Below, in pieces: positions 1-64,000 of a DNA stretch of 64,000 nucleotides (within the stretch, counting starts at the first letter, position 1; each line of letters starts with the position of its first letter). Below the pieces are notes generated by a model that ran no database searches, was not told where the DNA came from, and saw only the letters and a program-made list of their open reading frames with translations. This DNA comes from Cutaneotrichosporon cavernicola. Taxonomy: Eukaryota; Basidiomycota; Tremellomycetes; Trichosporonales; Trichosporonaceae. Made by a program: the position numbers and the translations under genes. The DNA lies in the NCBI RefSeq assembly GCF_030864355.1, contig NC_083397.1, positions 1-64,000 on the forward strand, in the 5' to 3' direction.

Positions 1-468
1 TAACCCCCTAACCCCCTAACCCCCTAACACCCCCCCCTAACCCCCTAACCCCCAACCCCCTAACCCCCTAACCCCCTACCCCCTACCCCCTAACCCCCTA
101 ACCCCCTAACCCCCTAACCCCCTAACCCCCTAACCCCCTAACCCCCTAACCCCCTAACCCCCTAACCCCCTAACCCCCTAACCCCCTAACCCCCTAACCC
201 CCTAACCCCCTAACCCCCTAACCCCCTAACCCCCTAACCCCCTAACCCCCTAACCCCCTAACCCCTAACCCCCTAACCCCCTAACCCCCTAACCCCCTAA
301 CCCCCTAACCCCCTAACCCCCTAACCCCCTAACCCCCTAACCCCCTAACCCCCTAACCCCCTAACCCCCTAACCCCCTAACCCCCTAACCCCCTAACCCC
401 CTAACCCCCTAACCCCCTAACCCCCTAACCCCCTAACCCCCTAACCCCCTAACCCCCTAACCCCCTAA
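1..468. repeat. Left telomere, CCCCCTAA repeats
   Basis: About 55 tandem copies of an 8-bp unit, C-rich on the + strand, so the chromosome end lies to the left. The complement TTAGGGGG is the telomere unit known from Tremellomycetes. Variant units are seen near positions 27-55 (extra or missing C, one lost T), 77-90 (CTACCCCC) and about 260 (four C). The array stops abruptly at 468 against unique sequence that begins with a doubled GGACCGGGT block. Confidence 0.98.
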
Positions 469-1673
469 GGACCGGGTGGGACCGGGTACCATCTGCCCAG
501 AGTTGTAGTTGCCGGCTGGGCAGCCATATACAATCTCACGACGGTGGCCTAACACGCGGAGGTGGGTGGGGACCCATGCCAGACAATTGGTGATAATCCC
601 GAAGCAGGTATGGGCTGCCCAGCTGTACGCCACGGCTTCCACAATGAAGTGGAGAGCGCGCTCAAGCTCAGGCTCAATGCTCGTCCCGTTCCTGCTGAAC
701 CACATCCTGTTGGCGCCTCTTTCGTAATGGAGATGAAACTCCACTTCTTTGGACCATGCGTGGAGAAGGAGGTGAAAAGACTTGTCCGGGAGCCGCCCGA
801 AACGCTTGACTTCTACCAGCGCACCGAGGTATCGCACAACCTCGACGAGTGAACCCGATTCGGCCAGGCCAAAATCGGCAAAGGCCGTCCCACCCTTGCC
901 ATAGCAGACGCGCAGCTGGCTGCAAATATCAACAGCCCGGCCGGGCTCCAACTCGAGGTCTGCTGGTCAGCAGCGTTCTACCGGCACTGCACTCCACTCT
1001 CCTCACAAGACAGGGACAGGACGCAAATCAAGTGACATGCTCACGGGTTGCCTGCAGCGAACACATGGAACGGAATGGCCATGGAAAGGCCCCGCGCGGT
1101 GTACCCATCGTTTTACTTCTATGCTCTGCGACTTTACACAATTGACTAGGCACATAGTACTCAGTGATTGTGGGTCATGACAGATTGTCCTTCGAAATGC
1201 CAATGTAGACCTGCCACGTACTCACTGAAAAGTTCTGCGACTCCCGCGTTAAAAGCGGCAAAGTCTCCCAGAAGTCGAGTCTGCGCCCAGTTCTCCCCCT
1301 GGATAATAGCCGCGCGATTGTACTTTGACAATAGGTTGATGGCGAGCGACCTGTGTACATCCTCCGTGGCGACAACCTCTTGAAAGCCAAGTTCGCGTTG
1401 GACATCCAAGAGTGTTTGGCTCAGATCTGCAGGCCGGATGGGGATTTCTAGCGCGTTGGTCACTGGATCACAATGAACCGCGAGAAACCGGTTCACAATC
1501 GGTTTGTTCTGCTCGACCTGGTCAGTGGGCTGGTCGGAAGTGCGGACCATGGGGTGGGGCAGTGACATGATGTCCGACGCCGACACCTGATCGCGGGCGA
1601 GGATGGACGCGATTAAGTGGTGGCTTTGCGGCAGCGGGCTTTCGGCCGCTTCGGCACTCTGTTTACCTCCCAT
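457..1673 (-). CDS. Hypothetical gene whose 3' end is cut off by the telomere
   Basis: I do not recognise the protein. Block one (1673-1226) starts with ATG and reads about 149 codons to a strong donor (GTGAGTACGT at 1225). Block two (959-457) follows a CTGAC branch site and CAG acceptor and is in a compatible phase. Joining them directly implies a 266-nt intron, very long for this genome, so a middle exon may exist between 1145 and 1007; I could not fit one in frame. The last codons, L-G-G-stop, are read from telomere repeat, so the natural C-terminus is missing. The telomere was therefore added into or very near this gene. Confidence 0.45.
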
Positions 1674-1698
1674 TGAGGGGACGGAGCTTGTTGCGTAC

Positions 1699-1953
1699 GG
1701 GCTCGGGTCTGTAATGCGAAGCAGGGCACAGAAGGAAGGTTCAAACTGGCGCGAGTGTTCTAGGCCGTGGAGGTGATGGTGAAGGTGATGGTGAGGGTGA
1801 TGGTGAAGGTGATGGTGAAGGTGATGGTGAAGGTGATGGTGAGGGTGATGGTGATGGTGATGGTGAGGGTGATGGTGAAGGTGATGGTGATGATGAAATC
1901 CCCATGGGCTCGGGTCTGTGATGCGAGGCAGGCCACAGAAGGAAGGTTCAAAC
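1699..1953. repeat. GGTGAT/GGTGAA minisatellite between 48-bp direct repeats
   Basis: A 48-bp sequence at 1699-1746 recurs at 1906-1953 with three mismatches (it starts GGGCTCGGGTCTGT and ends GAAGGTTCAAAC). Between them, about 1769-1896, lies an array of 6/12-bp units GGTGAT GGTGAA or GGTGAT GGTGAG. The array is open in several frames because its period is a multiple of three, which gives spurious low-complexity reading frames on both strands. The first copy lies just upstream of the start of the truncated subtelomeric gene. Confidence 0.9.
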
Positions 1954-2150
1954 CCCTAAGACACGGATGTATTTTGATCTGGCATCTGGGTTTAGGGATC
2001 GGGGACACAGAGTGAAGCGCGAGCAAAGGGGTTGAAAACTATAGGGGTTGGTTGTTGGTGGAGTGGTTGTTGTCGAATTGTCGAGCAGCGTCGTTGCGAG
2101 TTGTTATTGTTGGTATGGTGCAAACACAGGTGCACAGGTATTGACGTATT

Positions 2151-2210
2151 GAAGATGCGGAAACTGTTGGTTTCAGCCCCGAAAATGCGGAAACTGTTGA
2201 TTCCAGCCCC
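2151..2210. repeat. 30-bp tandem duplication
   Basis: Two adjacent 30-bp copies (2151-2180 and 2181-2210) share the core ATGCGGAAACTGTTG and differ at four positions. They lie in the gene-free stretch 1954-2678, where I see no other feature. Confidence 0.85.
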
Positions 2211-2678
2211 TAGTCCCTAGGATTGGTGGAGTTAGAAACGGGCTACCTTAGTAATCGGCTTCAAGTAGACTGAATAAATGACGTGTATTTACTGCAGTAG
2301 TTGATTCTCAGCAGGCATCTGGCTGCGCCCAGTGTTGCTGTCAACATCCCTAGCCTCCAGCTATTCCCTTGTATGGCGATCCTTATTGGTCCCACCCCCA
2401 TATAGCGCATTCCCTATTAGGTCATCCCCATAGGGGTTCCATATATCCAGGATTGCGTGTGCATCCTCATGTTTATGTCATCCTTTCCACGTCACAGTCT
2501 GGCAGCTGGCAGCTGGCAGTTGCCACTCGACGAACGATTCCCTTTTCGTCTTGCTCATCGTGTCATCATCCACCACATTCATCACATCCATCACCCATCC
2601 ATCCATCTACGCACCCGCCCACCAACGCGGTGACCTCTGTTGGGAACGCCTTCCCTCTCTGCTCCGCCCTCATTACCG

Positions 2679-3793
2679 ATGTCCTGCGCCGAATATGACG
2701 ATTCGACGTACGACTGGACGGAACCCGACGACATGAATATTTTCCCGCGCGATGTATGGCCGCAGGAGACGTACTATGTGCCTGGGTGCAAGATGACCGA
2801 CCTTGTGCCATCGCTATTGGTACGCTTCGCGGCGCAGCAAGCAAGCCGCAGGCTTATGGGCGCGGTCGAGGCCGGGACGTTGCAGAATGTCAAGAGTGTG
2901 GACTTTGACATGGCTGTCCTGGACGTCGTGATTATGCTGTGAGTATTGTGTCGTATGCACCATCCACCGTGCAGTCAAAGTGGCGCTGACAGCTAGTAAC
3001 GATCAAGTCCGCTCGGAATGTGTCCTTGCCCATACGACCCTTACGGACAGCGTTGAGGCTTGGCACAAGTGGCTGCGCGACGCGACGGACGAGATTGCAG
3101 GCAAGGTGCGTGTTTCTTTGCCCCCCTCTTTCTCTGCTTTCCTGACGTCTGCAGGGTAGTCTATTCTTGAAGCTGCAAATCCCCGATGGCGATAAAGTAC
3201 TCGCTGGATGGGGGCATGTCGAATCGAGCCCAGCCGAGCGAGGTGCGGGCGCTGCCGCCGAGCAGCGCTCACAGCTCATCGTGAACTGCATGGATCAACT
3301 ATGGGAACGGATTGACACGCGCGAGGCCTATTCTCGCCCCCCTTTAACCGCTGCTTCTAGTGGTGTCCTCGGCAGCTATGGCCCGGGAGACTTAGAGAAG
3401 AACATGGTGTGGTATGGTCGTATGGTCGAGCTGAATGGGGAGCAAGCAACACCTTCTCGCTCGTTCACGATGACATGGGACGGCAAGCGGGTCCTCGATG
3501 TCGAGGACGACAAAGACAACGACACTGATATGGACAGTGATAGCGCGCGCGATGCCTCGACTGATGGAACAACGGCCGACGAGTCCTTGTGCACTCCGAC
3601 CTCGTCGCCGATGACGTCGTCGCCGATGAGCTACAGAGGCCATTCAGCCGCTGCGCGTACTCAAGAGGACGGAACCTTCGACCTTGGCGAAGAGGTCGAT
3701 GACACTGTCGATCAGGCGTCATCGGAACACGATCACCTGAGAACCAAATCACCTTCCTCCACTGTGTCAACCTGTCGCTCAAGCGTCGCGTAG
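2679..3793 (+). CDS. Hypothetical protein, 335 aa, acidic C-terminal half
   Basis: Three exons: 2679-2938, 2997-3105 and 3155-3793. Introns are 58 and 49 nt, each with GT..AG ends and a CTGAC branch site, and the frame is continuous to TAG at 3793. The N-terminal half is mixed and probably globular; one stretch reads SVEAWHKWLRDATDEIAGK. From about residue 230 the protein is low complexity: a run rich in Asp (DKDNDTDMDSD) followed by Ser/Thr/Pro. No domain is recognised and no signal peptide or membrane segment is visible. The start is the first ATG of the open frame. It is likely lineage-specific. Confidence 0.65.
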
Positions 3794-4312
3794 AGCCTTC
3801 CACCCAAACGTTCACTCCTTGCGTTGTACATGTACATGATATATCAGTTGTGTGTGTTTCACCGCGGTGCGTGCGTGTTATCAGGGTAGTTGGGCCGGCT
3901 GCTGGGCCGTGGTTGTTGAACACAAGGAGCTCTCCATCTATCAGTGTCGCCGTATCTGACCACGGTCCGCAACCGTTGCTCGTCGAAGAACAACTTGACT
4001 TGTACCCGAAGGGCTTGCTGGTCGCGACTAACCCGCTAAAGTTGGCTATACTGCCCAGTAGTCTCGCCATGTGCTGTGGTTCCTACTGGACGCTGATAGT
4101 GCACCCACATTGAACCTCTCAAGCCCATTGAAGGGTAGCACGCGGCAGTCGCTACACGGCAATATAGCCGCTTGCTGACTGCCCAGTTCAGTGCGGCGTG
4201 GCTCCTCTCGAGGTGAAAAACTAGCCAGCTCGAATGTGCAACAAGGCACAAACACTTTCATTATCGCGATACTATAGTGCATACAACGGTCCCACATCAA
4301 TCACTGGCGCTT
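3794..4312. other. Intergenic, nothing recognised
   Basis: This lies between the 3' ends of two convergent genes. Only short, code-unlike open frames are present. Confidence 0.6.
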
Positions 4313-5580
4313 TCACGCACCACTCTTGCGGTAGTCCTCTGTAAGGTCCTGTAGCCCGCCGCTACATCCATGCTCCTCCGCCTGCTCTTTCCCGAGACGC
4401 TGACTGCGCACTTGCTCATCGTGGTCGCCACGCACCACATGACTGTCCGCCAGACCCGTGCTGTCTGCTTGAGGCGGCGTTTGCGGATTGAACGTCGATG
4501 AGCCGCTTGACGCTTTCGAGTCGGAGCCAGCATGAGAGCGCTGCGACTTTGGCGAGTCGGAGGAGACGTCCTTGTTCTGCGTCTGCGTTTCCGTCGAGCC
4601 GTCCAAGGCGCGCATGGTGCCATCCGCTGCAGCGGACGCCGCTGCCGCCTGACGTTCCTTGGCCCTGGCTTGCTCAACCCGCATCTTGATGGTCTCCGGG
4701 CCAAGGGGCGGCAAGCCTTGCGCGCGTCGCACCTCGTTGGCATGGTACAGCGCTTTTTGGGCATGAACATCTGTGTCCAGCACGTACACGTCGCTTTGAC
4801 AAGTTAGCCCGGATCTCGCCTGTTGATAAACTCACACAAGCCAACCAACAAACGGCGTCTGTTCGTCGACACGCTGGTCCATCCGGCCGGCGTCTTCAGG
4901 ATCAAAAAACTGTACAGTGGCCTCCCAAGGTCCCGAGCGGTCTGGGTCTTCATACCAGTCGTCGAGGTCCTCGCGCAGCATAACTGTTACGTGGTGGATT
5001 GCACCATACTGCGATGCTGCGTCGTACACCTGCGACGGGGTCGGGACGCCGTCAGGCCACGCAAGGTCCTCGGTCCAGGGCCCGTTGTTGTCGTCCTTGC
5101 TATACTTGTAGCACCCCACCTCTCGAGGTGCTCCGTTGCCCAAGCAGGTGACAGCCTCGACAGTGCGGATCGTGAACAGGTCGGTCAGAGTGGGGTAGAA
5201 AGCGTCACCGGGCCGGCCAAAGTCAATGCCCTCCCCGTCTAGGGCGGGGTGACTGTTGAGCAGGGCAAGCGCCCGGTTTGCAGCTTCAGACGACGGGTAA
5301 GAAATCCGGTCTAGGAGTCAGTTGGGGTGTTGCAGGCGCGGTCGCAAGGTAACAGCACCAGAGTGCGGGCAGAAAACAAACGCAACGTACACTGCTTGCC
5401 CGCGCGCAGGGACTCGACCTCCACAAAAGCATCGGTCGCAACGCCCGTAATGTCCCGGACAAGCTCCTTGATGCGCTTGATATCACTGAACGGTGAAACG
5501 TTGCAGATATCGATTTGGGTCTCGGTGCTCAAAGGGTACCGGTCGCGCACTGGGACCAGAACGTTGTCGTATCGCGACAT
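4313..5580 (-). CDS. RRM-type RNA-binding protein, 381 aa
   Basis: Three exons: 5580-5391, 5310-4836 and 4793-4313 (introns 80 and 42 nt). The N-terminus looks like an RNA recognition motif: an RNP2-like strand IDICNV near residue 24, an RNP1-like strand AFVEVES near 51, and helix two about residues 65-85. A second RRM-like unit sits around residues 165-220 (GAIHHVTVML to FFDPEDAGRMDQR). The last exon is polar, rich in Lys, Gln, Ala and Ser, and probably disordered. The family assignment rests on the beta-alpha-beta pattern only. A role in RNA binding is inference. The specific orthologue is unknown. Confidence 0.65.
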
Positions 5581-6189
5581 GGTTGCGCAACCTGGGGCAG
5601 GCAATGAAACGGGAGGTGGGGCACGGACAGCGGCCACAGCAATGGGGAAATGGTGAGGCAGTGGTGACAAGGAATGAAGCGTGAGGCAGTGGATGGATGG
5701 CCTCGATGCAAAAGTCGCCACCCTGCTCACAGCCCCAACGTGTTACGTAATTAATTGCCATTCCGCTCTCAGGGCCACGGGGTTATCACCCACGCGGTTA
5801 TCGGGCACGTAATCGTATCGTCTTTGGGTTCCTCTCAAGAGCTGGCTTGAGAGGCGAGATTGAGAGTGACCCTTGACCAAGGCGGCGAGGGTGAACGCCA
5901 TAGTGGTGCCACACGAAGGCGAGAAACCATTACGCTTCTACCCGTATTCTCGCTGCTGTATTTCATGAATGTCCAGACAGCTAGCTGGCCATACAAAACA
6001 AGAGTGCGCCATAGCGCCGCCCTATTCAACCGATCAACGACCATAGTCCTTTTACGTAAACAGAATGGTGCAACAGTATTTGACAGTGAAGCCAGCCAAA
6101 CAACCAAGAACCATCCAACTCGACGCTCTCCATCTCTCTCTCTTTCTTTCTCTCTCTTTGCTTACGCGCCATATCGATCCAGCTCAACA
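5581..6189. promoter_or_regulatory. Divergent promoter region with CT tract
   Basis: This is the 609-bp gap between the start codons of two divergently transcribed genes (5580 - and 6190 +). A pyrimidine tract (TCTCTCTCTCTTTCTTTCTC, about 6127-6160) lies 30-60 bp upstream of the + strand ATG, as is common in fungal 5' leaders. No other motif was recognised. Confidence 0.45.
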
Positions 6190-7138
6190 ATGGGCACGCC
6201 GCGCGGCTCGGCGGCCAACCCGCTCCCAAAGCGCCAACGCCGTCGCCTCACTTCTGCCAAATCAATCGCGACACCTTCCCTCCCCCTTCTCACCCTGACC
6301 GTTGTTGATGCTTCCTCGTTTCCAGTGGCCGCCCCGACATCCTCGAACCAGCCGTGTATCACGATAGGGGATGAAATGGGCCAAGTCTTCAACATCCCTG
6401 TCATGCCAGGCTGTTACGTCCCACCAGGGTACCTGAAACTCATTAAGATTGCTCTCGCTACGTTGATCAAGTACGGGCTGGGACGTGAGCGACAGTTTGA
6501 GCTGTGCACCATCGGCAACACGATGTGGGACGGCAAGTTTGCCCTCTTCATCCACTATGAAGGTACGTAGCAGCGTACGCTACCTCGTCGTTGAGCATCC
6601 TCTCTGACATTGCCGAGTCGTCGGACCCCGTCAACTACGTCACGCCACCCAATGTGGCATCCAAATGGCGGACACGAGTCAACGATGCTTTGTTAGCAAA
6701 CCCCGGCCAGAAAAGGCCTTCCGGCCTACAGGTGAGCGCTCACGAACTCAGCAATCTCAGCTCACTGACTTTCAAGACACAACTTGGCAAGTCCCTGAGA
6801 AAGCGCGACAGCATCTGGGCCTTGAGCGCGAGCTTCCTCCCAAGGAAGGGGTATCACTCAGCCCATGTGTATCCCTGGAAACTCATTGTCGACGCGGTTG
6901 CCGCCGAGTGCTTGGTAATGCCTACTTGGCCCGAGAGGTGCTTGTCAAAGCAGTCCAACACGAAGACAGTCGCGTTTCTCGACGAGACAGCACTCACCAT
7001 GGCAACCAAAAGTCCTTGTCGTATACTCCGATACTGTCAGTGTCGGAGATGTCGGTGTTGTCGCGAACAGTGAGCATTGCTATTGGGGAAAGCGATGTCG
7101 AGCAGAAACGCCGCGGTTGTTGTTGTTGTTGTACATAG
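6190..7138 (+). CDS. Hypothetical protein, 282 aa
   Basis: Three exons: 6190-6562, 6618-6731 and 6777-7138, introns 55 and 45 nt, both with CTGAC branch sites. The frame is continuous only with these junctions. The N-terminal 40 residues are basic and low complexity (RRRLTSAK). Residues 45-125 look like a small folded domain (GQVFNIPVMPGCYVPPGYLK; WDGKFALFIHYEG). The C-terminus ends in a Cys run read from a GTT repeat (about 7117-7131), which is suspicious, so the true stop or last exon could differ. No family is recognised. Confidence 0.5.
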
Positions 7139-7965
7139 GGTGGTTGTCGCGTGGAGGGAAGAGGGTCTTGATGAATTGAAGAGATATGGAGGGCATGGCA
7201 CCCGAGGGCATGGCACCCCTGGACCCGCACCTTCTCCTCCGGCCTCGGTTGTACCGCCGTCACCTCGGTTGCCACTTCTGTATCGCCAAAATACCGGTCA
7301 CCTCTAGAGACGAGTCTTACATTCTAACTCGGTTTCATGCATTCCTCACATTGTCAGGGTCCTACACAAACACGATTGAGTACACTTGTCTGGTTTGGGT
7401 CCGCCCTTCTCTCCGTGTACGCATGCACCGGCTTCCTGAGCCATCCCGAACCTATTTACATCGCATTGGTCCGTCCGATTCCCATGTATGTACATATGAT
7501 GGTCGACTTTGGACGGATCTCTGAAGTCGCAGGGGGCCGTCTTGCAGGAGCAGCACTACTTAACCACTGACAGACCCGACTTGCAATTGAGCTCCGAGTG
7601 ACGAGGCACGCACGCAGTAGTCACACTAACCCTAGATGAACCACAGTGAAATATCTGGTCTACGTAAGTGGAGCAGGAGCATGGACCGTCGGCGTATCAC
7701 TTCCATTCTCATCATGTCACATATATAGGGGTTGGGCGATGTGCTTCGTTGCAGTGCCCCAGGACACTGTTGTCGCGCACCTACGCCCAACTGACCTGGG
7801 TAAAGCGGGCACGGGTAGGAAAAGACCGGCGGTGTTAGTACCTGCCAAAGCACCTCCAGCGCTTCCCCGCAGGCGCACACGGCAAACAACAGGTTACATG
7901 AATGGTTATCAATACATGAAAGGAGTCGGGTGGCGGGTCAAGGCGGCAGGTGACAGGAGGTACGC
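7139..7965. other. Intergenic, nothing recognised
   Basis: There are several short overlapping frames but none has convincing protein character. A short GGCATGGCACCC direct repeat occurs near 7193-7217. Confidence 0.55.
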
Positions 7966-8981
7966 TCAACGGGAGGGCGTGCAGAGCTGCTCGAGGGACG
8001 GCAGGGGGCCGTCAAACTCGGGCGGGTCTTCGAGATATGAGACAGTCCATCCTGCACAGTCGGCCGCGGCAGGGAGGGGCGGCGGGCGCGTACCGGGCGG
8101 GAAAGGCGGGAGGCCCTTTAGCGAGGCCAAGGAAGAAAACATGCCGTCGAGCGACCCGTGCTTCTCGATCCAAGCGCGCAGCTCGCCATTGACGCCTCCC
8201 TCGTTGGAGTCGTTGCCAACAGAGGTGCTCCACACCAACAGGCCGTACCGCGCAATGTTGTCGGCGCGCGGACGGAACTCACCGAACGCACGCACGTCGA
8301 GGGGCGGATATTCGTCCTCAATAGTCGGGCCACCCTCAGCGTCGTAACCCTCCTCATACACCATCTGCAGCGCGGCGAGGGCCAGCGAACACGCCGCGCC
8401 ATAGTCGAGCGCGATGCCGAGCGGCACAAAGTCGCGCTGGGCGAGCGCAACCACGTCGCGCACGTCATCCTTGCGCGCGGCCAGCCACTTGCGGTACGGC
8501 GGCAGCGGGTCGTCGCCGAGGTCGTTGGACGCTTGACGCTTCCTGGCAATGTCAGTGCCCCAGCAAGAGCCCATGACGCGCGCCGAGCGGCGCAGCCGAC
8601 ACTCCGCCACCGCTTGCCCGCACGCAACACCTACTTTTGGAGGACAACATCGCAGACCGCCAGGTACACGCAGAGCGAGCGGTCGCGCACCGTGTCCCAC
8701 GCGCCGCCGTAGTAGGTGTACACGTCGTGGATGGCGACCGAGGCGTTGTGCGCAGCCCAGTCGAGCTGCATGGCGGGGCACGTCGTGCCTACAAACGAGG
8801 GCATGTCAAGCGGAGTGTCGGACCAGTCACGGCGAACCCAGGCGGGGACGACGGGACAAAGGGACAGCTGCGGCTGCGTGGGGGGGTGGGGGGGTAGTGT
8901 GGGTGGGTCAGCGACGGGGGCAGCGCGCGTCGAGCGCCGCGGCTTAGCGCCAGAGGAGAGACCGCGCGGAGCCTTCGGCAT
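7966..8981 (-). CDS. Hypothetical protein, 307 aa
   Basis: Two exons: 8981-8635 and 8542-7966, joined across a 92-nt intron (GTAGGTG donor; CTGAC branch; CCAG acceptor). The first 40 residues are Pro-rich. The rest looks like a compact soluble domain with two helical patches: a short conserved-looking stretch DYGAACSLALAALQMVYEEG, and YGLLVWSTSVGNDSNEGG. No catalytic motif, signal peptide or membrane span is recognised. High GC makes all frames open here, so the choice rests on the splice signals and the more protein-like composition. Confidence 0.6.
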
Positions 8982-9457
8982 GGCAACGTTGTAGGTGACG
9001 GAGTAGGCGTTAGGCGTCGGTCGGCGAAGTGGATGCGAGTTGGGGGATGGTGAGGATGCAGATGAATGAGGATGACAAGGATGACGCCTTCTTGACTGGC
9101 TGTTGGCGCGGAGGCAAAACGCATTTGCCTGTTCCTAATGCAGTCCCTTTATGCTCCTAATGCGTAATGTCTGATTTGGTAGCCAGCGGATGTATGTACG
9201 CTGGTGCAGTGCTACAGATTCAAGTCCACCCAGCCATGCGCGGTGTACAGTGGTGCTCTGCCAGTAACAAATGCAAGTGAAAGTACGACAGAAACGGTTA
9301 CAAGGGTCGCTCTTATACCCAGGACGAGCCATACCATTCATTGTGGTGATCTCGGGTCACGTGCTGACAGCCTGGTGGTGGCCTAGTGCGAGGGGTACGT
9401 ACTCATACTCAACGTCTTCAACACTGTGTCATCAACATCCCACTGTCTTCCCTCATC
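8982..9457. other. Intergenic between divergent genes
   Basis: The only repeat seen is a doubled CCTAATGC at about 9135-9164. No gene was recognised. Confidence 0.5.
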
Positions 9458-10512
9458 ATGTATCGCCAACTCCTCGACAGGCCCGACCGTATACTTGAGT
9501 TTAGACCAACATCGACGCGTGATAATCTGAAGCCTGTTGCAACAGACGCTTTCGTCAACCCGTTGTTGGCCATACCACGATGGATCAACGGACAGCTGGT
9601 CACGACCATCCGTATTGTCCCAATGACGGATGTGCAGATGCGGCGACCGGTCAACACCATGATTCACCAGTCTGTACACCACATGCACTCGGGCGCTCCC
9701 GCGCAGCTCATGTGCTGACTCCCTCCAGGATGGACAATGCTCTGGTTCCACTGCAAGTGCCTCCGTTGCGTATCACGCTCCACGCCCAGTCCTGGGTGAC
9801 TCCCGGCCGTGGCCAGGTGGACAATGATGACGATCTTCAATGCAAGCGCAGCGCGGACACACTGCCCATCACCGACTTTGTCCTTGACCAGTGGCCGTTC
9901 AACCTGCATGCCCCCGCGGCCCAGGTGGTGACGCATCACCCCCGCATGCGCCGGCAGCAGCCCGGCTTGGCTGGTCTTCCTTTGGTGTGCGAACCCGACA
10001 ACGTCGTCGGATACGCACGTGATCACGAAACCGACCTTCTCGAGCCACATGCTGTCGCTGCTGTCCAAGAGCACCGCCGCCCCCCTGAGGGGAGCAGCGA
10101 CATGGTCGGAGGGTTCATCGCTGCCTGTCATGCAGCCAACGCCGTCATCCGTCTCACATACTGTCCAAACGCTCCTGAGCAAGACCGCATCGTGATGGAT
10201 CTCGGCGACGCTCCTGTTCCGCTCCTTTCTCGCCGTTCAATGCGTTGGCTGGCGCGCCGCCTTGCCGACCAGCTTGGCTACATGACTGCCGCCCAACGGC
10301 CTGATGTGTCTCTGGCTGTCGGCAATATCCACATGCGCCTGGAATATGTTGCTGCCGGCGGTCGCCGCCACTGTCGCAGAGGTCAGTTACGGTACTCGCG
10401 CAACTTTGGGTGGCTCGACAACGGCCAGCCCATTGTGAACCGCACGCGGCCCAACCACTGCGCGGTTCAACTGGCGCACGCCTTCAAAGCCGACCCCCCC
10501 GCGCACCCGTGA
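9458..10512 (+). CDS. Hypothetical protein, about 331 aa
   Basis: The best model is exon 9458-9669 plus exon 9729-10512. The acceptor (CTGACTCCCTCCAG) is good, but the donor GTCTGT is weak. A simpler alternative is a single-exon 260-aa protein starting at ATG 9730. The long exon is clearly coding in character (RRSMRWLARRLADQLGYM; PDVSLAVGNIHMRLEYV) but matches no family I know. The pattern of hydrophobic beta strands in the N-terminal half resembles the hypothetical gene at 6190-7138, with a similar exon layout, so the two may be distant relatives; this is a guess. Confidence 0.5.
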
Positions 10513-12194
10513 GGATAGCATGAGCCGACGCACACCGGCGCCGGTGTCTCTTGTAGCATTCCCATTTTCATCCCCTCACATGTATAGTTCGTTCGTTCGC
10601 CCCATGAAGGTACGACCAAGGCACATCCACCACGCGCCGCTTAACCAGCGTCACTGGCGTCTAGTGGCCGGGTACAATGGTGGCCGTCTCACTCCATGTA
10701 GGTGGCCAACACTGCGTGGTACAGCGGTAGCAGCGCTCGACTGATTTTTGCTGCGGTTGAAAGAAATAAGTCAGGAAATTCAGGTACAGCTGAAAAAAAT
10801 TAGTCGCGATCACGAGTCCCAGTTGTCATCCCCAAGAAGTCTCAATTCTCAATTTCACTCAACCGCGACGAGGCTAAGGCAGAGGCTGAAGCAGACAGCG
10901 GCGCGGACGCTGGCGTGAGACAGGCCGTCAACGCGCGTGCACGCCCGCCATGCTCACGTGCACACCTGCAGGCCGACTGCGTTGTGGGATGACCGGGATC
11001 TGAGAAAGACCACAATAGCACTTTGTGAGGCCGCGTGGCCGTTTAACACAGGATTTTCCCAGCCAACATACTATTTGGCAACCCCAAGTCATGCAAGTTG
11101 TATATCTTTGACTCCAGTTTGTGCTGCATAGAAATCCATACATGCACAAGAAAGCTGCCCAAAGGTCTGAATGCATGTCAATATGCATGTATACCCCTCG
11201 CATCACCGATAATGTTTTTGTAGGAGACTGTGTACTTGCTGAAATCATGCTGCGAAGTGCTACTAAACCGGCGGCGGGCCGCTTCAAAAAGTGCTATTTG
11301 GTGTCTTTTTTGTAGCCGAGATGTATCGTATCGCACGTGTCGAGCTGCGCCAGCAGTGATGCGGCACTACCCATCGCAGCGGCAGACGACAGCGGTACCA
11401 GCAGAGGAAGCTGGACCAGCGGTGACACAGGACATAAGACAGAGGCTTGAGGACGCAAGACGAAAAACAGACGTCACGAGCCGCGACGCGCAACGGCGGG
11501 GGAGCGGGTGATCGGACCGATTCTCTGCCTTTGAGGGCGTCAGGTTTACGGTACAGCGTGTGCCCACCTAACCCCGGGAGACCGTGTAATGATCAGTGGG
11601 ACCAATAAAGTGGCCAATACAACTGAATGGGTACGTCCTGGGTGTGGCCGACATAAACCCACCAATGTCTGTAGCAGTTGGCAGACCGCCTGGGGGTCAG
11701 TGGACGCTCCAGTGCTCACAAAATACGCTCCTCAACCCACCTTAGGCGGTACAGCATTTGCCGAACAGCCCAGGGGGCTGTGGAAAGCGGCCGATAAACT
11801 TGATTGGCACGTCCTGGGTGATACGCAAAAACGTGCCGCGATCTCTGTGGCAGTGAGGAGTCCACTCGAGGGTGAATGGACGGCACCTAGGGGTCCAAAG
11901 ATACTCGCCCATGTAGCCTAGGTGGTCCAGGACTTGACAGGCGGCCCAGGAGGCTGTTGAATGTGGCCGATTAAGATCGATGTGGAGGACCGGGGGGGGT
12001 AACCGAACCAATGTTTGGCGGTTCCACTCAGGTCTGACTGGGCATGTGGGGCTCGGTCCCAGGTGCGAGGGGTGCGGGGTGAGTGTCGGTGACAACTCCT
12101 GTATTGTCCACCCAGCTCACCCGCCCCGGCCGCGGCGCTGGCGGAGCGCTGGTGTGGCGCCCGGTCCTGCCAGCGCGTCGCGCGCAGAGCAGCG
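10513..12194. other. Gene-poor stretch with diverged repeats
   Basis: No convincing gene. Around 11595-11650, 11775-11830 and 11940-11985 related sequence recurs (GTGGCCAAT.., GCGGCCGATAAACTTGAT.., GTGGCCGATTAAGATCGAT.., the first two followed by GTACGTCCTGGGTG or GCACGTCCTGGGTG). This suggests a strongly diverged tandem unit of about 165-185 bp. Between 10745 and 10805 is an A-rich patch. Confidence 0.4.
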
Positions 12195-13424
12195 CTATGA
12201 CGGTCCCGCTTTGCGACTCGCACCCACGGTCCTGTCTGTCTCATTCTCATTGCTGGCCGCCTCGCCTGACCAGGTGCAGCAGCGCTCAGAGGCTGCTAGT
12301 TGCAGACTGCGCAGTCTTTTCCACCAAGCAGCTGTCCACTGCTGGCATTGGAGCTGCCAACGCTGGCCACAGTACGTATGTACAGCGGCCGTGCAGCACG
12401 GCCTTGTCGGCCGGTGAGCCGCCCGCCGGCCAGCTGTGGCCTTTCGCGTCCTCCCCGCTCGCCGGCATGCGCCAGCAGAACCCCTCTGTTCCTCTCCCCC
12501 TTGGAACTCCGAGCACTGACGCGGCTCACCGTGCGGCAGAACCGTTGGGACTGGCGCTGCCCTGGCCGTACAGCCCTCGCGAGCCGTGCCAATCACATGG
12601 CCATCACACCTCGGCCTCGTTGCCCGTCCTTGAACGATGCCTGCTGCATGAGATACCTGGCCCTCGTCCACGAGCACAGTTCCCACAACTGAGTCTCGCG
12701 CGCGCACACGCTGAACTTCGTCTCCCGCCGCGCCACGGATCGCCCTGTGCTCCACACTGTCCAGCCACGCTACTCCGCCACGATCGAAAGGAACAGCGCG
12801 TACCCCGTGGAGAGCTCGAGATTTTCCTGCATGCGCTGGAGTCAGCCTGCCCGTCACCAGCCCTCGGGCCACATGCCCATCGCACGGACTCACCGTGTGA
12901 ATCCTCTCGAGACGCAGTCCCAGCGCGGCCGCGCAGGCCCGCGATTCCGCGACGTCCTCGAGCTGCTCACCGGCCGGAAGAGTCTCCGCATCAACAGGCA
13001 AAACCGTCCTCGGCGCCGGTGCGTCCCACTCGCCGTTGTCGTACGCGGGGTTGTAGGCGTAGACGCTGTCGCGGCCATCGTTGTAGCCGTGCTGCAAGTC
13101 GTCGCTGTGGGAGGCGCGGTCGAACAGCTCCTCGAGGTCAAGCTCGTCGTAGCGGTAGGCACTGTCGTGGTCGTGGCGGCGCTGCGCGTCGTCGTAGCTG
13201 TGGACATGCTGCTCCTCATCGTAGTCGTCGTACTCGTGCTGCTCCCGGTCGTACAACGTCAGCGGCGCAAGCGACACGCCGGGTGCGCCATGCCTCTGCG
13301 CGGGGCCTGTGCCGATGGCGAGCGGGTAGTCGTGCAACGCGCCGGAGGAGTCGACACGCCACGGCTCTGCTCGGTCCATGCGTGTCGGCTCGTCGGGGGA
13401 CAACAAGCTTTCCACCTCGTCCAT
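12195..13424 (-). CDS. Hypothetical protein; first exon firm, 3' end uncertain
   Basis: The first exon (13424-12894, 177 codons) starts at ATG. It encodes an acidic, Asp/Tyr/His-rich protein (YDDYDEEQHVHSYDD) with no recognised domain. A good intron (12893-12836, CTGACTCCAG) leads to RMQENLELSTGY and then an in-frame TAG at 12772-12770, giving 198 aa. Downstream the sequence still looks coding in more than one frame as far as about 12200 (for example RRETKFSVCARETQLWELCS after the stop). Either a further intron removes the stop or the gene carries a nonsense mutation. All frames are open in this GC-rich region, so I do not choose. Confidence 0.4.
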   Translation of the reverse strand: MDEVESLLSPDEPTRMDRAEPWRVDSSGALHDYPLAIGTGPAQRHGAPGVSLAPLTLYDREQHEYDDYDEEQHVHSYDDAQRRHDHDSAYRYDELDLEELFDRASHSDDLQHGYNDGRDSVYAYNPAYDNGEWDAPAPRTVLPVDAETLPAGEQLEDVAESRACAAALGLRLERIHTVSPCDGHVARGLVTGRLTPAHAGKSRALHGVRAVPFDRGGVAWLDSVEHRAIRGAAGDEVQRVRARDSVVGTVLVDEGQVSHAAGIVQGRATRPRCDGHVIGTAREGCTARAAPVPTVLPHGEPRQCSEFQGGEEQRGSAGACRRAGRTRKATAGRRAAHRPTRPCCTAAVHTYCGQRWQLQCQQWTAAWWKRLRSLQLAASERCCTWSGEAASNENETDRTVGASRKAGPS

Positions 13425-14196
13425 CGCGCAAGACAACTCCTGTTGAGAGAGCTCTTCTCGACACGCTGACCCGCTCACGCGTCCTGCGCATCTAGCCGCG
13501 GCGTTGCAGCCGACCGTTCACCCCAGAGCACCGCCAACCCCCTTCCGGCCGTCAACCTCACGCATGCGGCCTACCCGGCACTAGGCCACTGCAGACAGAT
13601 TGCTGAGTGGTCAAGCGTGGAACAGTCCTCGCCCTTCACACGCGGTCCGGTGAGTGCCCCACGGTAACAGCCTGCCCTTGCATCAGGCGCAGTACCTCAC
13701 CGCGGCGGTACGGCACGTCCGTGCCGCGTGAGTGGGCGTGCTCCCCCACGGCGGAGAAGGTACGGGAGGGAGAGCGAGAGCGAGAGCAGATACAGGGGCA
13801 AGAGTGAGTGGGAAGCGTTCAAAGCACGTCTGCGATAAGGACGATGGCGTAGAGGGCCAGGATGACGGACAATCTAATCTCGGAGGCAACGGCTCGCGAT
13901 CTCCTGACCGGGTCACATTCCGATGCCGAGCTTTGATATCCATCTAGCGCGTGAAGGTGGGGTCGAGTTTCCTGGTGGAACGACCATGTAAGTGTACGGT
14001 GGGTGGGCGCGGACGCAATGGGTGGACGACCGCACTCGAGCCGGACGCAAGGGGTCGTCGGAAACCTCGGGCCGATCGGCGCGGGAGTCCTGCCGCAACC
14101 CCGTTGCGTCCGGTGGCCGGCAGTCAGGTGCAACTGAGTATTGAACAAATGCCAGCATTCAACAGTACTTCCGGCCTCAAGGTGGTTCATAGCAGG
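13425..14196. other. Intergenic, nothing recognised
   Basis: Short frames only. A purine run GGAGGGAGAGCGAGAGCGAG lies near 13766-13785. Confidence 0.5.
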
Positions 14197-16395
14197 CTAA
14201 AGGGGTATCTCAACGTCGAGGAGCGGCGCATGCTGAGCAGTACCGAACGTGTCCGTCTCTCCAATGGAGCCCTGTTCGCGCGGCCGCACAATCGTCATCT
14301 TCCAAGCCAGCGCGGGCCGGAACTGGCGTGAGTTGAGCCCGACATACTCCCATCCACTTACAAACATGCACGTGAGGATCTTGTCGTCGGGGACACTGTA
14401 CAGGCGCTTGATGAGCTTGCGGTTCAGGACGCCCGACCGCTCCGCTCGGTCGAACACCTCTTCCGTGTCAAACATGACCTAGCGCATCAGCGTCGTACGG
14501 CGCAGTGACTTACGTCCATGGTCACTTCGAACGGTCCCGAGTTCTTGGACCGTACGACCTTGGCAAGATACCGCAGGGTGTTGGGTGCTGAGTGTAAATT
14601 CGGGGCGAACGCGTCGCCTGTCTCTCGGGGCTTACTAGTTGAGTCCTTCGCCTCGCCGTTGAGGTGGCCATTTGTCTTGTGGCCATTCGCGGCGTGTCCG
14701 TTCGTCGCGTGGCCGTTCGCCGCGCTACCGTTCTGAGAGAAGTTTACGACCTGAGGCTGAGGATAATGAGGGGCGTAGTTGGCGTCACGTTCTGCCACTT
14801 GAGAAGGGGCGACACCCAGCTGCATCACCTCGATGGGCCAATCTGCCGGGTCCGCACATGGCATAAGGTGGTAGACCGAGAAGCGGAATACGGGACCGGC
14901 CGGTTGCTCATGCGGACTGAGCGGAATAGCAAAGTTGCCTCCTGTTGCCAGCTGGCCCGGATCTGCGCTGTCAACTCGACCCAAACGGCCTACTACTCTG
15001 CAACTCAACCACTAGACTCACATGAGTTGTGCAGGCATCCGACGCGGACGTTGTTGGCAATCGCGTTGGCGAGGGACTGGGTCTGCGCGACAACTTCGCC
15101 CATGATGCCGAGCTCGTGGGGCGTGGCCTTTACGGGCTCAAGCTCGCCCATGACGGCGTCGCGGCCGTACACGTGCCAGAGGATACTGGCGGAGCCATCC
15201 TGCAGAGCGGGAAAAAGAGACGCTGTTTGTCAGCACACCACGACGAGGTTACCTAAGTGGCTTACTCGTGTACTCTGCTGCCTTGTCGAGGAAGGCGTCG
15301 ATGCCCTCGATGAGGATCGGGTCGCGAACGCCGCCAATAAACACGGTTCGGTACCCCAGCTGCTGAGCGCCCTCGAGTTTCACCATGTACTCTGTTGTCT
15401 CGAACATTGCGTTGGCGCAGCGAACCCTTCCCCCTGGGAGGGGAGTGTACGTCGCATTGCCAAGGAGAAGTTTGCCGCCGGGGCCATCGAGGATGTCCGG
15501 ACGTGTCTTCTCGTACAGACTGTGCGCCGCTGCCGAGATGGGCGTAACGCTCTCAGTGGGATGGAGAGGCACGAGATCGAAGCTGTCCTCGCGCAGAACG
15601 GCAAGGATAGATCGCGCCTTTGGCCGCGCGCAGATACCGCCGCATTCCTTCCATCAGCTTCGAACCTTCCAGAATAGCTCACAAGAATCTTGCCCATGTG
15701 TCGCGCAGGACCGTAGTTGTCCTTGCTGCCCATGCCATGGTACATTGCCAAAGCGGTGAAGGGTGCAGGGTCGTAGCTCCGCCCGCCGAGGATGATATCC
15801 ACGTCGGGGTGCTCGCGCAGGACTTTGAGGTATGGCTCGGGGCCGATCTGTGCGACAATCTTGACGGTGTTGTCCAGTGCATCCTCAGTAAGTTCAGGTA
15901 CGGGGCCACAAGGCTGAATCTGGCCAGATTGGAGATGGCTTCGTACTACATCCTTGGACACTTCAGTCTTGATCGTCGCGACCTTGAACGAGTAGGCGCT
16001 CGAACCGGCCATTTCTCTGACAACGTTGACAAAGTGGTCAACGGAACGGTCATCACTGTTTTCGATCAGCTAATTGTTCTTCAATTCGCAGCACAAGGGA
16101 CATACCCGCATCCGCCAGACGACGAAATGATGATCTTGACTCCAAGGTGGTGGCACGCTTCGAGCATGGGGCCAAAGTCCCGCACGTAGCTCTCCTTTGC
16201 GCAGATGAATTCGTCGTCGATACCCAGACACGACGGACCACCGTCTGTCGAACCCGCGTCGATGACGACAGCATGGGCGCGGTGCTTAACGATCCCCTCC
16301 CAGAAATCGCTGAGGCGGTAGCCGTACCCGTGAATGGGCGACGTCGTCAGGATTCGCAGCTCGTTCTTCACGTTCGCGTTGTATTGGTTGACCAT
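14197..16395 (-). CDS. AtuA (DUF1446) - DUF4387 fusion protein, 658 aa
   Basis: Six exons: 16395-16106, 16055-15683, 15647-15266, 15222-15022, 14962-14514 and 14478-14197. Introns are 50, 35, 43, 59 and 35 nt and all phases close exactly. Residues 1 to about 460 match the acyclic-terpene-utilisation AtuA family: IDAGSTDGGPSCLG, SSSGGCGDD, GGRSYDPAP, ECGGICARPKARS, AAHSLYEKTRPD, WHVYGRD. A linker of NGH repeats (about 505-530) leads to a DUF4387 domain (LAKVVRSKNSGPFEVTMDV to the C-terminus). In bacteria the two domains are usually separate adjacent genes. AtuA is needed for citronellol/geraniol catabolism in Pseudomonas, but its reaction is unproven. The gene is co-oriented with the ADH gene upstream. 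An alternative start at 16452 would add 19 residues. Confidence 0.88.
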
Positions 16396-16966
16396 GTTGT
16401 GAGGCGTAGGGGTGGGGGGGGTGTTGTATAGCGCTGCGAACAACCCATGCATTGACTATATCGTGCCGCGAGGTCGTTGAGAGTCCCGCAGTCGTGAACT
16501 GTAACTGCCTGACTTTCGACAGCATTGGAATCCGGGATGCACCTTTCCGGCTACCATATCTGCGGCATCTGGGGTGTGGGATGGGATCTGGGATCAACGA
16601 TGCCGCCAGTCCAACTCGGCCGAGATGGGAGTCTGACTTGGCCGCATTGCGAGAGGCTTCGCAACGGGTAGGTCCGAGGACCTTAGTAGATTGCCGCAGG
16701 GGTGGGGCGGTCAGCGGTCCGATGCCCTGCCGATGTCAGCTTGAACCTGCACTGCCTTTGTAACGTTCCTTGTGGTTTTGATTCCTACGCAACTGCAACC
16801 ACCAGCGCTGACTTGCAATGTATGCAGCAGGCCTCGCCCTGTTAGGTCGCTGAACGGCGATGATATTTATGCTCTCTCCAAGTTTAATCATCTACAAGAG
16901 ATATATTGCAATCGCTAATCAAGTGCTGGCCCAATGCATGCCTCCCATATCGTTCTGCATGTGCCC
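16396..16966. promoter_or_regulatory. AtuA upstream region
   Basis: This 571-bp gap separates the ADH stop from the AtuA start. It contains a C/T-rich run of CCCCCCCCACC type on the minus strand (about 16412-16422) close to the start codon. No binding motif can be named with confidence. Confidence 0.35.
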
Positions 16967-18205
16967 CTAATCAACAACAAATACAGTCTTAGCGACCTTG
17001 TTCTGCTCGAACAGCTTATAAAATTCCTCGGTCTCGTCAAAGGAGATGCGGTGTTCCACAAACGTCTTGAACAACTCCCGGTTATCCTGCAACACTTGGA
17101 GCGCGTACGGGAAGAACGTCTTGACGGAACAACGACCGAACTGCAAGCGCAGGCTGCCATTAGCAGGGGTCCTTCAGCCAACGGTCATTCACTCACTTCT
17201 TGCCGTAGAGCTGGGCACCTGGAATGCTGAAGTCATGGGTGTGGACACCACAGCTGCTCACCACGCCGTAATACCGGGCGAGCTTCATCGCTTGGAGGAG
17301 CGCACTCTCATGACCGACAACCTCGAGTACTGCATCCGCTCCCCGTCCCTCCGTAGCCTCAAGGACCGCTGCCTCCAGCTGGTCTGCAGGCAGAGCGATC
17401 GCGCCATGCTTGGTGGCCAGCTCAAGGCGAGACAGAGTAAGGTCAGTCGCAAAGACAGTCTCGAACAGCGTGCACGCTGACGTGATGGCGCAGAGACCGA
17501 CCTGGCGTTAGCGCATGTACCACTGGCCAACTCACGGGACCACAGCCAATAACCACACACACGCCCTCCTTGCGAAGAGGAACGGTCTTGTCGTCGGGAC
17601 GGGCCTCGTCGAGAAGACGGCGTGCGTTCATGGCTGTTGAATACCCGGTGGGCAGGATATCCGTCATGAGAATGAGGAGCTCCTGAGGCAGGTCGGCAGG
17701 GGCCTCAAAGAGACTCGTTTCGGCCAGAGGCATCCTAAAGTATTCGGCCTGGCCACCTGGTACAGCTGGATTGCCAAAGTTTTGCACCTGAACACAGCGC
17801 GCCGGGTACAACTTGTTGCAGAAGAAGCAGTCACCTAACTGTAAGTTCTGAGCGACAGTTCCAAGGCTCACCGCACGAGGTAGAGAATGGTGCAATAACC
17901 ATGTCCCCAACTTTCCACTTCGTGACTCCAGACCCGACCTCGACGATGCGTCCGATCGTCTCGTGTCCGACGATGAAGTCGTACGGCTTAGGCTGGTGCC
18001 CGCGGTACCAGTGCAGGTCCGAGCCTGCCGTCAGGCTTGTTGGCTACGGACACCTACCGCAGAGACCTGCCATGGTGACCTTGATGATGACGTCGGTGTC
18101 CTCTTGGACAGTCGGCGTGGGGCGGTCCTCAACCTTGACGTCGAAAGGTCCCTTCAGGACAACGGCCTTCATCATCGGGGGCAGAGTTGTGGGTGTGACG
18201 GTCAT
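16967..18205 (-). CDS. Zinc-dependent medium-chain alcohol dehydrogenase, 363 aa
   Basis: Five exons: 18205-18058, 18024-17872, 17834-17536, 17501-17197 and 17153-16967. Introns are only 33-43 nt and all phases close. Family hallmarks: GLCGSDLH (catalytic Cys and His environment, about residue 48), GHE at about 68, structural-zinc cysteines in SCGDCFFCNKLYPARC (about 100-116), and the Rossmann motif GCGPVG near 200. The protein ends at FYKLFEQNKVAKTVFVVD. It most resembles the threonine/formaldehyde-type zinc dehydrogenases, NAD(P)-linked oxidation of an alcohol to an aldehyde in the cytosol. Substrate is unknown. It is divergent from the aldehyde dehydrogenase at 19027 across an 821-bp shared promoter, which suggests that the aldehyde is passed to that enzyme. 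Confidence 0.88.
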
Positions 18206-19026
18206 GATGAGCAGAGAGTGAGCAGAGGATGAGCAGAGATCAACCAGGTGTATGTCGTGCGGGAGCTGGCAGCACAGTGTCGTATGTATATCTATGCAAT
18301 GCCTCCAGATCCTCAAGATGGGCAATGAAGCTGGACATCAAGGGTCTTCGGCATCTGGGATTGTTGATTCCCAAGCGGGCCTCTCATCACTATCGGGTCG
18401 GATGAGGCTGGGCCGGATGTACCGCGCTCGACGTCGTCCTCCATTTTGCAGTTTACCAGACAAATCACCATGTCTCCAAGCGATGCTTGCTTGCGCTGAG
18501 ACGTGAAATCAGACTAAGGGGGGCCGCATAGAGGCAGCACACGGAACTGCTGAGCCGTCTCTGTCGTCCGTTCCGAGCTCTCCGATCCGTGCTGACTGCC
18601 AACATCTCGTACGGTATCCACTTACCACCCAGCTTCGTTTCGGCAACATGCGAGCAGTGTCTTTCATTGCGGTTGAGAATCCCGGTAAGATACCGTCAGC
18701 GTGCGCGAGGTGTCGCACGCAGGAGCAGAGGCTGGCTAGGCGAGGTGACAGGCATGAGAGGGCTATTGGACCTTGCCCTTACACAAACGCTTCACGCCCA
18801 TGTCAACAAGCTTGCCGAGCCGTCGCCAGCAGGACAGTGTCCACTCTTCCTGCTTAAGTAGCGAGTCATAAGCCGCCCAAGTTCCTTTTACATTCTGACA
18901 GCCTTCGCTACTCGTGACCTTTCCTCCACGGTGCGCCCTTCAACAGCTCTACGTCTTCTGGGCCACGATCTTCCCCGTCCACTTTCTTCAATCTCGCCCC
19001 GTTACTTTTCAACGACAAGAGCCACC
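18206..19026. promoter_or_regulatory. Shared divergent promoter of ADH and ALDH
   Basis: 821 bp between the two start codons. A CCG pair is spaced as in some Zn2Cys6 sites only by chance as far as I can tell, and no site is asserted. The last 90 bp before the ALDH ATG stay open in frame with the ALDH and encode a basic, Ser/Arg-rich stretch without an ATG (see findings). Confidence 0.4.
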
Positions 19027-20654
19027 ATGGTCCACCCCAACTTCAAGCTCGCCGACTCCTCGTTGCTTATCACGACTGGCTGGATCGCTGACGAGCCTGT
19101 CGCGGCGGCCAGCGGCAAGACGTTTAACGTGGTCGACCCTGCCAACGGTGAAGTCTGGACAACGGCGCCGGCCATGGATGAGATGGACACCGACAAGGCG
19201 ATTGCTGCGGCAGTCGAGGCATTTCCGTCATTCTCGCAGATCTCGGCGCGGCAGCGTGCACGTATGCTTCTCCGTTTCGACGCTCTCGTCCGCGATAACA
19301 AAGAAGACCTTGCTCAGCTCCTCGTCATGGAGTCGGGCAAGGCGCTCATCGAGGCGCGCGCCGAGGTCGACTACGCCGGTGAGTACTTTTTGCAGCGGTG
19401 TGAACCTGGGCGCGAAATGGCCGGCGTTCCTGGCGTTCTACAGTACATCTGGGGCGGAACCTTATGACGGTTAGGAGAGCAACTGACCTCGTAGTAACCT
19501 ACTCGTGGCTCATGGCCGGGGAGGCCGAGCGTATCACGGGGGAGACAATTAAAGCAAACGACAACCCTACTCTCCGCTTCTTCACACAGAGGGTACCCAT
19601 TGGCCCTGTCGCCCTGCTCTGCCCGTGAGTCAGCGTTCATTGCCCAAGCTCATTTGCCAGGTGGAACTTCCCGCTGGTCATCGCTCTGCGCAAGATCTGC
19701 ACTGCCCTGGCGGCGGGCTGCACCATGGTCGTCAAGCCTTCGCCCGAGACCCCCACAACTACTCTCGCTCTTGGTGTCCTTGCCCAGCGCGCCGGCATTC
19801 CTAAGGGTGTCATTAACGTGGTGACAGCTTCGAACCAGACCACGCCCGCTGTGGGGAAGAAACTTTGCGAGGACAAACGCGTCAAGAAGATTAGCTTTAC
19901 TGGCTCGACCCCTATCGGCAAGCTCCTCATGACCCAGTGCGCCTCCTCGCTCAAGAAGATGACCCTCGAGCTCGGCGGTAACGGTGGCTGGGTGGTGTTT
20001 GAAGATGCCGAGCTTGAAAAGGCCGCCGACGCTCTCATGGCCAACAAACTGCGCCACGCTGGACAGGTGTGCGTGTGTGCCAACCGTGTGTTTGTGCAGA
20101 AGGATGTGTTCGACAAGTTTGCCGCTATTGTCGAGGAGCGCATGCGCAAGCTCAAGTTTGGCCACGGCCTTAGCACCGACTCAACCAACGGTGCGATCGC
20201 GACCGAGCGTGGTGCTGCGCGTGCAGTTAGGCTTGTCGAGGATGCGGTCAAGAACGGCGGCAAGCTGGTCATGGGTGGCAAGCGTTTTGGTACTGGGTAC
20301 CTCTTTGAGCCTACACTGGTCCTTGGTGCTAGCAGGGACGCCATGGTGTACCGCGAGGAAATGTTCGCACCTATCGTCTCGCTCTATCCGTTCGAGACCG
20401 AGGACGAGGTCGTCGCTCTCTGCAACAACACGGATATGGGTCTGTCTAACTACGTCTGGACACGCGACATTGGCCGCGCGTGGCGCTGCTTTGAGAAGCT
20501 CGAGAGCGGCACCGTCGCGCTTAACACAGCCAACGCGAACACGGCCGAGAGCCCATTCGGCGGTATCAAGGAGAGTGGTCTCGGCAAGGAGGGCGGCTTC
20601 CACCACGGCGTCGACGAGTTCTGCGTGCTCAAGGTTGCTGCGCTCACTATTTAG
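19027..20654 (+). CDS. Aldehyde dehydrogenase, succinate-semialdehyde type, 491 aa
   Basis: Exons 19027-19378, 19495-19624 and 19661-20654 (introns 116 and 36 nt). The order of motifs is that of NAD(P)-dependent ALDHs: CPWNFPL, AAGCTMVVKPSPETP, SFTGSTPIGK, the catalytic Glu in LELGG (about residue 263), the catalytic Cys in GQVCVCANR (about 297), EEMFAPIV, and SPFGGIKESGLGKEGG near the end. The doubled Cys CVC is characteristic of succinate-semialdehyde dehydrogenases. Residues after LELGGN read GGWVVF rather than the usual APFIVF. It oxidises an aldehyde to the acid. Placement opposite the ADH suggests sequential steps. ATG 19027 is used; the frame is open upstream to 18931 without ATG. Confidence 0.9.
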
Positions 20655-20999
20655 AGAAACTGGCATGTCAGCAGTGTAATCTATGAATATGTCTTCTTGT
20701 CTGTGGCACATGCATGTCGTACACTGATACAATTCTCGTACCCGCAACATACATATCCGTCGTCTCTACACTCACCAGCACTGACTTCACCCCAGGTGGT
20801 AAGCAATGTGTCGCAACTTGACCAGCCAGAGCAGGACGGCTAATGATATATTAAAGACCATGCAAGGTGCCCATGCGACAAAACTGCGAGCACCTCTCTG
20901 GTGACGAGGGCCGAAACTCGAAGCGAGGGCAAAGCCAGCATATAGAGCCCATACAACTGTACATGCGCCAACAATGAATCTTTCTCAATTACAGGATAA
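20655..20999. other. Short convergent intergenic region
   Basis: 345 bp between the 3' ends of the ALDH and regulator genes. Nothing was recognised. Confidence 0.5.
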
Positions 21000-23348
21000 T
21001 TACAACGCCCATAACCCGTCGTTGGATCCATGCCCAAATGAAAATGGGTTCTCGGTGCTGATAGGGGCAGAATCAAGCATATCTAGCAGTAGCTGGTGGT
21101 CCCAAAGGGCACCGTCAAGGCTAACGTCGGCCTGCAGCCATGTCGAAGTCGACGCCTGCTGCTGAGGCAGTGCCGACCCCATAGTCTGTTCCACACTAGC
21201 AGGCTGCGCCAAGTCCTTGACCGTCCGGTCGTCCTTCGTCGCCAAGTCGAGTTGAGTCCGGATCGTCATAATGCCTCGTTTGATGCCCGGACCTTGCGAC
21301 GATGCTTGCTCCAGGATGTCGAGAGAGAGGTGGACTCGCTGGATCGCTTCTTCCCGGATGAAAGCGTTGCCCGTTCGGATGAGTAGGATATCAACGCCGC
21401 TGCCTTGAGCTTAAGTCAAACAGGATGAACGTACGCAGAGATGAAACAGCAGTAGAGAATGAGATAGTGGTGGCACGAGTGACCAAAAGTTCGGCCCCAG
21501 AGTGATAGGACCTCGTGTGTCCCCATTGCAGCATTGCGACAATGGTTAAGTGCAGAGGAGGCGAGTGCAGAACGGTTATTGGAGGTCAATAACGGGCGGT
21601 AGATGAGGATGCAGATCGTATGGTAGAGAAGGCTGGGCGTCAGACCACTAGGACGGTGATAGGTGAACATACTTTAGAATTACTACATTTGCTGGAGGGC
21701 TGCAGCGGGGGAGTGTTGGGCCCTCGATCCTGAGTTCTGAGGGGAGGTTCCTCCGCCACGTCTCTAGCTTGTCCACAGCTGAACGGATGAAAGAGAGAGA
21801 CCGCATGTTTGGGCGGTCAGGCGAGTACATGTTGGTCAATATCGATTCTAAGATGATGTTGAGCTTCGACGAGTGGCGCAGGGTGAATGTCTTCAGAAGC
21901 TTGGTGCTAGGATAGGACTTTGACAACGGAAGAGCTGCACCTGATGGGAGGTGTGGTGTCCACTCTACGGCGTCGTCTGGATCTGCTGGAAGAGAGTCAG
22001 GCGAGAGGCCTGGCCTACAGAGCAGACTTGGCTCTCGTCCAAGCGTCAGGGACATGGTCTTGTCCCAGCAGTACGCTGCAGTTAGACCTCAAAATACGAT
22101 TAACTCACCGCTCCAAAACAGGCGAATACGCATGTCACGGTCCTCGGGCGAGAAACGAGAGTCGTCCTCCACAGGTAAATGCAAGCCCATCTGCAATTAG
22201 CAACCTCCACATCAAAACAACCTGAAATTACCTCCTGCATCATTCGGATAGCCATGCCGGTGAGCATCCACGCCTGGTTGGTCTTGCCGACCGCACTCTG
22301 TCTGCCCGCCAATCCAATGAGCGCTTCTGCTTGTCAGCTGAAACCCGCACTTCAGACCGGCTCACGAATAGTGGGGATACGGGGTGGGCCCATAGTTTCC
22401 TCAGCGAGCATGTTCATGGCGAGACTGACAAACTGCTCGCCCTTGAAGATCCGCTCCCGCTCGTCCATGCCGTATGTAAGGCGAATGCCAGTGATATAAA
22501 TGATGATGAGCAGAAAGTCGGAAAAGTATGGACCATCCAGTGCCATGTCGCCTGTATTATTGCAATCAGCACCGAATTGCGACGTTCGCCTGCTCACGAA
22601 TGAAGATAGGCCTGTGAACGACGGCGTAGACGGGGCTGGCCCAGGAAAAGTAGGCGTCCACCCATACTTCGCCCTCTTCGGCTTTCGCGTATCGATGTCT
22701 CAAGCGTGCAGCGGCACGGAGCTGGTCCTCCGTCCATGACTGTGGACTTCCCCCTTCAAAGAGTGGCGATGATGAGGCCGGTGCGTCCAGTGATCCACGT
22801 TGATCCGGTTCGTCAAACATGCTCAGCTCGCCGTGGTACACTGGGCGAGCTGCTGAGCCGAGGTCGTACTGTGGCCGCCCCAGCTCATCTTCATGGTCGG
22901 GATTGGAGCTGGCCCACGACGGTTGCTGGGTTCGAGGTGCAGAGCTTATCTTCTGCGGCGGCGTCCTGGATCGCGAACGAGACGACACCTTCGCTAGGGC
23001 TTCCAGGCGCCGAAGACGGCGCTCAAAGTCGTCCATGCGTTGTGTCTCTGCCACAGGATCCCGTTTCTTAGGCGCCTTGCGACCTGCAGCCATGCACACC
23101 GTGTTCGTTTCACGACAGGGCTTGCATGGTGTGTTTTGCGGCTCCTCGCACTTGATCTTGCGCTCCCTACAAGCCTTAACACCAGTCAGCCGCTCGTCAA
23201 ATCCCGCTTGTCAAATCCCGCCCCCATGGGGCCGATATCTCTACCATATTGTGGAACTCACCAGGCACGAGTATCCGTACGCCCGTTTCTTGAAGGGACG
23301 AGGCGCATCGTCCATCGTTTCGTCTGGCCTGGATCGAGTATCACTCAT
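21000..23348 (-). CDS. Zn2Cys6 fungal transcription factor, 675 aa
   Basis: Eight exons: 23348-23262, 23174-22598, 22551-22366, 22326-22232, 22190-22109, 22075-21673, 21632-21435 and 21399-21000. All phases close. The first intron splits the zinc cluster; joined, residues about 28-56 show C-x2-C-x6-C-x7-C-x2-C-x6-C with the basic loop CRERKIKC. A linker and likely coiled coil follow (MDDFERRLRRLEALAK). The fungal-specific TF domain is seen as YITGIRLTYG, GRQSAVGKTNQAW, MAIRMMQEMGLH, RFSPEDRDMRIRLFW and WDKTMSLTLGR. A nuclear DNA-binding activator is expected, recognising CGG/CCG half-sites. It is divergent from the MFS permease across 337 bp and probably the pathway-specific regulator of this cluster (inference). 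Intron 1 carries a doubled TCAAATCCCG. Confidence 0.88.
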
Positions 23349-23685
23349 GGTACGTGTACGGTATCTGGGTATCTGGGTTCTGAGTCGGGGCTTGTAGTGT
23401 CTCTTGAAGTTATTGATTTCCGGGATCCGGAGTCCGGAATTGCGGGCTTGGTAATTAAGATCTGGTGGGATATGGGCAAGTGGCGGCGCCTGGGCGGTCG
23501 AGAAAAGCGGGCGTGCCGGTTTGTCACGATCCCGGATTCCAGTGGGGCTACTTCGACCCCACACATCCCTGGACAATTGATGTCAACTAGACAAACAGGA
23601 TATGAGTGTGTGTTATGCACTTTGCTATAAGACGCCCAAGATGGTTACCACGAAATGGAGACAACAACAACGACAGCGTGAGAGC
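23349..23685. promoter_or_regulatory. Shared divergent promoter of regulator and permease
   Basis: 337 bp. It contains a CGG/CCGGA-rich patch near 23421-23440 (GGGATCCGGAGTCCGGAATT) that could hold zinc-cluster half-sites. This is inference from base pattern only. Confidence 0.4.
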
Positions 23686-25332
23686 ATGACTTCAGACTTC
23701 AGCGACAAGGACACGGACGAGAAGCGCGAATTCAACCATGTCGATGAAGCCAAGGAGGATACTATGGTCGAGTACACACCAGTCGAGGAGCGCAAACTGG
23801 TGTGGAAGCTAGGTGAGCTGGTACGCTGACCTGACTAACTGGCAGACCTCATCCTCATCCCGTTTGCAATGATGCTCTACATGAGCGCCTACCTCGGTGC
23901 GTCACTGGCCCTCGTAACTGAGCTGACATCTCAGACCGTGGTAACTTGGGTAACGCGCGTCTCATGGGCCTTGAGAGTGACACACTCGAGAACAGCGACA
24001 CCAACTACTCGATCGCCCTGGTTTGTTTCTACATCAGTTACATCGTCTTCGCAATCCCGGGCACTTTGGCCAGCAAATACATGCTGCCGTCGACATCTCT
24101 AGCCATCGGGTGCGCGTTGTGGTCCATTGCAGCCACATGCATGACCGCTACGTTCAACCCTGCTGGAGTGTTTGTGTGTCGTCTTTTTGTCGGCTTGGGC
24201 GAGGCTATGTTTGGCCAGGCTGTCGCTCTGCTTTTCTCGTTTTGGTACACCAAGCCGGAGCTCGCAAAGAGAGTAGGCATCTTTATCTCTGCCGGTTCGC
24301 TGGCGGGAGCGTTCGGCGGCCTCATCGCATTTGGTATCAACTCGATCCCCAACGCCAAGATCCACCAATGGCGAGTTCTTTTCCTCAGTAAGGCTCGCGA
24401 TCCAGCAAACACGCGCGACCATGCTGAACTTCAGTCGAGGGTCTCCCGGGACTGATCCTTGCGGCCGCAGTCTACCTCTACCTCCCCACCTACCCGGATG
24501 CCAAATCGCGCTACCTTTCAGACCGCGATCGGGAAGTCGCCGCAGCCCGCATGGCCAAGGAAAGCACCAATGAAGGGCACAACGGCATCGACAAACGGGC
24601 GCTCAAGCGTGCCTTTTCCGACTGGAAGGTGTACGTCGTCGCTTTCATGTACATGAGCATGAACGTCAACCTCTCCAGCGTAGGAGGATTCCTGCCCACG
24701 ATCGTCAAAGGGTTAGGATACACGGCTGCTCGTGCCCAACTGTTCACCGTTCCTCCATACGCCGTCGCGCTGGCGGTAACCGTCATTGTGTCCACCATCT
24801 CCGACCGCCTTCAGAGCCGTGGGGTACCGCTTGCCCTGACGTACTGCATCGGCGTTGCTGGGTGGGGCATTCTCTTAGGTCTAGATGCTGCCAGCAAGTC
24901 GTCATCCGTTCTGGGCGCACGTTACTTTGGGGTTATTTGCGTTGTCGCCCCTGCGTACGCGACTATCCCCCTGCAACTGTCCTGGGTTGCCAGCAACAGT
25001 CCTGCCCAGACCCAGCGCGCCGTGGCACTCGGTATGCTCAACACCATTGGACAGTGCGGCAGCATCGTTGGGTCGTTCATCTTCCCTTCCAAAGAAGGCC
25101 CGCAGTATATCCCTGGAGTGGCAGTCAACATTGCTTTCCAGTGCTTTGGAGCAACCGTCGCGATCTTGATGACGCTTTACTACCGGTTCGAAAATGGCCG
25201 CCGCGACCGGCTCGAGGGCGGTCGCCCTGAGGATTCGAGCAACTTGAATGTGCAGGAAGACTTTGACCGTGCAAAGGGTGAGTGTGAAGTTTGGTCCACC
25301 TCTGACCCACAGGCTTCCGGTACGTTATTTAG
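23686..25332 (+). CDS. MFS permease, anion:cation symporter (ACS) family, 497 aa
   Basis: Five exons: 23686-23812, 23846-23896, 23935-24387, 24435-25277 and 25313-25332; introns 33-47 nt. The N-terminal tail is acidic and cytosolic. The first helix (LDLILIPFAMMLYMSAYL) is followed by the ACS hallmark DRGNLGNARLMGL. Further hydrophobic helices follow (about 12 in all), with the typical ACS features GLGEAMFGQAV and FWYTKPELAKRVGIF. The C-terminus FDRAKGFRYVI is standard for Dal5/Tna1-like permeases. These carry small organic anions such as allantoate, nicotinate or carboxylates across the plasma membrane. In this cluster it is the likely importer. In-frame ATGs at 23641 and 23602 could lengthen the N-terminus. 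Confidence 0.88.
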
Positions 25333-25672
25333 GGCCAATTGGGACAGTTGTAGCAGCTGGGCAATGGGAGTGACATGGCTTGGACTCTGAAGCATTCGGC
25401 AATGAAAGTTGGTTGTTCGTGCATGAACCAGTGAATGGGTTGCCTGTACAGTGTATGAGTTGCCTTGAGCTCGTTAACATTTCGACTTGGAGAGTTCTTC
25501 CAGACGAAGTTATGACATGGAATGAGGAGAAACTACAAGCAGGCTAAGCAGGGCGCGTCACTTTAAGAGCTGGCGCGCTGGGAGACTGTGCAGACGGGAT
25601 CTAATGTGGTTTAGACAGTGATTTTAAGCTTCTTAAGATCCTATCCCTCGGATAATTATGTAATCCTCAAAC
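25333..25672. other. Intergenic, nothing recognised
   Basis: 340 bp. It is AT-richer than its surroundings. I searched it for a 5' exon of the BIM1-like gene and found none. Confidence 0.5.
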
Positions 25673-25675
25673 TTG

Positions 25676-26260
25676 CCACCCTCCATAAAGAAGAGTCACA
25701 CTTCTACTGTTGCTGGAAAGTCTTATGAGTTCAAGACCTATGGCGAGTACACCGTCGCCGACCTCTCGGCCGGCCATTACTGCGCCAACGGCCCCGACTT
25801 TGCCGCCCAGGGCTTCAAGGCTGGCGACAAGGCAACGCTCATAGTCGTCTACCAGGCCGATGGTTCCCCGGGGAAGGGCTTCAACAAGCGCTGGAACTTC
25901 CAGTGTGCCGACGTCAAGCTCGTCGACAACTGGAATCAGCCCGAGGGCTTCATGTGCGGCAACTACTATGCGACCAACGAGACCCACGTCAAGGCTGCCG
26001 ACAAGGCCATGGAGTTCACCATCTCGCCGTCGTTGCAGCCCAACGCCGGTCAGGGTGGTAGGCCTGCCGCCGTCCTCGCCAAGATGGAGCCGTCCAAGGC
26101 CAGTGGCATCGGTGCCGGTGTCACTGCCGGTGTCTTCCTCCTCGCCATCGGAGCCCTCTGGGCCACTGGCTTCATGCGGTTCGGCCGCAAGAAGTCGGTC
26201 GCTATCCGCGACGACGCTTCGTCGGCCTCTTCGGTCTCTATCAAGCAGGTTCGCAACTAA
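25676..26260 (+). pseudogene. 5'-truncated BIM1/X325-like copper protein
   Basis: The open frame runs from a TAA near 25659 to the stop at 26260, with no ATG before residue-like position 100 and no signal peptide. The readable part resembles the C-terminal half of copper-acquisition factor BIM1-like (X325, LPMO-related) proteins: GHYCANG, ATLIVVYQAD, the signature FQCADVKLVD, a second Cys in GFMCGN and NETHV. A membrane segment (GVTAGVFLLAIGALWATGF) and a basic tail follow. The N-terminal half, which holds the copper-binding first His after the signal peptide, is absent. Family assignment is by pattern and moderate; the missing start is directly seen. An undetected distant 5' exon is the main alternative. 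Confidence 0.5.
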
Positions 26261-26798
26261 GCCCGGGCCGCTTGGTAGCGACGTCGAGCCGTACAATGGT
26301 GTATTGTAGAATGCGTAGGAAGTAAAAGCACAAAAACATCTCATAATGGGATATTCCACCGTCATTCATTAGTCTGTCGCTTGGAAATGGCTACAGGATT
26401 TCTGAGATCACGGAGCACGAGGGCATGGATGCCCTTGAATATTGTAGATGAGCACCACTCCTCCTCTCTCGTGCAGAGGATTAGGTGGCCTGAAATTCGA
26501 CTGTGTACTTAGCGTCTCAGTTGTATGCGTGTGAGATTGGGAGTGGAAGCAAGCCCTGGAGGATGGGGAATGATGAGGAGAACCGTAACGAGTGTGATGC
26601 CGCAAACGCGCGCAGAGTGAGCGGCACTGGGAACAAAAGGGCCACAAAAACGCTACTGTATAGCTGCTGACAAATCGGCCGTGTCCCATGGCGTGGGAGA
26701 GAGAGTCCCATCTGGTACAACTGGGAAGAAATGTTGTCACTCCTCGTCGATATCGTTCGCGAGCACGCGTAAGGTTCTCTTTGGTAGCTTTCTGGTGA
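26261..26798. other. Intergenic, nothing recognised
   Basis: No convincing coding pattern on either strand. Confidence 0.5.
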
Positions 26799-27554
26799 AT
26801 GGGCTTCGGCAGGGTATCGTCAGCGTGGGTAGCCCGTCACACGGTGACGCCCCGCTCGGCCGGTGAACACAACGATGCCGGCGTCGGACCCCAGGAGGCG
26901 GGTATTCGAGGCGGCATGACACAAGACACGCGCCCAGGCCAATCCAGCCTCACCATCGCCTTCAGGAAGATCAACAAGAAGGCTGCGCTCGGCGGCGACG
27001 AGGCGGTTGAAAGCAAGGAGAAGTCGCTCGCCGGCAAGTTCAAGGACGGTCTGCTGCGCCACAAGCTTGGCACGTGGCCAGACGCGTGCGCCTGCAAGCT
27101 CAAGAACAATCCTGTCCACCTGGCCGTCCCCAGTGAGGCTGGCAATCCCGCGTGGTCGCATTCACAGAGGGTGTTCCGTCCGAGAGACAAGTGCGGGACG
27201 GCATCTCGAGCTCACCCAGGCGAGAATGAGGGTACCTTGCCTCCTTGGCGGCTTTGTGGGTGCCATGTCGGCGGTCCGCCTGTGACCAACAGTGAGGTCA
27301 ATGCGAACGTTGTCGAGTTGCTGTTCAACCGCCTTGTGATTGGCCCTCCAGACATGCGAGATTCATTTGCAGTCCGTAACGCCATCTTCCATGCATGCTG
27401 CATGCTCCGGCGATGTGCATGCTCTGGCCCTCGACACATATGGCGACCACATGCATGCATGTGTGGTGTGAGCTATTCTTGCCTTGGTTCGGCCATGTCC
27501 GCGTGGGGCCATGAAAGGATTCAAGTGCCGCGCCGAGTCATCGCTTGGGATTGA
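26799..27554 (+). CDS. Doubtful open frame, 251 codons
   Basis: A single frame from ATG 26799 to TGA 27554. The middle (for example LTIAFRKINKKAALGGDEAV and KEKSLAGKFKDGLLRHKLG) looks like real protein. The two ends look random, so the true gene may be shorter, spliced or decayed. No family is recognised. ATGCATG repeats near 27391-27460 add to the doubt about the 3' part. Confidence 0.3.
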   Translation: MGFGRVSSAWVARHTVTPRSAGEHNDAGVGPQEAGIRGGMTQDTRPGQSSLTIAFRKINKKAALGGDEAVESKEKSLAGKFKDGLLRHKLGTWPDACACKLKNNPVHLAVPSEAGNPAWSHSQRVFRPRDKCGTASRAHPGENEGTLPPWRLCGCHVGGPPVTNSEVNANVVELLFNRLVIGPPDMRDSFAVRNAIFHACCMLRRCACSGPRHIWRPHACMCGVSYSCLGSAMSAWGHERIQVPRRVIAWD

Positions 27555-27662
27555 CCCGCATGGCACGGCGCGACATTTTGTATTGTCACTACTTGTATCG
27601 GTGCTCACTGTTTCTCTGCTGTTCACTTCACTCTCTCCTCCATCCTTGACAGCATTCCGAGA

Positions 27663-29412
27663 ATGAGCGCCATGGTACGTCCCTCCCTCCGCATCGCTCG
27701 TGCACTGGCTACCAGCCGCGTCCAGGCGCGGGCAGTGTCCTTTGTGCACGCCGGTCGCGCTCTTGCCTCCCCCATCCCCACTCCCCGCGCTCCTACGCTT
27801 CGTCCTGCCATGCGTCTCCCCGGCATGATGTCTTACGCCACCCAGTCGTCGACCACCATTCCCCCCACCAAGCTGTTGGCCGTCGCCCCCAGCGCCAAGC
27901 TTGACACCAACGCCCTCATCGTTCCCGTGACCTCGGGCGACAACGGTGTACAGCTCGGCGACGTCAGCAACCTCACCGCCGACCGCGCATCCGCTCTCTC
28001 CTCGCAGCTCAGCAAGCTGGGCTACAAGGGCAAGGCCGGCGCCGTGATCACGCTCCCTGGCGCAGACGGAGACGCCGCGCCCGTCCTCATCTTTGCCGGC
28101 CTCGGCAAGCCTGAGAAGGATGGATCTGTCAAGCCCGAGACCCTCCGTCGTTCAGTTGGTGCCGCCGTTCGCGCTGCCTCGGGCATGGAGCTCTCCTCTG
28201 TCGCTGTCGCTGTTCCCGCCGGTACTGGACTCCTCACGGCTGCGGCTGAGGGTGCGTCGCTCGGCGCGTACGCATGGAACTCGTACAAGAGCAAGGACAC
28301 GAGCGCTCCCGTTGGTTCTATCCAGCTCTTGTCATCAGAGTCGGACGCTGCCGATGTTGTGCTCCGCGCCGAGGTTGCCGCCCGCCACGCCAAGGGTGCC
28401 CGCGACCTCGTCAACACCCCTCCCTGCGACCTGTACCCCCAAACCTTTGCCGAGCGCGCAGTCGAGCTCGCCAAGGGCCTCGAGGGTGTCACGGTCGAGG
28501 TGTGGGACGAGAAGCGCCTCGCAGAGGAGAAATGCGGTGGTCTCGTCGGTGTTGGACAGGGCTCGGCCAAGCCTCCCCGCCTCGTCAAGATCGCCTACAC
28601 CCCCAAGGGTGTGAGCAGCCCCAAGCACCTCTCGATTGTCGGCAAGGGCGTGACCTTTGACTCGGGAGGCATCTCGCTCAAGCCCTCTGCCAAGATGCAT
28701 GAGATGAAGGGTGACATGGGCGGCGCTGCGGCGACGCTCCATGCTGTCCTCGCTGCCGCCGAGCTGCAGGTCCCGGCGCGCGTCACTGGCTGGCTCTGTC
28801 TCGCCGAGAACATGCCTAGCGGCACGGCGCTCAAGAACGGCGACGTCATCCGCCAGCGCACCGGCACCACCGTCGAGATCCACAACACGGACGCCGAGGG
28901 CCGTCTCGTCCTTGCCGATGGCCTCGCCGTCGCCCAGTCCAAGGCCACGGGCTACGGCACTGAGGACGCTGACCCTGACCTCCTGATCAACATCGCGACG
29001 CTCACTGGCGCCCAGCTCGTTGCCCTTGGCATGCGCACCGCCGGCCTTATGGGTGACGACAAGGCCGTCAAGGCCGTCGAGGCCGCGGCTGCCGTCACGG
29101 GCGAGCAGTTCTGGGCCATGCCCTTCCCCGATGAGATGCTCGAGGACATCAAGAGCACCACCGCCGACCTGAAGAACATCGGCGGCATCCCCATGGGCGG
29201 CATGCTCAAGGCTGGTGTCTTCGTGAGTACGCGCAATTGAAGCCTGCTGATCCCAGCTCCAGCAGTTCGCCGGCGACAAGGGCAACTGGGCCCATCTTGA
29301 CATTGCCGGGCCTGCGGCCAACTTTGGTACGCCATGGGGTTACACTCCGACCGAGGGCACGGGCTTCGCCGTGCGCACGATGCTCAAGGTCGCCGAGCAG
29401 CTTGCCGCGTAA
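27663..29412 (+). CDS. Leucyl aminopeptidase, M17 family, 571 aa
   Basis: Two exons: 27663-29222 and 29257-29412 (34-nt intron, GTGAGT..CTGATCCCAG). Residues 1-60 are Arg/Ser/Ala-rich and look like a mitochondrial presequence (MSAMVRPSLRIARALATSR). The catalytic domain has the M17 hallmarks: GKGVTFDSGGISLKPS, MKGDMGG, the signature NTDAEGRL at about residue 408, INIATLTGAQ, and GMLKAGVFLQQF across the splice junction. It is a hexameric two-metal exopeptidase that releases N-terminal residues. Residue order and length fit eukaryotic members. It is convergent with the FAD oxidase gene; the two stop codons are about 100 bp apart. An in-frame ATG lies nine bases downstream of the start. Confidence 0.93.
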
Positions 29413-29509
29413 GCGCAGCGAAGAGCGCGGCGCGAGCACTCATAAAAGTCAGAAGTCGGCACACATTCATGCATATCAGCCCATACTGCCCAACTGTCCA
29501 TCTGGTCCC

Positions 29510-31183
29510 CTACAAATTGCTCTTCTCTATCGTGCGGTACTCAAGACCAGTGACTGGGTAGTCGAGAGGGTGGAGGGCACGCTCCCGCGCACGCTTGATG
29601 CGCGCGTCCGAGACTTGGAAGGTGCGGGGCACGCGCTCATCCCACTGGCCCGTCTTGAGCTGGTGAGCCAGCCCCCGCGTGACGCTGTGGATGAGTGCCA
29701 TGCCGCGGCCATTGTATCCGGCGGCTATCCACACGCCAGGGCGACCGGGCACAGCGCCGACCATTGGGAGGTTGTCCACACTGTGGCCGATGATGCCTTC
29801 AAATCAGCCTAACATCACGCAAGTGATAGCGTTCACTAACCGGTCCAGCACTTGGTCAGCCCCTCTCCGTCTGCTTCCTTTCCCCAGCCGACAAAGGTGT
29901 CGCGACAGTGGTTGGCAAGCCAGTGCTTGACCTCGGGCCGCACAAAGCTGTCATCGTCGATGCCATAGACCTGGTCTGGCTTGAGGATACGGCTCCCAAA
30001 CAACGCCTTTGGGTAGGGGCCGACCACGAGGCCGCTGTCGGGTGTCTGGATGACGTAGGAGCCTGCCTCGAGACCGAACGTCGTCTGGAGCGCACGGGGT
30101 CCGGCATAACTTGCGGGCGAAGTGATAAGTGACGAATGAGAGTGCACTGGCACCAGGCTGAGGTTAACCAGCTATACAAACAGAGAGGACAATGAGACCG
30201 CAGCGCAGACACTCACATGTCCTTCAGCTCGGGAAGTACGTGCTGTGTGTACGCGTTCGTTGCCAGGATGACGTTGCGAGCGCGCATCTTTCCACGCGCA
30301 GCACAATCAACAGTCACTGTACCGTCCGCCTCCTGGCTAAAGCCAGCCACAGGGGCCCATGAGTAGAAGCTGACGTCTGCAGACTTTGACTCGAGCGCGA
30401 GGCGCAGGAACGCCGTCACTCCCTTGTGGGGATGCCATGAGCCTCCGGGGATCCGGTTGGCCTGAACCGCTCCTCGCGTGCGAGATAGCTTCTTCACTGC
30501 GACGGGGTCTGTCACGATCTCCCAGTCGAGCACGCGTCCCTTGTGCTTAGGGTGCGTCTTAAGGAGCTTCCGCATGAGCTCGTAGTTGCGCAAGTTGTCG
30601 GCGGCACCCGCAGGAGTTCGGAGGACCTGACTTTAGCTAAGACTACAAGGAGACTTACCTCGACGCGGCTGCCGCGCCAAAAGTCTGCATCGATGCCTTC
30701 GGACTGCACGATACTCTCCACCAGGTCGATGTTGCTCTGCTCAAACATGATGACGTCGATCGCGTCATCAGCGCTCAGGCCTGCGCCACCCTCGTCAAGT
30801 GGCGCCATGAGAGGGGTGAGCTGCTGCCAGCTCTGCCCGACGACATGCCCACCGTTCCGTCCAGCTGGTTGTCAGACCAGTGTTCCCTTTGGATCCGACA
30901 TACTCACATGCTCCAGATGCCACGTCCTTAGCGTCCAGTATCACCACCTTCTTGCCGACCGCAGCTCCTCCAAGTCGAGAGAGGAAGTATGCCAGCGCCG
31001 CGCCTGTCGCACCTGCGCCGACAATCACGTAGTCGACAATCTCCGTGGGTAGCTTGGCATCGCGCCCATGGTCCCACAGCGACTTGGGCCCGCGATTCTG
31101 CGGTCAGCATGATCGTATACAGGACGGACAGTCTGCTGCCAATGCGAGACTGTCGAGGTGTAAGGCTGGGGGAAGCACGGCAT
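29510..31183 (-). CDS. FAD-dependent amino-acid/amine oxidoreductase (DAO family), 487 aa
   Basis: Six exons: 31183-31130, 31097-30908, 30864-30659, 30626-30217, 30157-29841 and 29796-29510; introns 32-59 nt, all phases close. The N-terminus (SVSHWQQ-type) is typical of OrdL-like oxidases. The dinucleotide-binding motif VIVGAGATGAALAYFLSRLG starts near residue 36, then SGRNGGH, a helical middle, VILATNAYTQHVLPEL, and the C-terminal GIIGHSVDNLPMVG and AAGYNGRGMA that contact FAD. Related enzymes oxidise gamma-glutamylputrescine, sarcosine or D-amino acids, giving hydrogen peroxide. The substrate cannot be told. The first donor (GTCCGT) is weak, so the end of exon 1 is the least certain junction. 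Confidence 0.88.
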
Positions 31184-32056
31184 GGGGGTGGCGAGTGGAT
31201 GAGTCGGTGGTTGTGCGGCAGCTTATATGTCGCCAGTGTCCAAGTGATGAGAAGCTGAGAGTTCGCACACGGATCTTAACGTTGCGGAACCAAGTCGCAT
31301 CTAGTCGCGGACATGGCCGAGATTGCAGTCAGCTGAACGCCGAACTAGATCTTGGGGCGTTCCTGTTCCTGCACGACTGCATGACCAGCCTGGGATAAGA
31401 ATCCAAACATACACATTCGTTCACAGGGTGGGCGAGACGGCCGAGCTGCCGATGGAGAGGCAACCATGAAGGTTTGGGGTGTTGGGTGCAGATGGGAATA
31501 CGCAGGGTATCGCCGCTGCCTTTGTCTGTTCCGCATCTGGCTGACATAACGTTGCCCCTAGCCTGTCGTCGGAAAGATTAACAGAGTCAGTCCTTCCAGT
31601 CCTTCCCGATAGCAATCCTGATGGTCCTCTTTATCTGTATAGCCGTACGGCCTGACTCCGTGTTCTCCGTTCCGCACAACTACCACCCTCCGCTCCATCC
31701 CTCGGCTGTTCCCGATCTGTGTCCAACCTCACCGACCGGTCCGAACGGAACGACCAAGACCCACCTGTCCTGAGCAGGTCGTGGGTACGGGGCTTGCACT
31801 CACTCCAACGCGCCACCCCGCAACCCAAATCGCAGGACGCCGCCGAGATTCGAGCCCCTGCACGAGAGCCGGACAACCGCAACCCGAGAACGGCATTACG
31901 CCTTACGCGCGGTGCGTAAGATGGTGCGTGTCACGACTGAACTGCGGCGACTCTCAGCTCATGACCCGACCGACTCCTGACATGCAGTGTATGGCTGACA
32001 GCAGGTAGGTGTGTGGTGTGGCCGGTGCATGACACTACGAGACTATGAACATGCAC
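31184..32056. other. Intergenic, nothing recognised
   Basis: 873 bp between divergent-to-tandem genes. Short frames only. Confidence 0.5.
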
Positions 32057-34081
32057 CTACTCGTCATCACTGTGGTCGCCCCTGTCATCAAGACTCAGGG
32101 CTGCGAAGAAGCTCGCGTTGTTGGCCTTGGTGAACTCGGTATCCTCGTCACTGCTCTCATTGCCCAGATCGCTCACCACCTGCTGGGTCACGGCTGGCGT
32201 CCTAGTGGTGCGCTTGTTAGAGGTCTCGATGTCACTGTCGACGGGGCTCAACTCCTCGCTGCCGGTGTCGTGGTACTGGCCAAGCCACAAGCCACATCCG
32301 TCACGGTTCGGGGTGGAGTTCGGAGGCCAGAAGCACCAGCGTACGCGACCTTCAGCCAGCGACCGCATCATGCCGTCCGCAGCACGGTTGGCGTCAGGAC
32401 GGGCAGACTTGGCTGTCACTAAGCGTCAGCACACATTCAACAAGGGGTTCTTACTGAAGCCGCGATCCGTTGCCCGTCCGTCCATGATGTCGCCTGCAGT
32501 CCAACGTGGACCCATGGGCTTGGCTGAGACATGTGGTCGGTAGCCTGCGCGCCACGTCTTCTTCGACACGATATCATCGACGACAACCTCGGGTGCTGGG
32601 ATATTGAAGATACGCTCCAAAGGGAGGTATTTGGCTGCAAACGCGACGCACGCCGGAAGAGATGGGATCTGGGAGATGGGGAGGACTGCACAATCAGCAA
32701 CGGTAGCTTCTAATACGTACTTCCACTCATGGCTTGCAGCTCCATGGGGACGAGACTGGGACAGACGAGGCCCGGGCAGTCCACGATTCGCACCTCACGG
32801 CGCTGGCCCCAGAGCATGGTCTGCCAGTGCTTGGTCTTGCCTGGTGTCCTCGAAGCGGACACGCGCGTCTCGCCGAGGAGGGCGTTCAGGAGTGACGACT
32901 TGCCAACATTGGGCTGCCCGACCAGGCCAACTGTAAGCGGCTCCACCTGGCGGACGCAGGTGGATGGACCGTCGCTCGCGTCCTCAGTCACGGCACCGCG
33001 ACCAACCACCTCGCTGTTGTCCTCGACACATATCGTATCACCTTCTAGGTCACCCCAGTGCACAATCTCGCGCACATTCGGCTTCCAAGTGGCGAGTTTG
33101 TCTGGGTCCGCAGTGACTCCAGAGGGGGGTGACAAAAGCCGGGCATGGGCGATCTGGAGCGCGTCAAGGAGGGCCACTCGCGCCGTATCGGGGATGTAGG
33201 GTCGGTGGCGTGACTTGCCTTGGCCGTACAGAAGCGAGGTGTCATACGAAGACACAGACACCACCTGAGGTTCGAGCTCATCTTCAGCGACTGGTGGTCC
33301 CAACATCCACCACTGTTTGAGCCAGACTTGCCAGGAGGCAAGAGCATCGGGGTCGACCAGGTCGGCTTTTGTTAGGACGAGGATGATCTCCCGGTGAGGC
33401 TGTAGCAGGCGCAGGTACGACCGCAGTGAGGGTGGACAATGAACAGGGGGACAGCGTGCGTCGACTAGAAGGAGGATGATCGAGGAAGTCTCAACTACTC
33501 GCCACCTAGAGTCAGTATGGTCTCCGAAGTCGAGCTCACAGTTGACGCCAGACCTCGAGGTTCGTTTCAAAGGAGCTCGGACTCCGGACAGGTGTGGAAT
33601 CCGGGTTGAATGAGTCCATATCCGCGCCGTCAACCCAACCCTCAACGACATCGCGTGCCCCTTGGAGCCAAGCCTCGAAGACTGCCTCCTCGTTCTGTTC
33701 TACCTCCCGTTTGCTCTGGCCCGTGTTGAAACGTGGGCGGCTGGGCACGGACAGGTTGACGCCTGTCGGGTTGTCAACGAGGGACATGGGGAATGATGCG
33801 ACAGAATCAGGGAGGGGTCGAGGTAGCTGGTCGTTCCAGGCGGCGTCCCGTGTGCGAGCAACGTAATCATGCGGGATGGCGATGAAGCGGCTGAAGAGCT
33901 CCAGCCCGCCGTGTGCTTCGGAGCGAGCCTTGTGAGACCGGTCGAGGCGAATACGCCCATTCTTGCCGTGTTCAAGTACCTCAACCTCTTCTCCGCGCTT
34001 GATTGCGCGTTTGGTCTGCAGCTGCAGCTTCTTTTGCTTGTGGGAGAATGCCACATGGCGGGGGCGGGCTGGGGAGGGCAT
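32057..34081 (-). CDS. Circularly permuted GTPase, GNL1-like, 639 aa
   Basis: Four exons: 34081-33540, 33505-32721, 32685-32455 and 32418-32057; introns 34-36 nt. GTPase motifs come in permuted order: LLLVDARCPP (about residue 195), G4 TKADLVD (about 225), then G1 GQPNVGKSSLLNALLG (about 376), RTPGKTKHWQT, and G3 DCPGLV (about 423). After it come LPISQIP and the GNL1-type tail AKSARPDANRAADGMMRSL with CFWPP. The N-terminus is basic (SHKQKKLQLQTKRAIKRG), typical of this YlqF/Lsg1/Gnl family that works in ribosome biogenesis. The C-terminus is acidic. The TTG codon upstream was not used as start; ATG 34081 is the first Met. Confidence 0.92.
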
Positions 34082-34268
34082 GAGGGAGTCCCAGGCCGGG
34101 CTTGGTACTGGCAAGAGGGGAGGCGAGAGGGAAAGTGTAGGGCTGGGTGTTACTGCCTTACTGCTGGCAGTTCTGAGGAGAAGGGAGATGGAGAGGAGCG
34201 AGGATGGCTTTGAACAATGTAGTTGAGCCGGAATGACAATCTTGGTGATGTCATAACATCCACCTTAT

Positions 34269-34295
34269 CGGATCCGAAACAACAGTTCGGATCCG
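34269..34295. promoter_or_regulatory. 10-bp perfect inverted repeat
   Basis: CGGATCCGAA, a 7-nt spacer ACAACAG, then TTCGGATCCG. It lies in the 550-bp space between the divergent GNL1-like gene and the ADH at 34633. Each arm also contains the palindrome CGGATCCG. It could be a dimeric regulator site or a hairpin; function is unknown. Confidence 0.5.
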
Positions 34296-34632
34296 GACAA
34301 GGGCTTTGCTGGAATTGTTTAGTTTACTTTGCAAGTAGAATATTACCCGGCTGCAAGCTTCCGAGACATTGAATCATCATCCATTCCACTTACTCACTAA
34401 TGGTTCAAATCTACAGGTCGTCGCGCAGCAGAGAGGTTTCATGTCCTGAGGAAAAGCCAGAGACGTATAAACAACGACCGGCAAGATATCGCCTGTCCAC
34501 GTAGCTGCTGCGGCCACTTACTCCACAGGATAAACCATCCCCTCGGTCACGGGTATACCGACGGCCTGCCCATCTTCCTTAACAGCGGTGGGAAGACATT
34601 GCAACCTTACTCGTTCCCTCTCACCGAATATC

Positions 34633-35859
34633 ATGACCAACTCTTCATCCTCTTCACTCGTCGTCGGGCTCGAGGCCATTCCCCTCAAGCAGCTTGCAGC
34701 TGTCTCCCACTCCGCGGCCTCTGGCACAGTCATCGAGACAATCCCAGTAGTTCAGCCATCCGAGCTGAATCCCGGAGAAGCACTGGTGAAGCTCCTCTAC
34801 TCGGGCGTGTGTGGGAGCAGCTACCATCAGGCGTCAGACCACTGGGATGAGGGCAAGGGACGCGTGCCGCGGCCTCTCATCTCTGGCGATGAGGGTGTCG
34901 GCACGGTCGTCGCAATCAATGACCCAACCTCGCGCTTCCAGGTTGGGGATACAGGTGGGTTACTGTTCCAGTGTCCCGCTAACCCCGCAGTTGGCATCAA
35001 GTTCGTTGCAGCAACGTGTAACCAGTGCACACTGTGTCTTGCAGGACTCGAGATGGTCTGCCCGCAGGCCAAGTACACCGGACGTAGTGTGAACGGCACC
35101 TTCCAGCAGTAGTACGTACCTCCGCATCTGACAGCTCGACTAACTGTCAGCTCCCTGGCATGGACATCTCAGCTCACCCCCATCCCTCCAAACATGGACC
35201 TTGCCCATGCTGCTCCCATCCTTTGTGCCGGCGTGACCGTTTGGCGGGCGTTGAACGATTCAACGGCACAGCCGGGTGACTGGGTAGCTGTGGCTGGAGC
35301 CGGAGGAGGCCTTGGAAGCCTCGCAGTCCAGTACGCCAAGTATCTCAACATGCGAGTCATCGCGATCGACAGCAAGACCAAGGCGGCGTTCTGCACCGAG
35401 GACCTTGAGGCCGACGCGTTTGTCGACTACGCTGTGCCCAACTTTGCGCACGAGGTCAAGAAGATTGCCGACGGAGTGGGGGTCCAGGCAACCATTCTTT
35501 GCTCCAATGAGCCCACCTCGTATCTCTCTGCAACTGATTACCTCCGTCCAACTGGCAGCGCCATGATCGTCGGTCTACCACCAACCGGCTCCCATGTGCC
35601 CGTGGACTGCCGCAATGCCGTACTAGGCATGCACACCATCCGGGGTTGTTTCGTGGGGACACGCAGTGATGTCATCGATGCCCTCGATATCGTCGCGCGA
35701 GGCAAGGTCGTCCCCAAGGTCACAGTCAAGCCGTTCTCTGCGATCCAGGAGACGTACGACTGCATGAAGGACGGGACGCTGTGCGGCCGCGTTGTTGTGG
35801 ATCGTGAGTGTCAGCTTGCTGTTCGATGTGATGCTAACGGGGCTCCAGTGTGGAAGTAG
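34633..35859 (+). CDS. Yeast-type zinc alcohol dehydrogenase with altered zinc site, 368 aa
   Basis: Four exons: 34633-34954, 34991-35111, 35151-35803 and 35849-35859; the last has only 11 nt and encodes the family ending DLWK. Introns are 36-45 nt. Features: GVCGSSYH, the structural-zinc motif CNQCTLCLAGLEMVC, NGTFQQY, APILCAG (third catalytic ligand), GAGGGLGSLAVQYAK and FVDY. The strongly conserved GHE, whose His binds the catalytic zinc, reads GDE here (SGDEGVGTV, codon GAT). This could weaken or change zinc binding or reflect an unusual activity. Otherwise it is a full-length fermentative-type ADH (class with yeast ADH1), expected in the cytosol. Confidence 0.88.
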
Positions 35860-36316
35860 GCCTGAGACGCCATATGTGAAAGCAACAGTACGCAAGTTTC
35901 GGGGGTGTCCCAAAGCGAAAACGTAGCTCACTTGATGCATTTTCCAGCCCATTGGAGAGATTGGGACGCGTAAAGCGTGAACAAGAGAATCGTAAGTCGG
36001 CGAAGCCTGAAGCATGATCAGACGGCACTGCCATAGATGCTGCAAGCCCGCTTCAGATACAGGGACTGAGCTCCCCTTGGCCGTCCGCTGTCGATGCGCG
36101 GCGAAAGCTTCTCTCGACCACGCCAAAAGGAGGAGCTCAAAACACGGCTCTTAATCCCAGCGCAAGGATACTGGTATACTGTCATGTACGCAAGGCCGGT
36201 GCATCCCGCTCGCCCGACGAAACACAAACCAAGTCAGGGAGATTTCAACCTCGCACCACCTCGCACTCTACCACCGTCAAACCAAAAGAGTTCCGCTGAC
36301 GAGTCACTCGACGCCA
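35860..36316. other. Intergenic, nothing recognised
   Basis: 3' flank of the ADH gene up to the tRNA. Short frames only. Confidence 0.5.
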
Positions 36317-36394
36317 GGTCATGACGGGGGTCGAACCCGCAATCTCCTGATTTACTTTTCGTAGTCAGACGCGATGCCATTTCGCCACACGACC
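36317..36394 (-). tRNA. tRNA-Arg (ACG) with 7-nt intron
   Basis: The 78-nt minus-strand sequence folds into a full cloverleaf. Acceptor stem GGTCGTG/CATGACC, D stem GCGA/TCGC, anticodon stem TCTGA/TCAGG, T arm GCGGG-TTCGACC-CCCGT. The anticodon loop is 14 nt instead of 7, consistent with a 7-nt intron after position 37. The anticodon reads ACG. An A-box and a B-box (GGTTCGACCCC) are present. Confidence 0.88.
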
Positions 36395-37187
36395 GTGTTG
36401 AATGTCAAAAACTACCTAGTCATAAATGGCAAAGCTCCTTGCCACGTGGTTTCGTTCCCCTTGCATTTCATCGTCTGCATCGCATTGCTGCTGCGCCCGC
36501 AGTATATCTACCGAGACTGCACCTACCGTTATGTGCATTCAGTCGCCTCTCTCTACTGATGACCTCAGAGGAGTCGTGCTTGCGGCACCCCGTGGACCTC
36601 CAGCCCGAATTCTGGACCTGTCAAATTCCAGCATTGACGATCGGTGAGAACGCTTAGGTTGACCGCTCTGCAGCCAAATACCTTCGCTAGTACGGTCACC
36701 ATTTGGCTGTGACACAGGCTGCCCTCAGTCTTGATAGTGCCTCCTTTCGTCTCCACGTCACCTGGGCTCGAAAATCGTCCAAGATTGACGATGCTCTGCG
36801 ATTTGTATGTGGACTGATAAGACAAGACTGGTCGACTGGCCGCCGATGCCCACGTCTCGGGAAAGCCCCGAGAATCCTCGAGCTCTGATTCAATGTGGTT
36901 GGAATGGTATGCGGAGGCTGCCAGCCGAGCTGCGGAATGAAAGGAATAACAGCACAGGGCTGAGCGGAAAGGCCGTGACGCCTGAATTGGACCGGGAAAA
37001 CCGATCACCACCCTCCCTCTGGCCCAAAAGCCTATCTCTTGGTAACGGATTCCTTCCATCACATCAGAAAGGCACGATGACGCACAGCCTTTGATGAAAT
37101 ATCAGTCCCTCATAAGAAACAAGACGAAGACTAGCGTCCACATGACCCAATCTCCATTTTCACACCCGCACCACATCCAGCTGCAAC
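36395..37187. other. Intergenic, nothing recognised
   Basis: 793 bp between the tRNA and the glucosyltransferase gene. No coding pattern was recognised. Confidence 0.5.
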
Positions 37188-40179
37188 ATGAACGAGCTGG
37201 AGAGGACAAGCCAGGATGAGAGCCCACCGTATCCCAAATCCGAGACGCCGTATTCGCCATCCACTCCAGAGATTGTCGACCATGAGGCACTTGGCATTGG
37301 TGAGTAACAGTTGTTATCGGGCTAACCCAGACTTCGCCGAAGTAGGCGTTTCCGGACCCGATGGGGACACCCGGGCGCGAGTTGCCGACAACGGCATGAT
37401 CGACATGTGGCTGACAGTCGACGTGGATAAGCCTCTGCCCCAGTTGCCTCTACTGGCACCACCACGACGTGTTCGTCCCCTTTCAGTCAACGTTACGGAC
37501 TGTCCTCGTCTCAACATTGTCATCTTCGTCGTCGGATCCCGAGGTTTGTAGCGTAGCGACAAGCAGGACTGACCCGCCCCAGGTGACGTTCAGCCATATC
37601 TGGCTCTCGCGATCCGGCTTATTCAAGCGAACGGACATCGGGTGCGCCTCGCAACCCACAGTGCATTCAAGGACCTCGTGCTTGCAGGTAATGAACATCT
37701 GCGCGACACCAAGTATGGCGACCTCACAGGCCACCTTGAGTTCTTTGACGTCGGCGGTGATCCCAAGGAGCTCATGGCGTTCATGGTGAAGAGTATGTTC
37801 AGTCAAGGCCCCGCTGACAGCAGACCCAGGTCTCATGCCCGGGTTCGAGTCGCTAACTAACGGCGACATCTCCTCCAAACGTCGCATGGTCGGCGTGATG
37901 CTCAATGGCTTTGCTCGGTCCTGTTCCGAACCAGACCAGGCGAGCAACGTACCGTTTGCAGCCGACGTCATCATCAGCAATCCGCCGTCGTTTGCACACG
38001 TTCATGTGGCGGAGGCACTCGGTCTGCCACTCATTATCTCCTTTAGTAAGACTTTCTCTGGATACGGACTGACGTTAGCCATGCCGTGGTCGCCCACGTC
38101 ACGCTTTCCCCATCCGCTCGCCAACGTGCAGCGCTCAAATGCTGGCGAGAGCGTTACCAACTACTTGAGCTACGCCCTTGCAGACACTTTGTGAGCACCA
38201 TCTCCACAGCGCTGACACAAGAATGTGGCAGGGGCTGGGTGACATTGTCAATCGTTTCCGCGTGAGGTTGGGGATCAGTCCGTTGTCCGCTCTTACGGGT
38301 CCAATGTCCACCGAACGTCTCCGCGTGCCCGTAATCTACGGGTGGAGTCCAAGCCTGCTTCCTAAACCAGACGAATGGCGGGACAACATTGGTAAGTTGC
38401 ATTGAAATCAAATTGACCACAGACGTCGTGGGGTTCCTCACTATGCCAACAACAGTGTCTTATACTCCAGACGAGAAGCTGAGGGCTTTCCTGGCTGAAG
38501 GGCCGCCGCCAATCTACATCGGCTTTGGGAGTATCGTTGTCAAGAACCCTGATGCGCTCACACATACAATCCTCGAGGCAGTCAAGAGCACAGGGGTACG
38601 CGCACTCTTGAGCGCAGGATGGAGTGACCTCGGAGGTCTTGACATTCCTGAATCCGTGTTCGTCATCAAAAGTGACATACCCCACGACTGGCTGTTTGCC
38701 GACGGACGCGTGGCAGCAGTTTGTCACCATGGTGGAGCAGGGACGACAGCAGCTGGGCTGCGAGCTGGTCTACCAACAATCGTTGTGCCGTTCTTTGGAG
38801 ACCAGCTCTTTTGGGGCAATGCAGTCGCCGCGGCGGGCGCGGGTCCTCTGCCGATCCCGTACAAGAAGCTCACCGCCGACGCGTTAGCCAATGGCATTCA
38901 AGTTGCGCTCTCCAACCCCGCGAGGTTGGCAGCTGGAGCCATCGGCGAGTCCATCCGCGCTGAAGACGGCACGCAGGCTGGGGTTTCCAGCGTTCACCGC
39001 CTGCTGCCCCTCGAAGCAATGCGATGTGACGTCGACGCAAGCCGCGCCGCGCAGTGGTGGTGCAAGAAGCATTGGATACGGTTGTCCAATGTGGTGGCAG
39101 GCGTCATGGTTAGTAGGAAAGTGCTCAAGTGGGACGACCTGCGACCACTCCGTGTCATGGAGTACGAGACCGGGCGCGTATTCACGGAACCCGTCACGGC
39201 AATGTCAGACTCGTTGCTTTCTATAACAGCGACTGGGATGATCGGTACTGCTCAGCTCTTGAGCAAGCGACCAGTAAGCAGGCTACACGACGGAGCTGAC
39301 CCCAGCACAAGGGGCTAAAGAAGCTTACATGGGGCCTTCTAAAAGGAGGTGAGTAGCGAAAACTGCCCAGGCTGATGGCAGGTGGCGACGTGACAAACGC
39401 GCTGTACCAAGGCGTCGACAACTTGTCAGGGATGATGGGCACACGGGTACGCCCACGCGCACTTGTTTCGGGGTTCGGAGAAGGGGTGTGGGAGGGGTCC
39501 AAGGGGCTAATGTACGGCCTGATGGACGGAGTGACCGGCCTCGTCACTGAACCGATAGACGGGTACCAACGATCAGTGAGTTGTTCGCCATGGCCCATTC
39601 TGACAGCAGGGCATCGGCGGGGCGGTCGCAGGCTTTGGGCGGGGGCTTGGCAACCTGTACTGCCGGCCAATGACAGGCATGCTTGGCGTTATCGTCCTCC
39701 CAACCCAAGGGGCGTACCGCAGCATCCGCACGGCCAAAAAGAAGGGCGGGCCACTCACACCTGCACGACGTGCAGAGAGCGAGAACGCTGCGGCCGCATT
39801 GACTTCTGATGAGGCTGGACGTCTTGTCGTGTCCTTCTTGGACGCGACCCAGTTCGAGCGCACCAAGGTCCGCCGCGACGCCGAGCGGCTGAGGCAGAAG
39901 GAGCTCGCAATTGCAAACGCGCATGATGACCTGACACCGGAAGAGATGCGGGAGATGGCGACTCGAGACTGGTGGAAGCAGGCCATTCCCCCACCAAGAC
40001 CAGAGCGCCACTCTCGCACACTCAGCATGTCGGAGGAACCCTCTGGAAAGTATCTCACGCTTCTCGACCAGAAGGTTGACGCGCTGAAAGGTGACAACCT
40101 TTGCGCAGACCTGAAGGCTAGTGAATCAAAACTCCCAAGCCCTGTGCCTCCTCCCCTACCACCTCGCAAGAAAGTGTAG
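37188..40179 (+). CDS. Sterol-glucosyltransferase-like UDP-glycosyltransferase, 884 aa
   Basis: Eleven exons: 37188-37299, 37331-37543, 37583-37687, 37730-37792, 37824-38045, 38079-38190, 38222-38391, 38423-39273, 39306-39348, 39382-39575 and 39610-40179. Introns are 31-42 nt; all phases close. GT28 N-lobe: GSRGDVQPYLALAIRL, FKDLVLAG, NPGLMPGFESL, TMPWSPT-FPHPL. UDP-binding C-lobe: IYIGFGS, then HHGGAGTTAAGLRAGLPT near residue 435. The C-terminal 230 residues (KLTWGLLKG, GEGVWEGSKGLMYG, TPARRAESE) match the long tail of fungal UGT80/Atg26-like enzymes. It lacks the GRAM/PH domains of Atg26. It probably adds glucose to a sterol or related lipid at the membrane surface. The 42-nt intron at 37688 is in frame if retained. 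Confidence 0.9.
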
Positions 40180-40350
40180 GAGCATGACTGTCACGCTTCG
40201 TTCGGTTCTAGACGCTTAGAGTAACCAGTTTAACGACTTCACATAGTGATCGATGTACGAGGCCCGCGATGATCGAGCGAGGATTTGGTCAAGGATGAAG
40301 TGTGCCACCTGCGAGGAGATTGTACAAAACTACGCCAGGCAGCTTCTACG

Positions 40351-40386
40351 ATCAAAGATGAGGGTCCAATCAAAGATGAGGGTCCA
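40351..40386. repeat. 18-bp perfect tandem duplication
   Basis: ATCAAAGATGAGGGTCCA occurs twice head to tail, at 40351-40368 and 40369-40386. Confidence 0.9.
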
Positions 40387-40479
40387 TATGCTGCCCCGTG
40401 GCCTGTGGAAGAATGGGCAAAGGCCAAAGTTCAGGTTCGATGACGGCTTAATGGCGGCAGGTGAGCCTACCCTTGGAAT

Positions 40480-40730
40480 AGTCGATGCATTCATCTGAGG
40501 TCAGCGTCGGAGCAGAAAGTCAGTTTGTGAACGTACCGATGGCGATAACCGACGGAACGCCATTGCAGAGGCACTGCATGAGGTGGGGATCAAGCATCTC
40601 GCACATCTGGCAGACGTTGTGAAAGTCAGAGGGGCCAGTGTCATGACTGCAAGCAATGACGTTCTGCTCAGGTAAAAAGACCAGGCATGCCGCAAGATCG
40701 ATGTGAGAGTTGTTTTCGAGTCCGCGGCGG
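40480..40730 (-). other. Coding-like fragment, possible downstream exons
   Basis: On the minus strand a stretch reads like real protein (LVFLPEQNVIACSHDTG, NGVPSVIAI) up to a donor GTACGTTC. It can splice through CTGACCTCAG into DECIDYSK, ending at a GTAGGC donor. I could not connect it cleanly to a start codon. It may be the 3' part of the secreted protein gene that begins at 41263, or a gene remnant. Confidence 0.3.
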
Positions 40731-40840
40731 CAACTCAGACCCACGGATATACCAAGGAGGTCTGCCTGAATCGAGCAGGCCCCACCCAGACCCGAACCCG
40801 TTCCCCTGGCGTTAGTCCATCAAAACGCAGCCTGGAGCAA

Positions 40841-41263
40841 TTACGCTTCGTGGTGACAAGGCTTGTTAGGATGGCAAGAAGGCTGAGGGTAGTATCCTGA
40901 GCGACGACGGAAAGGACGCAGGAGAGGGAGGCCACGCCGGAGGGCCTCGGAGTTGGAGCGGGGTCTGCGCCCCTCTTGGGTCGAGCTACCTCCCGTTGCT
41001 CTGTTGGCCATGGCAGGAGCCCGTTCAGTGTTGGCACTTTCGAGGTCCGAGAGACGTCTGGACAGGTTGGGCGAGACCGCCCTCTGCGCGCAGGCTTCCG
41101 AGCGGGGCAAGGCCTTGTCGAGCTGCGTCGGAAGATCGGAGCGGGCAGGAAGAGCACTGGGGGTGTTTGAACGAGGCGGGACGACGTCAAGTGTGACCAA
41201 GTTGAAGGTGTGGGCGGCGCCAGTGAGGGCAAGGACGATGAGTGAGAAGCTGTAGATGCGCAT
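40841..41263 (-). CDS. Small secreted protein, about 140 aa
   Basis: ATG at 41263. The first 20 residues are a clear signal peptide (MRIYSFSLIVLALTGAAHTF). The mature part is polar, rich in Arg, Ser and Pro, with no recognised domain (a run such as RRLSDLESANTERAP). The tail has two Cys. If spliced near 40870, the gene could continue into coding-like sequence at 40480-40730, so the C-terminus is not certain. Role unknown; subtelomeric position fits a fast-evolving secreted protein. Confidence 0.5.
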   Translation of the reverse strand: MRIYSFSLIVLALTGAAHTFNLVTLDVVPPRSNTPSALPARSDLPTQLDKALPRSEACAQRAVSPNLSRRLSDLESANTERAPAMANRATGGSSTQEGRRPRSNSEALRRGLPLLRPFRRRSGYYPQPSCHPNKPCHHEA

Positions 41264-42175
41264 GGCTGGATGTGGCTACGGTTGAGACTGTCCTGTGAGA
41301 CGTGTGTTGAGAGTGGTAGTGAGATGAATGAAGGATGAGAAGAGAAGAGACAGGTGGATGATGACTAGTTTAATAGGGTCTAGGGGGGGTTGATCGTTGA
41401 TCATGGATCGATACCTCACATGGGACCTTTGAGTGCGAACACTGGAATACTGCTGCGAACTGCGAGAATGTGCATCAAGGCCTCGATCAGCGCGATCAGG
41501 CTATCTGCCCATCCAGTTCTCATCGATCAACACTTTTAGAGGAAGGTCTCCCCGATTTCCACAGTTTTGAACATCTGTATAGAGATGGCCAGATGAAAGG
41601 TACTCGTGTACTCCATGGTGAGCAATGGTCAGCGATGAGGCATCAGTGAGCAACGACCAACCACCAGATGTCATTTACCTGGACAGTATCGGGTTATACT
41701 GTCAAGTATGAGTTAATGAGTATAAGAGTATTTGAAGCTGACAGTTGAGGTACAGTAATAACGGCGGCCGGTTGCCAATGCAGTAATGAACTGGCCAATT
41801 AAGGCACGTAACCTGTGAGAAGCCGAATCGCGGATCGGTTCTAGCTTTCACATGAATACTCATCCATACTCGTGCTCTGTCACTTTCCGGGACTGGACAG
41901 GACATGGCTTTGACTTGAAAGGCAACGGGCCCCGATATTCATTAACTAGTCATCATGATGAACAAACATTCCAACCTTACCGACCTCGGTGCTCGGCATT
42001 CAACTAGAAGATGGTTATCAGCTGACTTGCACAATTTTGGCTTCAAATAGCCGCCCAACCGGTTGATTACCGGGGACCAAGAAGGAAGGTGAGCCCGAGC
42101 ACCTGACCCCCTCGGTCACATATAGTACTTGAAGCGTCTCACTCAGTCACCCTTGTCACTACCCACTCACTCATC
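41264..42175. promoter_or_regulatory. Intergenic, upstream of the P450
   Basis: 912 bp, AT-richer than the neighbours. A TATA-like element (CATATAGTAC, about 42118-42127) lies about 50 bp before the P450 ATG and is followed by a CT-rich leader. Nothing else was recognised. Confidence 0.4.
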
Positions 42176-43944
42176 ATGGACTCGGTCAAGGCTTTTGTCG
42201 CCAATCTGACGCCCGAGGCCGTGTCATCCCAGGCCAACATCCTCGCTGGGTCGAGCGTCCTCGGCCTGCTCGCTCATCTCTACTGGCAGCGGTTCGAGCC
42301 CGACCCCATCAGCTATGGCCAGTTCGCCCTCGTCCTCGGTGGAGGTCTAGTCTACTTCTTCCATGCCACTCTCAGATCCCTCACCCTTGCAGCGCTATAC
42401 ACCGCAGAGGTGTTCACGATATTCAACACCATCGTACTCCTGTCCATGGTCATCTACCGCCTCTCACCCTGGCATCCGCTCGCCAAGTATCCCGGTCCGA
42501 CATTGGCCAAAGTCTCCAAACTCTACTGGTGGTACCAGGCCAAGATCGGCCAGACAGGCTACACCCAGGCAGCGTTGCACAAAGAGTACGGAGACTTTGT
42601 GCGCATCGGTCCCAACTGGGTTTCCGTGCGCTCTGCCGATGCCATTCCAATCATATACGGTGGGTCCAAAACTGGGGCTGCCCACGGCCGTGCGCCTTGG
42701 ATGAAGAATGACTGGTGAGCCACTCGTCTTGATTTGACCTGATGAATAGGTACGAGGGTGCTATTCGCGGCGCGACACGCATCAGCGTTCACCAGGAAGT
42801 CAACTTGGATAAGCACCACATTCGCCGCAAGTTGTGGGACAATGGATTCACAGGCAAGGCGCTGGCCGACTACAAACCCGAGATTCTCGAGTTCTGCGAT
42901 AAACTCATACGCAATGTCAATGTGGCGACGGCGCGCGCGGACGCAACGGGCCAAACTCAAACGATCGACATGGGCCTTCAGTCCAGCTACTTTAGCTTTG
43001 ACGTCATGGGCGTACTCGGCTTTGGCGAACCGTTTGGCATGTTGGACGCCGGCGTCAAGCACTTTTACGTCGAGACGCTCGAGAACGCCATGCAAACTCT
43101 CATCCCGTTCCATGAGATTAGCTGGATCCGCATCCTGCTGCGCAAGTTGCTGCCCCTCCCGGAGCGCCTCAAGATTTTTGAGACTCAAAACATGGAGCGC
43201 TTCGAGCGGCGCGCTAAACAGGGCTCGGCTCGCCGCGACCTCTTCACCTACCTTCTTGGCGAGGAGAAGGAGGACACTGGACAGCTGTTCAAGCTCACAC
43301 GCTTGGAGTTGATTGCCGACGCAGGGACCATTGTCGTTGCCGGCTCGGACACGACTTCCTCCCTCCTCACTTGGTTCTGGTACTACAGCACAAAGTATCC
43401 CCAGACTTACAAGGCGTTGCGTTCCGAGCTCTCAACCCTTTCATCCGACCAGCTCACCGACACGACGACTCTATCCAAACTCCCATACCTCAACGCCGCC
43501 CTCAACGAGACCATGCGCATGCAGCCGGCCGTTCCCGGCGGTCTCCGCCGCCTTGTGCCCCCCGGTGGCATCGACATCGAAGGTCATTACATCCCCGAGG
43601 GTACAGTCCTTAGCGTGCCTGCGTACGCGATTCAGCATGACCCCCGTTGGTGGGGCGAGGATTGCGACACGTACCGCCCCGAACGCTGGCTCGACACGAC
43701 CGACAAGTACAACAAGAGCGCGTATCTGCCTTTCAGTTACGGCTCGCGTGGATGCCCCGGCAAGGGCCTCGCGATGGTCGAGGCTCGCCTTGCCGTTGCT
43801 CAGCTCGCCACCCGCTTCGAGTTTTCCTTCCCCTCATCCTTCAACCAGAGCAAGTTTGAGGCCGGCGTGCGCGACCACTTTACGATTCAGAACCCTGCGC
43901 TGCCACTTGTTCCAACTCCGTCTCCGGTCAAGCAGGCGGCGTGA
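42176..43944 (+). CDS. Cytochrome P450 monooxygenase, 577 aa
   Basis: Two exons: 42176-42714 and 42750-43944 (35-nt intron). The N-terminus has three hydrophobic segments within the first 105 residues, more than the single anchor of most P450s and as seen in several basidiomycete families. Then come the Pro-rich hinge (KYPGPTLAK), the I-helix oxygen-binding motif AGSDTTSSLL, ExxR in NETMR, the PERW motif and the haem loop PFSYGSRGCPGKG with its Cys ligand. All catalytic parts are intact. It is an ER membrane enzyme that needs a reductase partner. The substrate is unknown. The glucosyltransferase and secreted gene upstream do not clearly share a pathway with it. Confidence 0.93.
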
Positions 43945-44433
43945 GCGGAACGTGTGAAAGGAGGATGGTGACGAGGGCGCAGGTCGAGTGAGGCGTCATG
44001 AGTGAGGGTGGAGACGTGTGATAGTACTTGTATCGCGAGAGGACCTGTTTCCTTGTGAAACTAGGTTCAAATGCAATTCAGAAGTTCCATTATGTACTCG
44101 ATGTGCAGCTGGGAATCCCAAGGCCAGAAGTGACTCGTGTGATAGCAGGGCACGGTGCATGCCGCTTCTCTTCCCTCCAGTTAATTGTTGGAAACTGCCC
44201 GTTGATCCGTTGAGTTGGTGGCAGAAGTGCAACCAGCCAGGAGTTTTGCTCCCGCACCTCCACTTCTCGGCTTCGTCCCTATCGCACAGGCCGCCGTCTA
44301 TCTGGTATATCTACATAGCCCGCAACACCGCTCTATGCATCTACACATCACTCCTCCACACGGGCTACCGCAGAGCCTACATTCTTGCGTCCCGGAGGGC
44401 CTCCAGCTACAATCCAACAGTCATCAGCAACAT
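43945..44433. other. Intergenic, nothing recognised
   Basis: 3' flank of the P450 gene up to the tRNA-Asp gene. Confidence 0.5.
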
Positions 44434-44514
44434 CTCTGATCGTATAGTGGCTAGTATGCTCGCTTGTCATCTCCAATGACCGCGGGAGACCGGAGTTCAA
44501 TTCTCCGTCAGAGA
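44434..44514 (+). tRNA. tRNA-Asp (GTC) with short intron
   Basis: Acceptor stem CTCTGAT/GTCAGAG, D arm CGTATAGTGGCTAGTATG, anticodon stem CTCGC/GCGGG, T arm CGGAG-TTCAATT-CTCCG. The anticodon loop holds GTC and an extra insert of about 9-10 nt (within ATCTCCAATGAC), read as the intron. Internal A and B boxes are visible. Confidence 0.85.
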
Positions 44515-44650
44515 GGCTGGTGCGGACAGCACCTCTTTTGCGAGTTGCGGTGGTGTAGTTGTGGGGTGGGTGATTTTTGGCCTGGAACACCCCCCACCAT
44601 CGGTTGCCGCTGCGCAGGAATCGGCGTCTCGATCACCCAGCAACACCCAG

Positions 44651-46680
44651 TCACTGTTCCACCTGGCCATACGCCCCCGTATTCTGGTTCGCTTCGAGGG
44701 CACCGCCCCAAATGCGGCACACCTCCCCACAGTCAATGAGGAGGTTCACACTAGGTCCTGTGCCGACCAGACTAGAGCCCTGGAGCGCGACCTGCCCGTC
44801 CACGACTGGCGTCAACTTGTCCTCTTATTCCGCCTGCGTTGTCCTCGCCACTATGTCTCCTTCCCTACTCACTCATTATGGCGACGTGTGCCACGCGTTC
44901 AGGCCGGGGCGCGCTTTGGTCGCGTCCGGTGTACCACGCAATCCGTAACCGTTCGCCGCCCACGGCCTGCAACATGAGCCTGGCCGCCTCGGCTGTGTTG
45001 GCAAAGTACATCTCATCCTCCGCGTGCGCGTGGTCGAGGTGCAGCGTGACGTAGATCTCCACTTGTACTCCTCGGCGGATGGCCTCGAGGATTGCTTCGA
45101 CCGCAGGCTTGTACCTAAAACTTGGCACTTGGCTAAGGTTAGCTCGGACCTGATCGCCGCTCACATGAAGATGGTCCGCTCGGCGAACCTGGCCGCTGCG
45201 AGGAGAGCCTGAGTTAACGGATCTGTCTCGTTGGTCGTGTGTGTGCGGTTCACGACAGCCATCGGCACTGGGTCGTGAGGTGGCAGAAGGACCACCGGCT
45301 TGAATGCCTGGCCGCGACGCACATCCGTCGCTTCCACGGGTATGCCAGTGTCTGGAGTGAGTAGGTACAGACTAACAACCTACTCAGATGCCGGTTCAGA
45401 GCAGCTGGGTCACTGAGTACATTGACGTGCTCTGCCTCGGCAGCGGCACTAACGTCGTAGGTCCGATCCCAGTTCGTCTCATTGGGCTGGGGTCCATGTA
45501 TCCCAGGGCCAGGCATCTCGTTGGTGAGTTTCGGTACTGATCGCACGCCTCTTCCTGCCAGGTTTGGCGCGGGCCATCTGTACTGCCCCGCCTCACCAAT
45601 GGTAGGGTACTGCGGAGGGTAGCGAAGGAGGGGTAGATCGGGAACCATGGGCCCCCACCATGCGAGGAGCGCGGTATCGTATAACGACTGCACGATTGGG
45701 CCTTCGTACTGAGCCTGAGGGTCAGAAGGGTCAAAAACCAGATTCACCATCATTTCAAGACCTGATCCATCGTGGATGGCAGCGGTCGTGAGCACGGCAA
45801 TCTGCCGGTCGATAACGGCAACGCAGGCACAAGGGCCTCGACGGACTTGCAAGTTGACACCGGGCAGTTCGGCAGAGGCGGGCAGCGCAAACGCACCCAA
45901 CTCGGAAACGACGATATCCCGATTCGTCGGCGCACCAATCATGACCTTGACCACCACTGGCGCGCAACGGGCTGCAACAACCCGCCGCGACAGCTCGCGG
46001 AGAGCGTCCGCAAGGACCCGCGCAGCGCCCCCCTCCCACCGTGGGGAGGATAGGAGGATCTCGACACTCGCGCTGACGACCAGGTCAGCGATATGGTGGG
46101 TGATGTCTGGCACGACCGAGATGATAGAGACGGGCACGATGCCGCTCGACCCAAGGAGGGGAGGTGAAACTGCGCCGCGGAGCGGGTCGTCGGTGAGAGT
46201 GAGAAGCACCTCGGCATAGATGTTGAGGAACAGGGGCGAGGGGGGAGGGCCGTGCCAGTCACCACACATGGCTACCTCGTCTGTTTGTTCACGCGAGAGA
46301 CGCATCCCAGGCTTGGGAGGTGGGACTGGGGCGGGTTCGGCCTCAGTCGCAATTGTCTTCTTCCGGTGAAGTTTGTGAAGGACCTTGTCGATGCCGACGC
46401 GAGGTGACTGGCCCGGGTGCTCCTCGTGGTACTCCCTGCTCTCGCTCAGCTTCACGAGCGGAGCAAGCCGTGCAGCCGCGGTAGCCACAGGCGTTCCGGG
46501 AGGCAGAGCGGCGAGCTGTCGAGTAACGACGGCATGTGAGCTCCGCACAAGGGAGAACACGCGGGGAGGGAGGAACGACGACGCGCCGTGGTTGTGGTCC
46601 CAGCCCACACCTTGGACGGGGATGAGCTCGTCGAGGGACTCGGCCTCGCGAAACATGGTTGAGGGTGCCGACCCGGACAT
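44651..46680 (-). CDS. Phospholipase-D-fold protein lacking HKD residues, 638 aa
   Basis: Four exons: 46680-45384, 45351-45165, 45132-44873 and 44823-44651; introns 32, 32 and 49 nt. It resembles fungal two-domain PLD-like proteins: LFLNIYAEVLLTLTDDPL, EILLSSPRWEGG, LEMMVNLVF, EGPIVQSLYDTALLAWWG, then TIFIQVPSFRYKPAVEAIL, VDGQVALQGS, VNLLIDCGEV and EANQNTGAYG. The HxKxxxxD of repeat one reads C-A-C-V-A-V-I-D, so both His and Lys are lost. In repeat two the His-Lys spacing is broken and the usual GSGNxDTQSW segment appears partly deleted. Either a catalytically dead paralogue or a decaying gene. Its 3' end lies about 140 bp from a tRNA-Asp gene. Confidence 0.72.
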
Positions 46681-47963
46681 GATTGTTGACCGTTGAGCAG
46701 AATGAGTGGAGATATGAAACGAGAAACGTGTCGGGGTAGGTCAGACGTGAATGGTTTCGACCGAGATGATGTCATTCAAGTACGACGCGTCGCACCGACG
46801 TGCCGCAACGGATTCCAAGGCCAAGAATAGCGTCTCCTGCCATAAATTCAGACCACCCGGTCCTTGATATACAATACTCGGATACGCCGCGGAGAGCGGG
46901 ACAAAAGTTCATCCTCGGCTGAGTAGTCTGTGCGACATCCGACGCAGACCGAAGGAGGGGGAATGACACGGGCCACATTCCAAGGACGAGAGGGCGGTCA
47001 TTAGATGACGAGTTCTGCAGACACAAGGACAAGTGCCCAGCACAACATTGACGCCAAGGAATGCCATCTCGAAAAGGCAAGACGAGGACATGAAGGCGTA
47101 CAGTAAATGGGACAGCCGGATATCCCGAAGCGTCTGTGCCACGCCGTCATGTCATGATGGCATTATCTATGCCGCCTCTCTAGTCGACATCGGCGACACG
47201 CAAATGCCGCGGACGTCGTTCAATACCGTAGTCGGACCGCCGAGAGCAGGTGGGCAGTGAGCAACACTCACTTGGATGAGAAATGCAGCTTCCCCACCCT
47301 CTCCAAAGGCTTGGCCGGGGTGTCGTCAAGCGAGCTGGTGATCGATCGCTCCCGGCTCTGCAAACGAATAAGTGGAATGTGTTGGTGGGATTCCCGACAA
47401 GTCGTGTAGCCAACCTCGGCTGTCAGGAGCCAAGGCAATGACAGGTGATGACACACGGTCAAATGTTGACAGCCACGGCAATTCAACTTGAGAGAGACGG
47501 TTACTACCTCCACCCTTGCACGACCGCCACGTGACAAGTCGATCATCCATGCGATCATCCACAAGCTCAGGATAACAGTTTACCCAAAGCTAAAGCTGGC
47601 AGGGTGCTCGAATCGAGCCAGGCACCAGGTTACAATTTTGACCACGGTCAAGTCCGTTTTGGCCGGCCACGTCTCTCTTCAATGAGGCCAGCACGGCTGC
47701 CCACTTGCACCTCGATGTGACTGGCGGACCCTGGCGGACGCCTCCCCCACCACTCCGGCAACTCCACGGGGGACCCATGGGCCGCGACGCCATTCAGGAT
47801 TCACAGTTCGGCCACGGAGCAAAGATTACGGTAGTAGCCAACAACGCGGCAAGCTCACCCAGGAACGTCCGGAGTTATCAAGATCCGACGCCGATGCCGC
47901 GCAAAAGTCCGGAGCATACAAAAGGAGATGTAGAAAGAAGTGACAACCACACATCCTCCAGCC
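46681..47963. other. Intergenic, nothing recognised
   Basis: 1283 bp between divergent genes. Short frames only, none with protein-like character. Confidence 0.5.
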
Positions 47964-49063
47964 ATGACCAAACACCACAACAAAGATATCGTCGAGGACA
48001 TTGACGAAAAGCCGGCGGAGACACCGTCCAACAATCACCTCAGCAAGGATGAGACAATTACCGCTGTCCTCGAGGTCAATGGCTACGGTCGCGAGAGCCG
48101 TCGCGGCAGCCGCCGCTTCAGCCGCCGCTTCAGCGAGCCCGATTTCGCAAACGACATTGAACGTGTTCGATACATTTCTGAATTGACCGAGGAGGGCGAG
48201 AAAAAGTTCAACCGCCTCACATGGAAGCAACTGGTCATCATCTTGATCGTCTGTGCTGTCGCTCTCGGCACTCTGTCGATGCCACTGTGAGTCGCTTTCT
48301 TGAATCCTGCTGACATTAGCGTTTTTGCCATGCTTGGCATGATCGGCGGGACCATTCTCACTGTTGGCATGGGCGTAAGTCACACATCAACAATCAACTG
48401 ACAAATCAGTGTCTTGCCGTACTCACGTCCTATTATATCGGACAAGTAAAGCTCAAATTTCCTCAAGTTATCCACTACTCGGATGTTGGGAGGCTTCTGC
48501 TCCCAGGCCGTGCGGGAGAGATCCTCACCAAGATCTTGCAGTTCATCTTCGTGTTCTTTGTTATGCTGGGTGTGGCTGCCCACTTCCTGACAGGTTGGTA
48601 CTTTCATTTTTATTCTACCCGCTAACTTGACAGGCAAGCAGGCTTTCACGACAATCGTTGGAGACAAGAGCATCTGCCAGCTTGTGTGGAGCGTCATCAC
48701 TCTGGTTCTCCTTTTCATCTGCTCGCTCCCGCCCTCTTTCTCCGAGATGGCCATCCTGGGCTATATCGACTTTGCTTCCATCATGACGGCCGTGCTCGTG
48801 ACCCTCATCGCCACCGGTATCAGCGCTCACAAGGTCAACTGGGAGACGGGTTGGAGCGCCTACCCGCCTGAAGGCCTTAGCTTTAGCTACGGCATGATCG
48901 CGGCTTCCAACGTCCTCTTTGCGTACGCTTTCAGCATCTGCCAGTTCTCGTGAGTATTCCAAAAGTGTTTGACAAGTTTGCTGATAGCAGCTTCATGGAG
49001 GAGATGGCCGAGCCCAGCGATTTCCCCAAGGCGATCGTGGTCCTTGGCGGCGCAATGATTTAG
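47964..49063 (+). pseudogene. Amino-acid permease (AAAP/Avt family), truncated at about 316 aa
   Basis: Five exons: 47964-48286, 48320-48374, 48410-48593, 48634-48949 and 48991-49063; introns 33-41 nt with good signals. The polar N-tail (SRRGSRRFSRRFSEPDF) precedes membrane spans: LVIILIVCAVALGTLSMPLVF, MLGMIGGTILTVGMG, LQFIFVFFVMLGVAAHFL, VWSVITLVLLFICSLP, and a further two. The family core FMEEMAEPSDFPKAIVVLGG is reached. Then the frame ends MI-stop where homologues continue with several more helices. No continuation was found downstream. The gene is therefore cut off in mid-domain, by a nonsense change or a breakpoint, and is probably non-functional. Confidence 0.7.
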
Positions 49064-49580
49064 AACCTTTCGAACTAGTCCATGGCCAGGCCTCTGAGCG
49101 TCGGCGTCGGAGCTCAGGTTCAGGCCCGCGGGCACCGAGCTTGACGTCTGTTATATATGCACCAAAAAAGTCCGCAACGGGCAGCAAGAGACTGGCATTC
49201 GTTCTCGGATGAGGGCGGGACATGTCCCGTATGTAGATCTTGGGTCCAAGTCCGCGGGCAGCCGTGAACGAGACCTGAACATCCACGCGGATCCACGCGG
49301 GTATGAGCTAGCATGCTTCGGATATCGCCCAGCTGCCGACATGTGTGGTATCTGAATCACGTCCTGGACGCACTTACCATTGCTCTTGGGTCACCAGTCT
49401 GTGCCGGGGTTCGCATCATGGGACGTGCTGGCCCACCACCTGGTTAGCACCGACTCCTGTGCCAACTACTGTCCTCGGTAAGACCAAGTTAGCTGCAAGG
49501 GTACCGAAGAGGGCCGCTTGGTCAATGTGAATGGGTGGTGGAGTCATTCAAGGGACATAAAGCAAGTCAAAAAAGAATCT
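49064..49580. other. Intergenic, nothing recognised
   Basis: Sequence downstream of the truncated permease, up to the tRNA-Glu gene. No permease remnant was found. Confidence 0.5.
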
Positions 49581-49678
49581 TCCCCGCCAGGGAGTTGAAC
49601 CCTGCTCTTTCGCGGTTACGCCTTTTCAGGCAACTCTCTAATGAGAGGCGAATATACTAACCGATATACTAGCGAGGA
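49581..49678 (-). tRNA. tRNA-Glu (CTC) with about 26-nt intron
   Basis: Minus strand, 98 nt. Acceptor stem TCCTCGC/GCGGGGA, D arm TAGTATATCGGTTAGTATA, anticodon stem TTCGC/GCGAA, T arm CAGGG-TTCAACT-CCCTG. The anticodon CTC lies in loop CTCTCA, followed by an intron that can itself form a short hairpin (GCCTGAAAAGGC). Total minus intron is about 72 nt, as expected. Confidence 0.87.
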
Positions 49679-49949
49679 TTGATATTTGGGGAATTTAATG
49701 TCAGCCTATGTTCGATTCAATATCCGAGCCAGTCCGAACTGTGCTTTTGGACCACGTACAATTGTAATGGTGCACGTTGGGAAGAGTTATGGCCGCGTCC
49801 TTCTCCACATCGACCACGGATGGCCTGAAGGCAAGAAGGGCATGATTGCACCGGTTGTGTCTGCGTGGTAGTTTAGAACCCAACATTTCAGGACTCTGCC
49901 TCAAATCTCTTTCGCTTATCTTTGCGTCCGCTAGTACCTACCATCCACC

Positions 49950-50918
49950 ATGAGCCGCCTCGATGCTCAAGCGTTTCCGCATATCTGGGAGTTAATCGAG
50001 TCGTACGCCTCCCACAAGCTGCTCCTGCGTCTCCGTCTCGTTTACCGGGCAAGTTGTGTCAAGGCAACAAGAGCTCTCTTCTCTCATGTCGAGATCCGCG
50101 CGCAATCCAGGACGACGGAGGGAAACCCCGCGTTCGCCTTCTCGTTCGGCGATGGTCCTCTCCCACTCCAACCGTCCAGAATGATGGGACCAGTCGACTT
50201 GCCAGAGCACACGGGTTGGGAGGATACGCGGGTGCTGGATGTGCGCGTCAACATCCACGACGTCCAGCCGTATCTAATTGGACTCGAAGTCGTGCGCCGC
50301 TATCCAGGTGTTTGTCTGGCTCCCCCGGCGTTCACGTACGTGGATGTAATCCGCGCTCCATTCGTCGGACGAGCACGTGTGCACCCAACAGGCTACTTGA
50401 CAGAGCGGCACGTGTTCGTGGTCCTCTACGATGTGGCTGCGCCCACCGACCCCACGGTTCACTTGACGTTTCCCCAGGCGCCAGCCGGAGAGGACGCCGT
50501 CTTCGTGTTCCGGTCGAGTGTGCTCGCAGAGCCCACACCATCTCGAATGCCAAGATCAGAACAGGCGGAAACGTTCCTGAGGACCATATTCTGCTTTGTC
50601 GCCCAGAGCTCGCATGCATCGTACACCCTAGTCGGCCTGGAAAACGTTCCCCCCTTCACCCTTGCTCTGGAGCTTGGGCTGGACCCAGACGACACAGTCC
50701 ATCGTGCGGAAGTGCGACCCGAAAGTTGGGCCGCGTTCGTCGCTGACCATGTTGTGCGTCACATCCACGCTCTGGGCCCTCATCAAGACATCACCATGGA
50801 GCACATCAGGTTGCTCACCATGCGCGGTTTCCGCACTGAAGTTGGAGACGAGGCATGGTTCCGTGAGACAATGATGGACGTCGACTTGGCTCATCTTCAA
50901 GGTTCTGTGGTACTTTGA
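49950..50918 (+). CDS. F-box-like paralogous family member A, 322 aa
   Basis: Single exon from ATG 49950. The N-terminus (FPHIWELIESYASHKLLLRLRLVYRASC) has the helix pattern of an F-box-like motif. A central beta-rich part contains TRVLDVRVNIHDVQ and RHVFVVLYD, and the C-terminus carries the motif MRGFRTEVGDEAWFRE. The same order recurs in the genes at 51164 and 54027, so this is a local family. Partner or substrate is unknown; a substrate-receptor role in an SCF ubiquitin ligase is inference from the F-box-like start. The frame has no intron signal, unlike most genes here. Confidence 0.65.
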   Translation: MSRLDAQAFPHIWELIESYASHKLLLRLRLVYRASCVKATRALFSHVEIRAQSRTTEGNPAFAFSFGDGPLPLQPSRMMGPVDLPEHTGWEDTRVLDVRVNIHDVQPYLIGLEVVRRYPGVCLAPPAFTYVDVIRAPFVGRARVHPTGYLTERHVFVVLYDVAAPTDPTVHLTFPQAPAGEDAVFVFRSSVLAEPTPSRMPRSEQAETFLRTIFCFVAQSSHASYTLVGLENVPPFTLALELGLDPDDTVHRAEVRPESWAAFVADHVVRHIHALGPHQDITMEHIRLLTMRGFRTEVGDEAWFRETMMDVDLAHLQGSVVL

Positions 50919-51163
50919 GTAGCCAGAACCATGGTAGTGCGCCAAACCGCATGTATCCTTGTTCCAGCTTGCCCGCGACCGTTGGTATGCATCATCGATC
51001 TCCCTCGATGAAACACGGGAACACAAGACGAGAATGGAGGGTGCGTCGGAGTGGGGCAGAGATTATCAGCATGTGGAACAAACAAGGAGACCGGTTACAG
51101 GTCAACCGTTCTGCACCTTGCTTCCCACTCTCCACATCTTAGACTCAACCCACACGCTATTCA

Positions 51164-52273
51164 ATGTCCCCCATGAGTTCAATCTGCCTCGACTCCCAAG
51201 TTTATCCCCACCTATGGGACCGCGTGCGCTCCTACGCGCCGCCAGAGCTTCTTCTCCGCCTAAGGCTTGTCGATCGCGAATCCTCGGCGAAGGCGACGCG
51301 CGCCCTGTTCGACCATGTGGTCATCACCCGTGCCACTGGGCTCGACATGCGCTCGGCGCGGGGGTGTCGCCTCCCTGTCCCACGGCTCGATGAATCCCAC
51401 AAGAACGCATACCTTCCTAAGCTGCCGCCTGGACCTTGGGAGCACACCCGCGTGCTTGACTTTGAGGCATGTGTGCGAGGACTCGACGACCAGCCGCTAC
51501 CTGACCTCAAGTACGTGCGCCGGCGCGTTTGGAGCGAGGACGCGCTCCCTGCCCCTATTTTCGTCGACATACTCCGTCTACCTGCAAACCCTGGGGAGGA
51601 CGCGTACATGGACAACGTGAGCGAGAGCACAAAGCGGCACGTCGTCGTTGTGCTTTACGACCCCGAAGCGGAGGGAATCGAATCGGATAACATCATGAAC
51701 GTCGACATGCTCCAAGAGAGTGTACATGGTGTGTTCGTGTTCCGTGCGTGTAAGCCAGAAAAAGATGGGAGAGCAGGCACCGAGCATGAGGCCGAGCCGG
51801 TCGGAGGCAAGCTGGGCAATGACGGCGATGACACGGATGACGACCTGGAGGGCGAGGCGAGCGGTATCGGCGCCGACACCGCAAGTGATGCCAGCGACCT
51901 GAATGACACTCCCGACGCGGACAACGCACACCGCACGTTCCTGAACAACTTCCTATGGTGCGCGGCGCAGCGTATCCACAACGAGTACACATTCGTCGGC
52001 CTCGAGTCGGTTCCAACACACATCCTGGCAAAGGAGTTCAAGCGCGACCTGGCTGAGGTTACTGCGCGCGAAGCTGAGCCAGAGTGGGCCGCATACCTCG
52101 CAGACGCAGTACTCGAGGGGATCCGCGCGATTCCCCGCGACCCCGGGTGGGAGGAAGAGGAGGTCGACGAGCGGGACGTCGCCCAAGTCGTCAAGGTTCT
52201 AACGATGGACGCATTCCGGGAGCAAGTGGGAAACGAGGCGTGGATGCTGGAGACGTTTGTGGACCTGGAGTAG
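51164..52273 (+). CDS. F-box-like paralogous family member B, 369 aa
   Basis: Single exon from ATG 51164, 245 bp downstream of member A in the same orientation. The N-terminus YPHLWDRVRSYAPPELLLRL closely parallels member A, as do LRLVDRESSAKATRALFDHV, TRVLDFEACVRGLDD and RHVVVVLYDPEA. The C-terminal motif is MDAFREQVGNEAWMLE. An acidic insert (about residues 215-255, DDTDDDLEGEASG) is absent from member A. Tandem duplication followed by strong divergence is the likely origin. Confidence 0.7.
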   Translation: MSPMSSICLDSQVYPHLWDRVRSYAPPELLLRLRLVDRESSAKATRALFDHVVITRATGLDMRSARGCRLPVPRLDESHKNAYLPKLPPGPWEHTRVLDFEACVRGLDDQPLPDLKYVRRRVWSEDALPAPIFVDILRLPANPGEDAYMDNVSESTKRHVVVVLYDPEAEGIESDNIMNVDMLQESVHGVFVFRACKPEKDGRAGTEHEAEPVGGKLGNDGDDTDDDLEGEASGIGADTASDASDLNDTPDADNAHRTFLNNFLWCAAQRIHNEYTFVGLESVPTHILAKEFKRDLAEVTAREAEPEWAAYLADAVLEGIRAIPRDPGWEEEEVDERDVAQVVKVLTMDAFREQVGNEAWMLETFVDLE

Positions 52274-52683
52274 CTCAGAGGCCCGGAGAATACATAGTAC
52301 ATATGCGCAGGCCATGGTCAACTGGGTTGAGGCGGGGCGGGAGACGGCGTCGGACACATCCGCTTTCCGCACCTGCGGTGTCCAAACGGATCTACGTTGA
52401 GGATACAGTAGTATTGCCGCCACATTCTAATCAAACTACTGTACATTAGCATTCATTCAAATTGTATATTCCGGATTAAATAGTACGATACTGGGTGGGC
52501 AGCGGGTGAAGCAAGGGGATTTAGCCGGTACGTCATCTTGGTTCATCCGTCTCCCCTTGGTCTCGATGGTGACTGACGCTATCCTGTCAACGTACAGGAC
52601 CAAGTTGTTTAAAAGAGCACGCGGGCCTCTTTCTGTCTTTCTACTCTCTCTCCTAAACACTCTCACTCACTCTATCTCACAAT
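52274..52683. promoter_or_regulatory. Promoter region of the SDR gene
   Basis: 410 bp. A C/T-rich leader (TTTCTGTCTTTCTACTCTCT and following, about 52630-52680) directly precedes the ATG. No other motif was recognised. Confidence 0.4.
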
Positions 52684-53557
52684 ATGGTCAACCTCCAGGG
52701 CAAGCGCGCACTCATCACCGGCGGGACACGCGGCGTCGGTGCTCTCGTGGCCAGCCTTCTCGCTCAGCGCGGGGTCCGTCTTGCACTCAACTACGCGAGC
52801 AACAAGGAGCGCGCTGAGGGCACCCTCAAGAACCTCGCAGGTGACGGACACGCGGTCGTGCAGGGTGACGCGTTCACTCGTGAGGGAATCGCCGACATTG
52901 TCAAGGGCGCCAAGGAGGCCCTTGGCGGTATCGACATTGTCGTGTCCAACGCTGGGTGGACTGCCTTTTCCCCCAACTTTAACGACATTGGTGAGTCTCA
53001 TGCATCCGCGTGGTGCTTGTTTCATACACTCAGTAGCTCACACCAGACGCTATCTCGGACGCCGACTGGCTGCAGTGCTACAACGCCAACGTGATGTCTC
53101 ATTTGTGGCTCATGCAGGCCGTGCAGGCCGAGCTCAAGGCGAACAACGGCAGCTTTGTCGTCTCGGCGTCGGCGGCGGGTCTCAAGCCATCCGGTTCCTC
53201 TATGGTATGTCCGCGTCGTGGCTGCGTGCTCACCCAAGGCATACTCGGTCTCAAAGGCCGCCACCATCCACCTCACAAAGTCGCTCGCCGTGGCGTCCGC
53301 ACCAGAAGTGCGCGTCAATGCTGTTGCGGCCGGCCTCATGCTCACCGAGTGGAGCCAGGGCTTCACAGAGGAGAAGCTCAAAAAGGTCCGCGAGCGCAAC
53401 GTCCTCAAGAAGATCACGGACATTGAGGATGTCGCGATGCAGTACGTTTCGCTTATCGAGAACGGGTCTATGACTGTGAGTATTGTCTGCGCGGAGGGAG
53501 CAGAGAAGCAAGGCTGACTCCCAGGGTCAGGTTATCCAGGTCAACTCGTCCATGTAG
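52684..53557 (+). CDS. Short-chain dehydrogenase/reductase, 244 aa
   Basis: Four exons: 52684-52990, 53047-53204, 53239-53475 and 53525-53557; introns 56, 34 and 49 nt. Classical SDR: cofactor motif TGGTRGVG at residue 13, SNAG at about 89, catalytic Ser in VVSASAAG and the YSVSK motif (Tyr/Lys). It ends GQVIQVNSSM. Length and motif spacing fit 3-oxoacyl-[acyl-carrier protein] reductase-like members. The substrate and cofactor (NADPH favoured by the Arg after TGG-T) are inferred. No linked pathway genes. Confidence 0.9.
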
Positions 53558-54026
53558 TTGTATGTCAGTGTTGTCTGGTTTGTGTCACACGTGGCAGAGG
53601 ATGGTGTGTTTCCTGGATAGCTGACGGAAACAGCGACTAATAGGGCCCTAACGAGAGGATCTGACGCAGCACGGCAGTGCTCCCTAGGATTCTTAGCAGC
53701 ATTGGGTGCACCATCTTACGAAGAGATGGGGCTCTGACCCGCCTCAAGTACCGACTCATGCACCACTCGGCGGCGGCAGCGCAAAACGATCTCTAGCATG
53801 ACCACGGCCGGCAGTCGGACTCCTGATGCACTGCCAGGTGGTGCTGCGCCGCTGCGTTGGGGGAAGAAGATCACAGCAAGGTATTTCCCACCCGACTCTC
53901 CGTGGGCCCTTCGCTCTGACCTCAGCGCAAGGGCACCAAGTTCGAGTCGCTACAGTGCGGTACATCCAGTCAATATTTGGTCTCCATGCGTCAAATGCCG
54001 GGATCCTGCAAATGGCACTACTCCTG
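53558..54026. other. Intergenic, nothing recognised
   Basis: 469 bp between convergent genes. No coding pattern. Confidence 0.5.
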
Positions 54027-55191
54027 TCACCTGTGGAGCATGTCGGACCAGATATGCTGCCTGTGCAGTAGGTCGACCCCTTCAGCCTCGCGAGTGAATA
54101 GGGCCCAGTCCTCCTCGCCAACCTCTGCCCGGTACGCCCGCGTGTCCGCGAACGTGACGCCGGTCAGCTTGTTCTTGGCGTCCTGAATGCGGCGTTCCAG
54201 GAGATCGAACCCCACAACAGTGACAGGGACGCCCAGTGCCTCCACGACGGTCTGGAGGTCGGCAAGCGTGTTCACCTTATTCCTCTTCTTGGGCTTCCGC
54301 CATCGCCTGTCTGTCGGACTGAATATGATCGTGGCGCACTTTAATTCAGGCAACGGGGTGAACTTGCGCGCGAACCCAGCCAGCGGCATGCTAGGTTCGG
54401 ATGGAACAGCGAGACGAACGACGAGGTGTTTGACCCCCGGCGGAACGGCAGGAAGAGGATTGACGGGTATCTTGAACGTCCACTGATCATACTGGCCTAG
54501 ATGGCTGAAGACGACGAGGCGCTTCGCCCGTGGTAACTTGGGTTTGGACGTTGGGAGCCGAGTGCGCTCGCGACCCGGGCCCGCAGTGAAGTTCTGGCCC
54601 CAGAAGGCGGTGAAGCGGTCGCTCAACGAGATCTCAAACTGGTGCGCCCGCTCGTAATATGCATAGACGCGCAGAGTGTCGAGGGAGGTTAAGAGCGCGG
54701 CCAAGTCATCAAGGACAGCCTGCCGTACCTGTCCCCGTACATCAAACACGCGCGTGCGCGACACGTCCATCGCCGGCAGAGTAAATGCCATATCCGAGTC
54801 AGTGTCTGAGCTGTAAACACTGGTGTCAGGCCGTCTGGTCAAGGACCCACGAGTAGTTGGCCTCGTTGAAGAAATAGGCGCGTTTGCCGTCGTGAAGTAG
54901 GTTGGTCGAGAGCCGCCGGGGAAAGTCCGAGTACAGCTCGCCGTCAAGCACAAGATGCATGGACCGGATGACGTCGACCCGCTTCCGCCAGTACCTTGAG
55001 GTGCACTGGAAGGCCTGTTGCTCACGTGTCGCGGCACAGCGTACTACCGCGTCCACAATTGTAGGGTATGTTGTCTCGTCAAACCATGGCTTGATATTGT
55101 TGAGGTTGGACGGCGACGCGGGGCGTCGGGAGGCCCGAAGCGCGCTGACGCGCCCCGCCAATTTGGTCGAGATTGGACTCCGGGTTGACAT
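54027..55191 (-). CDS. F-box-like paralogous family member C, 374 aa
   Basis: Two exons: 55191-54851 and 54810-54027 (intron 40 nt, GTGGGT donor, CCTGAC branch). The N-terminal part (TTYPTIVDAVVRCAATREQQAFQCTS) corresponds to the helical start of members A and B. The central TRVFDVRGQVRQAVLDDL and C-terminal TRAYRAEVGEEDWALFTRE give the same ordered motifs. It lies on the opposite strand, about 1.8 kb from member B and separated from it by the SDR gene. It is more distant from A and B than they are from each other. It is longer at the N-terminus, with a basic, Ser/Arg-rich lead. Confidence 0.65.
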
Positions 55192-55586
55192 GGTGTGAGC
55201 ATGTGAGAAGAGCGTTGTCAAGAGTGGTAGTGATAGATGGCGTGGTGCAGTCCAAGCCATTCGATCAACGAGTTGGATATCCTTAGATCCGAGCACAGCC
55301 TCTCTTCGGATATTCCGTAACAAGGAGGACCGTGCGACTCAGACCGTTCATAGTATCGTTGGTGCTGAACATGGGGCAACCGCAACCGAGAAGTTGAGTA
55401 AAGGGCAAACGTTATTCAGTGTGAGAAATGTATAGTAGTGGTCCGGAAATGACCAGGCACAACGCGGCTTCAGCAAGCAAACACACAATGCAATCAGCAA
55501 ATAGCGGTAACCACATCATCGTCTTTCCGGCTCGTACAGCTTCACGTCCATGCTCATACACTACGGGTTCACTTATTATTTGACAT
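55192..55586. other. Intergenic, nothing recognised
   Basis: 395 bp. Nothing coding. Confidence 0.5.
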
Positions 55587-56244
55587 CTACGTAGAGGGGT
55601 CAACAGCGCCGCTGTTGTCAGCCGATTGTCTTTCCGCCACATTCGACACTCACATGACGCCGCAGGCCAGACGTGGGCCAGCGTTACCGGTCTGGAGGGA
55701 CAGCTCAACCCCACCGCGGCCGAGGTCGTCAGTGCCAACATGCAGACTTGTGTCAGCTGAATCTCGGGAGGGCTCACTTGATGGCACGCCCCATGATCGA
55801 GTAGCGCCCACACAGGCTCATGCGACGGTCACTATGGTCGACGTGGATGACACCGTCTGCGCCAGCCTCGAAATTGCCCATGTCACCAAGGTGACGGTTG
55901 CGATCGGTCGGAGCACCGTGGTTGCGGTTCAGTGGGTTCCAGTGCATCCCGGTGCTGTTGCACCCCTGGCTCAAGTCTCCCCACTGGTGGACATGCATGC
56001 CATGCTGGCCGGGTGGCACTCCCGAAATCTGCGGTCAACTCGTGGCAGTATGATATGCCCTTACGGTCCCAGTGAGGGTCACGACGTCGGACCATGCCCT
56101 TTGATTGAAGAACAGTTCGCCAGCCAAGCCAGAAGGCCCACCACCAATGATAACCTTGGCCTTGCGGTCACTAGAGCAGAGGTTGCCCCAGTCTGCGAGT
56201 GCCGCAGGCACTAGTGCGAGGAGAGCGAGGTTGGAGAACAGCAT
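55587..56244 (-). CDS. Secreted Cu/Zn superoxide dismutase, 182 aa
   Basis: Four exons: 56244-56065, 56028-55778, 55746-55654 and 55611-55587; introns 31-42 nt. A signal peptide ([17 protein letters not shown]) precedes the SOD domain. Copper/zinc ligands are in HVHQWGD, HWNP, the following NHGAP and [11 protein letters not shown], and [12 protein letters not shown]. The Cys pair (SQGC and LACGV) and the Arg before LAC are present. It converts superoxide to oxygen and peroxide outside the cell. The usual conserved ending is short (GAVDPST). It appears intact and active. Extracellular SODs with a signal peptide are known in fungi. Confidence 0.9.
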
Positions 56245-57185
56245 GTCGGGATTGTCGAGGTCGATAGAGGTAGAGGGTTTGTCGAGATTGTAAGTCGAAG
56301 GCGAAGGTCGAGGCGGCTTTTAGAGCCATGGCAGAATGTTGCACACGCCTCTTCATCGTCGTCAACCATGTCGGGAATGTCTTGCTCATGTTTGCTCACC
56401 GTTCTCGTACCATGCTCCTTCCCGCCTTAGACACTTTACCATTCGGCATGCATCGATGCCAGCATGCGTCTCGCGCGCTGTGTGCCTAGAGAGCCGGCAG
56501 AAGGGGCTCGAAAACACTTATTCTGGCTCTATCAAGAGCTTATCTCTCCATCTCGCGCGCTGATGCCAATACTTGACAGTTACGCGATTAAGCGTCACCG
56601 TGTTGGAGTGACTTTGATGGCTGGTATCCGCAATCCTGAAACGCGGTTGGAATCAGGGGCCACCAAGCCATGTTGATGATGAGGCAATTGTAAACCCATT
56701 CTTCATACAGCAATGTACATTCGCTGCAGCTACACTTCATGACAGTTTCAGGTCTACCCCACTCCCGTCTCCCATCCCGCCCCTCAAGTGATCACCCATG
56801 ATTCTGGCTAAGCCAGGGCTCTTTGCGCGGGCCCATGTTCAGTCCTCAGTCACATGCTCCTCCCAAGTCGCAAATCCGCTTTTAGTCGTATTTGTTTCGG
56901 CAACTAGGATTGAGTTGCGGAGGAGGTTTACGAGATCTCCTACTTCCTCGTACGAGAGTAAAGTATCAGCCGTATAGATCCAACGTACAGAAGCAACCCG
57001 GACGCGAGCACATTGCTTGATCCGCCTGCAAGCCTTTCCGAGCACGTAGTGATGCGGCAGCTAGGAACGTGCCTCTCACACCAACGGACCGAACAGCTGG
57101 CGAGAACATACAGCAACGACAGGCATGCTTGACGCTGAATGCATAGTGGTACACAACATCGGGAAATGATACAGTCGTACTGTAC
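56245..57185. other. Intergenic, nothing recognised
   Basis: 941 bp. Short frames without protein character. Confidence 0.5.
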
Positions 57186-58539
57186 TTACAACAAGCTCAG
57201 CGCCTTGTCAGCCACCTCGCCTATATTCATTGATTCGCGTCGCTGGCCCCCACCGCGGAGGAGGCGCTCGGTGCCCTCTGCAAACTTGGTGTACGCATCC
57301 TCGCCAAGGAACCCCGTGAGTGCACCGCAGTGCAGACCACCCTCTTCGGTGTCGACCTCGACTCGTACGCCGTCACCCCGCATTGTGTCGGCAAGCGCGA
57401 TCGCTTCGTCGTACATTCCCTCTCCGGTGCCGACTTGGATGAAAACACGCGTGCCACCATCCTTGTTCTCGCGGACATCTCCCATGCGCTTCCACGTTCC
57501 CTCTGGCGCAAGGGCCGGGGAGAGGAGTGGTCCACGGATCGCGCTCGGGGTGTAATGACGGGCTACGCTCGCGACGACCGCCTTGCCCGCGTTCAGGGCG
57601 AGGTAGTCGACGTAAGAGTTGTGCCAGATGGAAGGATGGGAGAACGTCAAGTCGCACCACGGCGAGCTGAGCGCGACCCCGCGAGGTAGAGACTGCCCCG
57701 TCTTGGAGAGAGTCTGCATGACCGCTAGGACGAGGTTGCCGCCCGCGCTATCCCCGACCAGGACGATGTCCCTCGCGGCGTACCCAAGCGTATGCGTCGC
57801 GTAGTGGTAGGCAGCGAGCGCGTCGAGTAGAGGGGCCGGAAAGGCTGTCATCTCGGTCACACACTTCCGGTACTGCACTGAGAGAACTGGAGTACGGGTG
57901 TCGCGTGCCAACTTGGGCCCCAGCGGCGTCCACAGAGGATGTCCTCGGGTATAGCCTCTGTACGACATCAGCCTCATACACCCGACCACGATGACATCCG
58001 GTGACGTACCCTCCATGACAATGGATGATGAGCTTGCTCTTAACTTGCTTCTCGTTCTTGGGGGTGGGAGTGAGTATGAAGCCAGGCCGTGTAGCCACCT
58101 CCACTGGTACTGGAATCTCGACTGCGTCGATCGGTGCCCAGCCCTTTGGCGCAGGCGGCACCGAGACGACCTCGCACTTGACGTCGTCCCAAATACCCTT
58201 GGGGAACGGTAGGATTGGCTTGAATGCGATGGATGCTGCCTCTTCTTCAGAGTAGCACGCCTCTAAGATGGGAGCGAGGTTGGACCGGTTGCGCAGGAGG
58301 TGCGCTATCAGCCAGACTTTGAGCGGCTGCTGGGGTTGATACAGCGTGTGCTGCACTATAGCGTAAGGAAGGGTCGGTAGGACTGCCAGCGTCGCTGCGT
58401 GGTTGATGAGGCTGGCAATCCAGCGCGGCATGCCGTTCGGCGCAGGCGCCGGCGACGCACGCAGAAGCGTCGAGGCCGCGGCTGTTGCGGCCTGTGCGAC
58501 GTTTGCGACCGTCGACATCGGCGACACTTGGGGTGCCAT
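57186..58539 (-). CDS. Alpha/beta hydrolase, hormone-sensitive-lipase family, 433 aa
   Basis: Two exons: 58539-58010 and 57957-57186; the 52-nt intron splits the oxyanion motif, which reads HCHGGGY after joining. Nucleophile elbow GDSAGG, then the acid in a MYDEA context and His in GGLHCGAL. A hydrophobic N-terminal stretch (LINHAATLAVLPTLPYAIVQ) could anchor it in a membrane. Family members cleave acyl esters or act as amidases. The catalytic triad appears complete. Substrate is not predictable. Confidence 0.88.
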
Positions 58540-60887
58540 GACGGGCCGATCTGTTCTCAAAGATGCGTTGGAAACTGAGAGCTCAAGGAAAGTTGAGAAA
58601 AGAAGATATGGACATGTCAGAGGGGCCCGAGCCTGGAATTGCCTGGCACGGTGATGCTTGACCACGGCTGGATGCCACACGGTGTGGGCCTCCGCAAACA
58701 ATCATGATCGAAATGACGTCGTCGGCGGCCGGAAACTGTAGCTCGTGCACACGAGCAACACGAGTCTCGTGTCCAAGAGGCGTTGCTCCACTCTTAACAA
58801 CGAGGCCTGGTTGGTTGGCTGATGTCACTTTGCAAGTCGATCGGTAAAGTGATTGTCTTTGAACCAGCCACCCCCACTCCTGTCCACTCCATCGTTGAAC
58901 CCAACCGGCCATGGACGGACTTGCTTGGCCCATGCATGGCTCATGGCTCAGGCTTGCCTGGACGGCGTCAAGAGAATGTGGCAGGGGCACAAATCGCAGC
59001 AGTACGTGGTCAGCTCGACACACCATAAAGTTCGTAGGATGGAACAGGATACTGGACTCTGTATACAGGACAATGTGAGAGTCCGTGATTAAGTGGAAGG
59101 AGTAAGTAGTTTAGCCACGCGCTTCACCCTGGCTCAACCTCGAACTGCACAACCATGAGCCCAGCTCAACAGGCCAAGACGAACGCATCCTTGCAGTCAA
59201 CGGGGTCAATTTCACCCAACAGGCTGGGTGCGAGGGGTCAAGAGGGGTTGTGTGAAGGTTTAAAGTCTAGTCCGTGTTGGAGGGCTAGCTGGTGATCTAA
59301 ACCGACCATCGAGAGGGCAGTTGTAAATGAGCTCACATTCAGCGGATTGGTGATGGCGAGAGAATCCACGGCGCAGGCCGAGTATGGAGTAGCTCGACGC
59401 CGGCGACAAGAGCTAAGAGAGGGAGCGCACTTGCCACCATGACTAGTCACAACTTGGGGACCATCGCCGAGCACCAGCAGGCCGAGACAGGGCTTTCATG
59501 ATCATCCCACTACGTCTGCATCCCCATTACCTCGGCACGCACTCGGCAGTCAACACATTCCCAGCCCAGTTTCACCCTCGGATCGGCTCCGGCCGTTGGG
59601 AATAAGAGTTAGTGACCTGTTCCCAAGGGTGAGTCGACAATGGCTGTTCCCACTCCGGTGCAATACGGGCGCGGGATCGGTGAGCGGAGCTGCAAGTGAC
59701 TGAGTGCGACATGTCTCGGCACTGTTGATCAAATTACTGAGTAATTACAACGAGTCAAACAAGTTGTGTTGTGGGGATACTGAGGCAAGTCTCGGTTGAT
59801 CCGGATGGCTCACGCGGCCAGATCCTGCACGTCTTAGCCGTGTGGTCGCACAACTGACGAACCTATCATCAATACACACGCCATCAAAGGCTATTGTCTG
59901 ACTCATCGTTCGTATTCAAAATGTATCAGTCACTCCCGTAACGACGAGTAAACGTGTGAAAAAGTTTCAATACAATTGTGGCCGCCATCTCTGATTGTGT
60001 TTGAATGCCGCGATCTGAGATTGGAGATGCCGCGGTAGATGGCCGACTCCCACGCCCCACCATGCGCTCGTACCCAGACCCAAGAGCACGCCCTTGATCT
60101 TTTACTCTTACAACGAATACTTACCTGTGTCAATGTGAGACCACATTAATTCCAACTTGATCTTGTGGTATGACTCCCAACTCCCGATACGGCATGCCCT
60201 CTATCTCGCTTTGAGCGTTCAGGCAGGGCCCCTTTTCGGCCTTGCCTCCGTTCCGTTGATGCTGGCTGGCAAGTGGAGCAACTTGTGACCCTCAGATGGT
60301 CAACTGACCTGCCTAATCCAGGATATCTACAGTATATCCACAGGGCTAAGCCACAGAAGCAATAAGTAGTAATGCGGCTACAATTCTGAGGTGGGGTGGG
60401 AAGAGAGACGTGATGGCGCCCTCTTGGTTTTGGGCTTCCAACGAGTAGCGACATTCATGCACTCCCCAACTGAAGCAGCCGGGTACACAAACTCCAGGCA
60501 CAAGGCCCAGGGGAAGGGCAGAACTGGCAAAGATACGGGGCTTGGGTTCACGTATGGACATAAGCCGAGAAGGTAGCAGGGCTGGGGTGCACGTACGGAC
60601 ATATGCCGAGAAGGTAGCAGGGCTAGGGTGCAAGTACGTACCACCAAGCCCGAGGCACAACGTCAAGCGGTTAGGGACAAGCCAAACAAACGGACAGCAG
60701 CAGTCAAAGATGTGATGATTATGAGACGGCTGCATGGTGGGGTCCTGCGTCCAGCAGCTATCGTGAGCCATCCACTAGGGATGGAAGAGTATACTACAAC
60801 TAGTCTAAGGAGGGTCTACACCTGTGCGCGGCAGCAGGTGAATGAGATGATGTTTGCACTGGGCAACCACCAGCGACAGTCGATCGC
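58540..60887. other. Long gene-free stretch
   Basis: 2.3 kb with no convincing gene on either strand. It contains the 41-bp repeat at 60551-60632. The remaining sequence has no other recognised feature. Confidence 0.5.
60551..60632. repeat. 41-bp tandem repeat, two copies
   Basis: Copies at 60551-60591 and 60592-60632 share CCGAGAAGGTAGCAGGGCT and differ at about four positions. Flanking sequence to the left (CTTGGGTTCA) resembles the end of a further degenerate copy. Confidence 0.85.
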
Positions 60888-61301
60888 TTAGATGAACTGC
60901 CACTCGATGTCGAGCATGCCAGTCGAGACACCGGCGTTGAGCTCGTTCCAGACCGACTTGGGGAGGTCGACCTGGTCGGCGTGCGAGCAGCCGGCGCACT
61001 CGTCAAGAATGGGGACCTCAATCGAGTTGCCGGTCTGCTTGTTGGTGACGCGGATCATCTGGCCACAGTGGTTCTTGCCGCCCTTGATCGCGGCAATGGG
61101 GGAGTCGTTGTGGTACTTGTCCGAGTTGCAGTAGACCTGGTTAGGGTAACCGTCGTTCTCGGAGTACGAGTCGAGGTCGTACCAAGTGGCGACGGTGCTC
61201 TTGACCGAGGCGTCGTCGACCTGGGGCTTGTTCTGGTAGCGCTGGGGAGCGGCAACGGCGAGGGCGGCGAACGCGGCAGCGATGATGGTCTTGGAGAACA
61301 T
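60888..61301 (-). CDS. Secreted double-psi beta-barrel (RlpA/barwin-like) protein, 137 aa
   Basis: Single exon from ATG 61301. Signal peptide MFSKTIIAAAFAALAVAAP, then a small domain of DPBB type: ATWYDLDS, the Cys-flanked NHCGQMIRVTNKQTG, and the signature ILDECAGCSHADQVDLP with Leu-Pro and Trp (VWNEL) following. This family includes fungal expansin-like and papain-inhibitor proteins, secreted and often abundant. Three or four Cys could form disulphides. Function is unproven; wall or surface polysaccharide binding is a family-based guess. Confidence 0.88.
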   Translation of the reverse strand: MFSKTIIAAAFAALAVAAPQRYQNKPQVDDASVKSTVATWYDLDSYSENDGYPNQVYCNSDKYHNDSPIAAIKGGKNHCGQMIRVTNKQTGNSIEVPILDECAGCSHADQVDLPKSVWNELNAGVSTGMLDIEWQFI

Positions 61302-64000
61302 GTTGACTAGTTGTTTTTTGGGTGCGGTGAAGCGAGAGTGTGGATCGAAAGTGAAAGTCGACTTTTACTTTACTGGGCCTGCCAGGGGGTTTTCTTGGAA
61401 GTTGTTGAGGATGAGGATACGAACCGGTCAGAGGACTGCTTTTTATGCCATTCTCGAGACGGTCATGTTAGGCAGGCATCTAGCAATGAATACGTCGGGA
61501 CGGTGAGTAAGAGGTGAGATACGCCACATTTGACCGGTTATTCAGGGTTTGTTGATCTTGGCGGTAAATGGTAAAGTGGGGTTACGGGTCGAAATAGAGA
61601 ATCTGGGGTGCTTGTAGTCCCTGGTGACAATTCAAACTACTAGGCCCGGCCTCAACAAACAATGTCGCCGGGTAGCACCCTCCTTTCGACGCCAAGCGCC
61701 TCTGCGCCAAGTCCACCGCCACATAGCAAGGTTTGGGGTCAGTGTGGAGCCGCCCCGGTGCCCGTAGGGTCGCCAGCCTTGGAGGGGGTGATGATGAGCA
61801 TCGTGGGCTAGTTTGGGACGCAAGACGGCTTGGCGAGCCTGGGCACGGTCATGAAGATCAGCTGCCATGTAGGACCCACCACCATTGTCGTCGAGCACAG
61901 TGCTGCTGTTCGGTGCACCGAACTCGGTCACTGACGCGTCCAGAGCACTGCATACCGCACGCCGACGCGATGTTACGTGGTATGGAAACGCGCTAATGAG
62001 TTTTTCTCACGCATAGCGTTGATGACCTCAGTACCATTCTCTGGGCTGATGAATCCATAATACGCCCGGTGGGACGAGGGTGCGTCAGCGTCTTGGTCAG
62101 AACGTCGTCAGCGTCATGTTCTTGCCAAGCCACTGGTCCAGCTCTGTTCGGGCTGCGCCTTGCACCGCAAGCCGATTCCTCTTCAAGACCTCAAATTATG
62201 GATTGAGGGCTTCGCCATCCATGGAGAGTTGTCCCGAGGGCCTGGGCACCATAGGCACGGGGTGCTTTCATTACCCCTCTGCCTGGAAGCCTGGTAGCCT
62301 ATCAAGCATTCCTAACGTTCTGATCTTCCCACCAAGCCTCTGACGTCCTTCTCTATCGTTCCCTTTGCGGAGTCAGAAATTCATGATATGGATGTCGGCA
62401 CGCTTTCGAAAATTATATGCCGGGGCCTCGGACCTAAAGCCTTCTGTGCCGTTCTACCCTCGAAGTTAATGTTGCCGGTCTTGACCCTATCAGCCTTACA
62501 TGGTCTGGCCGACTTGCAGATCATCCTACGGCCTTACTGACTCTGACCCGAAGCGCTTAGGATCACAACTGAGGGCCGGCCGGTCTTGTAGCGTCCTTTT
62601 CGGCTCCGTAATCCCCAATTGCTTAGCTACACAGCTTAATGTCCGCAAACCGGCGTGGGTTACTTCGGCTGCCGGCCTAAGATCCGTTCATACAGTCTCG
62701 GTATTGTCATTACGGTGGGCGCCAGCTTTTGGCCCAGTGTTAGAGGCATAAGTGATTAACGTAACTGGGACTCAAGGGACACCGCCGGCTTCCGGTGGAG
62801 TGGGGGCCAGTGGCCTAGAGAACAGCAAAAAGATGCCGACCTTTGACAAACAAAAGCGCACCACATAACGGGTACGTTGGACACGGTTGCCCATGGCAAC
62901 GGACCCGCAAGTCAAATGTTTGAGGCCTGCGATCCTAAGCTCCAAGTCGCCCACTTGGCTTGACTTGACTGGAGGTTGACGGCAGAAGCAGTCCTGAGAT
63001 AGGGCGATAAAGGCCAAGGCACTGCCGTTAGGGACACGACCTGAAAACGTTATTGCGGCCTGATCCGGGGGCCTTGCCATTTCGATGGGTAATGCTCCAT
63101 GTAATGCGCGAGGTTGAACCCCGCGTCTTTCCAAGTGGGCATGCAGATATGTACCGCACGTGGGTCGCGACTCCTGACCCGATATCCCCAGAAGCGCCTT
63201 GGATTCTCATGTATGCACTTGACCCGCGCTGGTACACTAGATACCCCGGTAGGTTGGCGTCTGCCGCGGATGCCCCGCTCTAGTCCATCAATTCAGGCTG
63301 CTGATATGGATCGAATTCCGACTTTTCTCCGACACGATGATGCCCTAACACCGCTCTGCGGATGTACAGTACAGAACAGTACAATTCGGCTCTAACCTCA
63401 GAGTCTATTTTAAAGGGATGTCTCTTCATCGCGTACTTCCGAGTGGCGCGTAACGGTAGTAGGCGGTACGAATCGGGTCCCTCGGCGCTAGACCCACCCG
63501 GACACCCATTCCGGGATTGTGGACAGAGAAGAACTATCCGATGGACGCCAAGCCCGAGCATCCGGAGAGACTACGGGATAGTGGAACATAACTCTCGTGT
63601 CCACGAGTCCTCGGACCTTCATCGACACGGATCAATGGGCTTACACGGAGCGCCAGTCTTGGAGCGCCGGGTAGGTGTGAAGGCGGAACAACCGTCGGAT
63701 GCCATGTCTATGTCACAGACGGAAGGAGCTGATGGAGCGCTAGTTGGGGATTGACCGGTCTTCGGGCCCACCAGAGATTGGAGTTGAGCTGCAAATCAAG
63801 CCAATGCCGCCATTCCTTGGTCTAAACTCTCCGTTCGCTTGGGGCCACCACACACACGCACCGGAGGGGTTCCAAAACGGAACTAGAACGTATCCCAGGT
63901 AGCACTTCGAGAACCCAAGTCCACTGCAAAGGTTAACCGAGATGTAGCGGCATCAGTCGACACCATTAAGGCCACCAAGTCTTCAGAGGCAAAAGATGAG
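61302..64000. other. 2.7-kb tail without a recognised gene
   Basis: From 61302 to the end I find no gene, tRNA or clear repeat. From about 61950 the base composition looks closer to 50 percent GC, AT-runs are mixed in and no reading frame has protein character. Open frames stay below 131 codons. Confidence 0.5.

Follow-up and report, generated by a model that had tools for sequence, protein, structure and literature searches.

The 645-aa protein encoded near one end of a chromosome of Cutaneotrichosporon cavernicola belongs, judged by its sequence, to the CmlA/CmlB citramalate-lyase family and not with the AtuA of atu operons. Its gene is one of five that adjoin one another in the 64,000-nucleotide stretch analysed here (the window, C5:1-64000 in our contig numbering). 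We consider it rather likely that these genes serve to take up and degrade a short branched di- or tricarboxylic acid, either hydroxylated or unsaturated, or an alcohol or aldehyde precursor of such an acid, via a fused CmlAB-type C-C lyase. The features are collected in Table 1, where the exon and intron borders of the gene models were set by eye.

Table 1. Features of the window discussed in the text, in order of position
Feature	Position	Strand	Basis or remark
Telomere repeat array, TAACCCCC x 59	1..468	+	tandem repeat
AtuA-DUF4387 fusion, 645 aa, 7 exons	14197..16395	-	gene model, Pfam, PDB 9erq chains A and B, conservation
AtuA-DUF4387 exons	16395-16106, 16055-15683, 15647-15266, 15222-15022, 14962-14514, 14478-14362, 14322-14197	-	
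15-bp tandem repeat, 3.1 copies, encoding the NGHA-type low-complexity linker between the two domains	14679..14724	-	repeat and translation
13-mer ATCCCGGATTCCA upstream of the AtuA-DUF4387 gene	16526..16538	-	candidate shared regulator site
Zinc-dependent medium-chain ADH, 363 aa, 5 exons	16967..18205	-	gene model, homology
SSADH-like ALDH, 491 aa, 3 exons	19027..20654	+	gene model, NCBIfam
Zn2Cys6/Fungal_trans transcription factor, modelled 549 aa	about 21416..23348	-	3' end (21.0-21.4 kb) uncertain
13-mer ATCCCGGATTCCA in the regulator/permease intergenic region	23529..23541	+	candidate shared regulator site
ACS-family (MFS) permease, 512 aa, 5 exons	23641..25332	+	gene model, Pfam, homology

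Relation to citramalate lyase

CmlA (PDB 9erq and 9evf) aligns to the fusion with 37% identity over 453 aa (E 3.7e-90), nearly full length, pairing residues 13-463 with residues 5-448 of the 456 in CmlA. CmlB, which is the DUF4387 domain, aligns to fusion residues 545-643 (E 2.1e-20). Sequence similarity covers almost the whole length of both CmlAB subunits, whereas the window protein is a single chain with a low-complexity linker and an intron-split gene. The predicted structural model of a relative, P0004, has the CmlA and CmlB folds and matches 9evf; the structure search with this model returned nothing else better than E 0.001. The residues typical of the family as a whole are retained as well, with 76 of the 81 positions that are conserved in at least 98% of 54 bacterial proteins kept in the fusion. 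CmlAB is known to us from PDB names and titles, as no primary paper on it was found in the literature from 2015 on. No mention of DUF4387 was found in the papers searched either; DUF1446 is mentioned there.

Within the family, the window protein falls into a different phylogenetic branch from CmlAB and carries many substituted positions. In the citramalate branch, whose loci are linked to glutamate mutase, 135 positions are conserved at a level of at least 95%; the window protein keeps only 90 of these, and where the two branches differ it has the letter of the other, non-citramalate branch at 17 of 25 positions. The substrate may therefore not be citramalate. Class I fumarase (mesaconase, PF05681) is encoded close to 19 of the 80 bacterial homologues, whereas a profile search gave no match in the fungus's own genome. 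A local mesaconase of the class I fumarase type, as in the methylaspartate-mesaconate route, was rejected on this ground.

The initial annotation regarded a fungal version of such a cluster at a chromosome end as new. The protein itself is not new to fungi: both domains are present in 119 of the 120 matches listed, and the named sources of these matches are fungal bar one filed under fern.

Bacterial relatives and a possible monooxygenase partner

In a phylogenetic tree that sampled 25 of the 120 listed matches, the fungal branch groups with 22 bacterial loci (L008-L027, L031 and L057) with a support of 1.0. This tree is not rooted on AtuA, since four sequences of genuine AtuA proteins were dropped, and L051 and L055 were left out. 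Twenty of the 22 loci are proteobacterial and two are actinobacterial, and their proteins are 45-53% identical to the window protein over the trimmed domain. An NtaA-type monooxygenase is encoded beside nearly all of them (21/22), and MmgE/PrpD (16/22), a flavin reductase (14/22) and SSADH (4/22) are found at part of them; glutamate mutase occurs at 0/22. The closest bacterial relatives are found in clusters of NtaA, AtuA, DUF4387 and MmgE/PrpD, which differ from the fungal arrangement in that the subunits are separate, NtaA is nearby, and LysR and TctC or MFS genes are often present.

These neighbours raise a possible, if doubtful, alternative, that the lyase cleaves another hydroxy-acid made by an NtaA/DmoA-type flavin monooxygenase and that the local ADH and ALDH act on the aldehyde product. 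NtaA-type genes also adjoin more distant AtuA-DUF4387 pairs on plasmids, where the neighbourhoods of 9 of the 49 records with a homologue were examined, and the fungal genome has one NtaA locus and one MmgE/PrpD locus. The fungal partner would be a flavin-reductase-NtaA fusion at C3:37884-35590. Its monooxygenase domain is 32-38% identical to the AtuA-linked NtaAs, but such values are ordinary for this broad family, and the gene lies outside the cluster. NtaA was rejected as a cluster member, the only locus found being near the start of contig C3.

A parallel to the gene content of the cluster is an operon on a Klebsiella plasmid (NZ_CP138692.1), which brings together AtuA, DUF4387, ALDHs, an ADH and SSADH. 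It differs in having an additional glucose-1-dehydrogenase-like gene and a fumarase, and the two ADHs, from Klebsiella and from the fungus, share only 24% identity.

The five-gene neighbourhood and the terpene name

The gene content described by the initial annotation holds: the five genes are contiguous (14197..25332), all have open spliced frames, and the telomere array confirms their location at a chromosome end, 14-25 kb from the telomere. Both divergent pairs were found too, with 821 bp between the ADH and ALDH genes and 292 bp between the regulator and permease genes.

The ADH is 100% identical to the deposited C. cavernicola protein CcaverHIS641_0500080 over 97% of the query. One of its exon pieces has no Pfam match, but PF00107 and PF08240 are recorded for P0121, an almost identical entry. 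For the ALDH, the earlier assignment to the SSADH type stands as far as the best family is concerned (TIGR01780), but the score of 499.6 bits is below the cut-off of 646.35, and we therefore call it SSADH-like only. The regulator matches Fungal_trans with 93.0 bits and Zn_clus with 25.1 bits. The permease is 99% identical to CcaverHIS631_0500110, likewise a deposited protein of C. cavernicola, and matches MFS_1 with 107.3 bits; none of the NCBIfam subfamilies reaches its cut-off, the best being TIGR00893 (148.4 vs 395 bits).

Do these genes work together? It is conceivable, although we think it unlikely, that unrelated subtelomeric metabolic genes from expanded families have become neighbours by chance and have no joint function. 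The families are indeed large, with 80 ACS-type, 25 ALDH-type and 27 ADH-type matches genome-wide, counted as matched stretches and including the exons of the cluster itself. Furthermore, a paralogue of the ALDH (78-86% identity by segment) is located at C2:219950-221563 with no AtuA match in the 20 kb examined around it, so the cluster ALDH may not be dedicated to this pathway. Against a chance neighbourhood, the lyase and permease genes apparently share one contig in a relative; no ADH was seen on that contig.

A second point against chance is the 13-mer ATCCCGGATTCCA, which has three exact copies in the 20 Mb genome, two of them in promoters of this cluster. The frames listed around the third copy (C5:207182) suggest no link, and the promoter region between ADH and ALDH has no copy of the 13-mer. 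In a shuffle control, some pair of promoters had a 13-mer in common in 19 of 1000 shuffles, and with one mismatch allowed the genome has 21 copies vs 12 for the reversed control. The spacing of CGG triplets was also considered as a regulator signal; two spacings occur in all three promoters, but this was without a shuffle control and we set it aside.

Overall, the support for a cluster is modest. The ACS importer, the ADH/ALDH pair and the Zn2Cys6 regulator are probable partners of the fused lyase, and the catabolic cluster at a chromosome end proposed by the initial annotation is plausible in the light of the co-location in a relative, the 13-mer and the Klebsiella operon. What falls away is its link to terpenes.

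That link, in which the protein would act in citronellol and geraniol breakdown as AtuA does in Pseudomonas, after oxidation by the ADH and ALDH, is highly improbable. It draws on the name given by Pfam and NCBI to the family, acyclic terpene utilisation AtuA, and on the full protein scoring above the cut-off of PF07287 (51.5 vs 22.8 bits; DUF4387 scores 124.3 bits). However, a genuine AtuA, that of Pseudomonas (G001:C21), reaches 501.7 bits and has a C-terminal AtuA_ferredoxin domain (PF23544) and no DUF4387, whereas the window protein is without AtuA_ferredoxin. The two have the broad Pfam name in common, and BLASTP finds no match between them at E <= 0.01. Two genuine AtuA-type genes are present elsewhere in the fungal genome, on C4 and C3. 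The Pfam order of the Pseudomonas atu operon is AtuA, SDR, carboxyltransferase, acyl-CoA DH, ECH, biotin carboxylase, SDR; homologues of AtuC, AtuF and AtuE are found in none of the 80 bacterial homologue neighbourhoods, and the fungal genome has only three carboxyl-transferase loci, none inside the window. The low AtuA score, the missing BLASTP match and the lack of carboxylase linkage refute membership in the atu terpene route.

Proposed route and the fungal family

We infer a reaction, substrate, pathway order and co-regulation for the cluster as follows. The ACS permease would import the acid, while the zinc ADH and the SSADH-like ALDH would convert an alcohol precursor to the aldehyde and on to the carboxylate. 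Some hydratase would form a tertiary hydroxy acid. Cleavage would fall to the fused lyase, which apparently works without the acyl-carrier subunit known from classical citramalate lyase: it would split a 2-hydroxy acid resembling citramalate into acetate and a 2-oxoacid, the latter being pyruvate in the case of citramalate. The Zn2Cys6 protein may activate, at a minimum, the lyase gene and the divergent pair formed by its own gene and that of the permease.

A longer form of the protein also occurs in fungi. Triple fusions of CaiB/BaiF, AtuA and DUF4387 account for 50 of the 120 matches listed; they have the same AtuA-DUF4387 core, with 42-54% identity to the window protein in the best alignment, and differ by a family III CoA-transferase domain that the window protein lacks. 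In citrate-lyase-type complexes, the transferase and lyase steps are carried by different subunits. We suggest, very tentatively, that fungi broadly have an unrecognised route for dicarboxylates of the branched C5 type, with a one-piece CmlAB lyase at its core. This lyase would have come from bacteria, probably from proteobacteria, and in many lineages would be fused to a CaiB-type CoA-transferase. If so, a triple-fused chain could carry out both the transferase and the lyase step.

A large fungal protein family thus bears a misleading terpene name. For example, the enrichment wording in a passage of PMC5595782 invites a reading of terpene catabolism from counts of the AtuA family, and we caution that such counts in fungal genomes should not be read in this way. 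Kinship with a citramalate lyase of solved structure provides the family with a concrete candidate reaction, which could conveniently be tested in a cluster that lies at a chromosome end and has a permease and a regulator of its own. The fused and triple-fused forms, in turn, hint at how fungi may handle branched dicarboxylates.

Five adjacent genes near a chromosome end

The initial annotation placed five adjacent genes in a subtelomere, and this description holds. The genes are contiguous and intact, with frames that are open once spliced (splice sites were set by eye). Because the window begins with an array of 59 telomere repeats, TAACCCCC, they lie 14-25 kb from the chromosome end. CcaverHIS641_0500080 matches the ADH at 100% identity (over 97% of the ADH), and the permease has 99% identity to CcaverHIS631_0500110. 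The assembly comprises 8 contigs and 20.2 Mb; in the sections available, PMC10568926 describes for C. cavernicola a genome of about 20.2 Mb on seven chromosomes, with telomeres of the TTAGGGG type.

The five genes of the cluster, with positions in the window
Gene	Position	Strand	Basis
AtuA-DUF4387	16395-14197	minus	spliced model with the expected Pfam domains
Zinc ADH	18205-16967	minus	typed via NCBIfam and PDB relatives
ALDH	19027-20654	plus	expected Pfam domains in exon pieces
Zn2Cys6 regulator	23348 to about 21416	minus	expected Pfam domains on spliced model; last exon uncertain
ACS permease	23641-25332	plus	expected Pfam domains on spliced model

Directly past the permease lies a gene for a BIM1-like copper acquisition protein (25664-26257). 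Among deposited C. cavernicola proteins, the permease model P0241 (696 aa) has permease and BIM1-like domains together, and is probably two genes merged in annotation. The window also hosts a zinc-dehydrogenase fragment (35113-35856) and, deeper in the subtelomere, a cytochrome P450 reading frame (42733-43941, 193.8 bits).

Comparison with genuine AtuA proteins

The Pseudomonas genome that holds homologue locus L014 also carries, on its contig C21, a genuine atu operon, in the order AtuA, SDR, carboxyltransferase, acyl-CoA dehydrogenase, enoyl-CoA hydratase, biotin carboxylase, SDR, which we take to be the atuA-G order. Against PF07287 the AtuA of this operon reaches 501.7 bits and the window protein 51.5; the C-terminal domain is AtuA_ferredoxin in the former and DUF4387 in the latter. 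The two share no BLASTP match at E 0.01 or less, while CmlA, a citramalate lyase subunit, matches the window protein at 37% identity across 453 residues. Among the best 80 of at least 570 bacterial homologue loci, none has an AtuC, AtuF or AtuE homologue and one has an AtuD-like acyl-CoA dehydrogenase. The low PF07287 score, the DUF4387 end, the missing BLASTP match and the absence of AtuC, AtuF and AtuE from these 80 loci rule out a terpene-type AtuA, and the terpene catabolism first proposed for the cluster falls with it.

The fungus does have two genuine AtuA-type genes outside the cluster, on contigs C4 (425.3 bits for the scanned frame, 451.2 when the genome was searched) and C3 (429.9 bits, AtuA_ferredoxin present). 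Between these and the window protein there is one short weak match (C4, 45 residues, E 0.006-0.009). In the genome, DUF4387 was found in this cluster alone, as two exon matches. At the C4 locus (L006, 5088-9901) a CaiB-type CoA-transferase gene lies about 3 kb downstream of the AtuA-type gene, possibly forming a functional pair with it.

Bacterial relatives and the substrate

The best 80 of at least 570 confirmed bacterial loci (35-52% identity) span 3.9 to 21.9 kb each, 44 of them at least 20 kb; the short ones therefore show little of their surroundings. Neighbours include GlmE (30/80), methylaspartate ammonia-lyase (31/80) and class I fumarase (19/80), which together are the route from glutamate via mesaconate to citramalate. 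In methylaspartate operons, DUF4387 is repeatedly followed by a 314-aa protein (cluster of L061:11701-12642, 24 loci); one member (L066) has no Pfam match and another (L061) no NCBIfam match at E 1e-20. In the portions available, PMC4682846 reports a DUF1446 gene of no assigned function after mal in enterobacteria, and describes as unclear what becomes of citramalate in E. coli O157:H7; the enzyme of PDB entries 9erq and 9evf may fill this gap.

The fungal proteins join a different branch. In a FastTree tree without an AtuA root, 22 of these best 80 loci (20 proteobacterial, 2 actinobacterial) join the full set of 26 fungal-type sequences (support 1.0), and the 26 form one clan (0.975). They comprise the window protein, 21 fungal-named proteins, one assigned to a fern and three whose source is unstated. 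An NtaA/DmoA-type FMN monooxygenase is found in 21 of the 22 loci, the exception (L026) being cut off at the AtuA start. MmgE/PrpD (16), flavin reductase (14), SSADH (4) and iron ADH (3) also occur; MAL and GlmE are found in none of the 22.

What, then, does the window protein cleave? It retains 76 of the 81 positions conserved at ≥98% in 54 bacterial sequences, so the family chemistry is likely retained. We consider it very probable that the protein is a C-C lyase of some hydroxy-acid. Of the citramalate-branch positions conserved at ≥95% it keeps 90/135. Where the branches differ (25 positions, each branch at least 85% conserved), it follows the second branch at 17, the citramalate branch at 4 and neither at 4; mean identity is 41.2% to the citramalate branch versus 50.2% to the second. 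Class I fumarase was not found in the fungal genome. MmgE/PrpD has one locus there (C5:1835949, same chromosome, distant from the cluster), and NtaA one gene, close to the beginning of contig C3. There, an intronless 765-codon frame (C3:37884-35590, L101/L102), about 36 kb from the contig start, combines a flavin-reductase-like part with an NtaA-type FMN monooxygenase. Because of the substituted positions and this gene content, citramalate is the leading but unsafe guess, and we propose it only tentatively as the substrate itself.

Nine plasmid copies of the homologue were inspected. Aconitase-type and isocitrate-lyase-type genes lie nearby in Variovorax and Halomarina, citrate-synthase-type genes in Cupriavidus, and flavin monooxygenases in Diaphorobacter, Methylobacterium and Halomarina. 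The Klebsiella plasmid sets ALDH, glucose-1-dehydrogenase-like, ADH, ALDH, fumarase and SSADH genes beside the homologue. The Salmonella copy accompanies the glutamate mutase route, the Neorhizobium copy a P450 and fumarase set, and the Streptomyces copy an MFS transporter, a regulator and little else. Neorhizobium galegae is a Galega symbiont, and galegine is a prenylguanidine. On its plasmid pHAMBI1141b (L122, 2944-12192), ALDH, aminotransferase, agmatinase, P450 and alcohol dehydrogenase genes adjoin AtuA, DUF4387 and fumarase; these could serve galegine breakdown via 3-methylcrotonate, mesaconate and citramalate.

Spread in fungi and cohesion of the cluster

Both domains are present in 119 of the best 120 of 3625 protein matches, and 50 of the 120 also have a CaiB-type CoA-transferase domain (count cross-checked by protein length). 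One typical fungal-type protein, P0003, bears the species name of a fern, Adiantum nelumboides, likely through fungal contamination. No mention of DUF4387 was found in the literature searched; earlier mentions, in the parts available, are DUF1446 proteins of no assigned role in lists and an enrichment labelled acyclic terpene utilization (PMC5595782).

Do the five genes work together? In favour, the lyase and permease apparently share a contig in a related yeast: for two JGI matches, P0108 (lyase; 82% across 47% of the query) and P0348 (permease; 86% across 47%), the longest contig has an equal length, 31044, which points to one contig. The promoters of both genes also share a 13-mer, ATCCCGGATTCCA, with three exact copies in the 20.2 Mb genome, one upstream of the lyase gene and one between regulator and permease. 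Allowing one mismatch gives 21 genome copies versus 12 for a reversed control. Dinucleotide shuffles produced a common word of this length or more in 5/1000 for the lyase/permease-side pair and in 19/1000 for any of three promoter pairs, and 15 of 1945 random stretch pairs from the window had one. Against this, no copy of the 13-mer lies in the ADH/ALDH promoter even when two mismatches are allowed, none of the 120 listed matches to the ADH pointed to the 31-kb contig, and contig C2 holds an ALDH paralogue (78-86% identity by segment). By eye, that paralogue adjoins an ACS-like piece and a multicopper-oxidase-like frame.

On balance we favour, with some reserve, a fused lyase served by the permease, dehydrogenases and regulator. 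The cluster should be interpreted as one built on a CmlAB-type hydroxy-acid lyase instead of as a terpene catabolism cluster.
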